Assembly: GCF_024138125.1 (NCBI RefSeq) | Contig: NZ_CP099993.1 | Coordinates: 1,984,001 to 2,048,000, forward strand | Source: Halorussus salilacus | Lineage (GTDB): Archaea > Halobacteriota > Halobacteria > Halobacteriales > Haladaptataceae | DNA: 64,000 bases | Reading direction: 5' to 3' | Part shown: positions 1 to 64,000 of the stretch, piece after piece | How the letters are laid out: each line of letters begins with the position of its first letter | Numbering within the stretch: position 1 is the first letter of the stretch | Made by a program: the position numbers and the translations under genes | The notes under the pieces: generated by a model | What the model saw: the letters and a program-made list of their open reading frames with translations, nothing else | Database searches by the model: none | What the model was told of the DNA's origin: nothing

Positions 1-467
1 TGGGGCGCGCCGTCGAGTATCATCTCCGCGGCGCTGCGGACCGCGTCGACCTGCGGCGGCTGGCCGATTATCCCGAGGGTCGTCCCGTAGATGACCACGC
101 TCGCGCCGGTCAGTTCCTCCATGAGCTGGCGGGTCCGGCCGTTCTCGCCGATGAGACGCCCCTTTTGGCGTTCGAGGTCGTTCTTGTTCCGGGCGGCGGC
201 GTCGATGTCGACCACGTCGAACATCATCATGTCGTCGTCGAGCAGGGCGAGGGCCTCCTCGGGCGCGAACCCGCGGCCGATGGCCTTCACGATTTCCGGG
301 CCCTTGAGCCCGAGGATGGGGTCGCCGGTCTTCTCGACCTCCACCGAGCCGTTCTCGGAGTCGATGTCGAGTCGGACCTCCGCGCGACTCTCGATCTCGC
401 GCATCGTCTCACCTCCTTCGCCGATGAGAACGCCGATTCGGTCCTGCGGAATCTTCACATGTTGCAT
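1..467 (-). CDS. KH-domain RNA-binding protein, Pno1/Dim2 type (3' end outside window)
   Basis: About 155 residues are visible and the C-terminus runs off the window. Two KH modules can be read: one near residues 8-35 with the GxxG loop GEGG, and a second near 105-135 with GENG. This two-KH layout is that of archaeal Pno1/Dim2 (KRR1-like) proteins, which bind the 3' end of 16S rRNA precursor during small-subunit assembly. The start is ATG at 467, giving MQHVKIPQDRIG. It lies in the same strand and neighbourhood as RIO1 and aIF1A, its usual archaeal partners, but here TrpRS lies between it and RIO1. The family call is firm; the exact assembly role is inferred from homologues. Confidence 0.9.
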   Translation of the reverse strand, partial: MQHVKIPQDRIGVLIGEGGETMREIESRAEVRLDIDSENGSVEVEKTGDPILGLKGPEIVKAIGRGFAPEEALALLDDDMMMFDVVDIDAAARNKNDLERQKGRLIGENGRTRQLMEELTGASVVIYGTTLGIIGQPPQVDAVRSAAEMILDGAP

Positions 468-670
468 GACTACTCCTAGTCACTGGGGGTGTTTTAAGGC
501 TTTGTCCGCGATGTTCCGGCCTCGTGGATTCGACCGTCTCGGATATCTGTTCGAGAGAGACGACGACCTCGAAAGCCCTCGCACGCTCGCCCTTTCAGTC
601 CGCTAGGGCGGTGGTTTCGGCCGCCCGACGCGAACCCACGGGTCGGTCGCTCTGCACGAACCCCCGACAG
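468..670. other. Intergenic spacer with part of a dispersed element
   Basis: No gene seen between trpS and the KH gene. Positions 571-600 read GAAAGCCCTCGCACGCTCGC followed by CCTTTCAGTC. Both end modules recur in the 35.9-36.4 kb spacer (36072-36092 and 36247-36258), where about 150 bp lies between them. This suggests a dispersed intergenic repeat rather than a regulatory site. Confidence 0.4.
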
Positions 671-1894
671 TCAGCCGAACAGATTCGTTCCCTCGGGTCG
701 CGCTCGCGCGCTTTCGTCCTGAGTAAGCCGGTACGGCTCCAGTTCGGCGTCGAGGTCGCCCAGCGCGGCCCGTCGCTCCTGATGGGCGTCGAGGAAGTCG
801 GCGATTCGCTCGGCGGCGTAGGCCTTGAGTTCGCCGCTGAGGAGGTCGCCCGCCCGGTACTCCTCGGCGAGTCGTTCGAGGGTCGCGTCGTCGTCCTCGA
901 AGAAGAACGCGAGGTACTGATAGGCGACGTCGACCTCTGGGTCGCCGCCGTGTTCGCGGTGGGCGTCGAGGTCAGCCCGACCGCCAGAGTAGGCGTGGGT
1001 CCGGACCTTCCGTGCGACCGTCTCGCGGCCGTCGGTGAGTTCGATGGCTGGCGTGTCGGTCGAACTGCTCATCTTCCCCGGGCCGTCGAGGGTGGGGAGG
1101 AACTTGCTCAGCAGGGCCGCGGGCTTGGTCACGTCGACGGCCTCCTTGCCCGCCACGTCGCGAGCGAGTCGGACGTGTGGGTCCTGGTCGACCGCGATGG
1201 GGACGAGGCTGGCGTGTCGGCCGTGGACCAGTTGGGGCAACAGGAGGTGGGCGATCTGGACCGCGGGGTAGAACGACAGGCCGACGTTGTCGGGTCGGCC
1301 GTAGGTCGCCTCCATCGCCGACTGGGTGACGTGGTCGGCGAACCGGACCGCGAGGGGGTAGACCACGTCGGCGTCGGCGGTGTCCACGACGATTCGCGTT
1401 CGGTCGGGGTCGAACCCCACCGCCAGCAAGTCTCTGAGGTTCTCTCGCGCGTACTCGCCGATTTCCGCGAGCGTGAGGTCCTTCGCGAAGTGCTTCTCGT
1501 CGTCCGACAGGGGGACGTAGACGTGCGCGCCGGTGCGGTCCTGCAGGTACTTCGCGAAGTAGAAGGGCATGACGTGGCCGAGGTGCATCGGCCCCGAGGG
1601 GCCGATGCCCGTCACGAGCGAGACGGTCTCGCCGCGGTCGGCCGCGGCGAGGAACCGGTCGACGTCCCGGCCCGCGTAGAACACCCGCCGCCGGACCAGC
1701 GGGTGAACCGGGTCGGGAAAGCGGGCTCTCTGGTCGTCCGTCAGTTCCGCCGCGCCGAAGCGGTCGAGGAGTTCGCGGTAGTCTACCTCTCCCTCGACGG
1801 CGTAGGGGGTGACGGTGGAGTCGGCGTCGGTCGTGGCGTGGTCGGTCGTGGTGTGGTCAGTCGTGGTGTCGTCGGTCGTCGTATCGTCTGGCAT
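671..1894 (-). CDS. trpS: Tryptophan--tRNA ligase
   Basis: Class I aminoacyl-tRNA synthetase that charges tRNA-Trp; cytoplasmic. The HIGH-type motif is PMHLGH near residue 103 and the KMSKS-type motif is GKMSSS near 273-278; the flanking GIGPSG and FYAGRD blocks are typical of archaeal/eukaryotic TrpRS. At 407 residues it is compact. The first 25 residues are a low-complexity run of D/H-x-T-T-T units encoded by an imperfect 15-bp tandem repeat, probably a disordered tail that varies between strains. Translation could also begin internally, since conserved sequence starts only around residue 28 (VTPYAVEGE). It separates RIO1 from the KH gene on the same strand, an unusual position. Haloarchaea may carry two TrpRS; I cannot tell which type this is. 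Confidence 0.92.
   Translation of the reverse strand: MPDDTTTDDTTTDHTTTDHATTDADSTVTPYAVEGEVDYRELLDRFGAAELTDDQRARFPDPVHPLVRRRVFYAGRDVDRFLAAADRGETVSLVTGIGPSGPMHLGHVMPFYFAKYLQDRTGAHVYVPLSDDEKHFAKDLTLAEIGEYARENLRDLLAVGFDPDRTRIVVDTADADVVYPLAVRFADHVTQSAMEATYGRPDNVGLSFYPAVQIAHLLLPQLVHGRHASLVPIAVDQDPHVRLARDVAGKEAVDVTKPAALLSKFLPTLDGPGKMSSSTDTPAIELTDGRETVARKVRTHAYSGGRADLDAHREHGGDPEVDVAYQYLAFFFEDDDATLERLAEEYRAGDLLSGELKAYAAERIADFLDAHQERRAALGDLDAELEPYRLTQDESARARPEGTNLFG
1835..1888 (-). repeat. 15-bp tandem repeat encoding the TrpRS N-terminal D(D/H)TTT units
   Basis: Roughly three and a half imperfect 15-bp units encode the run of Asp/His-x-Thr-Thr-Thr at the extreme N-terminus of TrpRS. The repeat is in frame, so unit gain or loss would only change the length of the acidic tail. 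Confidence 0.6.
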
Positions 1895-2004
1895 GTGTGA
1901 TGGATTCCGGTCGCTGTCGCTCGAAGGTCGATTCGCGAGGAGAAGCGAGTGAGCGTCGCCACCTCCGAGCGGCGGTGAGGCCGTCGCGCGGCGGTTACGA
2001 CACT

Positions 2005-2049
2005 GTCGGCTCTCCGGGCGTCTGCCAGCGCCAGGTGCGGAGAGCCGAC
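2005..2049. repeat. Inverted repeat between rio1 and trpS
   Basis: GTCGGCTCTCC (2005-2015) and GGAGAGCCGAC (2039-2049) form an 11-bp perfect stem around a 23-nt loop. On the minus strand it lies downstream of the rio1 stop and upstream of trpS, so it could end rio1 transcripts or fold in the trpS leader. Confidence 0.5.
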
Positions 2050-2093
2050 TCCATCGCCGATACGTAGCCGCTTTCGCGGTTTGAACGTTTCGC

Positions 2094-2960
2094 TCAGCGG
2101 TCGGGTTCGGCGTTCTTCCTGACCCACGCCTCCAGTTCGTCGCCGCGCACGTCCATCCCCTGTCGCTGGAAGAACGAGGCGACGTTCGCGCAGTCGCGCG
2201 TGAGGAACTCGCCGCTGTTGGGGTGGTGGACCGTCACCGCCTGCCCGAGGTCGATGATGCAGAGTTCGCCGTCGTGGACCACGATGTTGTACTCGCTGAG
2301 GTCGCCGTGGACGAGCCCGGCGTCGTAGAGCCGTCGCATGTACTCCCGGACCACCTCGAAGGCGGTCTCGGGATTCTCGAGGTGAGCATCGTCGAGCGTG
2401 GGCGCGCGCTGGTCGACGGTTCCGAGTAGCTCCATGACGAGGACGTTGCGCTCGACGGCGATGGGTTCGGGCACCCGAACGCCAGCCTTCCGCGCGCGCT
2501 TGAGGTTTGCGAACTCCTTCTGGGTCCACGCCAGCACGACGCGCTTCTTGTCGCCCGAGAGTTCCTCGAACCGGGGGTCGCCGACGAGGTACTCGCGCAT
2601 GTCCCGGAAGTCCGAGGCGTTGATGCGGTAAATCTTGATGGCGACTTCGCCTCGCTCCTCGCTACCGAGGGCGGTGTACACCGTCGCTTCCTTTCCCGAG
2701 GAGAGGGGACCGCCGAACGCCTGCACGTAGCCGTCCTGAACCAGTTTGTAGAGCGCCGCGAGGGTCGCGTCGTCGAACACCGACTGCTCGACCTTGAACT
2801 GCTCGGTGTCCTTCAGGCGCTCGCGGAACTGGTCGAACTCCCGGTCTCGCCGCCGGGCGACCCTGTCGGCCTCGGTGTCGGATACGTCTATCTCCTCCCA
2901 CTCGTCGCCGACGCCGTCGGCGTTCTCGGGGTCGAGCAGACCGTACTCCTCCTCGGACAT
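2094..2960 (-). CDS. rio1: RIO1-family serine/threonine protein kinase
   Basis: Atypical kinase/ATPase of the RIO1 family, acting in late small-subunit maturation. The 288 residues contain the RIO glycine-loop equivalent SSGKEATVY near 87-95, a Lys in VAIKIYR near 107-112, the catalytic block VHGDLSEYN near 217-225 and the metal-binding IIDLGQA near 235-241. It has the short RIO fold without a canonical activation segment. The N-terminal 50 residues are acidic then basic and probably flexible. It sits downstream of aIF1A, the common archaeal arrangement. The start ATG at 2960 gives MSEEEYGLLDPEN. Confidence 0.95.
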   Translation of the reverse strand: MSEEEYGLLDPENADGVGDEWEEIDVSDTEADRVARRRDREFDQFRERLKDTEQFKVEQSVFDDATLAALYKLVQDGYVQAFGGPLSSGKEATVYTALGSEERGEVAIKIYRINASDFRDMREYLVGDPRFEELSGDKKRVVLAWTQKEFANLKRARKAGVRVPEPIAVERNVLVMELLGTVDQRAPTLDDAHLENPETAFEVVREYMRRLYDAGLVHGDLSEYNIVVHDGELCIIDLGQAVTVHHPNSGEFLTRDCANVASFFQRQGMDVRGDELEAWVRKNAEPDR

Positions 2961-3083
2961 CTACCCCGACCTAGCGCGCCAAGCGATAAAAGGGTGCGTC
3001 TTGGGAAGGCGATATGTGTCGTCCATCCGCCCCACGCGGCCCACCAGCGATTCTCCCGCGACGAGCAACGCGCGGAGGCGACC

Positions 3084-3153
3084 GGGGACCTTCGACCGGG
3101 GACCCTCGACCGGGGACCTTCGACCGGGGACCCTTGACCGAGGACCTTCGACC
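3084..3153. repeat. Five 14-bp tandem repeats
   Basis: Five head-to-tail copies of a 14-bp unit, consensus GGGGACCTTCGACC, start at 3084, 3098, 3112, 3126 and 3140. Differences between copies are single bases (CTTCG, CCTCG, CCTTG, and GAGGACC in the last). 14 bp is not a multiple of three, so this is not a coding repeat. Confidence 0.9.
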
Positions 3154-3155
3154 GA

Positions 3156-3186
3156 GGAGATGCGGCGGCAGAGCCGCCGCATCTCC
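3156..3186. repeat. Hairpin element, copy 1 (GGAGATGCGGCGG stem)
   Basis: Perfect 13-bp arms GGAGATGCGGCGG (3156-3168) and CCGCCGCATCTCC (3174-3186) around a 5-nt loop. The identical arms occur again at 29903-29933 with a different loop, so it is a dispersed palindromic element, not a unique terminator. Confidence 0.8.
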
Positions 3187-3248
3187 GAGGGAGGAACGGG
3201 ACGCGGTTCGCTCTCCGGCGTTTTCCGTGAACGCCTCACCAGCGAAGC

Positions 3249-3275
3249 GACTCGAAAGTCGGAGACTTTCGAGTC
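3249..3275. terminator. Hairpin downstream of aIF1A
   Basis: GACTCGAAAGTC (3249-3260) and GACTTTCGAGTC (3264-3275) make a perfect 12-bp stem with a 3-nt loop, 23 nt past the aIF1A stop codon. Placement suggests transcript end formation; there is no strong T-run, so the role is inferred. Confidence 0.45.
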
Positions 3276-3298
3276 GCCGAGCGCGCCAAAAGGTCGTC

Positions 3299-3589
3299 TT
3301 ACTGGATGTGGCCTTCTTCGCGGAGCTGGTCGGCGTCCTGCTTCTCGTAGCGCCATGTGATGTCGGCTTTCTCGTCCTGCCAGTCCCACGGTTCCACGAG
3401 GACCACGTCGTCCTCGCGAATCCAGATGCGCTTTTGCATCTTGCCCGGGATGCGGGCGGTGCGTTCCTTGCCGTCGGCACACCGTACTTTCACGCGATTC
3501 GCCCCGAGCATGTTGGTGACGGTGGCGAATACCTCGTCGTCGTCGGGCATACGGAGGTTCTTTCGCCGTCCGCCATCGTTGTCGCTCAT
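3299..3589 (-). CDS. eif1A: Translation initiation factor aIF1A
   Basis: 96 residues with the S1/OB fold of eIF1A. Diagnostic blocks are [17 protein letters not shown] near 19-35, the basic [12 protein letters not shown] near 46-57 and a tryptophan-containing [17 protein letters not shown] near the C-terminus. aIF1A binds the 30S A site and helps recruit initiator tRNA. The start is ATG at 3589. A TTTAAA box centred about 27 nt upstream (3614-3619) implies a leaderless transcript. It is the first gene of the minus-strand group that continues into rio1, though the 338-bp repeat-filled gap suggests rio1 may have its own promoter. Confidence 0.96.
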
Positions 3590-3613
3590 ATTTCCGCCTT
3601 TGTCGCGGGGAGG

Positions 3614-3619
3614 TTTAAA
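3614..3619 (-). promoter_or_regulatory. TATA box for aIF1A
   Basis: TTTAAA centred about 27 nt before the aIF1A ATG, the spacing expected for leaderless haloarchaeal mRNA. Confidence 0.5.
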
Positions 3620-3660
3620 TCCGCCGTCGTTTCGTCCGGGCGTATCCCGGGAGCATCGGC

Positions 3661-3666
3661 TTTTAA
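3661..3666 (+). promoter_or_regulatory. TATA-like box for the small membrane protein
   Basis: TTTTAA about 28 nt before the ATG at 3692; again consistent with a leaderless transcript. Confidence 0.4.
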
Positions 3667-3691
3667 GTCGCCGCCGGACACACCCCGTGAT

Positions 3692-3895
3692 ATGATAGAC
3701 AAACTCGGTGCGAAAGGAATCGTCGGGGTGCTGTTACTCCTCGGCGGCATCGCCGTCATCGCGCTTCAGAACCTCCTCATCGCCGCCGGAATCGGTCTCG
3801 TGGTCGTCGGGTTCGTCCTCGTGGCGTGGGGGCTGATCTCGGGCCTGATGGCGAGCTTCGGGATGGGCGGGATGATGGGCGGCGGATTCGAGTAG
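3692..3895 (+). CDS. Small two-helix membrane protein
   Basis: 67 residues, [15 protein letters not shown] onward. Two hydrophobic segments (about 9-27 and 30-50) with a short turn indicate a double-pass or hairpin membrane protein, ending in a Gly/Met-rich tail ([12 protein letters not shown]). I recall similar short haloarchaeal proteins of unknown function but cannot confirm a family. It is convergent with tyrS, whose stop lies 4 bp away. Its own TATA-like box at 3661 supports independent transcription. Confidence 0.7.
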
Positions 3896-3899
3896 GGAC

Positions 3900-4880
3900 C
3901 TACTGCTCCAGTTCCTTCAGCTTCTCGCGACCGGGCGCGACCAGTTCGTCGAGGTACGTCGCCAGCGCCGACTTCGCGTCGGCGGGGTGGAGTTCGCCGC
4001 TCTCTAAGTCGTCGGCCAGCGACTCGTAGCTCTCGTACTCCAGATTGCCGCCGTACTTCTCGGGGCGCTCGACCACGACCGCCTCGAACCGCGGGAAGAC
4101 GTGGTACTGGAAGATTTCGAGCACGGGATTTTCGAGGTCGCCCTCGGGGTCGCGGGTCGGCGGGCAGAACGCCGAGTTCACCTTCTCCTCGATGTCCTCG
4201 GTCGAGTCCTCCATCGAGATGGTGACGCCCGAACTGCTGGACATCTTGCCCTCGCCCGTCCCGAGGTCGGCGAGGATGGGCGTGTGGAGGCAGGGCCGGG
4301 CGTCGTAGCCGATTTCGGGCAGTTCCTCGCGCATCAGCATGTGGACCTTGCGCTGGTCCATCCCGCCCACGGCGAGGTCCAAGTCGAGGTACTCGATGTC
4401 GAGCGCCTGCATCAGGGGGTAGACGACGTGGCTGACTTTCGCGGTCTCGCCGCCCTGTATCTCGGCCATCGCGCGCTGGGCGCGGTTCAGCGTGGTGTCG
4501 AGCTCCAGTTTGTGGAGGTCGAGCGCGTAGTCGTCCTCCAGCTGGTACTCCGAGCCGTAGACGAACTCGGTCTGCTCCTCGTCGAGCCCGTACGCCAGAA
4601 ATTGCTTGCGCATCTTCTCGGCGGTCTCCTCGATTTCCTCGAAGGTCCCCTTCCCGTTGAGGTAGGCGTGAACGTCGGCGAGCAGGATGACGACCTCCAT
4701 CCCGGCCTCCTGGAGGTCGATGAGCTTGTTCGCGGTGAGCATGTGCCCGATGTGGAGCACGCCCGAGGGCTCGTAGCCGACGTAGACCCGCTTTCCGGTC
4801 GGGTCCTCGGCGAGTTCGCGCACCTCCTCGTCGGTCACTACCTCGTCGGTGTTCCGCGTGATGCGTTCGTAGGCGTCCAT
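3900..4880 (-). CDS. tyrS: Tyrosine--tRNA ligase
   Basis: Class I synthetase charging tRNA-Tyr. The 326-residue archaeal/eukaryal-type enzyme has HIGHM near 43-47, the Tyr-binding GYEPSG block near 35-40, VGGMDQRKVHML and the GKMSSSSG loop near 212-219. Length and lack of a C-terminal S4 domain fit archaeal TyrRS. The start is taken as ATG 4880 (MDAYERITRNTDEV); an in-frame upstream extension of 47 codons is not family-like. It is unlinked to tyrosine genes. It is the second of four synthetases in this window, all on the minus strand. Confidence 0.95.
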   Translation of the reverse strand: MDAYERITRNTDEVVTDEEVRELAEDPTGKRVYVGYEPSGVLHIGHMLTANKLIDLQEAGMEVVILLADVHAYLNGKGTFEEIEETAEKMRKQFLAYGLDEEQTEFVYGSEYQLEDDYALDLHKLELDTTLNRAQRAMAEIQGGETAKVSHVVYPLMQALDIEYLDLDLAVGGMDQRKVHMLMREELPEIGYDARPCLHTPILADLGTGEGKMSSSSGVTISMEDSTEDIEEKVNSAFCPPTRDPEGDLENPVLEIFQYHVFPRFEAVVVERPEKYGGNLEYESYESLADDLESGELHPADAKSALATYLDELVAPGREKLKELEQ

Positions 4881-4977
4881 ACGCGAGACGTGACGCGCGC
4901 GCGGCTTGAGGCTTCCGACACTCTGCGAGCGGTTCTCGCGGTAGTTCTCCGCGAACCACCGGAAGGAATTTATGCCG

Positions 4978-5328
4978 CTATCCGCTCGCGCCCGACGACT
5001 CCTCCAGATACCGAACCGCATCGCTGGCGACGCAGTCGGTGAACTGCCGGGTGCGACGTCCCTGTCGGAATCGGACCTGCCCGGTCTTGAGGGTGTTCAA
5101 CAGCCACGGCGAACAGTACGACTCCTCGTCCGTCGGCTGTCCACCGTCGGTCCAGTGTCGGTCCTCCAGTTCGTAGTTCATCGGGTACCCCGAGCGAGTC
5201 ACCGCCGCACAGAGGAAGTCGCCCGGAAACGGCATCGATTCCGCCGCGAGAACCACCCACGGACGAGGATTCTCGCTCGGCTTGAACGGGTCCGGCGCGA
5301 AGATAACGTCCCCGCGTTCGCTTCTCAC
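4978..5328 (-). CDS. Putative PemK/MazF-like toxin
   Basis: 116 residues. The N-terminal RGDVIFAPDPF with PRPWVVLAAE resembles the first strands of MazF/PemK/Kid endoribonucleases (GDV...P..RP.VVLS), followed by FLCAAVTRSGY. Such toxins cleave mRNA. The call rests on this motif and on context: the ATG overlaps the stop of the upstream gene by 4 bp, a tight toxin-antitoxin arrangement with the regulator first. The C-terminal half is unusually rich in Arg and Thr. The fold assignment is inferred; a profile search for PF02452 would settle it. Confidence 0.6.
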   Translation of the reverse strand: MRSERGDVIFAPDPFKPSENPRPWVVLAAESMPFPGDFLCAAVTRSGYPMNYELEDRHWTDGGQPTDEESYCSPWLLNTLKTGQVRFRQGRRTRQFTDCVASDAVRYLEESSGASG

Positions 5329-5690
5329 TCCGTCTCACCGACCTGCTCGGGGTTGTCGACGGCGTACTCTGCCCATCTCTCCACGTCGAACTCTTCGCCG
5401 TCGTCGTACTGTCGGGCCGTCTCCGCCGTCAGTCCGGTACCGGCCCGAGCCGCCAGTTCGTGGTCGCTCACCCGCCAGTAGTCGGACTTCCGTTCGACCG
5501 ACCCTCGCTCCTTCAGCCTGTCGAGCAGGGTGCCGACGCGCTCTCGATTCGAATCCACCTCCTCGGTGAGTTCGGCCTTCGTGTAGGCCTTCTCGTCGTT
5601 GCGAATCAGGAAGTCGAGGAGTCGGTCGGCTTCGCCATCGGGGGGCTCCTCGTCGTCGATTCGCTCGAAATCGTCCTTGGTGATGGGCAT
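5325..5690 (-). CDS. Winged-helix antitoxin-like protein
   Basis: 121 residues, acidic. A winged-helix pattern is visible from about 24 to 75: LLDFLIRNDEKAYTKAEL, then EEVDSNRERVGTLLDRL (recognition helix), then GSVERKSDYWRVSD (wing). The C-terminal 45 residues are acidic and could wrap the partner toxin. It is translationally coupled to the PemK-like gene (ATGA overlap). TATA-like AT-rich sequence at about 5713-5730 precedes it. Its likely role is toxin neutralisation and autorepression. Confidence 0.6.
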   Translation of the reverse strand: MPITKDDFERIDDEEPPDGEADRLLDFLIRNDEKAYTKAELTEEVDSNRERVGTLLDRLKERGSVERKSDYWRVSDHELAARAGTGLTAETARQYDDGEEFDVERWAEYAVDNPEQVGETE

Positions 5691-5769
5691 AGCCTCCGTT
5701 GGTTCGCTTCCACGTATAAACTTCCGGACGTATTAAACACACTGCCGATAGCCGCCACGCTCGCGGCGT

Positions 5770-7764
5770 CTACCCGCTCGCGCCCGACGACCCGTACTTG
5801 CGCTCGGCGCGGTGTTCGCTGATGAGCTGGTCCAACTGCTCGGCCTTGCGCTCCTTGCGACGCTCCTCGGCGCGCTCGGCCCAGTCGTCGATGACCGCCT
5901 CGACCTCGCGCTCGCGGGCGACCGCCAGCTCGTCGACCTCCTGAATCGTCACGTCGTCGGCCGGACCCACGGGAATCTCGTTCTCGAAGAGGACCCGGTC
6001 GGCCACCTCCGAGAGCCCGCCCGCGCCCGTCAGCACGACCTTCGGCTCCACCTCGACGAGTCGCTCGGCGGTCGACCGGCCCGCGCCCGAGGCGTCTCGG
6101 AGGTAGACCACGTCGTCGCTTGCGAGTCCGAAACTCTCGTGGGCGTCCTCGATGGCGTCGCGGGTGAACTTCTCGACCGGCTTGACCGGCGTCAGGCCCG
6201 CCTTCTTCTCGGAGACGTCGGCGAAGTTCGAGTGGTCGAGCTTCCAGAGCTGTTTGAGGCGTTCGAGTTTGCCCTCCAGTTCCTCGATGCGCTCGTCGCG
6301 CTCGTCGAGTTCGCGCTCCAGTCGCCGGTTCTCGCGTTCGAGTCGCGAGACCTCCCGGCGCTCGCGGACCTCCTTTCGCTCCTCGCTTCTGGCCTTTTCG
6401 AGGTCGCCCTTGAGCTGGCCGATTCGGCCCTCCTTGCGCTCTACGGTGTCTTCGAGTTCGTCGACGTGGTCTTCGAGTCGCTGGACCTGCGATTCGAGTT
6501 GCTTGATGCGCTTTTCCTCGGCGGTGAGTTCGCGGGGCGCGTGCTCGGTCTCCTCTTCCTCGGGCTCCTCGTCCTCGGAGAGGGCCGCGAGCGCGGTCTC
6601 GACCGAGTCCTCGCCCGCGACCACGCGCGCGGTGACCTCTCCCCGGTCGATGCTCGGGGGCACCTTCTCGGCGATGCGGTCGAACTGGTCTTCGTGGTCG
6701 TCGAACGCGCAGAGCGCGGCCGCCATCGCGTCGCGCTCGTGGTCGTTGTCGTAGTCGAACTCGCGGGTCCGGTGGAGTTTGTCGTCCACGGGGAGGTCCG
6801 AACTCGGAATCCACCCCGCCGCGTCGAAGCTCCGGCGTATCTTCTCGACAGTCTCTGGCATCGGCTCGACGTCGGCGGCGACCACGACGGGCCGCCCGCG
6901 CTCGATTATCCACTCGATGACCTCGGCGGTGTCGGCGGTCCGCGTGCTCCAGACGTCCAGTACGGTCCCGTCGAGGTCGGCCACCGCGACCGCGGTGGTC
7001 GTGCCGGGGTCGATGCCCACGAGGACGTGGTCCCGGCGCTTCGCGAGGGGCTCGAACTCGATGCCGTCCCGGCGCTGGCGCTCGACCTCGACGCGCACGT
7101 CTCCCGACCGCCGGTTCGAGACGGGGATGTCCTCGGGGCGACCCTCGACCCGGAAGACGGCGTTCGAGAGGCCGCCGTACTTCTCGGTCGCGTCCTTCTC
7201 GTAGTCGAGGCCCGCGCCGTCGAGGTCGCTCTCGATTTCCCTCGCGCGCTTGCGGACCGCGCCGTGGATGCGCCGGGTGTAGCGGTCCTCGCTCCACCCG
7301 CCCTTGCCGGTCGACCGGCCGCGCGAGACCTTGACCTCGGTGGTGTCGGTGAACGCCGACACCTCATGGCCGACGTTCCCGGCCGCGAGGCGCGCGGCGG
7401 CCTCGGCTTCGGCCATCGGCTTCTTGTCGTAGGGCACGCCGTGGCGGGAGGCGACCCGCGAGAGGGGTTCCGGACGCTCGGCCCCGGTGACCTGCACGAG
7501 CCGGGTCTCGTCGGGGAGTTCGCGCAGGAAGCCGACCAGCGCGTCCTTGTCCGGGGCGAGTTCGTACATGTTGTCGGTGGCGACGAGCGCGGGTTCCTCG
7601 CGCTCGATGAGCCGCCGGAGCTTGCGGTGGGATACCACGTCACGGTCGATGTGTTCGCCATCGAACGCGACGAGCGCGTAGGAGGGCGCGTCCCCGCGGA
7701 CGTCCCCGCTCTGAACGTCCACGCCGAAAACGAGCGTGTCGAGGGCACTCGTGCGCGTGTTCAC
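5770..7764 (-). CDS. DUF460 RNase H-like protein with long coiled coil
   Basis: 664 residues of the archaeal DUF460 type. An N-terminal RNase H-like region (LVFGVDVQSGD near 11-21) is followed by a second such motif, VLVGIDPGTTTAVAVADLDG near 247-266, as in nucleases and transposases with an actin/RNase H fold. A DHERDAMAAALCAF block near 343 could carry an acidic ligand. Residues about 420-535 are a strong Glu/Arg-rich coiled coil. The C-terminal part is a separate small domain ending in a basic tail. The function is unknown; nucleic-acid binding is inferred. The start is GTG at 7764 with a TATA box about 27 nt upstream, so probably leaderless. Confidence 0.85.
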   Translation of the reverse strand: MNTRTSALDTLVFGVDVQSGDVRGDAPSYALVAFDGEHIDRDVVSHRKLRRLIEREEPALVATDNMYELAPDKDALVGFLRELPDETRLVQVTGAERPEPLSRVASRHGVPYDKKPMAEAEAAARLAAGNVGHEVSAFTDTTEVKVSRGRSTGKGGWSEDRYTRRIHGAVRKRAREIESDLDGAGLDYEKDATEKYGGLSNAVFRVEGRPEDIPVSNRRSGDVRVEVERQRRDGIEFEPLAKRRDHVLVGIDPGTTTAVAVADLDGTVLDVWSTRTADTAEVIEWIIERGRPVVVAADVEPMPETVEKIRRSFDAAGWIPSSDLPVDDKLHRTREFDYDNDHERDAMAAALCAFDDHEDQFDRIAEKVPPSIDRGEVTARVVAGEDSVETALAALSEDEEPEEEETEHAPRELTAEEKRIKQLESQVQRLEDHVDELEDTVERKEGRIGQLKGDLEKARSEERKEVRERREVSRLERENRRLERELDERDERIEELEGKLERLKQLWKLDHSNFADVSEKKAGLTPVKPVEKFTRDAIEDAHESFGLASDDVVYLRDASGAGRSTAERLVEVEPKVVLTGAGGLSEVADRVLFENEIPVGPADDVTIQEVDELAVAREREVEAVIDDWAERAEERRKERKAEQLDQLISEHRAERKYGSSGASG

Positions 7765-7788
7765 GCCACCGGATAGGGTCCCGCCGGA

Positions 7789-7794
7789 TATAAA
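7789..7794 (-). promoter_or_regulatory. TATA box for the DUF460 gene
   Basis: Minus-strand TTTATA centred about 27 nt from the GTG start at 7764, supporting that GTG as the start of a leaderless mRNA. Confidence 0.5.
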
Positions 7795-7841
7795 TCCGAC
7801 GCGGGGTCGCAGTTCTGGTCGAGTCGCGCCGAGTCGAGTCG

Positions 7842-7881
7842 CGCCGACCGCGCGTCGGTCGCGACCGACGCGCGGTCGGCG
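7842..7881. repeat. 40-bp perfect palindrome
   Basis: A perfect, gapless inverted repeat with 20-bp arms, left arm CGCCGACCGCGCGTCGGTCG. It lies in the gene-free gap between the DUF460 gene (start 7764) and the end of the nucleotidase gene (8036). It is the longest of a set of similar palindromes in this window. Confidence 0.85.
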
Positions 7882-8035
7882 GTCGGAGTGTCGGTGTCGA
7901 GAGCGCTCCGGCTGTCGGCGACGAGAGCGCGGTCGCGTCCCCGCGTCGGCGACCGGAACGGCGTCGTTACTGCGCGTCGATTCGCGAGAAATGAGATGGA
8001 TAGCGGTGGAATCGCGCCGCGGTTCGGCGCGCCCG

Positions 8036-10120
8036 TCAGGCGCGCCGGACCGCGACCAGCGCCGCCGCGACCAGCGCGACGAGCGCAGTAATCGCGGTTA
8101 ATCCGGGGATGTCGCCGGATTCGGCGTCGGTCTCGGTCTCGGTTTCCGTCTCGGTTTCGGTTTCCGTCTCAGTTTCCGTCTCTGTCTCGGTCTCGGTTTC
8201 CGTCTCGGTGGTCGTCTCGGTCGTCGTGTCCTGCTCGGCGAAGTCGCTGGCCGACACGTCGGCGTTCACCACGGAGTGGTTGAAGTACACCCGCTCGTAC
8301 TCGGCGGTGTCGTACTCGCCGTACACCTGGACCTCGTCGCCGTCCGACAGCGTCCTGAGGTCGGCCACGTCGAACTCGACCTCGACGGTGTCGTCTTCGA
8401 GCGCGACCGACTCGGCGGCGAGTCGGTCGTGGTCGGCGTTCCTCGCGTGGAAGTCGTCGGTGACGTTCTCGGTGCCCTCGGGCGCGTCGAACGCGACCGT
8501 GGCAGTGCCGTCTTCGACCTCGACGGCGTTCGTCTCGACCTCGGCGTCGACTCGCCGGATGCGGTCTTCCTCGACCTCTTCGACCGGACTCTCGTCCTGA
8601 ACGTACTCAAGCAGGGCGGTGCCGTACAGCATGTCGGTCTCCTCGACCACGGTGGCGTTCTCGAACACCGAGTCGTCCCAGCCCGCCATGTAGGAGTTGA
8701 CCGTGACGGTGTAGGTCTCCTCCTCGTCGAGGGGTTCGCCGTTCACCCACGCGTCCCGGATCATCTCGTCGGTGTCGTTGTGGCCGACCCACTCGTAGGT
8801 CACGCCGCTGACCTGGAGGCTGGGCTCGGCTCCGAACTGCTGGCCCTCCTCGCTTTCGAGCGTGACGACCTGACTCGCGAGCAGCGATTCGAGCTGCGCG
8901 CCGGTGAGTTCGACCGTCACGAGCGTGTTCTGGAACGGCAGGACGTTGTACACGTCGCCGACGCTCAGATTGCCCGGGCCGTAGGCGGCGTCCGACCGGA
9001 TGCCACCGGCGTTGGTGACCGCCACGTCGGCGTCGGACTGGGCGCGGAACGAGTCGCCGATAAGGTTGCCCAGCGTGGTGTCGTCGTGGTAGCTCGCAGA
9101 GGCGCTTGCGTCGAGTTCGACATCGGTCCGACCCGCGCGCTTGTCGAGTTCCTCGTCGCGGGCCTCGGTGATGTCGGTCGCGACGGTCTCGTTCTTCGTG
9201 ACGTTCTCGTCCACGTCGAGCAGGCGACCGTCCCACGAGGTCACCTCGCCGTCCTCGACGGTGAGGTTGACCTCGCTGACGTGTTCGCCGCGGGCCTCGG
9301 CCTCGGTGACGACCGCGCCGCCGACCTCCCGGGGCGGGTACTCGCGCTCGTCGTCGCCGACGACGACGACGTCGACGTCGTCGGTCGTGTTGGCGAGGTT
9401 CTCGGCGACCGGCACGCCGAGGTGGGCCGAGACGACGACCACGTCGGCGCCTTCCTCCTCTTTGAGTTCGGTCGCGTACTCGTCGGCCACGTCGGAGTAG
9501 TTCCGGAGTTCGTAGCCCTCCTCGTCGAAGTCGGTCGCGGTCTTCGACTTCAGCTTCTCGTCGGCGACCCCGACGATGCCGACCTTCGTGTCGCCGCGCT
9601 CGACGACGTGGTACGGCTCGGTGCCGGGCATGGTCTCTCCGGTCTCCTCGTCGACGAGGTTCGCGAGCAACCACGGGTACGAGGAGGCCTCGCTGAAGTT
9701 CTCGACCGCGTCGAAGCCGTAATCGAACTCGTGGTTACCGATGACGTCGGCGGCGGGGTCGAGGGTGTTCATCGCCTCGACCGGGACCTCCCACTGGCTC
9801 AGCGGCGACAGCGAGTGCGGACCCATCTCGTCGCCGCCGCCCACGACGACGGTGGGGTTGTCGTGCGCTGCGCGCCGCTCGTTTATCATCGTCACCATCC
9901 GCGGCAGGGTGCCGTTCTCGGCCGCCGCGGTCTGAACGTCGTTGTACGACAGGACCGTCACCGTGGTGTTGTTGGTCTCCTGGGCCGCGTCGGCCGCCGA
10001 CGCGGGCGATTCGGTGCTCTCCTGTGGCGTCGCGGTCGTCGCGCTCGCCGCGACCGCCGGTGGGGCGACCCCGGCGACGACCAGACACAGGACCATCGTC
10101 AGTGCTATCGACCGTTGCAT
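8036..10120 (-). CDS. Secreted 5'-nucleotidase / UshA-like metallophosphatase, PGF-CTERM-like anchor
   Basis: 694 residues from ATG 10120 (MQRSIALTMVLC...), chosen because a clean signal peptide follows (hydrophobic core, then AVAASA); upstream in-frame codons add a non-signal extension. Mature protein: calcineurin-like metallophosphatase domain with YNDVQ, GGGDEMG and GNHEFDYG, then a 5'-nucleotidase C-terminal domain with TLGNLIGDSFR and AVTNAGGIRSD. Expected activity is hydrolysis of extracellular nucleotides or cyclic nucleotides. Some metal-ligand positions look altered (YNDVQ for NDxHG, VGDDERE where GHxH is usual). The C-terminus has a long Thr/Glu dipeptide run, then IPGLTAITALVALVA and a basic tail, like archaeosortase PGF-CTERM signals. 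Confidence 0.8.
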   Translation of the reverse strand: MQRSIALTMVLCLVVAGVAPPAVAASATTATPQESTESPASAADAAQETNNTTVTVLSYNDVQTAAAENGTLPRMVTMINERRAAHDNPTVVVGGGDEMGPHSLSPLSQWEVPVEAMNTLDPAADVIGNHEFDYGFDAVENFSEASSYPWLLANLVDEETGETMPGTEPYHVVERGDTKVGIVGVADEKLKSKTATDFDEEGYELRNYSDVADEYATELKEEEGADVVVVSAHLGVPVAENLANTTDDVDVVVVGDDEREYPPREVGGAVVTEAEARGEHVSEVNLTVEDGEVTSWDGRLLDVDENVTKNETVATDITEARDEELDKRAGRTDVELDASASASYHDDTTLGNLIGDSFRAQSDADVAVTNAGGIRSDAAYGPGNLSVGDVYNVLPFQNTLVTVELTGAQLESLLASQVVTLESEEGQQFGAEPSLQVSGVTYEWVGHNDTDEMIRDAWVNGEPLDEEETYTVTVNSYMAGWDDSVFENATVVEETDMLYGTALLEYVQDESPVEEVEEDRIRRVDAEVETNAVEVEDGTATVAFDAPEGTENVTDDFHARNADHDRLAAESVALEDDTVEVEFDVADLRTLSDGDEVQVYGEYDTAEYERVYFNHSVVNADVSASDFAEQDTTTETTTETETETETETETETETETETETETETDAESGDIPGLTAITALVALVAAALVAVRRA
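8125..8230 (-). repeat. 6-bp microsatellite encoding the Thr-Glu stalk
   Basis: Repeated GAGACC/GAAACG-type hexamers encode an alternating Thr/Glu stretch just before the C-terminal membrane segment. Such Thr-rich stalks in haloarchaeal surface proteins are typically O-glycosylated wall-spanning linkers; glycosylation here is inferred. Confidence 0.75.
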
Positions 10121-10225
10121 GCAACCGAAAGATAGCAGAAGGCTTGGATAAAACCTCCCTATTTTCTCACGGTTCGTCAATAAATGACACGGAAATATCC
10201 TCGGACCGCCCCGAGAGCGACTCGG

Positions 10226-11152
10226 CTACTTGTCGGGATACGGTATCTCGCGCATCTCGCCGTCGTCGGGAACGAACACCTCGCCGTCGAAGGCGTCGCG
10301 GGCCTCGGCGAGGTGGTCGGATACGTCGCCCGCGTACCGCGAGGAGATGTGGGTGAGCGCGAGCCGGACCGCCCCGGCATCGCTCGCGAGTTCGGCGGCT
10401 TCCCGGGCGGTCGCGTGGCCGGTCTCGCTCGCGCGCTCGCGGCGGTCGTCGGCGAAGGTGGCGTCGTGGACCAGCAGGTCGGCGTCGGCGGCGGCTTCGG
10501 AGACCTCGTCCGTCGGGCGGGTGTCGCCGGTGTAGACGAACGTCCGGCCGGGCCGGGGGTCGCCGACCACCTGCTCGGGCCGGACCACGGTGCCGTCTTC
10601 GAGTTCGACCGGGTTCCCCTCGTGGAGTCGCGAGAACTTCGGGCCGACCGGCACGCCGAGTTCCTCGGCCCGCTCGCGGTCGAACCGGCCCTTGCGGTCG
10701 TCCTCGACCAGCGCGTACCCCACCGACGTGGTGCGGTGGTCGGTCCGGAACGTCCGTATCTCGTAGTCGTCGCGCCGGGCCGCGACCTCGCCGGGTTCGA
10801 CCTCGTAGACGTGGATCGGGAACGAGGGCCGGTTGCCCGCGGCGTGGACGAGGTCGTCGATATCGTCGCCGGTTCCGCGGGGCGTGTAGATGGAGAGCGG
10901 TTCCTCTCGGTCGTTGAAGTCCCACGTCTGGACGAGGCCCGGTAGTCCGAGGACGTGGTCGCCGTGGAGGTGGGTGATGAACACCTCCGAGACCGTGAAC
11001 CCGGTCCCGAAGCGCATCATCTGTCGCTGGGTCCCCTCGCCGACGTCGAACAACAGCCGGTCGCCTTCTCGGTTCACCAGCACGGCGCTCGGGTTACGCT
11101 CGGTGGTCGGTACCGCGCCGCTGGTTCCGAGAAACGTCACGCGCATCGACAT
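10226..11152 (-). CDS. rnz: Ribonuclease Z (tRNA 3' endonuclease)
   Basis: 308 residues, metallo-beta-lactamase fold. The metal motif HLHGDH is at 61-66, the N-terminal MRVTFLGTSGAVPTTERNPSA is characteristic, and FVYTGDTRP and LALTHISSRY hold further ligands. RNase Z removes the 3' trailer of tRNA precursors. The short (Z-S) form fits the length. The start is MSMRVT at 11152; MRVT two codons later is also possible. It lies 105 bp upstream of the nucleotidase start, on the same strand. Confidence 0.95.
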   Translation of the reverse strand: MSMRVTFLGTSGAVPTTERNPSAVLVNREGDRLLFDVGEGTQRQMMRFGTGFTVSEVFITHLHGDHVLGLPGLVQTWDFNDREEPLSIYTPRGTGDDIDDLVHAAGNRPSFPIHVYEVEPGEVAARRDDYEIRTFRTDHRTTSVGYALVEDDRKGRFDRERAEELGVPVGPKFSRLHEGNPVELEDGTVVRPEQVVGDPRPGRTFVYTGDTRPTDEVSEAAADADLLVHDATFADDRRERASETGHATAREAAELASDAGAVRLALTHISSRYAGDVSDHLAEARDAFDGEVFVPDDGEMREIPYPDK

Positions 11153-11376
11153 CCTCGTTGGGGTTCGGGCGGCGAGGCGGAAAGCGCCTTCGAAACGCCG
11201 ACCGAAGTACGCGCGATTGAACCCGCGGAAACACCGTGTTACGAACCGAACTCGACAACGAGAACTCGGGGATAGGTCCGACTTAAACCGACGTATCTGG
11301 ATGTTACGCGCGTGAACAGTCGCTTCGGTTTATTCGCAGACTCGTTGTCCGATACTCTGCAGACTGGGGGTTACAA
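11153..11376. other. Divergent intergenic region
   Basis: Separates rnz (minus) from the secreted repeat protein (plus). No gene is visible. A TTTATT run near 11327-11332 could serve as TATA for the plus gene, and GGGGGT at 11366-11371 is a plausible ribosome binding site seven to eight bases before its ATG. Confidence 0.4.
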
Positions 11377-13338
11377 ATGACACGAGACAGCAGGACACTT
11401 AGCGCCGTCTTCATGGCGGTGCTGTTGATTCTGGCGAGTGGGACAGCCGTCTCACTCGCGGTGACGGATAGTGGGAGTACAGTTGCAGATTCGAACGCAT
11501 CAGTTCAGGACGAGACGACGACTGAGGCGGTAGAGACGACCGAAGACGAGGAGGAAACGGAGGTCGATGACGAAACGGAGACCACCACGAGGGAGGCCGA
11601 CGAACCCGCGGAAGGTGACCAAGCCGACGTCACGATCAACGAGCAGGAGTCCGACGGCGAGCAGGTCGTCATCGAGTCGGCGACGTTGCCCGAGGGCGGT
11701 TTCGTCACCATCCACGACGAGACGCTCCTCGAAGGCGACGCGCTCGGGAGCGTCGTCGGGGTTTCGACTTACCTCGAAGCCGGAACTCACGAGGACGTGA
11801 CCATCACGCTGGGTCGGCCGCTGGCAGAGACCCAGACGGTCATCGCGATGCCGCACTACGACGACAACGAAAATCAGGTCTACGACTTCATCATCTCCGG
11901 CGGTGGGGTCGACGCGCCCTACACCTCGGACGGTGAAGCCGTGGTCGACGACGCGACGGTGACCGTCGACGGCGTCGAAGAGACGACCGAAGAAGTCGAG
12001 GAAACCACGACTGAAGAGGTCGAGGAAACGACGACTGAAGAGGTCGTCGAGACGACGACTGAAGAGGTCGAGGAAACCACGACTGAAGAAGTCGAGGAAA
12101 CCACGACTGAAGAGGTCGTCGAGACGACGACCGAGGAAGAAGACGAACTCGAAGAGACCACCACCGAGGAAATCGAGGAACCCGCCGACCAGCAACAGTT
12201 CATCTTCAAGGTCGAGCAGATGAACATCGACCGGTGGTCGTTCGTCCTCGGCGACGAGGAGGAACCCGACCGGACCGAGACCGTCAGCGACATCACGGTC
12301 CAGGACCGCCGCGTCGAGATCAACCTCACCGAGCTCATGCAGGAGCAGGCCGAGATGGAGGACGGCGAGCAGCTCACCACGCCCGGCCCCGAAGCTCAGG
12401 AGCAACTGGAGGAGAACCTCACCGGTGACATCGAGACGGTCCGATTCGTCATCGAGAACGTCAACGTCGAGAACGTGACGTTCGTCATCACGGCTCCCGA
12501 GGACATGGAGATGCCCGAGCCGCCGATGACCCCTGAAGAGACGACCACCGAGGAAGACGAGGTCATCGAGGAGACCACGACCGAGGAAGAGGAAGTCGAG
12601 ACGACGACCGAGGAAGAAGAAGTCGAGACGACGACTGAGGAAGAAGAAGTCGAGACGACGACTGAAGAGGAAGTCGAGGAAACAACCACCGAGGAAGAGG
12701 AAGTCGAGACGACGACTGAAGAAGAGGACGAATTCGAGACGACGACTGAAGAAGAGGACGAATTCGAGACAACGACTGAGGAAGAGGAAGTCGAGACGAC
12801 AACTGAGGAAGAAGACGTCGAGACGACAACTGAGGAAGAAGAAGTCGAAACGACCACCGAGGAACCTGACGAGGAACTCGAATCGTTCGACGTCACGGCA
12901 CTCAACGCGCCTGAGAGCGCCGAGATCGGTGACACAGTCAACGTGAGCGCGGTCGTGACGAACCCCAACGACGCGGAGGCCACGCAGGACGTGGCGTTCC
13001 GCCTCGATGGGACCGTCATCGCGCGTGATACGGTCACGCTCAACGGTAGCACCGCGACCACCGTGTCGTTCGAAGTCGACACGACCGACGTGCCGCCCGG
13101 CGAGTACGTCCACGGCGTGTACACGCAGGACTTCGGCGAACTCGCGGTGATTATGCTGGAGGAACCGACCGCCGAGGAGACGACTGAAGACGACGACGAA
13201 GAGACGGTCATCGAGACCACAGCGGCTGAAGACGACGACGAAGAGACGGTCATCGAGACCACGACGGCCGAAGACGACGACGAAGAGACGGTCATCGAGA
13301 CCACGACGGCCGCCGAAGAGGAAGACGAAGAGGAGTAG
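11377..13338 (+). CDS. Secreted Thr/Glu-repeat protein with three folded modules
   Basis: 653 residues. A signal peptide covers about 1-30 (AVFMAVLLILASGTAVSLA). Modules in order: a beta-rich domain at about 85-195 (ADVTINEQESDGEQVVIESATL... with FVTIHDE) like the haloarchaeal DUF7282 type; a first Glu/Thr repeat; a domain at about 270-385 starting QQQFIFKVEQMNIDRWSF and repeating the theme of valine/asparagine strands; a second, longer Glu/Thr repeat; a CARDB-like beta domain at about 500-590 (LNAPESAEIGDTVNVSAVVTN); and a third repeat of a 14-residue unit. No C-terminal membrane segment or PGF motif is present, so it is probably released or wall-associated. Function unknown. Confidence 0.8.
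   Translation: MTRDSRTLSAVFMAVLLILASGTAVSLAVTDSGSTVADSNASVQDETTTEAVETTEDEEETEVDDETETTTREADEPAEGDQADVTINEQESDGEQVVIESATLPEGGFVTIHDETLLEGDALGSVVGVSTYLEAGTHEDVTITLGRPLAETQTVIAMPHYDDNENQVYDFIISGGGVDAPYTSDGEAVVDDATVTVDGVEETTEEVEETTTEEVEETTTEEVVETTTEEVEETTTEEVEETTTEEVVETTTEEEDELEETTTEEIEEPADQQQFIFKVEQMNIDRWSFVLGDEEEPDRTETVSDITVQDRRVEINLTELMQEQAEMEDGEQLTTPGPEAQEQLEENLTGDIETVRFVIENVNVENVTFVITAPEDMEMPEPPMTPEETTTEEDEVIEETTTEEEEVETTTEEEEVETTTEEEEVETTTEEEVEETTTEEEEVETTTEEEDEFETTTEEEDEFETTTEEEEVETTTEEEDVETTTEEEEVETTTEEPDEELESFDVTALNAPESAEIGDTVNVSAVVTNPNDAEATQDVAFRLDGTVIARDTVTLNGSTATTVSFEVDTTDVPPGEYVHGVYTQDFGELAVIMLEEPTAEETTEDDDEETVIETTAAEDDDEETVIETTTAEDDDEETVIETTTAAEEEDEEE
11976..12180 (+). repeat. 24-bp coding repeat array 1 (EETTTEEV)
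   Basis: About seven copies of a 24-bp unit encoding EETTTEEV variants. Neighbouring copies differ mostly at silent positions, which indicates old expansion with purifying selection on the acidic/Thr pattern. Confidence 0.85.
12538..12870 (+). repeat. 24-27-bp coding repeat array 2 (EEEVETTT)
   Basis: About twelve degenerate units encoding ETTTEEEEV/ETTTEEEDEF. It has the same theme as array 1 but mixed unit lengths. Slippage here would alter spacing between the second and third folded modules. Confidence 0.8.
13180..13320 (+). repeat. 42-bp coding repeat array 3
   Basis: Three near-identical 42-bp units encode a 14-residue acidic motif (DDDEETVIETTTAE) at the C-terminus of the secreted protein. 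Confidence 0.85.
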
Positions 13339-13447
13339 GGCAGAGCGACCGCGGCACGTCGCCGCACCCAACGATTTTTCGACCGGTCCGACACCGCGGC
13401 GCGAGCAACCGACCGATTCTTACCGCCCGACTCCCTAGGCGGGGGTG

Positions 13448-14461
13448 ATGGACGCGCCGCTCTGGACCGAGAAGTACGCGCCCGGCCTCCGAGACCTCCC
13501 GCAGGAGGACGTCCGCGAGTACCTTCGGAAGGCAGTCGACGAGCCGATCAACCTCGTCCTCTACGGCCCCTCGGGTGCTGGCAAGACCGCCGCGGTCCGG
13601 GCGCTGGCCCGAGAGGCCCACCAAGACCCCGACAACGACCTCGTGGAGATCAACGTCGCCGATTTCTTCGGCATGACCAAGAAGGAGATCGCCGACGACC
13701 CGCGGTTCAGTTCCTTCATCGACTCCAAGCGCAAGCGCAACTCCTCGAAGGCCGACCTCATCAACCACGTCCTCAAGGAGTCGGCGAGCTACTCGCCGGT
13801 CTCGGGGACGTACAAGACCATCGTGCTCGACAACGCCGAGGCCATCCGCGAGGACTTCCAGCAGGCGCTTCGCCGGGTGATGGAGCGCCACCACCGGACC
13901 ACCCAGTTCGTCGTCACCACCCGCCAGCCCACCAAGCTCATCCCGCCCATCAAGTCGCGGTGCTTCCCGGTCGCGGTCCGCGCGCCGACGCCCGACGAGA
14001 TCGCCGCGGTGCTGGAAGGCATCGTCGAGGCCGAGGGCGTCGAGTACGACGAAAACGGTCTGGAATACATCGGCGGATACGCGGGCGGCGACCTCCGGAA
14101 GGCCATCTTGGGCGCACAGACCACCGCCGAGAAGGAGGGCGAGGTCACGATGAACGCCGCCTACGAGGTGCTGGGCGACGTGGGCGTGACGAGCGAGATC
14201 GAGGAGATGCTCGACGACGCGGAAGCGGGCGAGTTCCAAGACGCCCGCAAGACCCTCGACGACCTGCTCGTCGACGAGGGCTACAGCGGCGAGGAGGTCC
14301 TCCACGAGATACTCGAGGTCGCCCACGCCGGTCGGTACACCGGCGAGGACCTCGCGGAACTCACCGTTCTGGCGGGCGAGATCGACGCCGACCTCGCGGA
14401 GGGGACGAGCGACCGGGTCCACATCGGCCACCTGCTCGCGGAACTCGGGGCCGACGCGTAG
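13448..14461 (+). CDS. rfcC: Replication factor C small subunit, second type (RfcC-like)
   Basis: 337 residues; AAA+ clamp-loader subunit. Walker A is GPSGAGKT at 40-47. The Walker B position reads IVLDNAE (about 125-131) instead of the usual DEAD/DEAA, so ATP hydrolysis could be weaker. The SRC motif with the arginine finger is present (KSRC, 169-172), and the C-terminal collar helices follow. Haloarchaea carry two RFC small subunits plus a large one; the altered Walker B suggests the more diverged paralogue. ATG 13448 follows a GGCGGGGG ribosome-binding sequence. Role: loading PCNA at primed DNA together with other RFC subunits. Confidence 0.88.
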   Translation: MDAPLWTEKYAPGLRDLPQEDVREYLRKAVDEPINLVLYGPSGAGKTAAVRALAREAHQDPDNDLVEINVADFFGMTKKEIADDPRFSSFIDSKRKRNSSKADLINHVLKESASYSPVSGTYKTIVLDNAEAIREDFQQALRRVMERHHRTTQFVVTTRQPTKLIPPIKSRCFPVAVRAPTPDEIAAVLEGIVEAEGVEYDENGLEYIGGYAGGDLRKAILGAQTTAEKEGEVTMNAAYEVLGDVGVTSEIEEMLDDAEAGEFQDARKTLDDLLVDEGYSGEEVLHEILEVAHAGRYTGEDLAELTVLAGEIDADLAEGTSDRVHIGHLLAELGADA

Positions 14462-14462
14462 T

Positions 14463-15911
14463 TCAACAGAGGAAGAAGAACAACCACGCGGGGATATGGA
14501 TTATTCCGTCATCCTCCTTGAGTTCTTCGGCATTGTTGACTGCCAGACCGAACTCTGCATCCGTCTCTTCGACGAAGTTCCGAAGTCCGCGCAGGTCAGC
14601 TTTGGTCGAATCGCCATTCTTGACCTCGATTGGGAGGACATAATCTGTCCCTGACAGAACGAAATCGACTTCTCCGCGTCGGTCCCAGTACGCGATATCC
14701 CCGCTTTGAGCGTTAGAGAGGTAAAACTGGAGCCTTCGCGCGTGGTCACATACGGCAGTTTCGAGGACCGGACCCATTTTGTTTCCATCTCGTAGCGTCT
14801 TCGACGAGAGCGTTCCAGCGAGCGTATTGTAGAGTCCAACGTCCTGTACGTACACCTTCGGACGGCCACCCGAATCGTACTCCGAGGTCGTGTGTTTCGG
14901 GCATTCCGTTATCAAAAAGAACTCCTCCAGATAGTCGAGGTATCGCTCGACGGTGTCTCGACTGATACCGATAGTATCTGCGATGTTCTGAACGTTGAGT
15001 TTTGCCGCCGTCGAATCGGCGACGAGCGAAAGCACCCGAAGTACGTTTTCCGGAGACTGGACGTTGAAAACGGTCGCTAAATCGCCGATAACTGTGTATC
15101 GTAAATCGGTATCGAGGGTCGTGTACGCATCGACCGGTTTTTCCTCGATTACGCCGGGATAACCGCCTTTTAGGAGTCGTTCGTCTTTCAGCGCATCGAG
15201 CCGAGGTCTCGCGTCGTTGTAGCTCCCGTAGAAACGGGTCAGTGCTACCGTGAGCGCCCCGGTATCGCCTTGCTCTAGGCTTTCGTCGAGAGCGCTCCGA
15301 AGCTCCGTGGATTCGCTGGCGGTGTCGCCATCGAGAGCCCCGTGATAGGCAACGTAATCCCGATATTTCATCGGCATCATGATGTGCTCGGCGAGTCGCC
15401 CAACGAGGGTTTCACTCGCATCGGATTTTATAAGCGTACTCACCGAACCTGTCGTCACGAAGCGAAGGTTCGAATACGTATCCACGTAGTACTTGAGCTT
15501 CGAGGCCCAGCCGTCGATTTTTTGGACTTCGTCGATGAACACGTAGACCTCCGAATCCACGTTCCTGAACGACTCCCGCAACACGTACTGCTCGTACACT
15601 TCGAGCGAGTCGGTGATGATGTCGTCCGGTCCCGATAGAATCTGATTGTTCTCCGCAGTAAAATAGACGATTCGTTTTGCGGGAACTCCGCGATTTAACA
15701 ACGATTCGATCAACTGTCCACACAGGGTCGTTTTCCCGACCTGTCTTGGGCCGCGAATCGTGAGAATACGTCTCTGCGCGTCGAGTTTGTCGCGTACCAC
15801 GTAGAAGTCACTCCGGCGATACGGTGCCTTCCGTAGCGTCTGGGGAACGGGGTCGTCGTCCCACCAGACGTTGATTCTGTTTAGGAGTTCGAACAACCGG
15901 GTCTCGTCCAT
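14463..15911 (-). CDS. AAA ATPase with DUF4143 C-terminal domain
   Basis: 482 residues. N-terminal P-loop GPRQVGKTT at 54-62, Walker B VYVFIDEVQ near 120, sensor-1-like FVTTGS. The C-terminal DUF4143 region has a winged-helix-like block (IADTIGISRDTVERYLDYLEEFFLI) and a PD-(D/E)XK-like end, VDFVL...LPIEVKN. Proteins of this family are widespread, patchily distributed and of unclear role. Base composition is visibly lower in GC than the flanking rfcC and thioesterase genes, a sign of transfer. It is convergent with rfcC (2-bp gap) and is preceded by an AT-rich 33-bp repeat region. Family firm, biological role unknown. Confidence 0.85.
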   Translation of the reverse strand: MDETRLFELLNRINVWWDDDPVPQTLRKAPYRRSDFYVVRDKLDAQRRILTIRGPRQVGKTTLCGQLIESLLNRGVPAKRIVYFTAENNQILSGPDDIITDSLEVYEQYVLRESFRNVDSEVYVFIDEVQKIDGWASKLKYYVDTYSNLRFVTTGSVSTLIKSDASETLVGRLAEHIMMPMKYRDYVAYHGALDGDTASESTELRSALDESLEQGDTGALTVALTRFYGSYNDARPRLDALKDERLLKGGYPGVIEEKPVDAYTTLDTDLRYTVIGDLATVFNVQSPENVLRVLSLVADSTAAKLNVQNIADTIGISRDTVERYLDYLEEFFLITECPKHTTSEYDSGGRPKVYVQDVGLYNTLAGTLSSKTLRDGNKMGPVLETAVCDHARRLQFYLSNAQSGDIAYWDRRGEVDFVLSGTDYVLPIEVKNGDSTKADLRGLRNFVEETDAEFGLAVNNAEELKEDDGIIHIPAWLFFFLC

Positions 15912-16104
15912 GTCAGTACGATGTTATCCGGTATCAATAAAACTTGGTATAGATACCCAGTTTCTAGGTTATATATTTGGGTCAGATACTGAACTTTACA
16001 GCCAAAAATTTGGCATCGATACCGAATTTTCGGTGAAAATCTCGGTGTTCGATACCCAACTGTCGACAGCAAAACCGGTTTCCGAACCCTCCCCGGGCTA
16101 CTGA
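15910..16104 (+). other. Possible small repeat ORF, 11-residue units
   Basis: A 64-codon open frame begins at ATG 15910, overlapping the start of the ATPase gene on the other strand. Its centre reads as four 11-residue units sharing D-T-(E/Q)-(F/L). Among the four units the shared codons vary only at first and third positions (GAT ACC/ACT, CAG/CAA/GAA, TTT/CTT/CTG), a coding-like pattern. It could instead be a purely DNA-level repeat. No ribosome binding site is apparent, so I do not call it a CDS. Confidence 0.3.
15952..16083. repeat. Four 33-bp degenerate tandem repeats
   Basis: GATAC(C/T) blocks start at 15952, 15985, 16018 and 16051, exactly 33 bp apart. Each unit continues with a short T-run and an (A/T)-rich centre and ends near a GG-T-TC block. 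A weaker fifth unit may precede at about 15920. On the minus strand this is the upstream region of the DUF4143 ATPase, with GGTATC boxes every three helical turns or so. Confidence 0.8.
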
Positions 16105-16149
16105 AATCTGGTGGACAACTACTTCCCACTTCGCTATGCATTATCGGTT

Positions 16150-16587
16150 ATGCCAACCCTCTCGGACACCCACATCCGGAACCGCTATCGCGTCCAGCCG
16201 AACGACGCCAACAACTACGAGACGCTCCACGGCGGCGAACTCATGAAGTGGATGGACGAACTGGGGGCGATGGCCGCGATGCGGTTCGCGGGCGAGACCT
16301 GTGTGACCGCGGGCGTCGACGACTTCGGGTTCCACCGGCCGATTCCGGTCGGCGACACCGCGCTCGTGGACGCCTACGTCTATCGGGCCGGGAAGACGAG
16401 CGTCACGGTCCGACTCCGGGCGTGGCGCGAGGACCCCCGGACCGGCGAGACCGAGCGCACCACGGGGTCGAGTTTCACCTTCGTCGCCATCGACGAAGAC
16501 CGGAATCCGGTTCGAGTACCCGAGTTGACGGTCGAGACCGACGAGGAAGAGCGATTGCTCCGGGAAGCCCTCGAAGCCGAATCGTAG
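16150..16587 (+). CDS. Hotdog-fold acyl-CoA thioesterase
   Basis: 145 residues. The hotdog signature HGGELMKWMDELGAMAAMRF near 29-48 supplies the helix and the acidic residue used by YciA/BFIT-type acyl-CoA thioesterases; FGFHRPIPVGDTALVDAYV follows as the central strands. It hydrolyses acyl-CoA to free acid and CoA; the substrate is not predictable. The start ATG 16150 (MPTLSDTHIRNR) is chosen over an upstream in-frame ATG at 16111 because the family begins here. It is convergent with the tRNA methyltransferase gene (9-bp gap). Confidence 0.9.
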   Translation: MPTLSDTHIRNRYRVQPNDANNYETLHGGELMKWMDELGAMAAMRFAGETCVTAGVDDFGFHRPIPVGDTALVDAYVYRAGKTSVTVRLRAWREDPRTGETERTTGSSFTFVAIDEDRNPVRVPELTVETDEEERLLREALEAES

Positions 16588-16596
16588 CGACTCCCG

Positions 16597-17577
16597 TCAG
16601 TCGAGGACGACCACGTACCTGTCGAGCGACCGGTGGACTCGGCGCTCGAACTCGGCCTCGACCGCCCAGCCGACCGCGCTGGCCTCCCTCGCCCACGAGC
16701 GGTCGCCGACCACGACGCAGCGGTCGGCGACCCTCCGGGCCTCCGCGAGCGCGCCCGAGACGAGGTCGTCCAGTTCGAGGTTGGCTATCTTCGACTGGCG
16801 GCCGTAGGGCGCGTCGAACACCACGGCGTCCACGGAGTCCTCGGGGAACGGGAGGTGGGTCGCGTCGCCCTGCAGGGTCGCCCACTCGCCGGTCGCGCGG
16901 TCGTCGTCGTCGAGGTATTCGGCGAGGTTCTCGGCCGCGCCGCGGGCCATCTTGCGCTGGGCGTCGGCCCCGTAGACGGTCGCGCCCACGAGTCCGGCCT
17001 CGATGAGGACGCCGCCGGTCCCGCACATCGGGTCGAGCAGGGTCGCGCCCGGTCGCGCGCCCGCGAGGTTGACCAGCGCCCGAGCGAGCAGGGGGTCCAT
17101 CCCGCCGGGCTGGAAGAAGGGTCTGTCGGTGGGCTTGCGGCTGCCGTAGTCGCGGACGCTCTCGGCTTCGAGCCACCCCAGCGCGCAGGTGTCGTTCGAA
17201 AAAATCGCCCGGAGTTCGTGGTCGGGGTCGTCTAAGTCCACCGGAAAGCCCCTGTCCACGAGGACCTGTCCCAGCGCGCGTTCCGCGCGCTGGGTGTCGG
17301 TTCCGGCGGTGTCGCGCACGGTTCGGGCCCGAACTGCCACCGTCCCCTCGCGGTCGAGGTCGGCGGCGTCGAGCAGGACGCGCGCGCTCTCGACGCTGGC
17401 GTCGGTCCGGCCGACCAGTTCGCTCGCGCGACGGGTGTAGGCGAGGTTCCGAACGCGGTCGGTGATGGCCCCGGCGGTGGCGAGACCGGGCGCGACCACC
17501 TCGACGCCGGTCGCGGCGCTCGCGGCCTCCGCGGCGGCGAACCGGTCGTCCTCGCCCCCGAGTTCCAGCGCGTACAC
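16597..17577 (-). CDS. tRNA (guanine-10-N2)-methyltransferase, Trm-G10/Trm11 type
   Basis: 326 residues. The N-terminal half is THUMP-like. The SAM-binding motif I LLDPMCGTGGVLIEA is at 180-194, and catalytic motif IV reads DAPYGRQS at 255-262, where (D/N)PPYG is the norm. This is the TIGR01177 group that methylates N2 of G10 in archaeal tRNA, often to the dimethyl form. The FQPGGMDPLLARALVNLAG block just before motif I is also typical. It is divergent from tbp across a 176-bp region that holds a perfect palindrome. Confidence 0.9.
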   Translation of the reverse strand: MYALELGGEDDRFAAAEAASAATGVEVVAPGLATAGAITDRVRNLAYTRRASELVGRTDASVESARVLLDAADLDREGTVAVRARTVRDTAGTDTQRAERALGQVLVDRGFPVDLDDPDHELRAIFSNDTCALGWLEAESVRDYGSRKPTDRPFFQPGGMDPLLARALVNLAGARPGATLLDPMCGTGGVLIEAGLVGATVYGADAQRKMARGAAENLAEYLDDDDRATGEWATLQGDATHLPFPEDSVDAVVFDAPYGRQSKIANLELDDLVSGALAEARRVADRCVVVGDRSWAREASAVGWAVEAEFERRVHRSLDRYVVVLD

Positions 17578-17645
17578 GAGTCACCGGACTCCCCCCTCCG
17601 TCTTGGGGGTTTCGTCTCGGCGAGGTGGACTCGTCGGTCGCCGTC

Positions 17646-17675
17646 CCCGGAGACCGCCCGCGGGCGGTCTCCGGG
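17646..17675. repeat. 30-bp perfect palindrome in the divergent tbp region
   Basis: A gapless inverted repeat with 15-bp arms, left arm CCCGGAGACCGCCCG. It lies between the methyltransferase start (17577) and the tbp TATA box (17720). It could be a protein site or a cruciform; sequence alone does not decide. Confidence 0.8.
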
Positions 17676-17719
17676 ATACATAAAACCCGACGGCGACGTG
17701 TCAGGGGAGAGTACCAACC

Positions 17720-17736
17720 TTTATAAACCTTAAATA
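17720..17736 (+). promoter_or_regulatory. tbp promoter with two overlapping TATA-like boxes
   Basis: TTTATAAA (17720-17727) lies about 30 nt before the tbp ATG, and a second AT box TTAAATA sits at 17730-17736. The first has the right spacing for a near-leaderless transcript. A strong, possibly double TATA upstream of the gene for TBP itself allows autoregulation, which is inferred. Confidence 0.6.
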
Positions 17737-17753
17737 CGACATTTAAGTCGCAC

Positions 17754-18314
17754 ATGACTGACCCAAAGGAGACCATCAACATTGAAAACGTGGTCGCCTC
17801 CACCGGTATCGGCCAGGAACTCGACCTCCAGAGCGTGGCGATGGACCTCGAAGGGGCCGACTACGACCCCGAGCAGTTCCCGGGACTCGTCTACCGGACC
17901 CAGAATCCCAAGTCGGCGGCGCTCATCTTCCGGTCGGGCAAGATCGTCTGTACGGGCGCCAAGAGCACGGCCGACGTGCACGAGAGCCTCGAAATCGTCT
18001 TCGACAAGCTCCGCGAGCTCCAGATCGACGTGAACGAGGACCCCGAGATCGTCGTCCAGAACATCGTGACCTCGGCCGACCTCGGGCGTAACCTCAACCT
18101 CAACGCCATCGCCATCGGTCTCGGTCTGGAGAACATCGAGTACGAGCCCGAGCAGTTCCCGGGCCTCGTCTACCGCCTCGACGAACCCGAGGTCGTCGCG
18201 TTGCTGTTCGGGTCGGGCAAGCTGGTCATCACCGGCGGCAAGAAGCCCGAGGACGCAGAGCAGGCGGTCGACAAGATCGTCTCGCGGCTCGAAGAGCTGG
18301 GCCTGCTGGAGTAG
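17754..18314 (+). CDS. tbp: TATA-binding protein
   Basis: 186 residues; the saddle-shaped general transcription factor that binds TATA boxes and recruits TFB and RNA polymerase. Two imperfect direct repeats are clear: INIENVVASTGIGQELDLQS and VVQNIVTSADLGRNLNLNA, each followed by EQFPGLVYR and a FxSGKxVxTGxK strand. The length is standard for archaea and the protein is acidic on its surface. Haloarchaea usually have several TBPs; this full-length canonical one is likely a housekeeping form. It is monocistronic by context. Confidence 0.97.
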   Translation: MTDPKETINIENVVASTGIGQELDLQSVAMDLEGADYDPEQFPGLVYRTQNPKSAALIFRSGKIVCTGAKSTADVHESLEIVFDKLRELQIDVNEDPEIVVQNIVTSADLGRNLNLNAIAIGLGLENIEYEPEQFPGLVYRLDEPEVVALLFGSGKLVITGGKKPEDAEQAVDKIVSRLEELGLLE

Positions 18315-18485
18315 CAGTTCGGTTCAGCCACGACTCGTTTTCGACGATTCCCGAGGACCTTCGATGGCGGTGGCTTTCGCGGCCCCCCGTCGTCTACGCA
18401 CGAATCCACACAAGATTTAGATTATTAATTTATTTCTAGATTAGTAAGATAACTATATGTATTCGGTGTATGTAGGATAGTCTGC
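18315..18485 (+). promoter_or_regulatory. AT-rich upstream region of the Cys-rich precursor
   Basis: From about 18405 the sequence turns sharply AT-rich (for example TTATTAATTTATTT near 18423-18436) and holds TATA-like runs. No Shine-Dalgarno is evident before the ATG at 18486. A comparable AT-rich block precedes the halocin-like gene at 39949. Confidence 0.4.
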
Positions 18486-19193
18486 ATGTCCGAAGACAAC
18501 GATATCAATCGACGTTCGGTCCTTCGCGGGTTCGGCGCGGCGGCGATGTCCGTCAGCTTCATCGGCACGGCGACCGCCGAATCGGCCGACTCCGCGGCGA
18601 CCACCCGGACCGACCCGTTCCGCGAGTTCGCCAGCGACGTCTCGACCGAGGTCGACGAGGGGACCCGTGCCGAACTCGTCGGCCGGTACGACGACCCCGA
18701 ATCGGTGCGCGAGGAGTTCGCGGCCGCGGCTCCCGTCCTCGACGAACTCGCGGCGCGAGGCCACCTCGAATCCGCCTCGCTGTCGGCGTTCGCTCTCGAC
18801 GAGGTCGAGACCGACGTGGCGCTCGAACCGTCCGACGCCGCCACCGGCGCGGGCGTCACCGCGGTCGGTCACACCGAGGGCGCGACCGCCCACCTGACCG
18901 CGACGACCGAGTTGGCCGACCACCGGGTCGCACTCTACCGGAATCCCGAACTCGACAACACTCACGCGTTCGTCGAGACCGACGACGGCCAACTCGTCGT
19001 CCACGACATGGGCGACGACGAGGTCACCACCACCAGCGGCGACTGCGCGTGGGAAGCCGTCAACTGCACCAACGATATCTGTCAGACCGGCGACCCGGCG
19101 TCCTGTACCGAGGAGCAACACTACTGCTGTTACGGCCCGAACTACGAGCGCGAGTGCTCGGACGTTCGGTGGGTGTGCGGGTGCACCTGCTAG
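18486..19193 (+). CDS. Tat-exported precursor of a Cys-rich peptide (halocin-like architecture)
   Basis: 235 residues. Residues 1-33 form a twin-arginine signal (NRRSVLRGFGAAAMSVSF...ATAES). Residues about 40-180 are an acidic, cysteine-free region. The last 50 residues carry ten cysteines, including a CC pair, ending in CGCTC. This three-part layout, Tat signal then acidic propart then compact Cys-rich C-terminus, is that of the halocin C8 precursor, whose propart serves as immunity protein. The cysteine spacing here is not that of C8, so it would be a different peptide. It is preceded by AT-rich DNA. Antimicrobial function is inferred; a secreted structural or signalling peptide is the alternative. 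Confidence 0.7.
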   Translation: MSEDNDINRRSVLRGFGAAAMSVSFIGTATAESADSAATTRTDPFREFASDVSTEVDEGTRAELVGRYDDPESVREEFAAAAPVLDELAARGHLESASLSAFALDEVETDVALEPSDAATGAGVTAVGHTEGATAHLTATTELADHRVALYRNPELDNTHAFVETDDGQLVVHDMGDDEVTTTSGDCAWEAVNCTNDICQTGDPASCTEEQHYCCYGPNYERECSDVRWVCGCTC

Positions 19194-19341
19194 GGTCGTT
19201 GCAGTTCGACCGAACCGCCATTTTTCGCGGTGGGACACCCGTTCGGAGCAGGCGCTCTCGTCGCTCGCGGCTCCCGGGTCTCCCAACCTCGGCTTGGGGT
19301 GAATCGGCAGGCACAAGCGCCCCCCGTCCCAACCCCCCGAC

Positions 19342-19686
19342 ATGGCGGCTCCCGTCGTTGCACTGATCGGCACGTTCCTGATAGCGGTCCTGTTCTACGC
19401 CGTGACCGCGCACATCGCAGCCCGGTACGTCCTCGGTAGCGTCCCTATCGGCCGGGCGCTCGCGGTGGGCGTCGTCCCGGCGGTCGTCTCGTTCGCGTTG
19501 CAGGCGTATCACCCGATATACGTCATCCCCCTCGCCGCCGGTGCCGACTTCTTCGCCATCCGGGCGGTCTACCGCCTCCGGTACCGGACCACGGGGCTGG
19601 TCGCGCTGGCCCACTACACCGTGAGCGCGATTCTGGGCATCACGATATACAACCTCGTCGCGTTGCTTTCGACCGCGCCGACGTGA
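19342..19686 (+). CDS. Four-helix membrane protein of unknown function
   Basis: 114 residues with about four transmembrane segments (roughly 4-26, 34-54, 55-75 and 85-109) and few charges. It begins MAAPVVALIGTFLIAVL. I recognise similar short haloarchaeal membrane proteins but cannot assign a function. It sits alone between the Cys-rich precursor and a VapBC pair. The GACATGG context and spacing allow either leaderless or weakly led translation. Confidence 0.65.
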   Translation: MAAPVVALIGTFLIAVLFYAVTAHIAARYVLGSVPIGRALAVGVVPAVVSFALQAYHPIYVIPLAAGADFFAIRAVYRLRYRTTGLVALAHYTVSAILGITIYNLVALLSTAPT

Positions 19687-19798
19687 ACGTTGCTGTTGTA
19701 CGAGGGACGCCACCCGTACGCTGGTGGGTCCGATGCGCTCTACTACGAGGGCTCAGGAGGCCTGACGGTGAACGTCGTCGGTCCGAAGTGACGTTCGA

Positions 19799-20233
19799 CT
19801 ACGACGGTCGAAACGGGTTCACTGGGGCGCTCAATCGCGTGATTCCCTCGAATCGGTCGAAATCGTCGTCGAAGCTGTAGATGTACTCGATACTTGTCCG
19901 GCGCATGTGCGCCACTGTCATCGCGTCCGAGAGTTCGACTCCCACGGACTGGCGAAAGAGTTCGCGGCCACGAACGAAGTCGCTCTGGGCGAGATAGCGG
20001 ACTCGAAACCCGGCACTCCGTTCGAGAAACTCCAGCGTAGCAACCGCCGGGTCGTGACCCACGCGCTTCTGAATCGGGCTTAAAATCTCCGACAGCGTGG
20101 CGTTGGTTACCCGTCCCCGCGGAAGTTCGCCGTCGTCCATCGACCGAACGATTCGGGTAGCCGAGTCGTGCCACTGGTCTCTCGGCATCCGAAATCCGTA
20201 CACGACGTTCGCGTCGATGAGGACCTCGCCCAT
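19799..20233 (-). CDS. vapC: PIN-domain ribonuclease toxin (VapC type)
   Basis: 144 residues. PIN acidic residues can be placed at LIDANVVYG (Asp near 7), LSEIL (Glu near 49), LSDAMTVAH (Asp near 98) and FDDDFD (Asp near 117-120). VapC toxins are Mg-dependent RNases that usually cut tRNA or rRNA. ATG 20233 overlaps the antitoxin TGA by one base (TGATG), so the two are translationally coupled; a TTG one codon upstream is an alternative start. The order antitoxin then toxin is standard. Confidence 0.85.
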   Translation of the reverse strand: MGEVLIDANVVYGFRMPRDQWHDSATRIVRSMDDGELPRGRVTNATLSEILSPIQKRVGHDPAVATLEFLERSAGFRVRYLAQSDFVRGRELFRQSVGVELSDAMTVAHMRRTSIEYIYSFDDDFDRFEGITRLSAPVNPFRPS

Positions 20234-20490
20234 CAATCGACCTCGTAGGCGAGTTCTTCGGTGTCTACGACGGCATCGGTCTCCTCCTCGATGTCGATAG
20301 GGTCGAGTTCTTCGGCGACACCGTACCGTTCACGAACGATTTCGCCGAGGAGTCGGCCATCGTTCGTGACGGTCCACCGGAGTCGATTCCCGGGTTCGAG
20401 GTCGAGACGCTCCCGGAACTTCGCCGGTACGGTGACCGCGTAGCGCTCGTCCAGTATCGTTTCGGCGTCGTTCGAATCTCCCACGGTCAT
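20233..20490 (-). CDS. vapB: AbrB/SpoVT-type antitoxin (VapB)
   Basis: 85 residues. The swapped-hairpin AbrB pattern is clear: TILDERYAVTVPAKFRERLDL then EPGNRLRWTVTNDGRLLGEIV. The C-terminal 30 residues are very acidic (DPIDIEEETDAVVDTEELA) and would clamp the PIN toxin. It probably binds its own promoter as a dimer. It overlaps vapC by one base. Confidence 0.85.
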   Translation of the reverse strand: MTVGDSNDAETILDERYAVTVPAKFRERLDLEPGNRLRWTVTNDGRLLGEIVRERYGVAEELDPIDIEEETDAVVDTEELAYEVD

Positions 20491-20567
20491 GTGTCAGATT
20501 TGCTCGCTATCACTTAAATAATTACGCGGCAACGTCGAGACGCCCTCGGAATCGCAAAACAGTCGGA

Positions 20568-21431
20568 CTACTCCACCAGTCGCTCGATCTCGGTCACCAG
20601 AATCCCGCTCGCACCGACCGCCTTGAGGTCGTTGATGGTCTCGAACACGTCGCGCTCGTCGACGACGGCGTGGACGGCTACCATCCCGTCTTTCTCGCCG
20701 CCCTCGCCCTCGACGTTCATCACGGTCGGGCCGCCGAGCCCCGGAATCACGTCCCGGACCTCGTCGAGGCGGTCCTCGGGCGCGTTCATCATCAGGTAGC
20801 GCTTGCCGTCGGCCGAGAGGACCGACCGGAGCGCCATCACGACCTGCTCGACCTTCTCGTTCTCGACAACGTCGTCGCGGGCGAACAGGTAGACCGAGCT
20901 TTCGAGCACCTCGTCGATGATGGCGAGTCGATTGACCTTCAGCGTCGTCCCGGTGGAGGTGATGTCGATGATGGCGTCGGCCATCTCGACGTGGGGCGTC
21001 AGCTCGGTCGCGCCGCTGACCTCCACGATGTCGGGCTCGACGCCCCGTTGCTCGAAGTACCGCCGTGCGACGTTGGGGAACTCGGTGGCGACGGTCCTGC
21101 CCGCCACGTCCTCGACCGCCGTGATGTCGCCGTCCTCGGGCGCGGCGAGCACCAGTCGACACCGGCCGAACCCGAGGTCGAGCAGCTCCTCGACGTTACC
21201 GGGGTCGGCCTCCCGGACCTGATCGAGGCCCGTGATGCCGACGTCGGCCGCGCCGTCGCTGACGTACTCGGGGATGTCGGCGGCGCGCGCGAACAGCAGA
21301 GTGACCTCGGGGTCCACCGTGTCGGCGTACAGCTTTCGGTCGGCACCGTCGACGGCGTGCAGGCCCGCGCTTTCGAGCAGTTCCATCGCCGGGTCGTGGA
21401 GTCGGCCCTTGTTCGGGACGGCGATTCTCAT
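20568..21431 (-). CDS. hisG: ATP phosphoribosyltransferase (long form)
   Basis: 287 residues; first enzyme of histidine biosynthesis, joining ATP and PRPP. It begins [19 protein letters not shown], with [10 protein letters not shown] near 62 and the PRPP-loop region [12 protein letters not shown] near 163-174. The C-terminal 75 residues form the ACT-like regulatory domain of the long, His-feedback-inhibited form ([29 protein letters not shown]). It stands alone, as is usual in haloarchaea where his genes are scattered. Divergent from the amidohydrolase across a palindrome-bearing gap. Confidence 0.95.
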
Positions 21432-21801
21432 GGAGTTGCCTTCTCGTTCCCGGCGGAATTACCTTTCGTCCCGCCGCGATACCCGGTTTCGCCTTCCGAC
21501 CGAGGGTTCAAGTACGAGAACGGACCCAACCCCGCCCGTGACCTGATTCAGGCCGGAGCGTGCCAGCGGTCGCGCGGCGCGCAACGTTCCGGACGACGCC
21601 TCGCGCGCCGCCAGTCAGCCACCCGAACCCCGCGTGTTCCGAGTCCAGCGACCGTCTCGAACGCGCGTTCGATTCCGGCGACCGTCTCGGGCCGGTCGGC
21701 GGCGCGCCGCCGACCGGCCCGGACCCAGATTCGGCCCCGAGGCGTTCCCCTCACGCAGGAGAGTCGGAGCTTTGAGGCACCCCGGGGGCGAACGTCCGGC
21801 C
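21432..21801. other. Gene-free divergent region with direct repeat and palindrome
   Basis: 370 bp between hisG and the deaminase. GCGACCGTCTCG occurs twice, at about 21645 and 21678, in similar surroundings (GAGTCCA.. and GATTCCG..), and is followed by a 34-bp perfect palindrome. No gene is convincing here. Confidence 0.6.
21688..21721. repeat. 34-bp perfect palindrome
   Basis: Gapless 17-bp arms, left arm CGGGCCGGTCGGCGGCG. It lies 80 bp upstream of the deaminase ATG in the hisG-deaminase divergent gap. Confidence 0.85.
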
Positions 21802-23094
21802 ATGACCACGCTCCAAATCGCGGGCGGGCAGGTCCTCCGCCCCGACATGACCGTCGAGCGCGCCGACGTACTCGTGGACCGAGACGATGGCATCATCCTC
21901 GCTGTCGGCGACGACGTTCCCGAAGGCGACGACAGACTGGATGCCGAGGAGTCGCTGGTGATGCCGGGTCTCGTCAACGCCCACACCCACGCCGCGATGA
22001 CCCTGCTCCGGGGGTACGCCGACGACAAGGAACTCGACGCGTGGCTCGCCGAGGACATCTGGCCGGTCGAGGCCGCGTTCACCGCCGAGGACGTTCGCGC
22101 TGGGACCGAACTCGGCCTGCTGGAGATGATCCGGTCGGGTACGACCGGATTCGCAGACATGTACTTCCACGTCCCCGAGGTCGTCGAGGCCGTCGAGCGG
22201 GCGGGCCTGCGTGCCCGACTCGGCCACGGCGTCGTCACGGTCGGCAAGGACGAGGACGGCGCGCGCGAGGACCTCGAAACCAGCCTCGAAGTCGCCCGCG
22301 AGTTCGACGGCGCGGCCGACGGCCGGGTGAAGACCGCGTTCATGCCCCACAGCCTCACGACCGTCGGCGAGGAGTACCTCCGCGAGTACGTCTCGCAGGC
22401 CCGCGAGGAGGCAATTTCGCTCCACTACCACGCCAACGAGACCGAAGACGAGGTCGACCCCATCGTCTCCGAGCGCGGCGAGCGGCCCCTCGAATACGCC
22501 CGCGACCTCGACATGACCCGCGACTCGGACTTCGTCGCCCACGGCGTCCACGTCGACGAGACCGAAATCGACCTGCTCGCCGAGACGGGAACCGCCGTGA
22601 TTCACTGTCCGGCCTCGAACATGAAGCTCGCGAGCGGCATCGCGCCGGTCCAGCAGTTCCTCGACGCGGGCGTCACGGTCGGTCTCGGCACCGACGGCGC
22701 GGCCTCGAACAACGACCTCGACATGTTCGACGAGATGCGCGACGCCGCGATGGTCGGCAAACTCGCAGAGAGCGACGCCAGCGCGGTTCCCGCCGAGGCC
22801 GCGGTCCAGATGGCAACCGTCGGGAGCGCGTCGGCGCTCGGGTTCGCCAGCGGTCGCGTCGAGGAGGGAGCGAACGCCGACCTCGCCGTCGTCGACCTCG
22901 ACTCCGCGCACCTCACGCCCCGCCATGACCTGGTGAGCCACCTCGCGTACGCCGCTCGCGGGTCGGACGTGCGCCACACCGTCTGCGACGGGCAGGTGCT
23001 CATGCGCGACCGCGAGGTGACGACGCTGGACGCCGACGCGGTGCGCGCGAAGGCAGAGGAGCACGCGAGGGCCGCGGTCGAGCGCGCCGACTGA
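21802..23094 (+). CDS. Amidohydrolase: 5'-methylthioadenosine/S-adenosylhomocysteine deaminase type
   Basis: 430 residues. TRZ/ATZ-family metal motifs: NAHTHAAMTLLRG (His 61 and 63), the HYHANETEDEV block near 210, HGVHVDE near 250 and GLGTDGAASNNDLDMF near 295. The fold deaminates SAH or MTA (or 5'-deoxyadenosine) to the inosyl products. It lies one gene upstream of adenosylhomocysteinase on the same strand, which supports an SAH-related role in the methyl cycle. The start ATG 21802 directly follows GGCC; no strong ribosome site. Substrate choice is inferred from family and context. Confidence 0.9.
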   Translation: MTTLQIAGGQVLRPDMTVERADVLVDRDDGIILAVGDDVPEGDDRLDAEESLVMPGLVNAHTHAAMTLLRGYADDKELDAWLAEDIWPVEAAFTAEDVRAGTELGLLEMIRSGTTGFADMYFHVPEVVEAVERAGLRARLGHGVVTVGKDEDGAREDLETSLEVAREFDGAADGRVKTAFMPHSLTTVGEEYLREYVSQAREEAISLHYHANETEDEVDPIVSERGERPLEYARDLDMTRDSDFVAHGVHVDETEIDLLAETGTAVIHCPASNMKLASGIAPVQQFLDAGVTVGLGTDGAASNNDLDMFDEMRDAAMVGKLAESDASAVPAEAAVQMATVGSASALGFASGRVEEGANADLAVVDLDSAHLTPRHDLVSHLAYAARGSDVRHTVCDGQVLMRDREVTTLDADAVRAKAEEHARAAVERAD

Positions 23095-23292
23095 CGAGTC
23101 GGCGCGCTCGGGGCGCTCGGAATGGTCAGAGATACTGTAGGAAATGACGCGTTGAAGAATCGGATTAAACGATGAGCGGGGGCTTTAAACCTTCTTGGAC
23201 GATTAGCTCCCGCAGTACGTTCGGATGAACTCCGCGAACCGAAGTGGACGGCAATCGGGGTTTAACGTGGCATTTCCCCTACGAACGAGTGC

Positions 23293-24084
23293 ATGAGCTC
23301 AAAGAAACGAACCCTTACGCTCGCGATGACGGCGGCGATGGTCTTCGCAGTCGTCGCATCCGCGGGCGCAGTTGGAAGCGTTGCCGCGAACGATTCGGCC
23401 GCCAACGACTCGCTTTCGGTCGACGTCGAACAGGCAGGGAACGACGTGACCGTATCGGTCACGAGCAACGAATCGGCGGTCGACGGTGCGAACGTCACCG
23501 TCGAAACCACCGACGAAAACGCCACGTACGCGGGCGTGGGCAACTACTCGACCGACGAGAACGGAACGGTCGGACTGGCCGCCCCCGAGGAGAACGCGAC
23601 GGTCGAGGTCACCGCGACGTCCGAGAACCGGACCGCGTCGACGACCGAGACGCTGATCGCCGCCGACGAAGACGAGGAGGAAGCCGACTCCTTCGGCCAG
23701 CGAGTCTCGATGTTCGTCCAGGACATGCTGAACTCCGGTGACGACGACGGCCCCATCGGACAGGCCGTCTCGGAGTTCGTCACGTCGAACAACCCCGGTA
23801 ACGCGTCCGAGAACGCTGGCGGTCCCGACGAGACCGGAAACTCCGAGAGCGCCAAGCCTGACGACGCTGGGCCGAAGAACGCCTCCGACAACGATGACGA
23901 CCGCGGCCCGCCCGAACACACCGGACAGGACGATAGCGATGAGGACGACACCGAAGCCAGCGACGAGGAGGACGACGGGAACGACGAAGCCGACGAGGAA
24001 GACGACGAGGACGATGACGACGACCGCGGAAACGGCAAGCAGAAGGGTAACGGCGGCGACAACGGCAACGGCAACGGCCGATAA
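23293..24084 (+). CDS. Secreted, extremely acidic protein
   Basis: 263 residues. Signal peptide at about 1-32 (LAMTAAMVFAVVASAGAVGSVAA). A beta-rich region at about 38-120 has many N-x-S/T sites (ANDS, TSNES, ANVT, NATY, NYST, NGTV, NATV, NRTA), suggesting N-glycosylation. Residues about 170-263 are low-complexity Asp/Glu/Asn/Gly and end with GNGNGR, with no membrane anchor. It is inserted between two genes of SAH metabolism, with AT-richer upstream DNA (TTTAAA near 23190). Function unknown. Confidence 0.75.
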   Translation: MSSKKRTLTLAMTAAMVFAVVASAGAVGSVAANDSAANDSLSVDVEQAGNDVTVSVTSNESAVDGANVTVETTDENATYAGVGNYSTDENGTVGLAAPEENATVEVTATSENRTASTTETLIAADEDEEEADSFGQRVSMFVQDMLNSGDDDGPIGQAVSEFVTSNNPGNASENAGGPDETGNSESAKPDDAGPKNASDNDDDRGPPEHTGQDDSDEDDTEASDEEDDGNDEADEEDDEDDDDDRGNGKQKGNGGDNGNGNGR

Positions 24085-24243
24085 CTGATCTCCTTTCTCG
24101 CTGGCACTCGACGCCGCCAGCCGCCGCTCTCCGCTGGCGCGTCGGCTCGGCCTCCCGAGCGTCCTCCGCTGACCGTTCGGTTCCGGCTGACTTCCGCGCC
24201 CGCCTTCGGTAGCGTTTTGGGCGCGGTACCCGTCTTCTCGCGT

Positions 24244-25527
24244 ATGGCAGACTATCCGACCATCAGCGAGCAGGTCGACGATCTGGAGACCGCTCGCGAG
24301 GATGGTCATCGGAAGATGGACTGGGCGCGCGAACACATGCCGATTCTGACCGCGATGCAGGCCGACTTCGACGAGAACCGCCCCTTCGAGGGCGAGCGCA
24401 TCGGCATGGCGATGCACGTCGAGGCCAAGACCGCCGTGCTGGTCGAGACCCTCGCGGAGGCGGGCGCGGAGGTCGCGGTCACGGGCTGTAACCCCCTCTC
24501 GACCCACGACGACGTGAGCGCCGCGCTCGACGAGCATCCCAACATCACCTCCTACGCCAAGCGCGAGGTCGACGACGAGGAGTACTACGCCGCCATCGAG
24601 GCGGTCATCTCCCACGAGCCGACCATCACGGTCGACGACGGGATGGACCTCGTCGCGGCCATCCACGAGGACTACCCCGAACTCATCGACTCCATTGTCG
24701 GCGGGGCCGAGGAGACCACCACGGGCGTCCATCGCCTGCGGGCGATGGACGCCGACGGCGCGCTGAAGTACCCCGTGTTCGCGGTCAACGACACGCCGAT
24801 GAAGCGCCTGTTCGATAACGTCCACGGCACGGGCGAGTCTTCCCTTGCTAATATCGCGATGACCACGAACCTCTCGTGGGCGGGCAAGAACGTCGTCGTC
24901 GCGGGCTACGGCGACTGCGGCCGGGGTGTCGCCAAGAAGGCTTCGGGGCAGAACGCCAACGTCGTCGTCACCGAGGTCGAACCGCGACGCGCCCTCGAAG
25001 CCCACATGGAGGGCTACGACGTGATGCCGATGGCCGAGGCCGCCGAGATCGGCGACGTGTTCCTCACCACGACGGGCAACCGCGACGTAATCACCCGCGA
25101 GCACTTCGAGAAGATGCAAGACGGCGTCCTGCTCGCCAACGCGGGCCACTTCGACGTGGAGGTCAACCTCGACGACCTCTCGGACCTCGCCGTGAACGAG
25201 CGCGAGGCCCGCGAGGGCGTCCGGGAGTACGAGATGGAAGACGGCCGCAGGCTCAACGTCCTCGCGGAGGGTCGGCTCGTCAACCTCGCCAGCCCAATCG
25301 CGCTCGGCCACCCGGTCGAGGTGATGGACCAGAGCTTCGGCGTGCAGGCCGCCTGCGTCCGCGAACTGGTCGAGAACGGCGAGCAGTACGACGCCGGAGT
25401 CCACGAGGTGCCCGACGAACTCGACGAGGAAATCGCGGAGATAAAGCTGGACGCCGAGGGCGTCGAGTACGACGACCTGACGCCCGAGCAGGCCGAGTAC
25501 ATGGGTAGCTGGCAGCACGGGACGTAG
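24244..25527 (+). CDS. ahcY: Adenosylhomocysteinase
   Basis: 427 residues; NAD-dependent reversible hydrolysis of SAH to adenosine and homocysteine, keeping methyltransferases uninhibited. Recognised by VTGCNPLSTHDDVSAAL near 79-95, DDGMDLV near 131, AVNDTPMKRLFDNVHGTGES near 180-199, the Rossmann loop GYGDCGRGVA at 221-230 and the ending PEQAEYMGSWQHGT. Length and end match archaeal enzymes. It is followed by the duplicated structured element at 25626-25749. Confidence 0.97.
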   Translation: MADYPTISEQVDDLETAREDGHRKMDWAREHMPILTAMQADFDENRPFEGERIGMAMHVEAKTAVLVETLAEAGAEVAVTGCNPLSTHDDVSAALDEHPNITSYAKREVDDEEYYAAIEAVISHEPTITVDDGMDLVAAIHEDYPELIDSIVGGAEETTTGVHRLRAMDADGALKYPVFAVNDTPMKRLFDNVHGTGESSLANIAMTTNLSWAGKNVVVAGYGDCGRGVAKKASGQNANVVVTEVEPRRALEAHMEGYDVMPMAEAAEIGDVFLTTTGNRDVITREHFEKMQDGVLLANAGHFDVEVNLDDLSDLAVNEREAREGVREYEMEDGRRLNVLAEGRLVNLASPIALGHPVEVMDQSFGVQAACVRELVENGEQYDAGVHEVPDELDEEIAEIKLDAEGVEYDDLTPEQAEYMGSWQHGT

Positions 25528-25625
25528 ATTCGGTAGCTATTTGTTGGGATTTCGCCCTGCGATTAGTCGCAGGGTAACAATCTACACAAAGCATTTATCT
25601 TTCAGGACGCACAACCTGCACATGC

Positions 25626-25688
25626 GCAGGTGGCAAGGAAGACGATGATCCCTCAGTGAAGGGGTATGAGACTTCCAGCGCCACCTGC
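25626..25688 (+). ncRNA. Candidate structured RNA hairpin, unit 1
   Basis: Outer stem GCAGGTGGC (25626-25634) pairs with GCCACCTGC (25680-25688). Inside are 8 nt, the 30-nt core CGATGATCCC...ATGAGAC (25643-25672) and 7 nt. The core itself can fold with AUCCCU/AGGGGU around CAGUGA, and its GA-rich flanks resemble a kink-turn internal loop. No known RNA class is recognised; the strand is arbitrary. Confidence 0.4.
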
Positions 25689-25733
25689 TTGACGGTGTGT
25701 GGTCGATGATCCCTCAGTGAAGGGGTATGAGAC
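25643..25733. repeat. Two identical 30-bp repeats separated by 31 bp
   Basis: The same 30 bp occurs at 25643-25672 and 25704-25733 without a mismatch. Read on the minus strand it starts GTCTCATACCCC and ends ATCATCG, with an internal CCCT/AGGG hairpin and a length like type I CRISPR repeats. The 31-bp interval and lone pair would make a one-spacer array, but the flanking complementary arms argue for structured RNA instead. Confidence 0.9.
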
Positions 25734-25749
25734 CTCTATCTCCGTCAAG
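25688..25749 (+). ncRNA. Candidate structured RNA hairpin, unit 2
   Basis: Outer stem CTTGACGG (25688-25695) pairs with CCGTCAAG (25742-25749). Between each arm and the identical 30-nt core lie exactly 8 nt. The stem sequence differs from unit 1 while pairing and geometry are kept. The right arm runs into the 3' end of the DUF3800 gene on the other strand and is followed by GGCGTTTTG. Confidence 0.4.
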
Positions 25750-26443
25750 TGGCGTTTTGTAGGCATCTATCCACGATATGATCAGCGGCATCTGCACAGG
25801 AACCGTCTTTCGTATAGCTTCTCCACGAGTACGCGACTAAATCTGCGATTTGAATGCCCGGAATTCGGCTACTGTCTCCCGTCTCGACGTTGATTTCTGG
25901 CCCATCGAGTTCTTCGAGCAGGGCACAAACGTTCTCCGCTGGGGTTTTCCAGACCTCTGCATCCGGAACAAGATGGATTTTATCTACCTCCTGTGTATTG
26001 ACGAGGTCCGCCTCCGTTAGAGGACTCAAGATTCTTGCAAGAGATAATCGTTGGAGAACGTGTGGTGCATCCGTTTCAGACATGTAGTTGGACAGAATCC
26101 GCGTTCCTAACTCGGGATTGAGACTGTGGTAGGAGTATTGAACGGGAGTGTTCCGTTGCCATGGATACGGTGGGTCGGCAACCGTTCCGTCTTCGTATGC
26201 AAAGTTTTCCAACGTTTCGAGAAACGTACCGAGACGGTCTTTGGGTAGTTGGCTTCCCTTTAGTTCTCCTACGTCGCCAAGACCACGAGTGCCGGAGATA
26301 TGTTTCGAAAGTTCAGCACGAGCGTTATCTAGTACGTACTGGGGAGAGTTGTTCGATAAACACCAGCAACTAGCGACCGTATAGTGTTCTCCCCGTGCGT
26401 GATGACCGCTCTCGTCGACGAAAATATAGAGGTCGTCCACCAT
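25745..26443 (-). CDS. DUF3800-family protein
   Basis: 232 residues. It opens MVDDLYIFVDESGHH, the conserved acidic D-E-S-G strand of DUF3800, and later has QIADLVAYSW near 207-216, the second conserved acidic block. The family has an RNase H-like core and is often found with mobile or defence genes; no activity is established. GC is clearly lower than in flanking genes, suggesting acquisition. The stop codon lies within the stem arm of the neighbouring repeat element. Confidence 0.85.
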   Translation of the reverse strand: MVDDLYIFVDESGHHARGEHYTVASCWCLSNNSPQYVLDNARAELSKHISGTRGLGDVGELKGSQLPKDRLGTFLETLENFAYEDGTVADPPYPWQRNTPVQYSYHSLNPELGTRILSNYMSETDAPHVLQRLSLARILSPLTEADLVNTQEVDKIHLVPDAEVWKTPAENVCALLEELDGPEINVETGDSSRIPGIQIADLVAYSWRSYTKDGSCADAADHIVDRCLQNAT

Positions 26444-26540
26444 ATTCAGACGGTTCGTGTGTCGACTGTCGCCGCTTTGAGTTAATAATGACTACGAAGA
26501 GAGGTGGCGATTTTTCTACCCAACGGCCGAAGACACGCTC

Positions 26541-27479
26541 ATGCCCCTCGACCACGCCGCCGACCCGAGCACCGAGGCCGAACCCTTCCTCGACGCGCTC
26601 GCCGACCTCTGCGACCATTACGACGCGACCGCCGAGTCCAGTTACGTCACTCTCCCCGACCCCGCCAGCAAGGTTCACTACCTCACCGCGGGCGAGGGGC
26701 CGCCCCTCCTGTTGCTCCACGGCCTCGGGAGCACCGCGCACGTCTGGGTGCCGCTGTTCGACGCGCTGACCGACCGCTTCACCGTCTACGCCCCCGACCG
26801 TCCCGGTCGGGGGCTCTCGACCGCGGTGGACTACCACGAGACCGGCTTCCGGGAGTTCGGCGTCGAGTACGTCGCCGACTTTCTCGACGCGCTCGGAATC
26901 GAGGAGACCGCGGTGATGGGCAACTCGCTCGGCGGGTTCCAGTCGCTCGCGCTCGCGGTCGACCGCCCCGAGCGCGTGCGTCGGCTGTGTATCGTCGGCG
27001 CGCCCGCCGGGCTGTCGCGGTCGATTCCGCACCTGTTCCGGCTGTTCGACCTGCCGGTGGTCGGCGACCTGTTGTTCGACCTGTTCGCGGTCGAGACGGT
27101 CGCAGACGCTCGCCGACAGTACCGCCGAATCAACGTCGAAGACGACTCTGCGCTGCCCGACGCGTACTTCGAACCCGGCGTCGTCGCCGAGGGCCTGCCC
27201 GGCCAGCGCGAGAGCCTCCGGTCGCTGATGGAGACGTTGGGGTCGTTCCGGGGGATGGCCCCCGAGTTCGACCTGCGCGGGGACCTCGACTCGGTCGAGG
27301 TCCCCGCGCGGTTCGTCTGGGGGACCGACGACTACTTCTGGGAACCGGAGGTCGGCCGCCCGGCGGTCGAGCGGATGGGCGACGCCGAACTGGTCGAACT
27401 CCGCGACCACGGCCACATGCCGTGGCTCGAACCGGGCGACGACGCCGAGCGCGCCGCGGTCGAGTTCCTGACCGAGTGA
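26541..27479 (+). CDS. Alpha/beta hydrolase
   Basis: 312 residues. The oxyanion region is LLLLHGLGSTAHVW near 56-69, the nucleophile elbow GNSLGGFQS near 131-139 (Ser 133), the acid lies in VWGTDDYFW near 265-273, and the base is in DHGHMPWLE near 289-297. A cap domain lies between. Substrate unknown; family members include esterases, lipases and C-C hydrolases. Monocistronic, 92 bp before hjc. Confidence 0.9.
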   Translation: MPLDHAADPSTEAEPFLDALADLCDHYDATAESSYVTLPDPASKVHYLTAGEGPPLLLLHGLGSTAHVWVPLFDALTDRFTVYAPDRPGRGLSTAVDYHETGFREFGVEYVADFLDALGIEETAVMGNSLGGFQSLALAVDRPERVRRLCIVGAPAGLSRSIPHLFRLFDLPVVGDLLFDLFAVETVADARRQYRRINVEDDSALPDAYFEPGVVAEGLPGQRESLRSLMETLGSFRGMAPEFDLRGDLDSVEVPARFVWGTDDYFWEPEVGRPAVERMGDAELVELRDHGHMPWLEPGDDAERAAVEFLTE

Positions 27480-27571
27480 CCGCCATGTTCACCGCGCTCC
27501 CGGGGGACTTAACATCCGGAAGGAACCACGATGGAGTATGACCGATGCGACGGGATCGCGGGGGTGTTCGC

Positions 27572-28069
27572 GTGTCCAACGCCAAGGGTAACCGCCGGGA
27601 GCGCGAACTCGTCAATCGCCTCGACGAGGCCGGATTCGCGGTGATGCGCGCGCCCGCCTCCGGTGCGGCGACCGAGCGCGAACTCCCGGACGTGCTGGCG
27701 GGCGACGGCGACGTCTTCTACGCCATCGAGGCCAAGTCGAGTTCGGGCGACCCCATCTACCTCACCGGCGAGGAGGTCGAGGCGCTGGTCTACTTCTCGC
27801 GGAACTTCGGCGCGAAGCCCAAGATCGGCGTGCGGTTCGACCGCGAGGACTGGTACTTCTTCCACCCCGCCGACGTTCACCAGACCGACGGCGGCAACTA
27901 CCGCGTGAAGAAGGAGGCCGCGCGCGAAGGCGGCGACCCGATGGACGCCCTCCGGGACGACGGGGACGCCGGGGCCGACGCCGACGACGGACACGCCATC
28001 CGGGACGTGCTGGTCGCGGTCGAGCAGGGCGTCCTCTCGGTCGACGAGGCGGCGTCGATGCTCGAATAA
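27572..28069 (+). CDS. hjc: Holliday junction resolvase Hjc
   Basis: 165 residues from GTG 27572 ([21 protein letters not shown]), chosen over an in-frame ATG at 27545 because it starts at the family N-terminus and follows GGGGGTG. The PD-(D/E)XK nuclease catalytic set is visible: Glu 10, Asp 40 (ELPDVL), Glu 53 and Lys 55 (AIEAKSSS). Hjc cuts four-way DNA junctions symmetrically in recombination. An acidic linker and a 25-residue C-terminal helix pair ([24 protein letters not shown]) extend beyond the core fold. Confidence 0.93.
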
Positions 28070-28320
28070 CGCCAATCCATATCAATATCTGGGGAAATGC
28101 CCGGTGATGTAGTACCTAAGAGTGGTTGCATCTAATCACCGATAGCGCGTTGACGAACCCTTTTAACTCTTGGACTGAAATCAAAAAGTAGCGTCTATGA
28201 GAGGAACTCTCGACACGTTCAATCGCCGAGAGAGTTGTCGGGCGATGTTCTGCTGGCGCGAGTCTCCTACTAATGGGGGCGCGCGAGGCCTGGTAACCCT
28301 CGCGTCTATCGGAAAGGACA
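28070..28320. other. Intergenic region, no gene seen
   Basis: Composition falls toward AT here. A 69-codon open frame on the plus strand from 28197 lacks any protein-like features. TTTTAACTC near 28161 could be a TATA element. Confidence 0.5.
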
Positions 28321-28524
28321 ATGAACGTCAACATACAATCGGGCCCCCTTGGTATGGGGGTCCTTGTTGGAGCAGAGTTGATAAGAACGGGGCTTGTAAC
28401 CGGTAATATTCATGTTGCCGGTGCAGGTGCGATAATCTGCGGGTTGAGCTTGGTACTCGGCTACGTAGTAGCGAATTCCCGTTCGAAACAAGCCGAACGC
28501 CCGAAGGACGTGAAAGCGAAGTAG
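28321..28524 (+). CDS. Small membrane protein, unassigned
   Basis: 67 residues, MNVNIQSGPLGMGVLVGAELI. One or two hydrophobic segments (about 10-27 and 31-51) are followed by a basic tail (NSRSKQAERPKDVKAK). It resembles Bacillus- or virus-type small membrane proteins in layout but matches no family I know. Its codon use and local GC are lower than the chromosome average, as in the adjacent gene-free stretch. It may be real or a remnant. Confidence 0.45.
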   Translation: MNVNIQSGPLGMGVLVGAELIRTGLVTGNIHVAGAGAIICGLSLVLGYVVANSRSKQAERPKDVKAK

Positions 28525-28990
28525 GGCGGATCGGTGTCGCTCTTCAGAGCGGCCAACCAACCGACTAATTTATCGATAAATAACTCTGATGAGCTTGAAT
28601 TACGGAAATCGGAAAGGATGAACGCCAACTGTCATCACGACCGGTGGTAAGTCGGCCGCTCGTTTGTTGGACAGTCGATGGTAAGCCGACTGCTCTATTT
28701 GTCAGCCATTGGCGGAACGAGTTGGCATTCTGTCTTACACACGGACAACCCTAACCCCAGCCTGAGGTACGTTGTCCAATTTGGCCTAAGACCTTATAGT
28801 CCCTAAAGCTTACGGTGGCGTAACATTGACTGTAATTCCCCTTTTTAGACGCCTACGGAGCTAATTTCTGACCTATAATTCTGGATATATATAGCCCCCG
28901 CGAATTATTATCGACATCTAACTCTCTCAAAATATGCTTCCAATTACAATCCGCATTCAATGTGGCTGAGATTATTTTCTAGACTTATTT
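28525..28990. other. AT-rich gene-free stretch with imperfect 34-bp duplication
   Basis: 466 bp with no believable ORF and markedly low GC. GGTAAGTCGGCCGCTC starting at 28646 recurs imperfectly at 28680 (GGTAAGCCGACTGCTC), a 34-bp step. TATATATA at about 28886 is TATA-like. It looks like the scar of a lost mobile element, but no terminal inverted repeats were found. Confidence 0.5.
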
Positions 28991-29671
28991 TCACTCCACG
29001 ACCGCGAAGTCGGCCAGTTCCGACTGGTCGTCTGTGACCTCCCCGCGGCGGGCGAGTCGCCCCCGGGGGAACGAGTAGCGCCGCAGGTGGTGTGGCTTGA
29101 GGTCGTCGGGCCCGAGCCCTGCCGGGACCGGGTACATCGCCTCGACCACCGCGTCGTCGGCGCGGTACCCCTCGTTGGTCGAGTAGTCGGCGACCGTGAC
29201 GCCGATTCCCGAGATTTCGACCTCGTCTGCGCGCCGGTCTGTGGTTCGGACCACGACGAGCAGGTCGCCGGTCTCGCGGTCCACGACCGGCTCGCCGGGT
29301 GCGAGCCAGCACGTCTCGCAGAAGTGTGGTCCCGGCGCGTTCTCCTCGACGAAGGTCTCCCCGCCGCAGTTCGCGCAGGCGACCGCCTCCTCGCCGGGCG
29401 GCGGGACGAGCCCCTCGTTGACCTCCATGGCGACCCGCCGGAGGTGCTTGCACCGGACCTGCCGAAACGTGTGGTCCGGGCAGGTACACCGCCCGCCGGG
29501 GAGGTCCACGGAGTAGACGTTCCCGCTCTGGCTCTCGACCTCGTAGACGCCGCCGCCGAGCGGCGTGACCGCCATTCGCTCCATGCGGGCGCGCTGGGAC
29601 CTGACGTCGGTCAGGCTGGCCGCCGGAGCGAGCGATGCTCGCGTTCGTTCGGAAGCTGTTGTGTGTCCCAT
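28991..29671 (-). CDS. SWIM zinc-finger protein
   Basis: 226 residues from ATG 29671 (MGHTTASERTRASL). The SWIM signature CTCPDHTFRQVRCKHL near 60-75 (C-x-C-xn-C-x-H) is clear, preceded by VYEVESQSGNVYSVDLPGG, and a second zinc knuckle CANC...CETC follows near 97-117. SWIM domains bind nucleic acids or proteins; haloarchaeal homologues are uncharacterised. A longer ORF extends 41 codons upstream but those residues look untranslated. The C-terminal third is a separate acidic domain. Confidence 0.8.
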   Translation of the reverse strand: MGHTTASERTRASLAPAASLTDVRSQRARMERMAVTPLGGGVYEVESQSGNVYSVDLPGGRCTCPDHTFRQVRCKHLRRVAMEVNEGLVPPPGEEAVACANCGGETFVEENAPGPHFCETCWLAPGEPVVDRETGDLLVVVRTTDRRADEVEISGIGVTVADYSTNEGYRADDAVVEAMYPVPAGLGPDDLKPHHLRRYSFPRGRLARRGEVTDDQSELADFAVVE

Positions 29672-30070
29672 GGGCTTCCCTCTCTGGTGCGGTGACCGCG
29701 TCGACAGAATCGGCTTCTCCCACCCCCAGTCGTCGCGTCTGCAGTCGTTTCCGCGTGTCAGTTCGTAGGGCCCGGACGAACCTAAGTCTTGCACCTGTCG
29801 GAATCGCTAGACCGGTTCGAGAGGGCGTCTCGGCTCTGCCAACGGTCGAACGATATTCGCGGCGTTCCCGGAGAGGCGACAGCGAGCGAAGCGAGCGTCC
29901 CCGGAGATGCGGCGGCTTCGCCGCCGCATCTCCGAGAGAGGAGGTGGAGCCACGTTTCGACCGAGCGCTTGCCAGCGAACAAGCGCTTGCGGCGCTTCTG
30001 AGCGCAGGAAACGGTTGCGCTGAGCGGGCGTTCCGAAGCGCTTTTGCGGGTGCCCCGGAAATCCCCGGCC
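29672..30070. other. Spacer carrying hairpin element copy 2
   Basis: Region between the SWIM gene and a small membrane protein. It holds the second copy of the GGAGATGCGGCGG hairpin and the run CAGCGAGCGAAGCGAGCG just before it; downstream sequence (AGAGAGGAGG then GTTTCGACCGAGCG) loosely resembles that downstream of copy 1. No gene is supported. Confidence 0.5.
29903..29933. repeat. Hairpin element, copy 2 (GGAGATGCGGCGG stem)
   Basis: GGAGATGCGGCGG at 29903-29915 and CCGCCGCATCTCC at 29921-29933, identical to the arms at 3156-3186. The loop here is CTTCG and can extend the stem by one pair. Confidence 0.8.
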
Positions 30071-30274
30071 ATGAACATCGAGCGGGAGACGTTGCGCGAC
30101 ATCGCCGTCTCCGTGGGCGCGGTCGGGCTGTTCGTCGCCTTGCTGTACTGGGTCGGAACGAACTACAGCAACGACGGACTCTCGGAGACCGGCGCGATAG
30201 CCGTCGTGGCCGTCATCGTCTTCTTCGTGTTGCTCATGACGGGAATCGGCGTCTGGATGGCGTATCAGGAGTAG
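30071..30274 (+). CDS. Small two-helix membrane protein
   Basis: 67 residues, MNIERETLRDIAVSVGAVGLF. Two transmembrane helices (about 10-29 and 42-63) with a short NYSNDGLSETG outer loop. The start is at ATG 30071; the in-frame extension upstream is not protein-like. It appears to be a conserved haloarchaeal type of unknown role, and is convergent with priL (22-bp gap). Confidence 0.7.
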   Translation: MNIERETLRDIAVSVGAVGLFVALLYWVGTNYSNDGLSETGAIAVVAVIVFFVLLMTGIGVWMAYQE

Positions 30275-30296
30275 TCTCGACCGAATCCCTTCTACG

Positions 30297-31391
30297 CTAC
30301 TCTCGCCAGTCGTCGACTCCATCGGCCTCGGCCAGCGCCTCCTCGTAGTACGACAGCGGGTGCGAGATGGTCTCGCACCGCGGGTCGGCTATCGGGGCGG
30401 TCTCGTCTGCCACCGGGCACTCGCCGTAGGCCTGCATCGTCGCACAGGAGGGCGGAGCGTACTGGGCCCCGGCGTCGTCCCCGACGCGGTCGGCCCGGTA
30501 CCGGAGTGCCGTGGCCTCCTCGGGGTCGTCGACGCCCCGGAGCGCCACCATCTCGTCGGGGTCAGCCCCGATACTCGCCAGGAAGGAGACGAGCGCGAAC
30601 TCCGCGCGGGCCGGGAGGGCCTCGCCGTCCCGGGCGCGTTCGAGCAGGTCGGCCACGCACGGGGGGAACTGCCCGGGCGCGAGCACGTCGATGTCCCGCG
30701 AGAACTCGACCTCCGAGAAGGCGTCCTCCAGTTCGGCCATCTCGTCGGTCAGTCCCTCGCGAATCTCGTCGGGAACGCGGGTCGGCAACCCCTCGGCGAC
30801 GCGCTCGCGGACCGCCTCCCGGAGGAGTTCGTGGAGTTCGTCTCGCGTCACCGTGACCGCTCCGTCGGCCAGTTCTCTGTTGACGAGTCGCCACGTTTCG
30901 CTCTCGAACTCCGAGGAGAGCGTTAGATACGCAGACACCGCTATCGAGAACCCCGACCCTCTCGGGGTGACTCGACTCGACAGGTCGAACTCGCTCAGGA
31001 AGTACCGGAGCGGGACCTTCCCGTCGTCGGGTCTGCGCTGGTCGCCGTCCAGTAGCTCGAAGTCGTCGGTGAACCGCTGGTAGGCCGTTCGGGCCTCCGC
31101 AGACGCGTACTTGTCCACCGCGCCCGGCACGTCGAGAACCGAAACGAGGACTCGCGCCACGGGGTAGGAGAGGAGTTCGGCCTGCACGCCCGGATGGGAG
31201 CCGTCGTCCGGAACGTCGATAGTCCCGTCGAGAAGCGCACGCTCGACCCGCTGGACACCCCGTTCGACCGCCGGGTGGCGAGTTTCCCCGCCTCGGTCTG
31301 CGGTTATAATCTCCGCGAGGCCGATGTCGGCCTCGCGGACCGCCTCTCGGGAGGAGTCGAGAAACGGGTAGTTCGCGTGAAACGGGTCCAT
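30297..31391 (-). CDS. priL: DNA primase large subunit PriL
   Basis: 364 residues. It begins MDPFHANYPFLDSSREAV and contains the DLSSRVTPRGSGFSIAVSAYL region, ending with the Fe-S domain. Four cysteines suited to the 4Fe-4S cluster are seen: FPPCVADLL near 242, PSCATMQAYGEC near 317-328 and DPRCETISHPLSYY near 341. PriL partners PriS for RNA primer synthesis. It is divergent from the SnoaL-like gene. Confidence 0.93.
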   Translation of the reverse strand: MDPFHANYPFLDSSREAVREADIGLAEIITADRGGETRHPAVERGVQRVERALLDGTIDVPDDGSHPGVQAELLSYPVARVLVSVLDVPGAVDKYASAEARTAYQRFTDDFELLDGDQRRPDDGKVPLRYFLSEFDLSSRVTPRGSGFSIAVSAYLTLSSEFESETWRLVNRELADGAVTVTRDELHELLREAVRERVAEGLPTRVPDEIREGLTDEMAELEDAFSEVEFSRDIDVLAPGQFPPCVADLLERARDGEALPARAEFALVSFLASIGADPDEMVALRGVDDPEEATALRYRADRVGDDAGAQYAPPSCATMQAYGECPVADETAPIADPRCETISHPLSYYEEALAEADGVDDWRE

Positions 31392-31471
31392 ACGACCCCA
31401 ATCTGGGCGGACCCCGATAAACGCGACGAAGACCGACGGGGTTGATGGGGACGGGGGTCCTCGTCTCGCCC

Positions 31472-31858
31472 ATGAGCGAAGCCACCGCGCTGGCCTACTA
31501 CGACGCCATCGACGCGGGCGACTACGAGGGATTCGCCGACCTGCTCGCGCCCGGAGTCGTCCACGACCGGCCCGACCGGACCATCGAGGGCCGCGAGACG
31601 CTGGTCGAGTTCATGCGCGACGGCCGACCGAACACGGGGACATCGCACGAGGTCCGGGAGGTGTTCGGAGACGGAGCGGTATCCACGGACGGAGACACCG
31701 ACGACGAGAGCGACCGCGCCGCCGGTCCGGAGACCGGCGGCGCGGTCGCCGTGGAGGGTCGCCTGTTCGATTCGGATGGAAGCGAGCTGTTCGGCTTCGT
31801 GGACGCCTTCGCGTTCGAGGACGGGAAAATTGCGGAGATTCGGACCTACACACGATAA
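31472..31858 (+). CDS. SnoaL/NTF2-like protein
   Basis: 128 residues from ATG 31472 (MSEATALAYYDAIDAGDYEGF). The cone-shaped NTF2-like fold is suggested by the N-terminal YYDAIDAGDYEGFADLLAPGVVHDRP, REVFGDG and the last strand FVDAFAFEDGKIAEIRTYT. Such proteins bind small ligands or act as simple isomerases; a specific function is not predictable. An acidic insert near 75-88 is atypical. An alternative start at 31445 would add nine residues. Confidence 0.8.
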   Translation: MSEATALAYYDAIDAGDYEGFADLLAPGVVHDRPDRTIEGRETLVEFMRDGRPNTGTSHEVREVFGDGAVSTDGDTDDESDRAAGPETGGAVAVEGRLFDSDGSELFGFVDAFAFEDGKIAEIRTYTR

Positions 31859-31862
31859 CGCT

Positions 31863-32186
31863 TTAGAACTCCATCCCACCACGTTTGCGGACGTACTCGG
31901 AAACCTCGTCTGGTTCGGTCAGCCAGACGGCCTGTTCGGCTTCGGTGACGTATTCGAGCGGACAGTCGTGGTCGGTAGCGAGGTCGTCAATCAGTTGGGA
32001 CACGTCCTCGCGATCCGATTCCGCGAACCATGGACGGACCGTTTCGAGGCTGATTACCTTCTTTGGCCGATAAATTCCTCGGAGCGCGAGTTCGCGGAGG
32101 AGGTCGTGTTGCATATTCCTCCACTCGGTCTTCGTGTATCCGGACGGCATGGGGGTCCGTGCATTCTTTCGTTCGTCATCACTCAT
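31863..32186 (-). CDS. Small unassigned haloarchaeal protein
   Basis: 107 residues from ATG 32186 (MSDDERKNARTPMPSGYTKTEW). No motif is recognised. It looks helical and hydrophilic (WRNMQHDLLRELALRGI, then VRPWFAESDREDVSQLIDDLA) and ends VSEYVRKRGGMEF. It is transcribed divergently from a winged-helix regulator over a 69-bp promoter region with a palindrome, suggesting shared control. Confidence 0.6.
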   Translation of the reverse strand: MSDDERKNARTPMPSGYTKTEWRNMQHDLLRELALRGIYRPKKVISLETVRPWFAESDREDVSQLIDDLATDHDCPLEYVTEAEQAVWLTEPDEVSEYVRKRGGMEF

Positions 32187-32229
32187 AAACTCTCGTCGAG
32201 AGCGAATTTGCCACGTCCATACATTAAAG

Positions 32230-32245
32230 TACGAACGAGTTCGTA
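32230..32245. promoter_or_regulatory. Palindromic operator candidate in divergent promoter
   Basis: TACGAAC-GA-GTTCGTA, 7-bp arms, 10 bp before the wHTH start at 32256 and 43 bp from the start of the divergent gene. ATTAAA at 32223-32228 may be a TATA element. The natural ligand candidate is the adjacent winged-helix protein. Confidence 0.5.
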
Positions 32246-32255
32246 ATTCGGGTGG

Positions 32256-32588
32256 ATGGCAACGGAACGACGCCGACCGAGCACAAGCGACGACGCCTAC
32301 GCCGACAACGCGATGACGTGGCTCCTCGGCGACCACCCGAAGGCGAGGATGCTGACCGTCTTCGTTGGCAAGGAATACCGCGATTTGACCGCCGATCAGG
32401 TCTGTGACCTCGCGGGAATCCAAGGCGCGACGTTCGAGAATCACATCGGCGACTTGCTCGACTTTGGCGTCGTGGAAGTGCGCGAGTCGGCCGACTCGCG
32501 CACTTACCGACTGAACTCCGAAAGCGAACTCGCGGAGGACCTCAAAGAGCTACAGCTCGACCTTATCGAGGTCGTCGGAAAGAGCTAG
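32256..32588 (+). CDS. Winged-helix DNA-binding protein
   Basis: 110 residues. The pattern from about 33 to 90 is that of haloarchaeal winged helices: MLTVFVGKEYRDLTADQVCDLAGI (helices 1-2), ATFENHIGDLLDFGVVEV (recognition helix and start of wing) and SRTYRLNSESELAEDLKEL. It lacks extra ligand-binding or zinc modules. It overlaps the serS stop by 4 bp in convergent orientation and faces a palindromic operator candidate. Probably an autoregulatory repressor. Confidence 0.7.
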   Translation: MATERRRPSTSDDAYADNAMTWLLGDHPKARMLTVFVGKEYRDLTADQVCDLAGIQGATFENHIGDLLDFGVVEVRESADSRTYRLNSESELAEDLKELQLDLIEVVGKS

Positions 32589-33967
32589 TCCCGCTCGCCC
32601 GCGCCGAGCGCGCTCTCACCGACCTTCTCGTGGCCCTCGATGACCTCCGTGCCGCCCATGTAGGGCCGCAGGGCCTCGGGCACCGTGACAGTGCCGTCGT
32701 CGTTCTGGTAGTATTCGAGGATGGCGACCATCACGCGGGGCAGGGCGAGGCCCGACCCGTTGAGGGTGTGGAGGTACTCGGTCGACTCGTGGCGCTCGGG
32801 CCGGTAGCGCAGGCCCGCGCGCCGGGCCTGGAAGTCCTCGAAGTTCGAGACCGACGAGACTTCGAGCCACCGCCCGCCCTCCTCGGGACCGTCGTCCATG
32901 TCGTCGCCCGGTGCCCACACCTCGATGTCGTACTTCTTGGCCTGCGTGAACCCGAGGTCGGCGGTACACATCTCCAGAATCCGGTAGGGGAGGTCGAGGC
33001 GGCGCAGGACCTCCTCGGCCTCGTCGAGCAGGCGGTCGAAGGCCTCGTAGCTCTCGTCGGGTTCCACGAAGTTGACCATCTCGACCTTGTTGAACTGGTG
33101 GACCCGGACGATTCCGCGGGTCTCGGTGCCGTGTTCGCCCGCCTCCCGCCGGAAGTTCGGCGTGTAGGCCTGATGCTTGATGGGGAGATCGTCCTTGAGC
33201 AGGATGTCGTCGCGGTACATGTTGGTGACCGGTACCTCCGCGGTCGGGCAGAGCCAGAGGTCCTCGTCGCCGTACGGCTCGTCGTTCGACCCACCGAGTC
33301 GGTAGGCGTCCTCGACGAACTTCGGGAACTGGCCGGTCCCCTCCATCGACCTGCTGTTGACCGGAATCGGCGGGAACAGGTCGACGTACCCCTGCTCGCG
33401 GTGGAGGTCGAGCATGAACTGGAGGAGGGCGTACTCCAACTGCGCGCCCTCACCCTTCAGGAAGTAGAAGCCGCTCCCGGTCGTCTTGGCCGCCCGCGCC
33501 TCGTCGATGATGTCCAACTCCTCGCCGAGGTCGTAGTGTGGCGTCACCTCGTCGGGAAGCTCTCGGAGGTCGTCGAACCCCTCGCGTCGGCGCTCGACGT
33601 TGTCGTCCTCGCTGTCGCCGACCGGCACCTCCTCGTGGGGAATCTGGGGGAGTTCGAGCAGGCGCTCGTCGAGTTCGGCCTCCAGTTCGTCGGCGCGCTC
33701 CTCGACCTCCTCGATTTCGGCCTTGAGTTCCTGGGAGGTCTCGATAGCCTCCTCGGCCTCCTCGTGGTCTCCGGCCTGCTTGAGTTCGCCGATGCGGTCG
33801 CTGACCTGATTTCGCTCGTGGCGAAGTTCGTCGCCGCGGGCCTTGAGCTCGCGCCACTCCTCGTCCATCTCCAGAATCTCGTCGAAGTCCACGTCGGTCA
33901 CGCCCTTCTGTTCGAGCGCGGCCCGGACCTCGTCGGGGTTCTCGCGGATGTAGTTCCGGTCTAGCAT
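32585..33967 (-). CDS. serS: Serine--tRNA ligase
   Basis: 460 residues; class II synthetase that also supplies Ser-tRNA for selenocysteine systems where present. The N-terminal two-helix coiled coil (residues about 30-105) binds the long variable arm of tRNA-Ser. Motif 2 is NFRREAGEHGTETRGIVRVHQFNKVE and motif 3 GSGLALPRVMVAILE. It is of the bacterial/standard type, not the rare methanogen type. The start ATG 33967 (MLDRNYIRENPDEV) is the family start. Third of four synthetases in the window. Confidence 0.96.
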   Translation of the reverse strand: MLDRNYIRENPDEVRAALEQKGVTDVDFDEILEMDEEWRELKARGDELRHERNQVSDRIGELKQAGDHEEAEEAIETSQELKAEIEEVEERADELEAELDERLLELPQIPHEEVPVGDSEDDNVERRREGFDDLRELPDEVTPHYDLGEELDIIDEARAAKTTGSGFYFLKGEGAQLEYALLQFMLDLHREQGYVDLFPPIPVNSRSMEGTGQFPKFVEDAYRLGGSNDEPYGDEDLWLCPTAEVPVTNMYRDDILLKDDLPIKHQAYTPNFRREAGEHGTETRGIVRVHQFNKVEMVNFVEPDESYEAFDRLLDEAEEVLRRLDLPYRILEMCTADLGFTQAKKYDIEVWAPGDDMDDGPEEGGRWLEVSSVSNFEDFQARRAGLRYRPERHESTEYLHTLNGSGLALPRVMVAILEYYQNDDGTVTVPEALRPYMGGTEVIEGHEKVGESALGAGERD

Positions 33968-34104
33968 TCCTACTCTCCAAATCCCGCTCCCGGCAAAAAA
34001 CCGTATCGTTCGTGGGATAACGGTTGGCAAGGGGTGACGGGGGTTCGGGCGGCGCTTGTGGGCTCGCAGGCCCGGTCACGCGGTGTTCTCGGGGCAAACT
34101 TTGA

Positions 34105-34131
34105 TACACAACTGGAACGATTGTGTACACA
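34105..34131 (+). promoter_or_regulatory. Operator candidate upstream of the UPF0175/PIN pair
   Basis: TACACAA (34105-34111) and TTGTGTA (34121-34127) form a spaced inverted repeat, and TGTGTACACA (34122-34131) is itself palindromic and touches the ATG. This layout fits autorepression by the ribbon-helix-helix-like antitoxin. The same TACACA/TGTGTA pair is found before the HTH/PIN-like operon at 54808. Confidence 0.5.
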
Positions 34132-34442
34132 TGAGTCAGAAGCACGTGACCACCCGCGTCTCCGAGGACCTGTACGAGAAGATAGAGCGTATCCGCGAGG
34201 AGGAACAGACCGACCGCTCGACGGCTATCAAGCGACTGCTCGAACGCGGCGTCGGCGATTGGCAGGTCGAGACTGCCGTCCAGCGGTACCGAGACGGGGA
34301 CGTTTCCGTCGGCCGCGCGGCGGAGTTGGCCGACCTCTCGGTGTGGCGTTTTCTCGACGTTCTGGAGGAACGAGGCGTCGAGATGAACTACGACGAGACG
34401 GACCTCGAAGCCGACATCGCGGCGGTACGCGACGATGAGTGA
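34131..34442 (+). CDS. UPF0175-type antitoxin
   Basis: 103 residues. An N-terminal ribbon-helix-helix-like segment (HVTTRVSEDLYEKIERIREEEQTDRSTAIKRLLERGV) is followed by the UPF0175 block ETAVQRYRDGDVSVGRAAELADLSVWRFLDVLEERGVEMNY. UPF0175 proteins are regarded as antitoxins of DUF3368 PIN partners, and exactly such a gene overlaps it by 8 bp. The N-terminal RHH gives a likely DNA-binding, autorepressing form. Confidence 0.82.
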   Translation: MSQKHVTTRVSEDLYEKIERIREEEQTDRSTAIKRLLERGVGDWQVETAVQRYRDGDVSVGRAAELADLSVWRFLDVLEERGVEMNYDETDLEADIAAVRDDE

Positions 34443-34959
34443 GGCCGTCGTCACCGATGCGACGGTCCTCATCTATCTCGCCAAACTCGGGGACCTCTCC
34501 TTTTTGGACGAACTGTTCGACGACACGTACGTTTCCGACCGTGTCTACGAGGAAGTCGTTACTCGCGGCAGGGCGGAGCAGTACGCCGACGCGCTCCCGG
34601 TCGAGGAAGCGGTCGAGAACTTCCTCGACGTGCGGAGCCTCTCGACGGAATTGACCGAGCGCGTAGACGAAATCCAGCGGTCGGCCGGTCTCGAACGCGG
34701 CGAATGCACGGCCATCGCGTTGGCAGAGGCCGGGGATGCACGCTGTCTCACCGACGACCACGCCGCACGCACGACCGCCGAATCGCTCGGCGTCGCGGTC
34801 GGTGGCACGATTTACGTCTATCTGGAGTCGCTCGACCGCGGTCGCATCTCGTACGAGGAGTACGTCGATACACTCGACGACCTCACGGACAACGGGTTCC
34901 GGATGAGCGCGAGTCTGTATCGGCGCGCGGTCGATGCGGGCGAGGAACTCACGGACTGA
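34435..34959 (+). CDS. DUF3368-type PIN-domain toxin
   Basis: 174 residues. PIN acidic residues: VVTDATVLIYLAKLG (Asp 8), VYEEVVTRG (Glu near 39), ERGECTAIALAEAG (Glu near 89) and CLTDDHAARTTA (Asp near 106-107). The GE-C-TAIALA block is typical of DUF3368. The expected activity is Mg-dependent RNase. The 8-bp overlap with the UPF0175 gene indicates coupled translation. Confidence 0.82.
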   Translation: MSEAVVTDATVLIYLAKLGDLSFLDELFDDTYVSDRVYEEVVTRGRAEQYADALPVEEAVENFLDVRSLSTELTERVDEIQRSAGLERGECTAIALAEAGDARCLTDDHAARTTAESLGVAVGGTIYVYLESLDRGRISYEEYVDTLDDLTDNGFRMSASLYRRAVDAGEELTD

Positions 34960-35007
34960 ATCGCCGAGGGCGAACCCCTTTTGTTCCGCCCGCCCGCACT
35001 TCCGACC

Positions 35008-35925
35008 ATGACGAGAGGCGACCTCCGCGAAGTGACGACCGGCAGTTGCTCGGACCTCTACTACCTCGACACCGGGATGTACGACACCGACGAGTACGGC
35101 GCGGTCTACGTCTACGACGCCGCCCGGCCCGCCATCGTCGAGACCGGAATCGGCACCCACCACGACCTGATTCTGGACGCGCTCGACGAACTCTCCATCT
35201 CTCGGGAGGACGTGGCGGTCATCGCGCCGACCCACGTCCACCTCGACCACGCGGGCGGGGCAGGCTTCCTCGCGGAAGCCTGCCCCAACGCCGAGGTGAT
35301 GGTCCACGAGATCGGCGCGCGTCACCTCGTGGACCCCTCGCGACTCGTCGAGGGGACCAAGCGGGCGGTCGGCGACCAGTGGGAGTTCTACGTCGAACCC
35401 GAACCCGTCCCCGAGGAGCGCGTGGTCGAACTGCAGGCGGGCGACGAGATAAACCTCGGCGACCACCACCTCGAAGTCTACCACGCGCCGGGCCACGCGC
35501 CCCATCAGGTCGTCTACTACGACCGCGACGACGACGCCCTCTTCACCGGCGACGCGGCGGGCATCTGGGTGCCCGAACGCGGAGAGATCTTCGAGACCTC
35601 CCCGCCGCCGAACTTCGACCTCGAGGAGTGTCTCGCCGACCTCGAAACCGTCCGGGACCTCCACCCCGAGGCACTGTTGTACACCCACTTCGGCCCCCGC
35701 GAGTACGAGGTCGGCGCGATGGACGAGTACGCCGACGTGCTGACCGAGTGGGTCGAGCGCGTGGAGGAGAAGGACGAAGAACTGGGCGACCGCGACGCTG
35801 TCGTCGAGTTCTTCGCCGACCAGACTGACATGGCCGACGTGTGGGGCGAGCGCAAGGCCCGCGAGGAGGCGAAACTGAACGTTCGAGGGGTTCTGACGTA
35901 CCTTCGAAATCGGGACGGCGAGTAG
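35008..35925 (+). CDS. MBL-fold metallohydrolase
   Basis: 305 residues from ATG 35008. The metal motif THVHLDHAGG is near 73-82, YHAPGHAPHQVVYY near 160-173 and LFTGDAAG near 181-188, giving a complete H-x-H-x-D-H set. A short C-terminal helical region follows. This glyoxalase II-like subgroup acts on thioesters or other hydrolysable bonds; the substrate is unknown. Monocistronic. Confidence 0.9.
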   Translation: MTRGDLREVTTGSCSDLYYLDTGMYDTDEYGAVYVYDAARPAIVETGIGTHHDLILDALDELSISREDVAVIAPTHVHLDHAGGAGFLAEACPNAEVMVHEIGARHLVDPSRLVEGTKRAVGDQWEFYVEPEPVPEERVVELQAGDEINLGDHHLEVYHAPGHAPHQVVYYDRDDDALFTGDAAGIWVPERGEIFETSPPPNFDLEECLADLETVRDLHPEALLYTHFGPREYEVGAMDEYADVLTEWVERVEEKDEELGDRDAVVEFFADQTDMADVWGERKAREEAKLNVRGVLTYLRNRDGE

Positions 35926-36400
35926 AGGGTCGAGTTTCTATCTAGTGCAGTCTTCCGGGCGAGGCCTGCGGTCGCGGTGCTGTGCGGTTGCGGTTTTCAT
36001 CGGTGCCGGACACCGCTGGCGTCTCGCCGTTCGAATCGGTGCTTTCGGTTGCTCTCGACGAGTACGTCTCAGAAAGCCCCCGCCCGCTCGCCACCGGAGG
36101 ACAAACCGCGTCCTCCGAGGCCTCGTTCGCTCCGCTCACGAGACGGTCGCTGACGCGGGATATTTCCGCGCCTCTCTGCACCGCCCGGCGCGGAAATAGC
36201 AGCCCGCGCAGACGACCACGGGCCTACGGCCCGCGAGCGGGCGGCCCCTTTCAGTCCCGCCCCGGTGGACTGATTCCCGGTCGATTTCCGGTGGAACGTC
36301 TCACCGACGATTTTCCGGTGGAAGTCTCACCGGCCGATACTCCACTTCCGCGACCGTCAGCGGTTTAGGCGTCGGCGACGACTGTCTCTCCGATTCTCAA
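35926..36400. other. Gene-free spacer with dispersed repeat modules and a hairpin
   Basis: 475 bp without a credible gene. It carries GAAAGCCCCCGCCCGCTCGC (36072-36091) and CCTTTCAGTCCC (36247-36258), both also seen at 571-600, enclosing about 150 bp that includes a 12-bp stem hairpin (36161-36198). It looks like a composite repeat element. Confidence 0.5.
36161..36198. repeat. Hairpin with 12-bp stem
   Basis: TATTTCCGCGCC (36161-36172) and GGCGCGGAAATA (36187-36198) pair perfectly around a 14-nt loop, inside the composite spacer. Confidence 0.75.
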
Positions 36401-37621
36401 ATGGGGGAGGACAACGCTCGAACGGACGGGGACGAGGCGGTCCGAATCGGCATCGTCGGCGCGGGCAACCGGGGCCGGAACCACGCGCTCCGCTACGCCC
36501 GGATTCCCGGCGCGGAGGTGGTCGCGGTCGCCGACGTGGACGAAGCGAAGGCCCGCAACCTCGCGGACTCCCACGGCGCGGAGAGCTACGCCAGCCACGC
36601 GGAGATGCTCGCCGACGCCGACCTCGGTCTCGACGCCGTCAATCTCTGCGTCCACGCGCCGCTCCACGCGCCCATCGGGGTGGACGCGCTCGAAGCCGGA
36701 ACCGACGTGTTCTGCGAGAAGCCGATGGCCGACAGTTACGCCGCGGCCCGACGACTCTCCGAGGCGGCCGAGCGGACCGGCCAGCGACTCGCGGTCCAGA
36801 ACCAACTGCTCTACACGGTCGAGACGCGGGCCGCGAAGGCGGTCGCCGACGCTGGCGAACTCGGCGAGGTGTACCACGGCGTCGCTGGCCGGTCTCGCGG
36901 GTGGGCGTTCGACGTCGAGAACACCGAGGTGGCGATGGGCGCGCGCAGGCGGGGCACCCCCTACGTCGACGGCTACGGGTCGCCCGCGTTCGCCCGCGAG
37001 GAGTCGGCGGGCGGCGGCGCGGTCTACGACCTCGGGAGCTACACCATCGGCCAGATACTCTATCTGATGGGCTCGCCGACAGTCGAGCGCGTTCGCGGCG
37101 AGACGTTCCGGACCACGCCAGCGCGCGCTCGCGCCGCCGAGGACGACGAGTACCGCCGACGCGTCGAGCAGAGCGGCTACGACGTCGAGGACGTGGGCGT
37201 CGGACTCGTCACCTTCGAGGACGGGTCGGTGCTGTCGGTCCGGGCGAGCTGGTCGCGCTATCAGGAGGACGAGTCGAGCGCGGTCGTCGGGACCCGGGGC
37301 GGCGTCCGGCTCGACCCCTTCGAGTACTACTCGACCGTCGGCGACGTGGAGATGCGCGCGAGCGCCGACCTCGAAGAGTTCCGCTTCCGCCAGCAGTACC
37401 TCGACGGCGAGCGCGGAGAGATGGCCTACAGGTCGGGACTGGCGGCCGACCCGCTCTACCACTGGGTCGAGGGACTCGCCGGGAGAACCGACCCCCTGCC
37501 GACCGCCGAGCTGGGACTCGAAGCGATGCTCGCGATGGACGGCATCTATCGGTCGGCCGGACTCGGTCGGGAGGTCACCCGCGAGGAGGTGGTCGAGGAC
37601 GCCGACCCGACCCCCGAATAG
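36401..37621 (+). CDS. Gfo/Idh/MocA-family oxidoreductase
   Basis: 406 residues. N-terminal Rossmann fold with GIVGAGNRGRNHALRYA near 16-32; CEKPMADSYAA near 104 is the family EKP motif carrying the catalytic Lys. The C-terminal alpha/beta domain includes GGGAVYDLGSYTIGQILYLMG near 204-224 with the conserved D-x-G(S/C/H) block. It uses NAD(P) to oxidise or reduce a sugar or related polyol; the substrate is not predictable. No sugar genes lie adjacent. Confidence 0.9.
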   Translation: MGEDNARTDGDEAVRIGIVGAGNRGRNHALRYARIPGAEVVAVADVDEAKARNLADSHGAESYASHAEMLADADLGLDAVNLCVHAPLHAPIGVDALEAGTDVFCEKPMADSYAAARRLSEAAERTGQRLAVQNQLLYTVETRAAKAVADAGELGEVYHGVAGRSRGWAFDVENTEVAMGARRRGTPYVDGYGSPAFAREESAGGGAVYDLGSYTIGQILYLMGSPTVERVRGETFRTTPARARAAEDDEYRRRVEQSGYDVEDVGVGLVTFEDGSVLSVRASWSRYQEDESSAVVGTRGGVRLDPFEYYSTVGDVEMRASADLEEFRFRQQYLDGERGEMAYRSGLAADPLYHWVEGLAGRTDPLPTAELGLEAMLAMDGIYRSAGLGREVTREEVVEDADPTPE

Positions 37622-37706
37622 GCCGCCACTCGCCCCCCGATAAACCCGGATGAACGGCCCGAGAGTTCGGCAGTAGCTTAATATCGTCGGGTTCTGATGG
37701 AATGGT

Positions 37707-39737
37707 ATGACGTGGCGTGACGCCGAACGGGCGTACGACGACGAGGTCATCGGACGGTCCACGCTGTCGCGCATGTTCGAGGAGAGCGCGGCACGGCACG
37801 CGAACCGCCCGGCACAGCAGTACAAGGGCGGCGTCTACGACCGGTCGCTGGTGGGGAGCGCGCTCGCGGCCGCTCCCGACGGCGAGTTCCGGGCCATCTC
37901 CTACGCCGAGATGCGCGATGTCGTCCGGTCGCTCGCCGCCGGATTCCGCGACCTCGGCGTCGGGGCCGACGACCGGGTGGGAATCTTCTCGGCGACCCGG
38001 ATGGAGTGGGCCCAGTGCGACTTCGGCCTGCTGGCGGCGGGCGCAATCGTGACCACGGTCTACCGGGGCTCGTCGCCGAACCAGGTCGCACACCTGCTGG
38101 GCGACCCCGACGCCTCGGGCGTCGTGGTGGAGAACGCCGACCTGCTGGAGCGGGTGGTCCGAGTGCAGGACTCGCTCGACCTCGAGTTCGCGGTCCTGAT
38201 GGACGACCCCGGCGACGGCGTCGAGTCGGGAGCGGGCGACGGCGGCGGGTCAGAGGCGGGCGACGGCGTCGCGTCCGAGGGGGCGGCCGCCCCCTCGGAC
38301 GCGGAATTCGACGTGTACACCCTCGGCGAGGTGTACGAGCGCGGCGCGGCGGCGTTCGACGAGACCGAATACGAGTCGTGGCTCGACGCTCGGGACCCCG
38401 AGGACCTCGCGACGCTCATCTACACCTCCGGGACGACCGGCACGCCGAAGGGCGTCCGGCTCAGTCACTGGAACTTCCGGTCGAACGTCAATCAGTGTCG
38501 GCGGCGGTTCGGTCCCCGCCCCGACAAGGGCGACCTGCCGGTCATCGACGAGGGCTCCAGCACCGTCTCGTTCCTGCCGCTGGCCCACGTCTTCGAGCGA
38601 CTCGCGGGCCACTTCCTCATGTTCGCCAGCGGCGCGACGGTCGCCTACGCCGAGAACCCCGAGACCCTCCGCGAGGACTTTCAGGCTATCGGGCCGACCA
38701 CCGGAACGAGCGTCCCGCGGGTGTACGAGCGGATGTACGACGCCATCCGCGAGCAGGCCGAGTCGTCGGCGGTCGGCGAGCGACTGTTCTCGTGGGCGAC
38801 CGACGTGGGACGGCGGTACTTCGAGGCCGACTCGCCCGGCCCGGCCCTGCGCGCCCAGCGCGCGGTCGCCGACAGACTCGTGTTCCGGAAGGTCAGGAAC
38901 GGTCTCGGCGGCAACGTCGATTTCCTCATCAGCGGCGGCGGGAGCCTCTCGCCCGACCTCTGTGCGCTGTACCACGGCATGGGCCTGCCGATTCTGGAGG
39001 GGTACGGCCTGACCGAGACCTCGCCGGTCATCGCGGTCAATCCGCCCGAGGAGCCGAAGGTCGGTACCATCGGCCCGCCGGTCGCCGACGTGGAGGTCCG
39101 GGTCGACGACTCGATGGTGGGCGAGGAGTTCGCAGACGCCGAGGGCGAGGTCGGCGAACTCCTCGTGAAGGGGCCGAACGTCACCGACGGCTACTGGGAA
39201 CTCCCCGAGGCGACCGAGCAGGCGTTCACCGAGGAGGGTTGGTTCCGGACCGGCGACATCGTCGAGATTCGCCCCGACGACTACGTCGCGTTCCGCGAGC
39301 GAGCCAAGGGAATCCTCGTGCTCTCGACCGGCAAGAACGTCGCCCCCGGACCCATCGAGGACGCGTTCGCCGCGAGCGAACTGGTCGAGCAGTGCATGGT
39401 GGTCGGCGACGGCCAGAAGTTCGTCTCCGCCATCCTCGTGCCGAACTTCGAGGCGGTCCGCAAGCGCGCCGACACCGAGGGCGTCGACCTGCCCGACGAC
39501 CCCGAGGACCTCGTCGGCGACGACCGGGTGAAGGCGTGGCTCGACGAGGAGGTCGAGTCGGTCAACGAGCGGTTCGAGTCCCACGAGCAGATAAAGCAGT
39601 ACCGGCTCGTCCCCGAGGAGTTCACCGAGGACAACGACCTGCTGACCCCGACGATGAAGAAGAAGCGCCGGAACATCCTGGAGCGGTTCGCCGACGAGAT
39701 AGACGAGATATACGCGGCCCAGTACGGAGACGCCTGA
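37707..39737 (+). CDS. AMP-dependent long-chain acyl-CoA synthetase
   Basis: 676 residues. Adenylation motifs: YTSGTTGTPKGVRLSHWN near 239-256, GYGLTETSPV near 432-441 and EGWFRTGDIVEI near 511-522; the catalytic Lys lies in the last domain (LTPTMKKKRRNILERF). It activates fatty acids to acyl-CoA. A Gly/Ser/Glu-rich insert near 170-200 (SGAGDGGGSEAGDG) is a non-conserved linker. A TTAATATCG at 37678 may include its promoter. Directly downstream lies the AT-rich leader of the halocin-like gene. Confidence 0.9.
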   Translation: MTWRDAERAYDDEVIGRSTLSRMFEESAARHANRPAQQYKGGVYDRSLVGSALAAAPDGEFRAISYAEMRDVVRSLAAGFRDLGVGADDRVGIFSATRMEWAQCDFGLLAAGAIVTTVYRGSSPNQVAHLLGDPDASGVVVENADLLERVVRVQDSLDLEFAVLMDDPGDGVESGAGDGGGSEAGDGVASEGAAAPSDAEFDVYTLGEVYERGAAAFDETEYESWLDARDPEDLATLIYTSGTTGTPKGVRLSHWNFRSNVNQCRRRFGPRPDKGDLPVIDEGSSTVSFLPLAHVFERLAGHFLMFASGATVAYAENPETLREDFQAIGPTTGTSVPRVYERMYDAIREQAESSAVGERLFSWATDVGRRYFEADSPGPALRAQRAVADRLVFRKVRNGLGGNVDFLISGGGSLSPDLCALYHGMGLPILEGYGLTETSPVIAVNPPEEPKVGTIGPPVADVEVRVDDSMVGEEFADAEGEVGELLVKGPNVTDGYWELPEATEQAFTEEGWFRTGDIVEIRPDDYVAFRERAKGILVLSTGKNVAPGPIEDAFAASELVEQCMVVGDGQKFVSAILVPNFEAVRKRADTEGVDLPDDPEDLVGDDRVKAWLDEEVESVNERFESHEQIKQYRLVPEEFTEDNDLLTPTMKKKRRNILERFADEIDEIYAAQYGDA

Positions 39738-39888
39738 CGGACGTCCCCCCGATTCCGGTCCGACGGGACGTGTGCTGCTCGGGTCGCCAGCGCGTCGGTC
39801 GAAGGCGTCCGTTCTCGGAGAGAGCGACGACGCGATAGCGTTTCGACCGTACCTCGATACCGAACTCTAATCAGTGATACAAATATTA

Positions 39889-39897
39889 TTTTATATA
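39889..39897 (+). promoter_or_regulatory. TATA box of the halocin-like gene
   Basis: TTTTATATA lies about 55 nt before ATG 39949 inside an AT-rich block (39870-39948), so the mRNA would have a leader of about 25-30 nt. The AT-richness contrasts with the surrounding high-GC DNA. Confidence 0.5.
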
Positions 39898-39948
39898 GGT
39901 AGTAGCAGATACTAAAATTTATCTAACAGTAATTTATTTTGTTACTTG

Positions 39949-40818
39949 ATGGCTCCTGATAAACCCAATCGTCGTGACGTGCTGAAAGGTGTGAGCGGTG
40001 CCGGAATCGCTGGCGTGGCCGGGATGTTCTCCGTCTCGGTCGCCGCTGCGGAGGGCCCCGAGGACGAGCCCATCACGATGCTGGAGAAGGGTCGGAAGAT
40101 GGCGCTCGCTCGACAGCTCTCGAAGACCGAGCAGTTCGAGACCCTCCTCGAAACGGCGAACGAGAGGGGCTACGAGTTCTCTTGGGACCTCGACGACCTC
40201 GACGCCGCGCGGGTCGAGGCCGGGGAGTTCCGGCGGGAACTCGTGGCGTACAACTTCGACACCGAGGGCGACCACCGCGCGGCCATCGTCATCGGCCGCG
40301 ACCTCGACACCGACGAGGTCGAACTCGCGCAGATGGACTTCGAGTACTACCGGAGCGACGGCGTGCTCGACCGGACCGAGCGGTACGAGGCGGCGACCGA
40401 CGTCGAGACGACTCAGCTCGGCCGGACCACCCCCGACTCGGGCGTCCGCCGTCGGACCATCGAACCCGACCCCGACGCGATCACCGCCTTCGTCGACCGA
40501 GACGCCGGTACCGCTGGCTGGACCGACTTCCCGGACTACCTGAACATCAGCTACTGTAGCGGCTGTTACTGGGCGACCAACAGGACGTGTCGGCTCCTCT
40601 GTAGCACCGTCGGCGCGTTCGCGTGCGGTGCCCTCGGTGTCACCGTCGTCGGTGCGGTCTCGTGTGTCACCTTCGTCAAGGCCGTCTGCTACGTCGCCAA
40701 CTACACGAGCGGCTGCGGTGACGACCTCGGCGCGACGATCTGCAAGCATCCCGTGGTCGACGTCTGCGACGACGACGAGTCCGGCGACATCATCGACGTC
40801 GACATCCCGTACTTCTGA
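39949..40818 (+). CDS. Halocin C8-like precursor (Tat signal, immunity-like propart, Cys-rich peptide)
   Basis: 289 residues from ATG 39949 (MAPDKPNRRDVLKGVSGAG); a TTG one codon earlier is an alternative. Residues 1-33 are a twin-arginine signal. Residues about 34-195 are an acidic propart. From about 203 comes a hydrophobic Cys-rich segment with ten Cys spaced 2-7-3-7-12-7-8-8-7 residues apart and an YTSGCGDD block. From memory, mature halocin C8 has ten Cys spaced 2-7-3-7-13-7-8-8-5 and an EYSGCGDA block, so the match is close. Unlike C8, a 16-residue acidic tail (DDDESGDIIDVDIPYF) follows the last Cys. In C8 the propart (HalI) gives self-immunity. Strong family call; activity untested. 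Confidence 0.88.
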   Translation: MAPDKPNRRDVLKGVSGAGIAGVAGMFSVSVAAAEGPEDEPITMLEKGRKMALARQLSKTEQFETLLETANERGYEFSWDLDDLDAARVEAGEFRRELVAYNFDTEGDHRAAIVIGRDLDTDEVELAQMDFEYYRSDGVLDRTERYEAATDVETTQLGRTTPDSGVRRRTIEPDPDAITAFVDRDAGTAGWTDFPDYLNISYCSGCYWATNRTCRLLCSTVGAFACGALGVTVVGAVSCVTFVKAVCYVANYTSGCGDDLGATICKHPVVDVCDDDESGDIIDVDIPYF

Positions 40819-40857
40819 CCGGCGACTCGGGCGGTCCGACGCTCGATCCGCCTTCGT

Positions 40858-41583
40858 CTACGAGATCGCGATCAGTGCGACCCCGAGGACACAGAAGACG
40901 AGCGCGACGGCGAGCGGAAGCGCGGCGGCCCGAAGCCGACGTCCGACGACCGCTCGCGGCGACCGGTCGGTTATCACGAGCGCTCCCGTGAGGACCGTTC
41001 GGCCGTCGGTCCGCTCGGGACGCCCCGCGATTACGTGGGGTTCGTCGAGGTCGATGCGCCGCTCGACGTACCGGCGAGTGCCGATACCGAGGACCGAGAG
41101 CGGTCCCGCCGACGCGGGCCCGACCCCCTCGCGCACCGCGAGGAACGATTCGATGCGCTCGGGCGGCCGTTCGCCCGCGGGCACGACGACGGTCTCGGGC
41201 TCCGTATCGAGCGCGAACCGCCGCGATTCGGGCTCGACGCGGACGCGGTCGCTGTCACCGCGCAACTCGAAGGGGACCGTGGCGACCCCGTCGTCGAGGT
41301 CCCGCCATGTGAACGGGACCTCGGACGGCGTGAGCGCCCGCTCGGCGATCTCGTACTCGACGCCCAGACAGGGCTCGCCCGTGAACGGCCCGTCGAGCGA
41401 CTCGCCGACCGATTCGGCCCGACCGCGACAGACCACGAACCCCGAGTCGGCGGACACCTCCGCGGGAGCGACGACCTCCGACCGCAGGAGACGCGGGAGC
41501 ACGGCGAGCGGCCTGAGGGCGTACCAGCCGAACCCGAGGCCCGAGACGACGAGAACGACGCCCAGCACCACGATTGTTGCCAT
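40858..41583 (-). CDS. GIDE-domain membrane protein
   Basis: 241 residues with an N-terminal membrane helix (about 2-24) and a C-terminal one (about 220-240). The middle resembles the GIDE/BAM domain of mitochondrial MUL1 E3 ligases: VVCRGRAESVGESLDGPFTGEPCLGVEYEI then VPFELRGDSDRVRVEP. No RING finger follows, as is usual in prokaryotic GIDE proteins, so no ligase activity should be assumed. It ends 39 bp beyond the halocin-like gene, convergent with it. Confidence 0.75.
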   Translation of the reverse strand: MATIVVLGVVLVVSGLGFGWYALRPLAVLPRLLRSEVVAPAEVSADSGFVVCRGRAESVGESLDGPFTGEPCLGVEYEIAERALTPSEVPFTWRDLDDGVATVPFELRGDSDRVRVEPESRRFALDTEPETVVVPAGERPPERIESFLAVREGVGPASAGPLSVLGIGTRRYVERRIDLDEPHVIAGRPERTDGRTVLTGALVITDRSPRAVVGRRLRAAALPLAVALVFCVLGVALIAIS

Positions 41584-41731
41584 GTGTGCCCGTTTTCCAC
41601 CGACGAATCAAATAGCTTGTTCCCGTAAAAAACTCGCCGGTGGGGTCTCGCCCATGCAGGGGTGGGGTCTCGCTTGCGCCCGGGACGTCCCATCCCTCGT
41701 GTTTATTACTCGAAAAACGGAACCACTACCC

Positions 41732-43429
41732 ATGATACACAGCGAGGGACCGCTTCTCGTCGTCGACGTCGGCGAGCGCGAGACCCACACCGAGGACATC
41801 GACGACGTGCTCGAATCGTTCGTCGGCGGCCGGGGCGTCGGGACGAAACTGGCCCACGACCGGGTCCCGTTCGACGCCGACCCGCTCGGGCCGGACAACC
41901 GCCTGTTTTTCACCACGGGGCCGATGCAGGTCTCGACCATGAGCTTCACGGGTCGGATGAACGCCACGGGCGTCTCGCCGCTGACCGAGGGGCTCCTGTC
42001 GTCGAACGCGGGCGGGTTCATGTCCCGGCACTTCGCCGACACCGGCTACGGCGCGGTCGAGATTGCGGGCGAGAGCGGCGACCTCCTCGCGGTCCACGTC
42101 ACCGACGACGGCGTCGAGTTCGAGGAGGTCCCGGACCTCGACGGCGCGACCGTTCCCGAGACCTGCGAGTACGTCGAGGAGAGCCGAGGTCTCGACGCCG
42201 AGCACGTCGCCTGCATCGGTCCGGCGGGCGAGAACGAGGTCCGGTTCGCCTCCGTCATGACCACCGAGGAACGGGCGTTCGGCCGCGGGGGACTGGGCGC
42301 GGTGCTGGGCGCGAAGAAGGTCAAGGCGGTCACGTTCGAGGGCGACTCCCGGCCCGAGGTCGACATCGACCCGATCCAGACGGACGTCCACCGCGAGGCC
42401 GCGACCGCCGACCACGTCATGAAAGAGCAGGGGACGGTCGCGGTGATGGACCTCGCCAACGAGATGGACGGCCTGCCCTCCTACTACTTCTCCGAGCAGT
42501 CGTTCGAGGGCGCGGAGGGCATCAACGGCTCGGCGGTCGCCGAGAAGAAGTACAAGAAGGGGACCTGCTCGGCGTGCGCGTTCGCGTGCAAGCTCCCGAC
42601 GCGCGACGAGGAAGCTGGCGTCGAGACCGAGGGGCCGGAGTTCGAGACCGCGATGGCGTTCGGGTCGAACTCCGGCATCGACGACATCGTGGACGTGATG
42701 AAGTCCAACGAGCGCTGTGACCGCTACGGCATGGACACCATCTCGGCGGGCAACACGGTCGCGGCCTACCTCGCCAGCGAGGACGCCTTCGGCGACGAGG
42801 AACTCATCCTCGACCTCCTCGATAAAATCGCCCACCGCGAGGGCGTCGGCGACCTGCTCGCGGAGGGCATCGACCGGGTTCACGACGAATTGGGCGTCGA
42901 GAACTGGACGGTCAAGGGCATGGACTTCGCGGCCCACGAGGGCCGAATCCTCCACGGACAGGGCCTCTCCTACGCGGTCGCCAACCGCGGGGCCGACCAC
43001 ATGTACGCGACCTTCTACTCGGTGGAGTACCCGCTGGTCGGGAAAGACGAGGCGATGGAGCCTAGGGGACTGGAAGGCAAGCCCGAGCGACTGGTCGAGC
43101 GCGAGAACCTGATGGCGCTCAACGACTGCGGGGTCGTCTGCAAGTTCTCCCGGGACTTCATGAGCCCCGAACGCTACGAGGCCCTGCTCGACGCCGACTT
43201 CGAGGACCTGCTCGCGGTCGGCGAGCGCACCGTCGAACTCGAACGCCACTTCAACAACCGCCGAGGTATCGACCGCGGGGCTGACCGCCTGCCCTACGAC
43301 CTGCCGGGCTTCGAGGACGCGCTCTCGGAGTACTACGCGGTCCGGGGCTGGAACGACGACGGCACGGTGCCCGACGAGAAGGTGTCGGGCGGATTCGGAG
43401 ACCAGGGTGCGGCGAGCGCGGACGACTGA
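41732..43429 (+). CDS. Aldehyde ferredoxin oxidoreductase family protein
   Basis: 565 residues from ATG 41732 (MIHSEGPLLVVDVG). The N-terminal domain has the pterin-binding GRGVGTKL, FTGRMNATGVSPLTEGLLSSNAGG and FGRGGLGAVLGAKKVKAV. The Fe-S ligands are CSACAFAC near 280-287 and a late Cys in LNDCGVVCKF near 470. These tungsten/molybdenum pterin enzymes oxidise aldehydes to acids with ferredoxin; the specific substrate is unknown. Haloarchaea usually carry several. Upstream, GGTGGGGTCTCGC is repeated at 41639 and 41661. Confidence 0.93.
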   Translation: MIHSEGPLLVVDVGERETHTEDIDDVLESFVGGRGVGTKLAHDRVPFDADPLGPDNRLFFTTGPMQVSTMSFTGRMNATGVSPLTEGLLSSNAGGFMSRHFADTGYGAVEIAGESGDLLAVHVTDDGVEFEEVPDLDGATVPETCEYVEESRGLDAEHVACIGPAGENEVRFASVMTTEERAFGRGGLGAVLGAKKVKAVTFEGDSRPEVDIDPIQTDVHREAATADHVMKEQGTVAVMDLANEMDGLPSYYFSEQSFEGAEGINGSAVAEKKYKKGTCSACAFACKLPTRDEEAGVETEGPEFETAMAFGSNSGIDDIVDVMKSNERCDRYGMDTISAGNTVAAYLASEDAFGDEELILDLLDKIAHREGVGDLLAEGIDRVHDELGVENWTVKGMDFAAHEGRILHGQGLSYAVANRGADHMYATFYSVEYPLVGKDEAMEPRGLEGKPERLVERENLMALNDCGVVCKFSRDFMSPERYEALLDADFEDLLAVGERTVELERHFNNRRGIDRGADRLPYDLPGFEDALSEYYAVRGWNDDGTVPDEKVSGGFGDQGAASADD

Positions 43430-43446
43430 CTTCCGGTCTCAGCGCT

Positions 43447-43572
43447 TCACCAATTGGTGACGCCTAGTATCGCGTCGCAGTCCGGACAGACGAGTACGCC
43501 CGACCGCTCGTCGAACCCGACGCGTGTATCCCGAAAATCGCAGTAGGGACACCGCATTTCTTTCGATGCCAT
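43447..43572 (-). CDS. 41-residue zinc-ribbon microprotein
   Basis: ATG 43572 to TGA 43447: MASKEMRCPYCDFRDTRV, then GFDERSGVLVCPDCDAIL and GVTNW. Two CP-x-C knuckles 17 residues apart make a complete small zinc ribbon. Haloarchaea have many such microproteins, some of which affect stress or biofilm traits. It lies 58 bp downstream of thrS on the same strand and could be cotranscribed. It is too short for ordinary gene callers; the intact knuckles and frame support it. Confidence 0.7.
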   Translation of the reverse strand: MASKEMRCPYCDFRDTRVGFDERSGVLVCPDCDAILGVTNW

Positions 43573-43630
43573 ATCTCAGGCTCGTCGCCCGGACATGATG
43601 AACGTTGCCAAAAAGGCGGAACACCCGGCG

Positions 43631-45574
43631 CTATTCCAAGAAGGTCGGCTCGACCGCCTTCTCCGCGACCTCCCCGCCGAGGTGGTCGCGGAACGCCTCG
43701 ATGGCCACGTCCTTCTCCTCGCGCTCCTCGCGGTCGCGGACCGAGACGGTTCCGGCCTCCTCCTCGTTGTCGCCGACGACGAGCATGTAGGGGACGTTGT
43801 CGTCGTGGGCCTGCTGAATCTTCTTGCCGACCGTCCACGACCGGTCCTCGATTTCGACCCGGAAGTCGCCCAGATAGCGGTTCTGGAGCTGTTTGGCGTA
43901 GCCGAGGTTGTCGTCGCTCACGGGGAGGATGCGGACCTGCTCGGGCGCGAGCCACGTCGGGAAGTTGCCATTGAAGTGCTCTATCATCACGCCCATGAAG
44001 CGCTCGAACGACCCCAGCAGGGCGCGGTGGACCATCACCGGGCGGTGGTCCTCGTTGTCCTCGCCGGTGTAGGTCAGGTCGAGGCGCTCGGGGATGTTGA
44101 AGTCGAGCTGGACCGTGCCGATGGTCCACTCGCGGCCGATGGCGTCGACGGCGTTGATGCCGACCTTCGGGCCGTAGAAGGCGGCTTCGCCCTCCTCGAT
44201 TTCGTAGTCGAGGCCCTCCGAGGAGAGCGCGTCCTTGAGGGCTTCGGTCGCCTCGGTCCATATCTCGTCGCTACCGACAGCGTCGTCGCCCTTCGTCTCC
44301 AGCTTGTACTTGACTTCGAGGTCGAAGTGACCGTAGATGTCGTCGATGGCGTCGAGGACGCTCACGATCTCGTCGCGAATCTGGTCGCGGCGGATGAACG
44401 CGTGACCGTCGTCCTGGGTGAACCCGCGGACCCGGAGCATGCCCGAGAGTTCGCCCGACTGCTCGTTGCGGTAGCAGGTCCCGAACTCCGAGAACCGGAC
44501 CGGGAGGTCCCGATACGACCGGCTCTGTCGGTCGAAGATGTGGGCGTGGTTCGCGCAGTTCATCGGCTTCAGGCCGTACTCGGTGTCGTCCTGTTCCCAC
44601 GCGAACATCTCGCCCGCCTCCTTGAAGGTGTCGTAGTGGCCGGTGGGCTTCCAGAGTTCGGCCTTGTTGAGTTCGGGCGTCCACACCTCGTCGTAGCCCA
44701 ACTCGTCGTTCTTCGACCGGATGTAGTCCTCCAGCTCGCGCCGGATGGCCATCCCGTCGGGGTGAAAGTGGACGCACCCCGGCGAGTGGTCGGGGACCGA
44801 GAACAGGTCCATCTCTCGGCCGATCTTGCGGTGGTCGCGCTCCTCGGCCTCCCGTCGGCGTTCGAGGAACTCCTCCAGTTCGGCCTCGGACTCGAACGCG
44901 GTGCCGTACACCCGGGTCAGCATCTCGTTTTCCTCCTCGCCGCGCCAGTAGGCCCCCGAGATGGAGAGGAGGGCGAACCCGCCGATTTCGCCGGTCGACT
45001 CGACGTGGGGACCCCGACAGAGGTCCTCGAACTCGCCCTGCCGGTAGAACGAGACCGACTCGGCGTCGGCGGCTTCCTCGTCGAGGATCTCGCGCTTGAA
45101 GGAGTTGTCCTCGTACACCTCGAACGCCTCCTCGCGCGAGCGCTCGAACCGCTCGATGTCGAGGTCCTCCTCGATGACGTCGTAGGCTTCGGCCTCTATC
45201 TCTTCGAGGTCCTCCTCGTCGAGGTCGACGCCGTAAACGTCGTAGTAGAACCCGTCGTCAGTCCACGGACCGATGGTCAGCCGGGCGTCGGGGTAGAGCC
45301 GCTGGAGGGCCTGAGCGAAGACGTGGGCCGCCGAGTGGCGAAGCACGTCGCGGTACTCGTCGCTCGACGGGGTGACGATCTCTATCTCGACGTCGCCGTC
45401 GAGCGGCGTCGCCTTGTCCACGAGGTCGCCGTCGACGACGCCCGCGACCGTGTCCCGGCCGAGGCCGGGACCGATCTCGTAGGCGACGTCCTCGACGGTC
45501 GAACCCGCCGGTACGTCGAGCTCTGACCCGTCGGGAAGCGTTACGACTATCTCACCGTCTGCGGTTTCGGACAT
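43631..45574 (-). CDS. thrS: Threonine--tRNA ligase, bacterial type
   Basis: 647 residues. Domains in order: TGS (about 1-65), N2 editing domain with [11 protein letters not shown] near 80 (Zn-like HxxxH) and CRGPHV near 185, class II catalytic core with motif 2 [29 protein letters not shown] near 372-400 and [19 protein letters not shown] motif 3, and a C-terminal anticodon domain. This is the full-length bacterial/haloarchaeal ThrRS with the bacterial N2 editing module, not the archaeal type with a DTD-like domain. It charges tRNA-Thr and clears Ser-tRNA-Thr. Fourth synthetase in the window. Confidence 0.96.
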
Positions 45575-45620
45575 GATGAAACACCTCTGAGAGTGCGCTG
45601 TCGGGGTGACCGAGCGACGA

Positions 45621-45675
45621 CAGTAGGTGGATAAATAGCGGGCTCACGCCCGGCCTGTAAAGTGGTCACCTACTG
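45621..45675 (-). promoter_or_regulatory. thrS promoter with a TATA box inside an inverted repeat
   Basis: CAGTAGGTG (45621-45629) and CACCTACTG (45667-45675) flank a minus-strand TATTTAT (45631-45637), which sits about 60 nt before the thrS ATG. A TGTAAAG at 45656-45662 equals the half-site of the operators 240 bp away at 45887-45920. A role in control is inferred. Confidence 0.4.
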
Positions 45676-45790
45676 CCATAGTCATCGACTGGTAGCCGAC
45701 CCAGGTATTTAGGCGTACCGATGCGGGCGACGCGAGGGAAATCCGGCGATGCGGGACGAGTCGGTCGGGAGGGCCGAATCGAACCTCGCC

Positions 45791-45828
45791 CCGAATCGGG
45801 GGTCGCTCGCGAGCGACCCCCGATTCGG
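45791..45828. repeat. 38-bp perfect palindrome
   Basis: Gapless 19-bp arms, left arm CCGAATCGGGGGTCGCTCG. It lies midway in the 370-bp divergent gap between thrS and the DUF2178 gene. Confidence 0.85.
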
Positions 45829-45873
45829 CGTCCGGCGGAGACCCGGGCCTCGACCCTTCCCCGCTCCCGTAGA

Positions 45874-45920
45874 TTTATAATCAAGTGTAAAGTAGACTTT
45901 ACTGTAAAGGACGCTTTACA
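45874..45920 (+). promoter_or_regulatory. Promoter with double-palindrome operator for the DUF2178/XRE pair
   Basis: TATA TTTATAA at 45874-45880 is followed by GTAAAG-TAGA-CTTTAC (45887-45902) and TGTAAAG-GACG-CTTTACA (45903-45920). The two sites have the same half-site and 4-bp spacer and are centred 17 bp apart. They cover the expected transcription start, a classical repressor layout. The XRE protein at 46340 is the likely ligand. Confidence 0.7.
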
Positions 45921-45944
45921 GATGGTGTCCTCGACGTGATACCC

Positions 45945-46343
45945 ATGACGGCAACCGAAACACGCGGTCGAATCACGTACAGGCGGGCCTACGCTGGCCT
46001 GTGGATACTCGCTGGCGTCCTGTTCGGGACCCTCATCGGGTTCGGGTACGAACTCTGGGCGGTCGCGGCGTTCTTCGCGCTCGCTGGCGCGACTCTCGTC
46101 CTCGAACGCAGCCACACCGGGACGCTGTTCGACGAGCGCGACGAGACCATCCACCGAATCGCCAGCGCGAAGACCATCGGCTTCTACGGCGTCCTCTCGG
46201 CGGTCGTCTTCCCCGCGCTGGTCGCGCTCGACGCGCTCGGAATGTACGAGTGGGGACCGATGGCGGCCGGAGTCGCGTGGGCGGTCGCGGTGCTGTACGT
46301 CACCTACGCCGCGATGACAGTCGTCGCGGGCCGCAAGCGATGA
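45945..46343 (+). CDS. DUF2178-type membrane protein
   Basis: 132 residues from ATG 45945. Four hydrophobic segments (about 16-34, 37-53, 75-95 and 103-125); an FDERDETIHRIASAKTIGFYG motif between helices 2 and 3 is the DUF2178 hallmark. Function unknown. Its TGA overlaps the ATG of the following XRE gene (ATGA), so it is cotranscribed and translationally coupled with it. Similar membrane-protein plus XRE-repressor pairs exist in Firmicutes and archaea. Confidence 0.85.
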   Translation: MTATETRGRITYRRAYAGLWILAGVLFGTLIGFGYELWAVAAFFALAGATLVLERSHTGTLFDERDETIHRIASAKTIGFYGVLSAVVFPALVALDALGMYEWGPMAAGVAWAVAVLYVTYAAMTVVAGRKR

Positions 46344-46537
46344 AGACCCGCCTGCCGGAACTACGCGACGAACGCGGCCTGAGTCAGGCCGACCTCGCGG
46401 CCGACGTGGACGTGACCCGCCAGACCATAAACGCCATCGAGCGCGGGCGCTACGACCCGTCGCTCGAACTCGCGTTCAAGCTCGCCGACCGATTCGACTG
46501 CAGAATCGAGGACGTGTTCGACCCCGAATTCGAGTGA
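46340..46537 (+). CDS. XRE-family HTH repressor
   Basis: 65 residues, MKTRLPELRDERGLSQADLAADVDVTRQTINAIERGRYDPSLELAFKLADRF. It is a single Cro/XRE helix-turn-helix (helices 2-3 around SQADLAADVDVTRQTINAIE) with almost nothing else, of the YozG/YgzD size. It probably represses its own operon through the paired GTAAAG-N4-CTTTAC sites. The 4-bp overlap with the DUF2178 gene supports a functional link. Confidence 0.9.
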   Translation: MKTRLPELRDERGLSQADLAADVDVTRQTINAIERGRYDPSLELAFKLADRFDCRIEDVFDPEFE

Positions 46538-46618
46538 AGCGGGCGGGACGCTCGCTCCGCTCACGGTTCCACCGTTCGCAATTCCGCGGCGCGTAGCGCC
46601 GCGCTCCGCTCGCGGCGA

Positions 46619-47761
46619 TTACCGGCGCTCGAACGTGATGGCCGCACCTTGGCCGAAGCCGACGCAGAGCGTCGCGAGTCCCTTCTCGGCGTCGCGCTTC
46701 TGCATCTCGTGGACGAGCGTCACGGGCAGGCGCGCGCCCGACGCGCCGAGCGGGTGGCCGATGGCGATGGCCCCGCCGTTGACGTTGAACTTCTCGGGGT
46801 CGACGCCGAGCTCGTCTCGGGAGTAGACGCACTGACTGGCGAACGCCTCGTTGAGTTCCACGAGGTCGAACTCCTCTACGGACTCGCCGGTGCGTTCGAG
46901 CAGGCCCCGCGTGGCCGGAACTGGGCCGATGCCCATCACGGTCGGGTCGACGCCCGCGACGTTGTTGTCGCCGACGTAGGCCAACACGTCGAGGCCGTGG
47001 TCCTCGGCGAACGCCTCGCTGGTGACGAGCGTCGCGGCCGCGCCGTCCGAAATCTGGGAGGCGTTGCCGGGCGTCACGGTCCCGTCGCCCTTGAACACGC
47101 TCGGAAGCTGGGACAGCGCCTCCATGCTGGTGTCCCGGCGGATGCCCTCGTCCTCCTCGACGAGTCCCTCGTCGGTCTCGATGGGGACGAGTTCGTCGTC
47201 GAACCGACCCGAGTCGGTGGCCTCGGCGGCCCGGCGCTGGCTTTCGAGCGCGTACTCGTCCTGTTGCTCCCGAGTGATGCCGTACTCCTCGGCGACCTTC
47301 TCGGCGGTCATCCCCATCTGGAGTTCGCCGACGTTGTACAGCTCCGCGAGCCTCGGGTGGACGCTGCTGTAGCCCTGACTCATCGGAATCCGGCTCATGT
47401 TCTCGACGCCGCCCGCGATGATGGCCCGTCGCTGGCCCGCGCGGACGGCGTCGCTGGCGCTGATGATTGCCTGCATCGAGGAGGCACACCACCGATTGAT
47501 GGTCGCGGCGGGCACGCCCTCCCCGAGGTCCGAGAGCAGCGCGATGACCCGCGCGACGTTGTTGTCCTGCTCGTCGCGCTGCTGGGCGACGCCCCACATC
47601 AGGTCGTCTATCTCCTCGCCCGTCAGCCCCGTCTCGTCGAGGATGGTGTCGACGAGCGGGACCGAGAGGTCCTCGCTGCGCACGTCGGCGTACACGCCGT
47701 CTTCCTTGCCCTGCGGCGTCCGGACGGCCTTGGCGATGACTGGAGTGGTGTCGCTTCCCAT
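46619..47761 (-). CDS. Thiolase (acetyl-CoA C-acyltransferase)
   Basis: 380 residues. Catalytic residues: nucleophilic Cys in [12 protein letters not shown] near 86-97, the [16 protein letters not shown] His near 336 and the CVGFGQGAA Cys near 367. It catalyses condensation or cleavage of acyl-CoA and acetyl-CoA in beta-oxidation or polyhydroxyalkanoate/mevalonate supply; direction and chain length are unclear. Beginning [19 protein letters not shown]. It is not in an operon here, though an acyl-CoA ligase is 7 kb away. Confidence 0.93.
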
Positions 47762-47833
47762 ACCACTCCTTCGGGTCTCGACGGTCTTAAAGGACCGTAG
47801 AACTCCGCCCGCGTCGAGACGAGTTTCCGAGGG

Positions 47834-47863
47834 CGTGCGACGCCGACGCGTCGGCGTCGCACG
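47834..47863. repeat. 30-bp perfect palindrome
   Basis: Gapless 15-bp arms, left arm CGTGCGACGCCGACG. It lies in the divergent gap between the thiolase and Agl23-like genes. Confidence 0.85.
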
Positions 47864-47991
47864 TCGGGTCAGTCGACCCTCCGAACGCGTCGGTCCAGAA
47901 ACTATTTGTCCGGACCGCGGGCAATAGCGTGTAATGAGTCCCCTCTCTCGCGTCGTACACAGATCGACTCCCGCCCGTCGCCCGGTAAGCC

Positions 47992-49755
47992 ATGGCTTCG
48001 GAAACTGAGTCCCCCGTCTCGACCCGGAAGGCCCGCGAGACCCTGACCGGCTACGCCTCCCGGGCCGAGTTGGCCGTCGTCGGCGTCACCCTGTTCGCGC
48101 TGGCGGTCCGCTTCGTCGGCCTCGGCACTCGAATCGCGCATCAGGACGAGGCTCGGGTCGCCTACTGGGCGGCACGATACCTCGAGACCGGCGTCTACGA
48201 GTACCGACCCATCGTCCACGGGCCGTTCCCCCAGATCGTGAACGGCAACCTCTTCGGCGTGCTCGGGCCGTCGGACTTCACGATGCGGCTGGTCGTTGCG
48301 GTCCTGAGCGGCCTGTTCCCGCTGGTGGCGCTCCTCCTGCGCGACCGCCTGCGCGGCTCGGAGATGGTGGCGCTCGCGCTCCTGCTCGCGGTCAACCCCG
48401 TCGTGCTCTACTACTCGCGGTTCTACCGCAACGACGTGTTGCTCGCGGGGTTCATGCTCACGGCGTTCGCCTTCTACGTCCGGGCCTACGACACCCGGAA
48501 GGCCCGCCACCTCTATCTGGGCACCGCCGCGTTCGCGCTGGCGTTCACCACCAAGGAGAACGCGCTGGTCTACCCGGTCTGCTGGGCGGGCGCGGCGGTC
48601 CTGCTGTGGGACCACCGACTGCTCGTCGAGCGCGCGGGCGACCGGGGCGTCCTCGGACTGCTCCGAGAGGACATCGCGAACCGCCTCCGTGGTCTCGCTC
48701 ACTGGGTGCCACACCTCGCGCTCGCGGCCGTGGAGTTCCTCGCCATCGTGGTGTTCTTCTACGCGCCGCGGAACACCGACCGACTCGCCGACAACGACAC
48801 GCCCGGTCTCTACGAGGCGCTCGGGAATCCGCTCTTGCTCCCCGCGGTCGTCGAGGAGGCGCTCGTCGGGTCGTGGGACGCGTTCGCGGGCCAGTGGGGA
48901 AGCGGGAGCGAGGACTCCTACCTGACGATGTTCATGGACCTCGTGCCCGCGTACGTCGAGGGCGCGAGCGTCCTGCTGGTGCTCGCGCTCGCCGGGTTCG
49001 TCGTGGACCGCTACGCCGACTCCCGGCCCCGCGACGTGGTCGCGTTCGCGACCTACTGGGGGGCGTTCAGCATCCTCGGCTACCCGGTCATCGTCTCGAA
49101 CCCCTTCCCGTGGGAAGTGCTCCACGCCGTCGTCCCCCTCGTGGTTCCGGCGGCGGTCGGCCTCGCGCTGGTCGCTCGGCTCGGACTCGCGAGCGCGGTC
49201 GACGGCGACGCCGTCGCCGCGACCGCCGCCGCGCTCGTCCTGCTCGTCGTCGCCGCGCAGGTCGGTGCGACCGCGTACGCCACGTCCTTCGAGAGCCCCC
49301 AGAGCGACGACAGCGACCTCGTCCAGTACGCCCAGTCGTCGAGCGAGATGAAGCCCCTGCTCGGTGAGATGCAGACCGTCGTCGAGGCCAACGGCGGCAT
49401 CGACGTGCTGTACTACGGCGAAGACCTCGCGGGCGAGGAGTCGTCCCACGACGTACCGCCCGCTGGCTCGGGGTGGTTCGAGCGACTGCCGTTCGCGTGG
49501 TACATGGAGGCCTACGACGCCGAGACCGACAGCACCGACCGGGCCGACCTCCTCGGGAACATGGACGAGAAGCCGCCCATCGTCATCGCGCTCGGCGAGA
49601 CCGACACCTGCTCGGACCCCTACGACAGCGCCGCCGACATCGACCAGCACATGGACGGCTACGACCGCCACGAGGTCGACCGGTTCCTCCACGACAGCGG
49701 GTGTACCGTCAGTAGCGTCGTGGTCTACGTCGACGAGGACGCCCCGCGCGAGTGA
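47992..49755 (+). CDS. TIGR03663/Agl23-like polytopic membrane protein
   Basis: 587 residues. A PMT/dolichyl-phosphate-mannose transferase-like membrane core opens with VGVTLFALAVRFVGLGTRIAHQDEARVAYWAARYL, where the acidic pair in the first outer loop is typical of GT-C enzymes. About ten membrane segments follow, then a soluble C-terminal domain of about 160 residues with cysteines. TIGR03663 proteins associate with protein N-glycosylation (Agl23 is linked to flippase activity in haloarchaea). The start ATG 47992 is chosen from the hydrophilic N-terminus. Confidence 0.8.
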   Translation: MASETESPVSTRKARETLTGYASRAELAVVGVTLFALAVRFVGLGTRIAHQDEARVAYWAARYLETGVYEYRPIVHGPFPQIVNGNLFGVLGPSDFTMRLVVAVLSGLFPLVALLLRDRLRGSEMVALALLLAVNPVVLYYSRFYRNDVLLAGFMLTAFAFYVRAYDTRKARHLYLGTAAFALAFTTKENALVYPVCWAGAAVLLWDHRLLVERAGDRGVLGLLREDIANRLRGLAHWVPHLALAAVEFLAIVVFFYAPRNTDRLADNDTPGLYEALGNPLLLPAVVEEALVGSWDAFAGQWGSGSEDSYLTMFMDLVPAYVEGASVLLVLALAGFVVDRYADSRPRDVVAFATYWGAFSILGYPVIVSNPFPWEVLHAVVPLVVPAAVGLALVARLGLASAVDGDAVAATAAALVLLVVAAQVGATAYATSFESPQSDDSDLVQYAQSSSEMKPLLGEMQTVVEANGGIDVLYYGEDLAGEESSHDVPPAGSGWFERLPFAWYMEAYDAETDSTDRADLLGNMDEKPPIVIALGETDTCSDPYDSAADIDQHMDGYDRHEVDRFLHDSGCTVSSVVVYVDEDAPRE

Positions 49756-49791
49756 CGCACGTCGGCGTGCGCGAGTGACGCACGTCGACGT
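49746..49791 (+). repeat. 23-bp tandem duplication across the Agl23-like stop codon
   Basis: GCGCGAGTGACGCACGTCG occurs at 49746 and again 23 bp later at 49769, with a third partial version (CGCGAGAGTGA) near 49800. It duplicates the end of the ORF, including its TGA. Confidence 0.7.
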
Positions 49792-49825
49792 AAACGCCCC
49801 GCGAGAGTGACCCGGCGGTCGCTGG

Positions 49826-49861
49826 CGACGACCGGGCCGCAGGCCCGCGGCCCGGTCGTCG
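49826..49861. repeat. Hairpin with 15-bp stem
   Basis: CGACGACCGGGCCGC (49826-49840) and GCGGCCCGGTCGTCG (49847-49861) around a 6-nt loop, between the Agl23-like and AAA genes on the plus strand. It may act as terminator for the former. Confidence 0.7.
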
Positions 49862-49929
49862 GCTCTCGAACGACCTCGCCGTCCCGCCTTCGACGCGCTT
49901 AAGCACCTCCCACGCCAATTCTCGTGAGA

Positions 49930-51312
49930 ATGAGCGACGCGGCCCTGGAAGTCGTCGAATTCCTGCTCACCGCGAGGGTCTACAACGACGACCGCGAGCT
50001 GGACGAAAACGACCTTCCCCCACGCTATCGACAGGTGTTCTGGCCCGACGCCACGGCCGACCGCGACCGGCCGGGCAGCGACGACGGCCCGCCGGTCGGC
50101 ATCGAGCGCCCCCTCACGCCCACCATCGAGACCGCCCGCCGGGCGACCGGGGTCGAGAACCCCTGGAGCGCCATCTCGGGGCTGATGTTCACCGACCGCG
50201 ACGAGTTCACCGGGAAGCTCGAACTCACCCAGCCCGACATGGCCGAGGAGTGGTTTCTCAAGCGCGGCGACGAGCGCGTGCTCCACAACCCGGTGCTGGC
50301 CCGCGCCTTCGAGGGCGAGGTCGACGGGGCCGACTACGAGGCGGCCCGCGATGCCAACCGGCCGGTCCAGGCCGACCGGGCGTGGATAGACGGCCTGCTC
50401 GCCGAGTACTTCGCCGACGAGGACGAAGAGGAGATGCTCGACCTCGTGGACATCCGCGCGCCCGAGGAGATAGAGACCACCCTCGACGACCTCGTGCTGA
50501 CCGCCGACCAGGAGTCAGAGATACAGAAGATAGTCAAGGCCATCGAGCACCGCGACTACCTCGCCCAGATCGGCCTCCGGGAGATCGGCAAGCTCCTGTT
50601 CGTCGGCCCGCCGGGGACGGGCAAGACCTCGACCGCGCGGGCGCTGGCCTACGATCTGGACCTCCCGTTCGTGGAGGTCAAGCTCTCGATGATCACCAGC
50701 CAGTACCTCGGCGAGACCGCAAAGAACGTCGAGAAGGTGTTCGAGGTCGCCAAGCGCCTGTCGCCGTGCATCCTCTTCATGGACGAGTTCGACTTCGTCG
50801 CCAAGACCCGCGCGAGCGACGAGCACGCCGCCATCAAGCGCGCCGTCAACACCCTGCTGAAGTCCATCGACAACATCAGCCTGATTCAGGACGACGTCCT
50901 GCTCATCGGCGCGACCAACCACCCCGACCAGCTCGACGCCGCGGCGTGGCGGCGCTTCGACGAGATCGTCAACTTTCCCAAGCCCGACCGCGGGATGCGC
51001 TCGGACATCCTCCGGCTCATCACCCGGCCGATGGACATCTCGGACTTCGACCCCGACGAACTCGCCGAGGCGACCGAGGGGCTGACCGGGAGCGACCTCC
51101 GGATGGTGCTCCGGGAAGCGGTGCTGGACGCCTTGACCGAGGGCAGGACCGAACTCACGCAGGACGACTTCCTCGACGCCATCGAGGACTTCGAGGAGCG
51201 CGACCACCTCAAAGACATGGACATGATAGAGGGCGACCACGACGCGCTCGTCGCGGGCGGCGACATCTCCGGCGGCGCGAGCGCCGACGGCGGCCACTCT
51301 CACGACCACTGA
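49930..51312 (+). CDS. AAA+ ATPase, FtsH/Cdc48-like single domain
   Basis: 460 residues from ATG 49930 (MSDAALEVVEFLLTARVYND). The N-terminal 190 residues are unlike known adaptor domains. AAA core: GPPGTGKTSTARAL (Walker A, about 226-239), CILFMDEFDFVAK (Walker B, about 279-291), GATNHPDQLDAAAWRRFDEIVNF (sensor and arginine finger, about 323-345) and sensor 2 LTGSDLRMVLREAV. There is no protease domain, and it ends His/Gly-rich (GGHSHDH). It is conserved in haloarchaea; the substrate is unknown. It probably works as a hexameric unfoldase. Confidence 0.88.
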   Translation: MSDAALEVVEFLLTARVYNDDRELDENDLPPRYRQVFWPDATADRDRPGSDDGPPVGIERPLTPTIETARRATGVENPWSAISGLMFTDRDEFTGKLELTQPDMAEEWFLKRGDERVLHNPVLARAFEGEVDGADYEAARDANRPVQADRAWIDGLLAEYFADEDEEEMLDLVDIRAPEEIETTLDDLVLTADQESEIQKIVKAIEHRDYLAQIGLREIGKLLFVGPPGTGKTSTARALAYDLDLPFVEVKLSMITSQYLGETAKNVEKVFEVAKRLSPCILFMDEFDFVAKTRASDEHAAIKRAVNTLLKSIDNISLIQDDVLLIGATNHPDQLDAAAWRRFDEIVNFPKPDRGMRSDILRLITRPMDISDFDPDELAEATEGLTGSDLRMVLREAVLDALTEGRTELTQDDFLDAIEDFEERDHLKDMDMIEGDHDALVAGGDISGGASADGGHSHDH

Positions 51313-51532
51313 ACCGCGACGAACGTGCGACCCGTCTATATTCGGTGGGTGTGTTAAGGTGTATCGCACCCAAGGGGCTGATGGCGACGCCGATGCCACC
51401 TGTCACTGTCGTCCCGGGCTGGCACCCCGAACCACTGCCGTCCCGAACTGGATTTGTCGTCCGGACCCGAACTGGATTTCGCCACTCGGCTCCCCGGAAA
51501 GCTTTGTACCCCGCACGACAACCCCCGCGTAG

Positions 51533-52357
51533 ATGGAGGTCACGCTACTCGGAACCGGCGACACGACCGGGACGCCCACGCCGGGCTGCGACTGCGACAC
51601 CTGCGAGGAGGCCGAAGAACGCGGCGTCGAGCGCACCCGCTTTTCGGTCCACGTTCGCAACGAGCGCACCGACGAGTCGTTGCTCGTCGACGCCAGTCCC
51701 GACTTCCGACACCAGTTCCTCCACCGGGACGTTGCCCTGCCCGACGAGGCCCTGATCACCCACATCCACTTCGACCACCTCGACGGTCTCGGCAACGCCT
51801 ACCGGCTGTTCGACGACCTGCCGGTCCACGCCGCGAGCGAGGTCGACCCCGTGACCGGCGAGAGCGTCGCCGACACGATTCGCTCGAAGTACGACTACCT
51901 CGACCGGGTGACAGTCCACGACCGCGAGCCGTTCGAACCGTTCGAGACCTGCGGGCTGGAGGTGCGGCTGGTGCCGGTCGAGCACCCGCCCCTGCTGTGT
52001 TACGGCGTCGCAGTGTCGGACCCCGAGACGGGCGCGAAGCTCTCGCTGACCGGCGACACCAGCTACGCCGTCCCCGACGAGAGCCGGGCGGCGCTGGCCG
52101 ACCCCGACCTGTTGCTCGCCGACGCCATCGTCCCCGCCGACCTCTGCGTCCATCACCCCGAGGGCGGGGACCACCACGGTCCCGACGGCGTGGCCCGGAC
52201 GTTCGGCACCAAGCACATGACCCGGGAAGGCGCGCTCGCGCTCGCCGACGAGCTAGACGCCGCGGAGACGCGGCTGGTCCACCTCGCTCACTACTACCCG
52301 GTCGAGGAGGCGTTCGAGGAGCCGCTGGCGGTCGACGGCGAGCGCTACCGGCTCTGA
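51533..52357 (+). CDS. PhnP-like MBL-fold phosphodiesterase
   Basis: 274 residues from ATG 51533. It begins MEVTLLGTGDTTGTPTPGC, with CDCDTCEEA zinc ligands as in PhnP, then the THIHFDHLDGLGNAYR metal motif near 81-96 and SLTGDTSYAV near 168. PhnP-like enzymes cleave cyclic ribose phosphates in phosphonate use; no phn genes are near, so the role may be different. Its 3' end overlaps the convergent sulfotransferase-like gene by 13 bp. Confidence 0.88.
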   Translation: MEVTLLGTGDTTGTPTPGCDCDTCEEAEERGVERTRFSVHVRNERTDESLLVDASPDFRHQFLHRDVALPDEALITHIHFDHLDGLGNAYRLFDDLPVHAASEVDPVTGESVADTIRSKYDYLDRVTVHDREPFEPFETCGLEVRLVPVEHPPLLCYGVAVSDPETGAKLSLTGDTSYAVPDESRAALADPDLLLADAIVPADLCVHHPEGGDHHGPDGVARTFGTKHMTREGALALADELDAAETRLVHLAHYYPVEEAFEEPLAVDGERYRL

Positions 52358-53799
52358 CGCCCGCGAAGTCCACCGATTCCGACCGCGAGCAGTAGCCCCG
52401 CGAGCGCCGCGACCGGGCCGAAGCCCGGCACGTCGGAGGCGGCGTCGGCGTCGTCGGTCGGCTCGGCCGACTCGCCGTCGGTGGCGTCGGTCTCCTCGCC
52501 CAGCGCGTCCTCGGTGGTCGAGCCGTCGGCGTCGCTCGTCGCCTCGTCCGGCGACTGGCCCTCGGCCCACCCGGTCACGTTCTCGAGCTTCTCGTGGCAG
52601 GGTTCGAGGTCGTCGCCGCTGTCGTGGGTGGCCTCGCTTCCCGTGATTTCGGCGGTACCGGTCGCGCCGCGGTCGGCCATCGTCGGCCCACCGCTCTCGT
52701 TGGTCTGGCTCACGCGCGCGGCGTCGTAGACCAGCCACGGGGCGTACACCTCCCAGACGATCTCGCCCTGTGGGTTCACCTCGACCACGCGGTGGTTCGA
52801 GGAGTCGCTGACCAGCGTGTTGCCGTTCGCGAGTCGGTCGGCGTCGCGGGGCCACGCGAGGTCCCCCCGGAGGGTCCACGTCCGACTCCAGTCGCGTTCG
52901 CCCTGCCGTTCGTACTCGGCGATGCGATTGTTCTCGCTGTCGGCCACGAGGATGGTGGGGTCGCCCTCCTCGCTTTCGAGGTAGTCGGGGTTGTGCTGCT
53001 CTCGGAGGGTGTCGTAGTCCTGGTCCTCGCCGAGTTTCATGTCGATCTCGTCGGTCGAGCGGTTCACCACGATGGCCTGATCGAAGTTCCGGGGCGAGAG
53101 GAGGTACTCGCCGTCGTCGACCTTGTCCACGTCGTTGAGGTGGGTCCAGTCGTCGGTGTAGTTCTCGGCGAGGTCGTCGGGGTCGTAGTGGTCGTCGAAG
53201 TGCCACTCCCACTCGATCTCCTCGGTGGTGCGGTTGTAGACGAACACGCGGTCCTCGTTCTCCCCGCTGTCCTCGTCGTAGTTGCGCATGTTAGCGACCA
53301 GAATCTCCTCGTTGCCGTTGATGAGGTCGGCGTCGTGGGTGTCGGCGATGTCCATCCGCTCCTTCCAGACGGTCTCCTGCGTGCGCGGGTCGAACTCGTA
53401 GAAGATGGTCTCGTGACCCTTCACGGTCGCTGTCACGAAGATGTTGCCGTTCTCCATCGGGTCGACGTCGTAACTCCACACTACGTCGTGTTCGTCGGCG
53501 CTGTCGTGGACCCACTGGACCTCGCCGTTCGGGCCGAAGCTGACGAGTTTCGCGGGGCGCTTGCCGCCGTCGTCGCCGAACCGCATGCCCTGCACGCTGA
53601 CGACCGTCATCCCGTCGGCGGGCTCGTCGACGGTGCCGACGCAGGGGTCGTCCGGGGCGGTCTGGGCCACCCCGAGGTCGGCGGCGGAACCGCCACCGGC
53701 GGCCCCGACCGCCCCCGCGGTCGCCGGAGGGGTCATCGTCCAGAGGCAACACAGCAGGGTGACAGCGACGGCGACTCGCCGCCGCGAGGATGCTCGCAT
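52345..53799 (-). CDS. Secreted arylsulfotransferase-like (ASST) beta-propeller protein, PGF-CTERM
   Basis: 484 residues. Signal peptide at about 1-33. The propeller region has repeated VxxxDxxGNxxxT strands: VDPMENGNIFVT, ADLINGNEEILVA, VDKVDDGEYLL, ADRLANGNTLVSD and EVNPQGEIVWEV, as in ASST-type proteins. True ASST needs a catalytic His; candidates are ADTHDAD and DWTHLND. The C-terminus is a Ser/Asp/Thr-rich stalk, then DVPGFGPVAALAGLLLAVGI and a basic end, an archaeosortase PGF-CTERM anchor. Enzyme activity is uncertain; it could be a structural propeller. Confidence 0.8.
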   Translation of the reverse strand: MRASSRRRVAVAVTLLCCLWTMTPPATAGAVGAAGGGSAADLGVAQTAPDDPCVGTVDEPADGMTVVSVQGMRFGDDGGKRPAKLVSFGPNGEVQWVHDSADEHDVVWSYDVDPMENGNIFVTATVKGHETIFYEFDPRTQETVWKERMDIADTHDADLINGNEEILVANMRNYDEDSGENEDRVFVYNRTTEEIEWEWHFDDHYDPDDLAENYTDDWTHLNDVDKVDDGEYLLSPRNFDQAIVVNRSTDEIDMKLGEDQDYDTLREQHNPDYLESEEGDPTILVADSENNRIAEYERQGERDWSRTWTLRGDLAWPRDADRLANGNTLVSDSSNHRVVEVNPQGEIVWEVYAPWLVYDAARVSQTNESGGPTMADRGATGTAEITGSEATHDSGDDLEPCHEKLENVTGWAEGQSPDEATSDADGSTTEDALGEETDATDGESAEPTDDADAASDVPGFGPVAALAGLLLAVGIGGLRGRQSR

Positions 53800-53892
53800 A
53801 CCTTCCGCTATCGTCCCTCTCGCTTTTGAATGTTGAGAAACGTGACAGGCGACGGACGTTCAGTCGGCGACGCCTCACCCGCTTTGGGTCAT

Positions 53893-53924
53893 CCGCCTCG
53901 CTCGCCCGCGGGCGAGCGAGGCGG
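53893..53924. repeat. 32-bp perfect palindrome
   Basis: Gapless 16-bp arms, left arm CCGCCTCGCTCGCCCG. It lies between the divergent sulfotransferase-like gene start and the 3' end of the USP gene. Confidence 0.85.
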
Positions 53925-53987
53925 TCGGGTACTCGGGGAGGACGAGTAGCCCCTCGATGGGGACGAGATGGGGACGATGCCGGGCGT

Positions 53988-54629
53988 CTACTCGCCGATG
54001 CGCGCGACCCGCGCCTCGCCCGAGGAGGCGTCGATGTGGACGTTGAAGGTCGCGCCGTCCTCCGCGACCGCCCGGACCAGCCACGTATTGCTCTCGCGGT
54101 ACGGGGCCTCGGGAATATCGGCGACCTCGTGGCCCTCGTCGGCGAGCACCTCCCTCGCCCGCTCGACGGCGGTCTCGTCGTCCTGGACCGACCGGCGCTG
54201 TTTCGCGAGGTTGACCGTCAGCACCGGCACCTCGCTGGTTCGGACGACCTGCTCGGTGACGCTCCCCAGGACGTAGCGGTCGACGCCCGAGCGGCCGTGA
54301 GTGCCCATCACGATCATCTCGGCGTCGTTCTCCTCGGCGTAGTCGACGACCACCTCGGCGGGCGTCCCCTCCTCGATGGCGGTCGCGACCTCGACGCCGC
54401 GGTCGGCCCCCCTCTCGGCGATGCGGTCGGTCGCCTCCTCGCCCTCTTCGAGGCGGGTCCTCCGGGTCTCCTCGCGCCCGGCCTCGGAGGGCTGGTAGTT
54501 CAGCGCCTTCTGGTCCACCACGTAGAGCGCGTGGACCGTGGCGTCGCAGAGTTCGGCGACGTTGAGCGCGTGGGTCGTCACCGCGGCCTGCTCGGTCCCG
54601 TCGGTCGGGACGAGAATTCGGTCGTACAT
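53988..54629 (-). CDS. Universal stress protein with a C-terminal extension
   Basis: 213 residues. The USP domain (1-140) ends in the ATP-binding signature GTHGRSGVDRYVLGSVTEQVV, so it is of the nucleotide-binding group. Residues about 145-213 form an extra alpha/beta segment (TWLVRAVAEDGATFNVHIDASSGEARVARI) that resembles a PepSY-like strand pair. USPs aid survival under stress by unknown mechanisms. Single gene. Confidence 0.9.
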   Translation of the reverse strand: MYDRILVPTDGTEQAAVTTHALNVAELCDATVHALYVVDQKALNYQPSEAGREETRRTRLEEGEEATDRIAERGADRGVEVATAIEEGTPAEVVVDYAEENDAEMIVMGTHGRSGVDRYVLGSVTEQVVRTSEVPVLTVNLAKQRRSVQDDETAVERAREVLADEGHEVADIPEAPYRESNTWLVRAVAEDGATFNVHIDASSGEARVARIGE

Positions 54630-54776
54630 GCACGGTCGTTCGGCCTTCAGAGCAAAAATACCTCCGTCGTTCGCGCTATCGAGGACGGAGTGGCACGCCG
54701 TCGACGCTGGGGGATGACTCTCGGGGATATCCCGGTTCGTTCACCGGAGGATGGCTATCTCAGTCACCGAAGGCTC

Positions 54777-54802
54777 TTTATACACAGTCCATGTATTGTG
54801 TA
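54777..54802 (+). promoter_or_regulatory. TATA box merged with operator, HTH/PIN-like operon
   Basis: TTTATA (54777-54782) runs into TACACA (54781-54786), which pairs as an inverted repeat with TGTGTA (54797-54802). It lies just before ATG 54808. A repressor here would block TBP or polymerase. The half-sites match those before the UPF0175 pair (34105-34127). Confidence 0.5.
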
Positions 54803-54807
54803 CTCAG

Positions 54808-55452
54808 ATGAGCGCCGAGATTCACGATATGGCTGGTGACCTCCACGAGAGCGAAAATGCGTTTCGGGAGTTCTTCGTGGCGAACGACCTGGTTCGTGAC
54901 GCTGGCCGCGCTCGTGTCTACACGGACGTGCTACTCAATCAGCCCACGACCGTCAGCGAACTCGACTCCCGTCTGGATATGTCGCCCAGTTCGGCCTCGA
55001 AGTTCGTCAACGAACTCGAAGAGACCGGTCTCGTCGAGGACGTGAGCGACAGCGCTCGGAAGAAGCAGCTGACGACCGACCCCGTCATCTTCACCGTGAC
55101 GACCGGCGAGGACGAGCAGTTCACCGTCACACCGACCGTGATCGCCGCCGCGGGAGCGCGAGCGGTCGACGACGACATCGACAGGTTCATCGAGCGAAAC
55201 GGATACACGAAACTCGCCGCCGCGGTCGCCGGAACGGTCGCGTATCTGAACGGCGACCTGACGCGGCGTGGCGTCGCCAGAGAACTCGACCTTCCCGAAG
55301 TCGAGGCGATTACCATCACCATCGCTCTGGAGGGAATCGTCGGTCTGTTGGGCGATGCCGACCCGGTGTTGACCGCGTACGACTTCGACGTTCACGACCT
55401 CGACACCGCGGATGCAACGTACGTCCGAGAGCCGACCGACACGCACGATTAG
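54808..55452 (+). CDS. Winged-helix regulator, likely antitoxin
   Basis: 214 residues from ATG 54808 (MSAEIHDMAGDLHESENAF). A MarR/TrmB-like winged helix at about 30-95: ARVYTDVLLNQPTTVSELDSRLDMSPSSASKFVNELEETGLVEDV. The second half (DDDIDRFIERNGYTKLAAAVAGTVAYLNGDL onward) is a separate helical domain that may hold the partner. It is followed 5 bp later by a PIN-like gene, so the pair reads as a toxin-antitoxin operon with repressor first. Confidence 0.7.
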   Translation: MSAEIHDMAGDLHESENAFREFFVANDLVRDAGRARVYTDVLLNQPTTVSELDSRLDMSPSSASKFVNELEETGLVEDVSDSARKKQLTTDPVIFTVTTGEDEQFTVTPTVIAAAGARAVDDDIDRFIERNGYTKLAAAVAGTVAYLNGDLTRRGVARELDLPEVEAITITIALEGIVGLLGDADPVLTAYDFDVHDLDTADATYVREPTDTHD

Positions 55453-55457
55453 ATTCG

Positions 55458-56045
55458 ATGAATCGAGACGCTACTCCCGCGCTCGTAGAGACGCCTCCGT
55501 TCGCGGAGCTTCCGGATGCGCTCGTCTCGGACACGAGCTTTCTGAGCATGGTGGGTCGCTCCGGCAACCGGAAACGAGAAGCCGTCGTCGAGTACGTGAC
55601 CGACAACGACAAGACGCTGTATCTGACCGAGCGGGTCGCCGAGGAACTGAAACGGGACGACGCCGACGAGTACGGCCGGGGTGACTGGCTGTACGTCGCT
55701 CGGCGCGAAGACTGGATGGTTCGGCTCCCCGCGATGAACGAGGGTATTCGAATCCACGACGGCCCGCGAGCGAGCGAAATCATCGACCGGACACACGAAC
55801 GGATAGCGAAACTCGAAAAGGTCCCACAGGACGAGGTGAAACGGACCGACCCGGCGCTCGGTGGGCGCGCAATTCAACTGCTCGGAGCCTACGACTACGA
55901 CCGCGTCGGAATCGTCATCAAAGATAGGAACGCCGAGCGCGCGCTCTCGGCCGTACTCTCGGAAACCTTCTACGAGGAACTCGTCCACATCTTCAGAGGT
56001 GAAGACGTGGTGATGGAACTGAAACGGGAGTACGAGGAACTGTAG
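55458..56045 (+). CDS. PIN-like ribonuclease toxin candidate
   Basis: 195 residues. An early VSDTSFLSMVGRSGNRKREAVVEYV has the PIN first-Asp layout; an acidic pair occurs in YLTERVAEELKRDDADEYG, and DYDRVGIVIKDRNAERALS near 150-168 could carry the third set. The match is weaker than for the other PIN genes here. Context, a 5-bp gap after a winged-helix gene, is the stronger argument. Expected activity if correct: RNA cleavage. Confidence 0.6.
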   Translation: MNRDATPALVETPPFAELPDALVSDTSFLSMVGRSGNRKREAVVEYVTDNDKTLYLTERVAEELKRDDADEYGRGDWLYVARREDWMVRLPAMNEGIRIHDGPRASEIIDRTHERIAKLEKVPQDEVKRTDPALGGRAIQLLGAYDYDRVGIVIKDRNAERALSAVLSETFYEELVHIFRGEDVVMELKREYEEL

Positions 56046-56072
56046 CTTCTGTCGGCCTCCGGACCGAACTGC

Positions 56073-57110
56073 TCACCCGAACCGGTCGAGCCCCGACTGC
56101 CTGCGTGCCCGCCCTTCGGGGTCGGCGACCCACGGCGTCCGGCCCTCGCGGGCGCTCGCGAGGTCCACGTCGGGCGGGTCGGCGGGGTCGTGGCCCGGAC
56201 ACTCCGGCCCGCACGCCGCGGGGTTCACGACCCGCCCCTTCCAGGCGCAGAACGGGAGGCCGTCGCTCCCTTCGCGGGTCGCCGACTCCATCTCGGCGCA
56301 CCCCGGCAAGTCGTATGTCCGCCACCCCTTGCCGTAGGCGCGCTCGGCCATCCGCCTGCGCTGGCGGGCCTTCTCGTCGGCCGTGACGAGTGCCACGTCG
56401 GCCCGCAGGGGGCGTTCGGCGAGGAGTTCGACGCCCGGTTCCGAGACGGGCAGGGGCTCGGCTTCCCGGACCACCTCGCGGTCGCCCGTCTCGGAGTCGA
56501 ACCGCCAGACGCCGACCGCCTCGGGGATGCGGTTGAGGTGTGCGCCCGTGACGTAGCTCTCGGTCGCGAGCACGACTTCGTCGACCACCCCGAGGCTCGC
56601 GTCCTTCCGGAGTTGAAGGTCGAGGTCGCCCGGCGAGTCGAGGTCGGGCTTGTTCTCGATGCCGACGAGCCGCCCGAACCACTCGTCGGGGTACCGGGCG
56701 ACCCGCCGGACGCCCCCGCCGACCGCGCGCTCGAAGAACCCGATGTCCACTGCGCGGTCGGCGAGGCCGCGGGCGCGCTCGGGGTGACAGTCGAACGCCT
56801 CGCGGGGGTCGCGGGCGCGCCCGACGCCCACGTCGCTCTCGATGGCCGGGTCCGGAATCGTCTCGGGCGTCAGGGCCGCCCGGGCGTCGAACGCCGGACC
56901 GGGTTCGACGCAGACCACGTCGAGGATTCGGTTGGCGGGCGCGCGGACGCCGCCGCCGATCTGACGCCCCACGACCCAGTCCTCGGTGGCTTCGAGGTGC
57001 GCGCACAGCGCCAACTCGAAGGGGAACTCTCGCACGCTCTCCGTTCGGGACTCCGACGAGAAAAAGCCGCCGTTCGCGGAGTCGGCCGTCGGTCGGGGCG
57101 GGCGGTTCAA
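56073..57110 (-). CDS. DUF5787-type protein, possible Fe-S nuclease
   Basis: 345 residues. The N-terminal EFPFELALCAHLEATEDW and RLVGIENKPDLDSPGDLDLQLRKDASL near 168-193 resemble a PD-(D/E)XK core (E-N-K as the E-x-K element). The C-terminal third carries four cysteines in GCAEMES, PFCAWKG, AACGPECPGH, as in Cas4/AddB/Dna2-type nucleases that hold a 4Fe-4S cluster next to the nuclease. I recall it as a haloarchaeal DUF5787 family. Nuclease function is inferred from motifs only. It overlaps the small upstream gene by 4 bp. Confidence 0.7.
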   Translation of the reverse strand: MNRPPRPTADSANGGFFSSESRTESVREFPFELALCAHLEATEDWVVGRQIGGGVRAPANRILDVVCVEPGPAFDARAALTPETIPDPAIESDVGVGRARDPREAFDCHPERARGLADRAVDIGFFERAVGGGVRRVARYPDEWFGRLVGIENKPDLDSPGDLDLQLRKDASLGVVDEVVLATESYVTGAHLNRIPEAVGVWRFDSETGDREVVREAEPLPVSEPGVELLAERPLRADVALVTADEKARQRRRMAERAYGKGWRTYDLPGCAEMESATREGSDGLPFCAWKGRVVNPAACGPECPGHDPADPPDVDLASAREGRTPWVADPEGRARRQSGLDRFG

Positions 57111-57304
57111 CCGTCGGTCGGGGCAAGCGATTCCTCGCGCTCGCGCTCGCGGTCGCCGTCGTCGGCCGGGTCGCGCGCCCTCGTCACCAGCGCGACCGCG
57201 GGGTACTCGGGGGTTGCCGTCTCCGATTCGTCCCCGTCGCGCGGGTCATCCCCGGCGTCCACGGCGCGGAGCGACTCCGGGCCGTGGACGCCCCACCACG
57301 ACAC
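57107..57304 (-). CDS. Small acidic protein, coupled to DUF5787
   Basis: 65 residues, MSWWGVHGPESLRAVDAGDDP. It overlaps the next ATG by 4 bp (ATGA), typical of coupled genes. The sequence is Asp/Glu/Arg-rich with YPAVALVTRARDPADD in the middle, and no domain is recognised. Its reality rests on the overlap and a plausible N-terminus. Confidence 0.45.
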   Translation of the reverse strand: MSWWGVHGPESLRAVDAGDDPRDGDESETATPEYPAVALVTRARDPADDGDREREREESLAPTDG

Positions 57305-57467
57305 TCGTGTCGGTCGCTCCTCTCGGTCCCGTTCGGAGTCGCCCGCTCGGTTCGACGCTCGGTCTCCGCCTCCGGTGTGGTGTCACATGCTAGTACACCA
57401 CATAGTCTCTCGTGCGAGTTAACGATTGTCGCCGGATGCGCCCCTTTCCGGCCGAAAGAATCCGTGG

Positions 57468-57749
57468 CTACTGTCGGCGTTCGAGCAGTCCGACGACTCC
57501 GCCGACGACGACCAGCGGAGTCGCGAACGCGAGTCCGACGGTGGCGGCCCAGCCGACGACCAGCAGGGGCACGCCGACCGGCGCGGTCGTCGCCGCCGCG
57601 GCGACGACCGCGCCCCCGAGCAGGACCGCCGCCATCAGCACCAGCGCGGTGACCGAGAGCGCGAGCGTCTCGGCGAATCGGCCATCGAGCGGTCCGGGAC
57701 GGAACCGTCGGACCGTCGGTGTGGTCCGTCGAAGTCGAGTCGATTTCAT
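57468..57749 (-). CDS. Small two-helix membrane protein
   Basis: 93 residues from ATG 57749 (MKSTRLRRTTPTVRRFRPG). A basic N-terminus is followed by two long hydrophobic segments (about 29-55 and 58-84) and a short LLERRQ end. No family is recognised. It lies between the DUF5787 pair and the zinc-ribbon regulator, all on the minus strand. Confidence 0.5.
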   Translation of the reverse strand: MKSTRLRRTTPTVRRFRPGPLDGRFAETLALSVTALVLMAAVLLGGAVVAAAATTAPVGVPLLVVGWAATVGLAFATPLVVVGGVVGLLERRQ

Positions 57750-57909
57750 GGGTTCGTTCCTCACTCGAAGAGTGGACCCCCGCGCCCAAAAATATAATCT
57801 GAAATACATTTCTGTAGGCGGCGTTACTGGACTCGAATCCTGTAACGAACGTGTCAGGTGTGGCGCGGGGAGACGAAGTCGTTCCGGACCCGCGGTCGAG
57901 AAAACGCGG

Positions 57910-58845
57910 TCAGGCCACCCGGGCGCTCTCGGAGGAGGTCGAGCCGCATTCGCGTTCCAACTCGACCACGTCGAGGTCGCCGTCGAGGGTCACCGCCAGC
58001 ACCTCGTCACCCAGCGGAATCTCGACCCGAATCCGCCACGGGTCCTCCGAGAGAACGGTGGTGTGCTCGTCGGTGACACACCACGCGAGGTCCCAGTAGG
58101 GTTTCGTGCAGACGTCGACGCCGTGGTCGCGGTGGAAGGTGACCACGTCCGACTGGTCGAGCAGAGAGAGGCCGACCGCCGAGTAGAGCCGGTGGCGACA
58201 CTGCTCGCATCGGTGGTCGACCCGGACTCCGAGGCCGAGGTAGTCCTCGGTGTCGTGGGTGATGGCGGTGCTCATCCGGCCGTTGCACTCCGGACAGACG
58301 CCGTCGGCCGCGAGGCAGTGGAGGTGGCGCACGCGCTGATTGAACGCGTCCATGATCTCTCCGCGGGTGCGGTCGTTGAGGCCGCCCGGCGGGAAGGGAT
58401 AGCGACCGTGGTTCTTGGCGCAGTCGAGGCAGTCGATGGCGAGCATCTCGTCGTCGTAGGAGGCTTCGAGGCTCCCGCCGCACAGCGCGCAGGTCTCGTC
58501 GAGCTCGAACGGTTCCATCTCGGGATGTTCGTTGAACGACCCCGCCAGTATCGACCGCACGACCTTCTTGCCCGCCTGCCGGAAGTCGTAGCCCTCGTCG
58601 GTCCCGACGACGAAGTGGTCGGTGAGTTGCTTGAGGTGGTAGTTGAACTGCGCGCTGTCTCGCATGCCGACCTCCCGCCGGAGCTCCGAGAAGCTCACGG
58701 GGCGCTCGTCGGCCTTCCACAGCGCCTCCAGAATCGACAGCCTGCTCTCGTTGGCGATGACCGAGAACGCCTCCTCGGGAGCCACGCAGTCCTCGCAGTT
58801 TCGGAGGGCCGACTCCTCGGCGCTCGGTCCGGTCGTTCCACTCAT
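57910..58845 (-). CDS. ArsR-like winged-helix regulator with zinc-ribbon C-terminal region
   Basis: 311 residues from ATG 58845 (MSGTTGPSAEESALRNCEDC). The ArsR-type winged helix covers about 25-100: AFSVIANESRLSILEALWKADERPVSFSELRREVG, then RDSAQFNYHLKQLTDHFVVGTDEGYDF. The remainder has several CxxC pairs (CALC...CLDC near 120-145; CPEC, CEQC near 195-225), indicating two zinc ribbons. Haloarchaea have many such regulators of unknown ligand. It is divergent from the AT-rich nuclease gene across a 119-bp region with a palindromic site and is a candidate controller of it. Confidence 0.8.
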   Translation of the reverse strand: MSGTTGPSAEESALRNCEDCVAPEEAFSVIANESRLSILEALWKADERPVSFSELRREVGMRDSAQFNYHLKQLTDHFVVGTDEGYDFRQAGKKVVRSILAGSFNEHPEMEPFELDETCALCGGSLEASYDDEMLAIDCLDCAKNHGRYPFPPGGLNDRTRGEIMDAFNQRVRHLHCLAADGVCPECNGRMSTAITHDTEDYLGLGVRVDHRCEQCRHRLYSAVGLSLLDQSDVVTFHRDHGVDVCTKPYWDLAWCVTDEHTTVLSEDPWRIRVEIPLGDEVLAVTLDGDLDVVELERECGSTSSESARVA

Positions 58846-58896
58846 ACCGAAGAGTAGCGGCCGCATCCGGCTAAAGTGTTGCCTTAATCGCGATTT

Positions 58897-58912
58897 TGTA
58901 GAATGTTCTACA
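58897..58912. promoter_or_regulatory. Palindromic operator candidate between regulator and nuclease genes
   Basis: TGTAGAA-TG-TTCTACA, 7-bp arms, 52 bp from both the regulator ATG (58845) and the nuclease ATG (58965). Its central place in a divergent promoter suits binding by the winged-helix regulator. Confidence 0.5.
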
Positions 58913-58964
58913 TTAGGTCTATTGAGGGTAGTTCTTTTATTTGTTGAAGAGCAACTTATCCATA

Positions 58965-60908
58965 ATGAAAAACTGTGCAATCTGCGGCAAACCTACGAAG
59001 AGCCATGTGGAACATGAAACGGCAATTTGCCACTCCTGTTATCAGGAACATCCTGCAAAAGCGCGAAGTATGCTAGCTCAAGCAAAAGGTGAAGAGGAAG
59101 AAAATGAGGATATACTTGATTCAGTTCCTACAATGGAAACGGATAATGCATTCTATGCAGATATCTCAGAATATTTTTCTTCGGTAGAACCTACAGACAT
59201 TGACGGACCTAATGTCGAAGAACTAATCGATGAACTGCTAGCTCTACTTTCAGAATCTGATACAAAGAAGTTAGTCGTTTCTCTCATGGAGAACTATGTC
59301 GGGTCTGCAATGATTTCTGATGATCCAGATTTTCAAGGTGATACTGTTGGAATTCCACCTAAAATGATTGAGTATCTATTAGGCCTAATTTCTACGACCG
59401 ATGTATCTTCAAATGGGGAAATAGAATATGAAGAAATACAGGACAAATCGGAAGAGCTCATCTTCGCCTATCTTTTTAGAGACTTTCCTTCCTCACCGAA
59501 AGACCTATCCGAAACAGAAAGAACGAAACAAACATTAAAACATCAACTATTAGGTCGTGAGTTAGCTTCAGGAAGATTCGTCTATGCCGGTCAATATCTT
59601 GAAGCTGCGAAAAGAGCGTATTCACCACACAATCGAATATTCCAACAAGAATTAGGATTCACAATTGACGACGCTATCCGTTTTTCAAGAGAACTTATAA
59701 AGATATTCTCTATGAGAGTGAAAAGTATGATGGAGCAAATGGCAGAGTTTTCAAAAAAGGCAAGAATCGGACATGGCCAATTTCTGTTATTCTTAGAAGA
59801 ACACGGTGAGGACGAAGAAGCCATTTCTAACTATTGGAACTCAGAGCAGTTCAGGGAATCCCAAGAAATAGTCGGTAGATCATATGAAAAGTATCTAGCA
59901 AGAAGGCGAGAATTATGGATTAGTGAGGAAAAGCTGTCAGAACATTTCCAGAGCGAAGAATTTGACTGCTTCTTAAATCGGATGACAACCACAATCGGTG
60001 CTCAGAAAGACTTCCGATATCCATACAAGCATAATCCCATCCATGAAAGTCCAATTTTAGAGACTGACGGTGAATATATCATCCCTCATTTCAAGGCGTT
60101 TTACCGGGCAATAGCAGAAACCTTCTACTACGACTTGCGAAATATTGATGATTACGAATTTGGTAATGAATGGGGAGAGTATGTGGAAGAGTGGGCATAT
60201 GAGAGCATCCAGAGGCTCTTCCCTGAGTCAGAGGTTCTTCTAAATCCTAAATACGAAATTAATGGGGAAGACGGTGAGTCAGATATAGTTGTTTTCCATA
60301 AGAATAAATGCTTAGTAATAGAGTGCAAAACTCAAGGACTAACTCTGCCAACAAGAGCGGGTGATTATGAAGAAACCAGGAAAAACGTCATGAGAGGTAT
60401 CGGTAATGCACGGGATCAAGCAACAAAACTAATCGAGGGTATTAAAAACAATACTGTAACTGAATTCCAAGTCTCTGGGGAGGAAACTAGGATATCACCT
60501 GGAAAATATGATGAATTTGAATCCATGGTGATTCTCAGAGAACAATATGACTGGATTGCGACAACAGAATATAACCGGATTACCGACTTTGAAGACAATA
60601 TACCCTATGTACTAAGTGTATACGATCTTCAAGTAATTTCCGAGTGCTTTAAATCTCCGGATGATTTCTTCCAGTTCGTTTCAAAAAGAGTAAGATTACT
60701 TGAAGGTCAGACACTAGCTAGCCCCGACGAATTAGACTATGTTGGTGCTTACTTGAGTAATGGTCTTGAGGTAGTTCGTTTCGCTGATGATGACGATATC
60801 CGTGTATTCACAGACAGCTTTGCTCACGAAGTCTATCAGATTGTCGGTGACCGGTTCTACCCGGATGAACTGAAAGTAGAACTCAATCCAGATGGAAATG
60901 GTTTATAA
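58965..60908 (+). CDS. AT-rich zinc-finger protein with PD-(D/E)XK nuclease-like end; defence candidate
   Basis: 647 residues from ATG 58965 (MKNCAICGKPTKSHVEHETAICHSCYQEH). The N-terminus has a C-x2-C...C-x2-C zinc knuckle, followed by an acidic linker and a long helical middle (about 60-420). Near 440-475, GESDIVVFHKNKCLVIECKTQG gives the D...E-x-K set of PD-(D/E)XK nucleases. GC is only about 40 percent, against about two thirds next door, with AT-rich codon choice throughout, so it is a recent acquisition. No methylase or helicase partner is adjacent. Function unknown; a solitary restriction-type or abortive-infection nuclease is the best guess. Confidence 0.7.
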   Translation: MKNCAICGKPTKSHVEHETAICHSCYQEHPAKARSMLAQAKGEEEENEDILDSVPTMETDNAFYADISEYFSSVEPTDIDGPNVEELIDELLALLSESDTKKLVVSLMENYVGSAMISDDPDFQGDTVGIPPKMIEYLLGLISTTDVSSNGEIEYEEIQDKSEELIFAYLFRDFPSSPKDLSETERTKQTLKHQLLGRELASGRFVYAGQYLEAAKRAYSPHNRIFQQELGFTIDDAIRFSRELIKIFSMRVKSMMEQMAEFSKKARIGHGQFLLFLEEHGEDEEAISNYWNSEQFRESQEIVGRSYEKYLARRRELWISEEKLSEHFQSEEFDCFLNRMTTTIGAQKDFRYPYKHNPIHESPILETDGEYIIPHFKAFYRAIAETFYYDLRNIDDYEFGNEWGEYVEEWAYESIQRLFPESEVLLNPKYEINGEDGESDIVVFHKNKCLVIECKTQGLTLPTRAGDYEETRKNVMRGIGNARDQATKLIEGIKNNTVTEFQVSGEETRISPGKYDEFESMVILREQYDWIATTEYNRITDFEDNIPYVLSVYDLQVISECFKSPDDFFQFVSKRVRLLEGQTLASPDELDYVGAYLSNGLEVVRFADDDDIRVFTDSFAHEVYQIVGDRFYPDELKVELNPDGNGL

Positions 60909-60998
60909 AGAACTCTCTGTCCGCCCTCGGACCAGAACAGTAGGTTTATCAGTCGTTCGGGGCGAAACTCCCAACAGGATTACTCTCAGGAGGTAACC

Positions 60999-62231
60999 TT
61001 GACAGGAAATCATACCCAACCGGAGGTGAACATCGGACTGGTCGGCCACGTCGACCACGGGAAGACGACGCTGGTGCAGGCGCTCAGCGGCGAGTGGACC
61101 GACCAGCACTCCGAGGAGATGAAGCGTGGCATCTCCATCCGGCTCGGGTACGCAGACGCCACGTTCCGGCAGTGCCCGGGCATGGACGCGCCGGAGTGTT
61201 ACACGGTCGAGGAGACGTGTCCGGACGGCAGCGAGAGCGAGCCGCTCCGGACCGTCTCGTTCGTGGACGCGCCCGGTCACGAGACGCTGATGGCGACGAT
61301 GCTGTCGGGTGCGGCCATCATGGACGGCGCGGTGCTCGTGGTGAGCGCCAGCGAGCCCGTCCCGCAGGCCCAGACCGAAGAGCACCTGATGGCGCTCGAC
61401 ATCATCGGCATCGACAACATCGTCATCGCCCAGAACAAGGTCGACCTCGTCGACCGCGAGCAGGCCGAGGACAACTACCGCCAGATACAGGAGTTCGTCG
61501 AGGGCACCGTCGCCGAGGACGCGCCGGTCGTCCCCATCTCGGCCCAGCAGGAGGTCAACATCGACCTCCTCATCGACGCCATCGAGCGCGAGATTCCGAC
61601 CCCCGACCGCGACCCCGACGCCGACGCGCGGATGTACGTCGCGCGGAGCTTCGACATCAACCGTCCCGGAACGACGTGGGACGGGCTGGTCGGCGGCGTC
61701 CTCGGCGGCAGTCTGGTCGAGGGGAAGCTGACCGCGGGCGAGGACATCGAACTCCGTCCCGGCCGCGAGGTCGAAGAGGGCGGCGAGACCAGCTGGGAAC
61801 CCATCCAGACCGACGTGCGCTCGCTTCAGGCGGGCGGCGATCAGGTCGACGAGGTGACCCCGGGCGGCCTGCTCGGGGTCGGTACCGGTCTCGACCCAAG
61901 CCTCACGAAGGGCGACGCGCTCGCGGGACAGGTCGCCGGACCGCCCGGCACGCTGCCGCCGACGTGGCGACAGTTCACGATGGAGGTCGACCTGCTCGAC
62001 CGCCTCGTGGGCGTCGACGACGAGGACGTCGAGGACATCTCGACCGGCGAGCCGCTGATGCTCACCGTCGGCACCGCGACGACCGTCGGCTCCGTCACGA
62101 GCGCCCGCGCGGGCGAGTGCGAGGTCGCGCTCAAGCGTCCGGTCTGCGCGCCCGAAGGTGCGAAGATCGCCATCAACCGCCGCATCGGTGCGCGCTGGCG
62201 GCTCATCGGCGTCGGCACCCTGCGCGAATAG
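60999..62231 (+). CDS. Translation initiation factor aIF2 subunit gamma
   Basis: 410 residues; the GTPase core of aIF2 that carries Met-tRNAi to the 30S subunit. G1 [10 protein letters not shown] near 16-25, the switch with IRLGYAD, G3 DAPGHETLM near 91-99, G4 NKVD near 147-150 and the zinc knuckle [16 protein letters not shown] near 58-75. The start is TTG at 60999, preceded by GGAGGT (60989-60994) with good spacing, a strong ribosome site that decides this unusual codon. It begins the conserved archaeal gene string continuing to rpo7 and spt4. Confidence 0.97.
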
Positions 62232-62606
62232 ATGACGGTGGTCGGCATGGACACGAGCGCGCTCATGATGCCGGTCGAGTGCGACGTGCGGATCTTCGAG
62301 GAGGTCGAACGCCTCCTCGGCGATTTCGAGTGCGTCGCTCCCCGCGCGGTCGTCGACGAGCTATCGAAGCTCGCCGACGGCGCGGGGCAGGAAGCCGTGG
62401 CCGCGAGCGTGGGTGCCGACCTCGCAGACCGCTGTCGGACGATGGACCACGAGGAACCGTACGCCGACGACGCGCTGGTCGAACTCGCGCCCGAGTTCGA
62501 CTACGTCGTCACGAACGACGCCCCGCTCAAGCGACGCCTGCTCGACGCGGGCACACCGGTAATTCATATAAGGGGCCGGAACAAACTCGCAATCACTCAA
62601 CCATAG
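62232..62606 (+). CDS. PIN-domain protein of the aIF2-gamma/Rpo7 cluster
   Basis: 124 residues. PIN ligands: GMDTSALM (Asp near 7), AVVDELSKL (Glu near 42), YADDALVELA (Asp near 79) and VTNDAPLKRRLL (Asp near 96). This Fcf1/UTP24-like archaeal family is always found between aIF2-gamma and rpo7 and is thought to work in rRNA processing rather than as a toxin. ATG 62232 directly abuts the TAG of the preceding gene, indicating an operon. Confidence 0.9.
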   Translation: MTVVGMDTSALMMPVECDVRIFEEVERLLGDFECVAPRAVVDELSKLADGAGQEAVAASVGADLADRCRTMDHEEPYADDALVELAPEFDYVVTNDAPLKRRLLDAGTPVIHIRGRNKLAITQP

Positions 62607-62607
62607 C

Positions 62608-63180
62608 ATGTACAAACGGGTCAGACTCAAAGATACGGTCGAGGTACCCCCCGAGCATCTCGCGGAGGTCACGCCGGAACTGGTGCAGCGACTCCTGCAG
62701 GACAAACTCGAAGGGCGGATGGACGAGGACGTGGGGAGCGTCGTCAGCGTCGTCGACGTCCACGACATCGGCGACGGCGCGGTCCTCCCGAACCGCCCCG
62801 GGGTCTACTACGAGGCGGAGTTCGACGCCGTCACGTTCGACCCCCGGATGCAGGAGGTCGTGGACGGCGAAATCGTCGAAGTGGTCAACTTCGGCGCGTT
62901 CGTCGGCATCGGGCCGGTCGACGGCCTGCTCCACGTCTCTCAGATCTCCGACGAGTACCTCGCCTACGACGAGGAGAACCAGCAGCTCGCCTCCCGCGAG
63001 TCGAACCGGACGCTCGGCGTCGGCGACTCGGTCCGGGCGCGCATCGTCACCAAGAGCATCGACGAGCGCAATCCGCGCGAGAGCAAGATCGGACTCACCG
63101 CCAAGCAGGTGGGCCTCGGCAAGCACGGGTGGCTCAAAGAGGACCGCGAGAAGCGCCAAGCGGCAACCGAGAGTGAGTAA
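62608..63180 (+). CDS. rpoE1: RNA polymerase subunit Rpo7 (E')
   Basis: 190 residues. N-terminal RNP-like domain (MYKRVRLKDTVEVPPEHL) and an S1 domain at about 82-165 (GEIVEVVNFGAFVGIGPVDGLLHVSQISDEY). With Rpo4 it forms the stalk of archaeal RNA polymerase. It follows the PIN gene by 1 bp and precedes spt4 by 2 bp, as in most archaea. The C-terminal 20 residues are charged and disordered. Confidence 0.97.
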   Translation: MYKRVRLKDTVEVPPEHLAEVTPELVQRLLQDKLEGRMDEDVGSVVSVVDVHDIGDGAVLPNRPGVYYEAEFDAVTFDPRMQEVVDGEIVEVVNFGAFVGIGPVDGLLHVSQISDEYLAYDEENQQLASRESNRTLGVGDSVRARIVTKSIDERNPRESKIGLTAKQVGLGKHGWLKEDREKRQAATESE

Positions 63181-63182
63181 CC

Positions 63183-63380
63183 ATGGCCGGTGACCGCCTC
63201 GCCTGCCGGGAGTGTCACGCCGTGACCGACCCCGACGAGGATACGTGTCCCATCTGCGGGTCGACCAGCCTCACCGAGGACTGGGCCGGATACGTCATCA
63301 TCACCCATCCCGACGAGAGCGAGATCGCCCGCGAGATGGAAGTGACCAAGCCGGGCAAGTACGCGCTGAAGGTCCGATAG
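63183..63380 (+). CDS. spt4: Transcription elongation factor Spt4 (E'')
   Basis: 65 residues. Zinc ribbon LACRECHAVTD...CPICGSTSLTEDW, then the beta-sheet YVIITHPDESEIAREMEV and KPGKYALKVR. Spt4 binds the NGN domain of Spt5 and makes RNA polymerase processive. The full length and both CxxC pairs are present. Same operon as rpo7. Confidence 0.96.
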   Translation: MAGDRLACRECHAVTDPDEDTCPICGSTSLTEDWAGYVIITHPDESEIAREMEVTKPGKYALKVR

Positions 63381-63387
63381 GGCAACC

Positions 63388-63939
63388 GTGAGCGACGTCC
63401 TCGTCTCGCTCCCGCTCGAACTCCGCGGGGAGCTCAAGCAGCCGCTCGGCCCCGTTCTGACCGACGCCGAGCGACTGCTCTCGGACGTGGACGGACCGCT
63501 CGTCGCGGTCGGCGACGTGGTGACCTACCACCTCGAACGCGCGGGCGTCACGCCCGACGTGGCGGTCGTCGACGGCCTCACCAAGCGCGAGGCGGTCGAC
63601 GACGATGTCGCCGAGGGGGTCGCCCGCGCGGGCGAACGCGCCCGCGAGGTCCGGGTCGAGAACCCCGCGGGGACGCTGACCCGCGAGATGGTCGCCGCGC
63701 TCCGGGACGCGCTCGCCGACCCGGAACCCACGGTCATCGTGGTCGAGGGCGAGGAGGACCTCGTCGCGCTCCCCGCCCTCCTCGCCGCGCCGGTCGGCGC
63801 GAGCGTCGTCTACGGCCAGCCCGACGAGGGGATGGTCCACGCGACGGTGACAGACGACCGGAAGGAAGCGATGCGCGACCTGCTGGGGCGGATGGACGGG
63901 GACCCCGAGGAACTGTTCAAGGTGCTGGAATCCACCTGA
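63388..63939 (+). CDS. GTP-dependent dephospho-CoA kinase
   Basis: 183 residues from GTG 63388 (SDVLVSLPLELRGELKQPLGP). DUF359-type archaeal enzyme that phosphorylates dephospho-CoA with GTP: LVAVGDVVTYHLERAGVTPDVAVVDGLTKRE near 40-70 and TVIVVEGEEDLVALPALLAAPVGASVVYGQPDEG near 122-155 are its signatures. It completes CoA biosynthesis and is the usual archaeal neighbour after spt4. The GTG lies 7 bp after the spt4 stop. Confidence 0.93.
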   Translation: MSDVLVSLPLELRGELKQPLGPVLTDAERLLSDVDGPLVAVGDVVTYHLERAGVTPDVAVVDGLTKREAVDDDVAEGVARAGERAREVRVENPAGTLTREMVAALRDALADPEPTVIVVEGEEDLVALPALLAAPVGASVVYGQPDEGMVHATVTDDRKEAMRDLLGRMDGDPEELFKVLEST

Positions 63940-64000
63940 GGTTTCGCACCGGCTGGACTTTCTGAGTGTAGCGCGCGAAGCGCGCGCAATACGTTCTGTA
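63940..64000. other. End of window: short hairpin after the kinase gene
   Basis: GCGCGC-GAA-GCGCGC near 63971-63986 is a tight GC hairpin downstream of the kinase stop and could end the operon, or lie before the usual ribosomal protein genes that follow outside the window. Confidence 0.3.

What the first reader, a model, noticed from the sequence alone, without database searches (positions are those of the whole stretch)
25626..25749. Duplicated 30-nt core, each copy enclosed by a different complementary stem
The identical 30-bp core occurs twice. Each copy is bracketed by its own inverted repeat (GCAGGTGGC/GCCACCTGC and CTTGACGG/CCGTCAAG) with nearly the same geometry: 8 nt, core, 7-8 nt. 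Different stem sequence with kept pairing is the sign of a selected RNA fold. The middle segment is shared by both stems (base 25688). It does not match an RNA class I know; the geometry resembles a guide pocket or tandem aptamer, and the core has kink-turn-like GA runs. It lies after ahcY and touches the 3' end of a DUF3800 gene.
Basis: partly seen in the sequence, partly recalled or inferred. Interest (0 to 1): 0.7.

Follow-up and report, generated by a model that had tools for sequence, protein, structure and literature searches.

The report
Twin-hairpin RNA partnered with DUF3800 nuclease
The repeated element is a small structured RNA gene that sits tail-to-tail against the gene of a probable RNA- or DNA-cutting enzyme (DUF3800) in many salt-loving archaea, most likely as that enzyme's dedicated RNA partner or brake.

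Summary
In detail: an identical 30-nt core occurs twice, each copy inside its own complementary stem. It is a real structured RNA on the + strand, with a BRE/TATA-like promoter and a T-run. Thirty-one hairpins from Halobacteria (30 distinct) covary strongly: 13 of 18 pairs show changes on both sides.

A covariance model from Halorussus found 10 loci in genomes outside its seed; 9 lie tail-to-tail against a DUF3800 gene. In reverse, 33 of 36 DUF3800 places in 392 order genomes carry a convergent structured RNA: 19 this hairpin, 14 a different three-way-junction RNA. Neither matches Rfam. The closest known kind is the DUF3800 RNA motifs, of which DUF3800-VI lies upstream on the same strand. The RNA outlives its protein: DUF3800 is missing or broken at 10 of 36 RNA loci.

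Best reading: a two-part RNA-nuclease module in which the RNA binds and restrains the nuclease, like an antitoxin but with new gene order. Binding and inhibition are inferred, not shown. H/ACA guide, CRISPR and ahcY riboswitch are not supported.

The parts
25587..25598 (+). BRE/TATA-like promoter CAAAGCATTTAT, 40 nt before the first hairpin
   Evidence: Motif search: the same motif lies 31-41 nt upstream of the hairpin in 22 of 23 loci
25626..25688 (+). Hairpin 1: 9-bp lower stem, small internal loop, upper stem GGAAG/CTTCC, conserved internal loop, UCCCU/AGGGG stem, hexaloop
   Evidence: Covariance model hit 84.4 bits; fold; covariation
25643..25672 (+). 30-nt core, copy 1
25688..25749 (+). 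Hairpin 2: 8-bp lower stem, wider internal loop, upper stem GGTC/GACC, same core
   Evidence: Covariance model hit 69.4 bits; fold
25704..25733 (+). 30-nt core, copy 2
25755..25758 (+). TTTT run 5 nt after hairpin 2, candidate archaeal terminator
   Evidence: Sequence; termination itself not tested
25745..26443 (-). DUF3800 gene (232 aa), convergent, its 3' end overlapping hairpin 2 by 5 nt
   Evidence: PF12686, 35.4 bits against a cut-off of 21; conserved D10, E60, D161, D201
24217..25527 (+). ahcY (S-adenosylhomocysteine hydrolase), upstream neighbour, not part of the module
   Evidence: PF05221 and PF00670

Best explanation
The element is a small RNA gene of about 125-135 nt made of two tandem hairpins with the same core, transcribed on the + strand from its own promoter. 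Together with the convergent DUF3800 gene it forms a two-part RNA-protein module. Shown here: the RNA fold, its strand, its promoter-like motif, its fixed tail-to-tail position against DUF3800, and the matching of two RNA kinds to two DUF3800 clades. Inferred: the DUF3800 protein (RNase H-like nuclease with intact acidic residues) binds the conserved internal loop of the hairpins; each hairpin occupies one protein; and the bound RNA restrains the nuclease until stress or infection releases it, as RNA antitoxins of type III restrain their toxins. Separate promoters let the cell make RNA in excess of protein. The RNA can then outlive a lost or broken nuclease, because keeping it is harmless or protects against a newly arriving copy.
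For: RNA fold: alignment A2 has 31 hairpins (30 distinct), 95.2% of cells paired, 13 of 18 pairs with changes on both sides, 72 such cells against 18.5 in shuffles and at most 15 in slid controls. Strand: an invariant U-G pair (30 of 30) would be an A-C mismatch on the other strand. Promoter-like motif in 22 of 23 loci. Partner: 14 of 18 type-1 loci found by RNA alone in 293 genomes have DUF3800 next to them, all convergent; of the 10 in genomes outside the seed, 9 do. Of 36 DUF3800 places in 392 genomes, 33 have a convergent type-1 (19) or type-2 (14) RNA. Gap from hairpin end to DUF3800 stop: median 9 nt, range -5 to 78, n = 20. Mobile: on two haloarchaeal plasmids with the same layout. Residues D10, D161, D201 invariant and E60 at least 90% in 27 proteins. 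DUF3800 is described as an RNase H-fold nuclease previously associated with putative ncRNAs (PMC10910872, passages). Asymmetry: DUF3800 absent or broken at 10 of 36 RNA loci (type 1: G001-ahcY, G005, G007, G188 absent, G185, G135 broken; type 2: G070, G250 absent, G160, G015 broken); intact DUF3800 without a recognised RNA at 3 of 36 places.
Against: No expression, binding, toxicity or inhibition data. Gene order differs from type III toxin-antitoxin operons, and no pseudoknot is seen. DUF3800 has no PADLOC match. Orphan RNAs kept with compensatory changes (G005, G007) could mean a function unrelated to DUF3800. Three of 36 DUF3800 places have neither RNA kind (G251, G007 contig 4, G375); G007 contig 4 and G375 have other hairpins by eye only. 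The fold prediction failed (mean pLDDT 34), so the RNase H fold is taken from print and from conserved residues.
Confidence: 0.48

Rival explanations
1. The RNA is an activating cofactor, scaffold or guide of the DUF3800 nuclease, as omega/re-RNAs are for IscB and TnpB, so that the RNA-protein complex is the active enzyme.
For: Fixed pairing of RNA kind and protein clade; DUF3800 occurs with Cas12a2 loci and was suggested to act in interference or crRNA biogenesis (PMC10910872, passages).
Against: No unpaired variable stretch that could be a guide: core and loops are conserved and the variable parts are paired. RNA persists where DUF3800 is gone or broken (10 of 36 loci), which a cofactor should not.
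Confidence: 0.2
2. The RNA or its convergent transcription controls DUF3800 expression in cis, by antisense pairing with the mRNA 3' end or by transcription interference.
For: Tail-to-tail layout, median gap 9 nt and 5-nt overlap in the window.
Against: Antisense pairing would not demand a covarying fold, a conserved core or tandem copies; orphan RNAs are kept without the gene.
Confidence: 0.12
3. The hairpin is a host small RNA with its own role (for example in ahcY or translation control) and DUF3800 has merely settled beside it.
For: Seven loci lie just after ahcY, including G192 in another family; G005 keeps the RNA with no DUF3800 detected in the genome.
Against: Most loci are not at ahcY yet have DUF3800; most DUF3800 genes with no type-1 RNA have another convergent structured RNA.
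Confidence: 0.12
4. Archaeal H/ACA (or C/D) guide RNA bound by L7Ae.
For: Two stacked hairpins with tandem G-A potential resemble haloarchaeal double H/ACA RNAs (recalled).
Against: ANA box directly after the lower stem in 1 of 30 hairpins; pocket closed by a covarying upper stem; no Rfam match.
Confidence: 0.03
5. Two-repeat CRISPR remnant.
For: 30-nt repeats with a 31-nt spacer.
Against: The 'spacers' form stems that covary across genera; one or two copies only; next to DUF3800.
Confidence: 0.01

Closest known systems
DUF3800 RNA motifs I-XI (Weinberg et al. 2017, recalled; Rfam e.g. RF02969, RF02968, RF02915)
   Same: Structured RNAs found next to DUF3800 genes.
   Different: No Rfam match for type 1 or type 2 here. 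The one example seen, DUF3800-VI (Rfam type Cis-reg; 29.8 bits, below its cut-off of 35), lies directly upstream on the same strand; ours is convergent at the 3' end with its own promoter-like motif, and in Halobacteria.
Type III toxin-antitoxin systems (ToxIN, CptIN, TenpIN)
   Same: Nuclease-like protein paired with a structured RNA that may occur as tandem repeats; on plasmids and chromosomes.
   Different: Type III: one operon, RNA repeats upstream of the toxin, a terminator between, pseudoknotted RNA (PMC5086642, passages). Here: convergent genes, hairpins without pseudoknot, RNase H-like rather than ToxN-like protein.
TnpB/IscB nucleases with omega/re-RNA (recalled)
   Same: RNase H-fold nuclease with an adjacent structured RNA.
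   Different: No guide-like variable end; RNA on the opposite strand; separate promoter-like motif.
Archaeal H/ACA sRNA (recalled)
   Same: Stacked hairpins with an internal loop and purine-rich core.
   Different: No ANA box, no open pocket.

Membership tests
DUF3800-associated structured RNA (broad kind) | Conserved RNA structure next to DUF3800 genes | tested here: met
   33 of 36 DUF3800 places; 9 of 10 loci outside the seed genomes
DUF3800-I to XI, as held in Rfam 15 | Match to a curated family model | tested here: not met
   No match at gathering score or up to E 5 and E 2
Type III toxin-antitoxin | Toxin gene downstream of the RNA in one operon | tested here: not met
   DUF3800 is on the opposite strand, tail-to-tail
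Type III toxin-antitoxin | Antitoxin RNA in tandem repeats | tested here: inconclusive
   Two hairpins at some loci, one at others
Type III toxin-antitoxin | RNA neutralises a toxic endoribonuclease | not testable with these tools
   Needs expression tests
Archaeal H/ACA guide RNA | ANA box after the lower stem | tested here: not met
   1 of 30 hairpins
Archaeal H/ACA guide RNA | Open pocket complementary to an rRNA target | tested here: inconclusive
   Pocket largely closed by a covarying upper stem; rRNA targets were not searched
Kink-turn (L7Ae site) | Tandem G-A pairs next to a 3-nt bulge | tested here: inconclusive
   GAUG/AUGA gives G-A, A-G, U-U but the loop is symmetric in most copies (sequences)
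CRISPR array | Many repeats with unrelated spacers near cas genes | tested here: not met
   One or two copies; spacers pair and covary
RNase H-like nuclease (DUF3800 protein) | Conserved acidic residues | tested here: met
   D10, D161, D201 invariant, E60 at least 90% in 27 proteins

The most novel reading that the evidence does not exclude
Halobacteria carry an undescribed class of RNA-restrained nuclease modules (antitoxin-like or anti-virus): a mobile DUF3800 nuclease with a tail-to-tail, separately transcribed RNA partner that exists in at least two unrelated folds matched to two protein clades, and that is kept as a protective orphan after the nuclease is lost.
Probability: 0.35. Interest if true: 0.85.

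Novelty: new variant of a known kind. Interest (0 to 1): 0.6.

Why it matters
DUF3800 turns up with Cas12a2 and with orphan RNAs in print, and its role is not known. Here nearly every DUF3800 gene found in one archaeal order has a convergent structured RNA, in two folds matched to two protein clades. That gives defined RNA-protein pairs in a group with good genetics (Haloferax), so whether the RNA restrains or activates the nuclease becomes a simple test.

Tried and rejected
Rejected: H/ACA guide (ANA box in 1 of 30; closed pocket); CRISPR remnant (flanks covary); repeated protein motif (core spacing 61 or 62 nt is not a multiple of 3); ahcY riboswitch (the RNA lies after ahcY, and most relatives are elsewhere but beside DUF3800).

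Led nowhere: Rfam over the window and 20 relatives; PADLOC; DUF3800 in phages and viral contigs; PDB sequences (no credible relative); structure prediction with only two sequences (pLDDT 34), so no fold search was run. The RNA was not found outside the order: 4 of 344 phylum genomes match, all of the same order. A search for DUF3800-I in 30 relatives gave 0. Weinberg 2017 is not held and is cited from recall.

Against my reading: 3 of 36 DUF3800 places lack both RNA kinds; RNA without DUF3800 also fits an independent function. The broken DUF3800 of G185 and G135 could be sequencing errors. The 14 type-2 hits with intact DUF3800 are circular, since the model came from 13 DUF3800 flanks; the new type-2 loci are 4, of which 2 have a decayed DUF3800 and 2 none. 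G199 and G163 appear to be the same plasmids as two PLSDB records, so those are not independent.

Full report
What is there. The window lies in an archaeal genome whose closest named matches are Halorussus. The 30-nt core occurs twice (25643-25672, 25704-25733), each copy inside its own complementary stem. Nothing else in the window matches it and the element occurs once in the genome. It folds better than all 200 shuffles (z = -3.62).

A selected RNA on the + strand. Exact core matches gave Halorussus halobius and H. litoreus, and a relatives search gave more members of the same genus. A model of 12 hairpins found relatives in other families of the order. The final set of 31 hairpins (30 distinct) shows changes on both sides in 13 of 18 pairs, 72 such cells against 18.5 in shuffles and at most 15 in slid controls. 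The model was made from part of these sequences and the alignment was fitted to it, so the counts lean towards the structure; but stem letters differ widely between genera while pairing is kept. An invariant U-G pair works only on the + strand. A BRE/TATA-like motif stands 31-41 nt before the hairpin in 22 of 23 loci, in the window at 25587-25598; only G188 lacks it. Many loci have a T-run soon after the last hairpin, in the window TTTT at 25755-25758. So it looks like an independent RNA gene. At 10 loci the hairpin is doubled (G000, G001, G002, G003, G192, G154, G250, G122, G203; G336 by eye), elsewhere single.

The partner is DUF3800. In the window a DUF3800 gene (PF12686) converges on the RNA and overlaps it by 5 nt. 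Of 18 type-1 loci with E below 0.001 in 293 order genomes, 14 have a DUF3800 gene beside them, all convergent. Of the 10 loci in genomes not used for the model, 9 do: G122, G135, G154, G163, G185, G192, G203, G205, G250; the miss is G188. The gap has a median of 9 nt (n = 20). Starting from the protein instead, 36 DUF3800 places in 34 of 392 order genomes carry at their 3' end the type-1 hairpin in 19 and a second RNA in 14. Three carry neither: G251, G007 contig 4, G375. Two haloarchaeal plasmids have the same layout; one of them appears to be the same replicon as G163.

The second RNA. DUF3800 genes of a different clade carry a three-way-junction RNA of about 93-164 nt, also convergent. In 13 sequences 21 of 38 predicted pairs have compensatory changes. 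It shares with type 1 the motif C-(G/A/C)-AUG opposite GA-G, a candidate binding site (by eye). Rfam matches neither RNA.

The RNA outlives the protein. Type 1 stands without DUF3800 after ahcY in G001, G005 and G007, and in G188; with a split or interrupted DUF3800 in G185 and G135. In G001 the locus is ahcY-RNA-hydrolase where the window has ahcY-RNA-DUF3800-hydrolase. G005 and G007 differ by a compensatory change in the lower stem. Type 2 stands without DUF3800 in G070 and G250 and with a decayed one in G160 and G015. Together 10 of 36 RNA loci lack an intact DUF3800. A guide or cofactor would be useless there; a brake, or an RNA with a role of its own, would not.

The protein. D10, S12, G13, D161, S191, G196, Q198 and D201 are invariant in 27 proteins and E60 and K62 nearly so, as expected of an active RNase H-like nuclease. 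Papers describe DUF3800 as an RNase H-fold nuclease near Cas12a2 and VI-F/V-A2 loci, previously associated with putative ncRNAs (PMC10910872, PMC12669027; passages). My structure prediction failed.

Mechanism. Most likely DUF3800 and its RNA form a complex in which the RNA restrains the nuclease. Shown: fold, strand, promoter-like motif, fixed convergent layout, pairing of RNA kind and protein clade. Inferred: binding, inhibition, purpose (defence or stress). The cofactor/guide model is the strongest rival; an independent host role of the RNA is next.

Known or new. DUF3800 RNA motifs are a known kind (DUF3800-I and -IX are named in the Rfam 15 paper PMC11701678, passage). The one known example seen, DUF3800-VI, lies upstream on the same strand. 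The haloarchaeal RNAs differ in sequence, fold, layout and host range, and type 1 was confined to this order in a search of 344 phylum genomes. A text search for DUF3800 found 11 papers, of which the 10 listed have no title on haloarchaea. I file it as a new variant of a known kind.

Noticed in passing
L055:1500-1592, L058:1140-1267, L062:1574-1705 and others: A second, unrelated three-way-junction RNA is convergent with a second clade of haloarchaeal DUF3800 genes; no Rfam match.
   Followed up: yes
L057:1500-1780 and L109:2180-2440: Two DUF3800 genes with neither RNA kind have other GC-rich hairpins and TATA-like motifs at the 3' end by eye; possibly a third kind.
   Followed up: partly
L085:1501-1562: Weak type-1 hairpin (G094, 35.5 bits with the later model) with no DUF3800 nearby.
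   Followed up: partly
L125:1892-1944: Sub-threshold DUF3800-VI RNA just upstream, same strand, of a DUF3800 gene on a Paraburkholderia plasmid.
   Followed up: no
L096 / G163 and L126 / G199: DUF3800 modules of both kinds lie on haloarchaeal plasmids; the Natronorubrum one is near a HicAB toxin-antitoxin pair.
   Followed up: no
window 27545-28069: Archaeal Holliday junction resolvase Hjc gene (PF01870).
   Followed up: no

What the first reader, a model, noticed from the sequence alone, without database searches (positions are those of the whole stretch)
39949..40818. New halocin C8-like bacteriocin precursor
Seen: Tat signal, acidic propart and a C-terminal segment with ten cysteines in nearly the same spacing as halocin C8, including the SGCGDD block. 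Known: in the C8 precursor, the propart is the immunity protein. Inferred: this is a divergent microhalocin with a new sequence. The 16-residue acidic tail after the last Cys and the lack of a nearby dedicated transporter differ from a simple C8 copy and raise the question of an additional C-terminal cut.
Basis: partly seen in the sequence, partly recalled or inferred. Interest (0 to 1): 0.72.

Follow-up and report, generated by a model that had tools for sequence, protein, structure and literature searches.

The report
Halocin C8 relative with conserved tail
This gene very probably encodes a secreted antimicrobial peptide precursor of the already known halocin C8 family of salt-loving archaea; it belongs to a separate branch of that family whose toxin segment carries an extra C-terminal tail that has been conserved across several families, so the tail probably matters for how the toxin is kept silent, released or aimed.

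Summary
ORF 39949-40818 (+, 289 aa) has a twin-arginine signal, an acidic propart that matches Pfam's Hac8_like_N (E 1e-24) and a ten-cysteine C-terminal segment that matches NCBIfam's halocin_C8_dom (34.4 bits, cut-off 24). It is a member of the halocin C8 precursor family, not a new family; Halorussus C8-like genes were already reported. The tail is as conserved as the toxin core (mean pairwise identity 0.57 against 0.58; propart domain 0.40, linker 0.30). The gene is a monocistronic cassette with its own TATA-like box, at one conserved chromosomal site in five Halorussus species and absent from that site in a sixth. Whether the tail is cut off cannot be told from sequence. Outside Halorussus, tailed precursors are linked to a 68-aa two-TM protein, a candidate immunity partner. 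Antimicrobial activity is untested. The AlphaFold model was too poor to use.

The parts
39949..40818 (+). halocin C8-family precursor gene, 289 aa (tailed clade)
39949..40056 (+). Tat signal peptide, residues 1-36 (RRDVLKG ... SVSVAAAEG); cleavage position inferred
   Evidence: sequence; TIGR01409 15.9 bits against cut-off 16.7
40093..40392 (+). Hac8_like_N domain (HalI-type propart), residues 49-148
   Evidence: PF22862 E 1.3e-24
40393..40533 (+). fast-evolving linker, residues 149-195, ending in the conserved D[LF]P just before the core (presumed cleavage region)
40534..40767 (+). ten-cysteine C8 core, residues 196-273
   Evidence: TIGR04449 E 3.3e-8; 42% identity to mature halocin C8 over 72 residues
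40768..40815 (+). conserved C-terminal tail DDDESGDIIDVDIPYF, residues 274-289
39914..39928 (+). TATA-like box (AAATTTATCTAA region) about 25-33 nt before the ATG, conserved in five Halorussus species; suggests a leaderless transcript
37707..39737 (+). upstream flank: acyl-CoA synthetase (AMP-binding), conserved border of the site
40858..41583 (-). downstream flank: 241-aa membrane protein of unknown family, common in haloarchaea, conserved border of the site (not halocin-specific)

Best explanation
A halocin C8-family precursor made from one gene. The protein folds in the cytoplasm, leaves by the Tat route, and is cut outside the cell in or near the D-F-P-D-Y stretch, giving an N-terminal HalI-like part that protects the producer and a C-terminal ten-cysteine peptide (78 residues plus a 16-residue tail, about 9.9 kDa) that attacks other haloarchaea. 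In this clade the toxin has a C-terminal tail made of a variable spacer and a conserved anchor IIxVDIPYF. I think the tail most likely works as a binding segment, either docking the toxin on its own HalI-like part before release or contacting the target, rather than as a throw-away end. Shown here: domain make-up, family membership, clade, selection on the tail, single-gene cassette. Inferred from halocin C8: export, cutting, killing, immunity. Inferred from conservation alone: the role of the tail.
For: Two family profiles over their cut-offs. The true halocin C8 precursor was recovered (L024, 283 aa; last 76 aa are the known mature length, PMC11509114) and the window's core is 42% identical to it. 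All 14 tailed rows form one branch side with support 100/98, tail columns left out of the tree. Tail identity between deep lineages 0.57 mean against 0.58 core, 0.40 N-domain, 0.30 linker. Low dN/dS in core (0.04-0.19) and mostly in tail among Halorussus species (the tail has only 16 codons). Own TATA-like box in an AT-rich stretch (25% G+C against 65%). Empty site in G015. Eight subtilases in the same genome could do the cutting.
Against: No activity, export or cleavage was or could be tested. The cleavage site is inferred by analogy. Strong purifying selection on the core and absence of diversifying selection are not typical of an arms race. The AlphaFold2 model (two sequences, mean pLDDT 38) is too weak to show docking of the tail.
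Confidence: 0.62

Rival explanations
1. The tail is a follower that is removed by a second cut after or near the last cysteine, so the mature peptide ends like classical C8.
For: Classical C8 members end at or within a few residues of the last Cys; the spacer after the last Cys is variable, an accessible place for a protease. From memory, halocin S8 is cut out of the interior of its precursor, so C-terminal removal has a precedent in halocins.
Against: No cleavage motif is visible; conservation sits at the far end of the tail (IIxVDIPYF), not at the presumed cut; a discarded end would need a function before its removal.
Confidence: 0.25
2. The precursor is secreted but its antagonistic part is set free only by extracellular serine proteases of the same or a neighbouring strain, as described for HFX_0892 of Haloferax mediterranei.
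For: That mechanism is published (PMC12893001); the own genome has eight subtilase genes.
Against: HFX_0892 was not shown here to be related to this gene; in it the active part is the N-terminus, not a cysteine-rich C-terminus.
Confidence: 0.2
3. The gene is a secreted protein with a C8-like fold that has a non-killing role (signal, structural or receptor-binding function).
For: Core under strong purifying selection and fixed chromosomal site in five Halorussus species, unlike many mobile bacteriocins; C8-like domains also occur in much longer proteins and in non-haloarchaeal members of the phylum.
Against: Full C8 architecture including the HalI-type propart; the sister branch contains the experimentally known C8; related tailed genes lie on megaplasmids and one is cut by an insertion element, as expected of a dispensable toxin.
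Confidence: 0.15

Closest known systems
Halocin C8 precursor ProC8/HalC8 (Sun et al. 2005; recovered here as L024)
   Same: Tat signal, Hac8_like_N propart, ten-Cys C-terminal domain with seven of nine gaps identical, single gene, sister branch in the family tree
   Different: 35% identity over the precursor, 42% over the core; C8 stops at the last Cys, this one adds a conserved 16-residue tail; last Cys gap 7 instead of 5
Plasmid-borne 'halocin C8-like domain-containing protein' of Haloferax larsenii NCIM 5678 (L075) and Halobacterium spp. (L076)
   Same: same tailed clade, tail ...GDII[ND]VDIPYI
   Different: 46 and 42% identity; followed within 25 nt by a 68-aa two-TM gene that the window's genome lacks
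Halorussus amylolyticus orthologue (L001)
   Same: 85% identity, same neighbours on both sides, same tail
   Different: nothing of note
HFX_0892/HapP protease-activated precursor (PMC12893001)
   Same: secreted haloarchaeal precursor with an antagonistic part
   Different: not shown to be homologous; active part at the N-terminus

Membership tests
Halocin C8 precursor family | C-terminal halocin_C8_dom (TIGR04449) over curated cut-off | tested here: met
   34.4 bits against 24
Halocin C8 precursor family | Hac8_like_N (PF22862) propart over gathering score | tested here: met
   87.3 bits against 27
Halocin C8 precursor family | Tat signal peptide | tested here: met
   RRDVLKG motif and hydrophobic stretch read directly; TIGR01409 profile just below cut-off, 15.9 against 16.7
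Halocin C8 precursor family | ten cysteines in C8 spacing | tested here: met
   2,7,3,7,12,7,8,8,7 against 2,7,3,7,13,7,8,8,5
Halocin C8 precursor family | protein ends at the last Cys (typical of C8 itself, not curated as defining) | tested here: not met
   16 further residues, conserved in the clade
Halocin C8 precursor family | propart gives immunity, C-terminal peptide kills | not testable with these tools
   needs expression and inhibition tests
Nif11-type leader peptides | PF07862 over gathering score | tested here: not met
   13.3 bits against 23.8, only two of nine rows match, and the better Nif11 hits in haloarchaea are unrelated proteins

The most novel reading that the evidence does not exclude
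The tailed clade is a functionally distinct class of C8-like halocins in which the IIxVDIPYF anchor is a docking tag that holds the toxin on its own HalI-like part or guides it to a target, with, in some lineages, a second dedicated immunity protein (the 68-aa two-TM partner).
Probability: 0.25. Interest if true: 0.6.

Novelty: new variant of a known kind. Interest (0 to 1): 0.38.

Why it matters
Halocin C8 is, according to a 2024 review (PMC11509114), the halocin best described at the molecular level, yet how its pro-form is kept silent and cut is not explained in the papers I could read. A clade with a conserved add-on motif gives a direct handle: delete or swap the tail and see whether silence, release, killing or immunity changes. 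Haloferax larsenii NCIM 5678, listed there as producer of halocin HA3, carries a tailed precursor, so a strain with a reported halocin is at hand to test.

Tried and rejected
Dedicated neighbour: the 241-aa membrane gene at 40858-41583 sits next to the halocin gene in all five tailed-cassette Halorussus species, but homologues occur in 233 of 392 genomes, most without halocins, so it is only the border of the site. Nif11-like leader: weak hit, rejected. Phage or viral origin: no match in phages or viral contigs. Defence-system membership: no PADLOC match. Solved structure: no significant relative. Original papers on C8 (Sun 2005, Mei 2008, Besse 2017) are mostly outside the held library (Mei 2008 was tried), so published statements come from reviews; whether the tail has been described there is unknown to me.

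Full report
OBSERVATION. The ORF at 39949-40818 (+) reads 289 aa from an ATG. It starts MAPDKPNRRDVLKG, continues with a hydrophobic stretch and VAAAEG, then an acidic propart (net charge -20 over residues 37-195), then a neutral ten-cysteine segment and an acidic tail DDDESGDIIDVDIPYF. Pfam's Hac8_like_N matches residues 49-148 with E 1.3e-24 and NCBIfam's halocin_C8_dom residues 203-269 with E 3.3e-8, over its curated cut-off.

FAMILY. A search of 392 haloarchaeal genomes finds the C8 domain in 53 and the Hac8_like_N domain in 26. One of them (L024) is the halocin C8 precursor itself: 283 aa, with DIDITGCSAC...NRAGLC as its last 76 residues, which are the lengths given for ProC8 and mature C8 in a review (PMC11509114). 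The window's core is 42% identical to that mature peptide over 72 residues, and seven of the nine cysteine gaps are the same. The same review says that C8-like genes had been reported in Halorussus, so the gene is a member of a known family in a genus where it was expected. That the window is Halorussus is inferred from the 85% orthologue with conserved neighbours in Halorussus amylolyticus.

THE TAIL. This is the part worth keeping. Where other C8-type rows end at the last Cys (a few carry up to five further residues), a set of precursors including the window, its Halorussus relatives and the plasmid genes L075 and L076 carry 16-20 residues: a variable spacer (DDDES, GPDAD, GPNES, GPNEKP) and a conserved end IIxVDIPYF (the most divergent are L056 with EVPLPNI, L073 with DVDIPQF and L045 with four extra residues). 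A maximum-likelihood tree built without the tail puts all 14 tailed rows on one side of a branch with support 100/98; one change of state explains the label. The clade spans four family codes of the order (f1, f5, f8, f13) plus Haloferax and Halobacterium megaplasmids. Between six deep lineages mean pairwise identity is 0.57 in the tail, 0.58 in the core, 0.40 in the N-domain and 0.30 in the linker. Among Halorussus species dN/dS is 0.04-0.19 in the core, 0.04-0.33 in the tail (only 16 codons, so rough) and up to 0.61 in the linker. So the tail has a function; sequence does not say whether it is retained. A variable spacer followed by a fixed anchor looks more like a tethered binding motif than a cleavage signal; this is inference.

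SETTING. In Halorussus the gene is a single-gene cassette between an acyl-CoA synthetase and a convergent 241-aa membrane gene in five species (own, G011, G013, G020, G024); in G015 the two border genes are only about 60 bases apart and the halocin is absent. The 89 bases before the start are 25% G+C against 65% for the window, and a TTTATnTAA-like box about 25-33 nt before the ATG is conserved in five species, which suggests a leaderless transcript of its own. No dedicated transporter is needed for a Tat substrate. The own genome holds a second, untailed C8-domain gene (C1:633978, L016/L120) and eight subtilase genes. No copy was found in phage or viral collections.

A PARTNER OUTSIDE HALORUSSUS. 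In Haloferax larsenii NCIM 5678 and Halobacterium plasmids the tailed gene is followed after 19-25 nt by a 68-aa protein with two membrane stretches (read by eye). Six of 392 genomes hold this protein; five of them also hold a tailed halocin (11 genomes do), within about 2.5 kb of it (Fisher p 4e-8, genomes not independent). The sixth, G248, keeps it at the same site between the same neighbours but without the halocin; in Halobacterium NRC-1 the halocin reading frame breaks off before its last three cysteines next to an ISH30 element while the 68-aa gene survives further on. Losing the toxin and keeping the small membrane protein is what one expects of an immunity gene. It is absent from the window's genome, so it is not needed in this branch.

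VERDICT. Ordinary in kind, with one point of real interest: a conserved C-terminal tail that defines a clade. Function as an antimicrobial is likely by family but untested. HA3 link: strain NCIM 5678 is listed as the producer of halocin HA3 with a reported 13 kDa (PMC11509114), while the tailed peptide would be about 9.5 kDa; identity is open.

Noticed in passing
L075:4953-5159; L076:4946-5152; L038; L056; L077:8004-8210; L119:6695-6907: 68-70-aa two-TM protein tied to tailed halocin genes outside Halorussus, kept where the halocin is lost (G248) or broken next to ISH30 (NRC-1 pNRC200): candidate dedicated immunity protein without any Pfam or NCBIfam match.
   Followed up: partly
L140:1166-1627 (G011:C2): Stand-alone HalI-like N-domain protein without Tat signal and without C8 domain, close in sequence to the propart of the precursor in L017: looks like an immunity-only relic or orphan.
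   Followed up: partly
L135, L136, L137, L138, L139: C8-like cysteine domains in genomes of the same phylum outside the order Halobacteriales (up to E 1.4e-16), several with secretion-like N-termini, two copies in one genome.
   Followed up: partly
L012, L019, L069, L074: Much longer proteins (about 670-700 aa frames) with a C8-like cysteine domain at the very C-terminus; some also score weakly with the Hac8_like_N model.
   Followed up: no
L120:6436-7194 (own genome C1:633978): Second, untailed C8-domain precursor in the same genome, with NADH dehydrogenase-like genes on one side and purE/purK-like genes on the other.
   Followed up: partly
34056-34959: UPF0175/ribbon-helix-helix gene followed by a PIN/DUF3368 gene with overlapping ends: probable toxin-antitoxin pair.
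   Followed up: no
58941-60908: Low-G+C (about 51-55%) 655-aa gene in a 65% G+C window, ending in a nuclease-like segment by eye; looks recently acquired.
   Followed up: no
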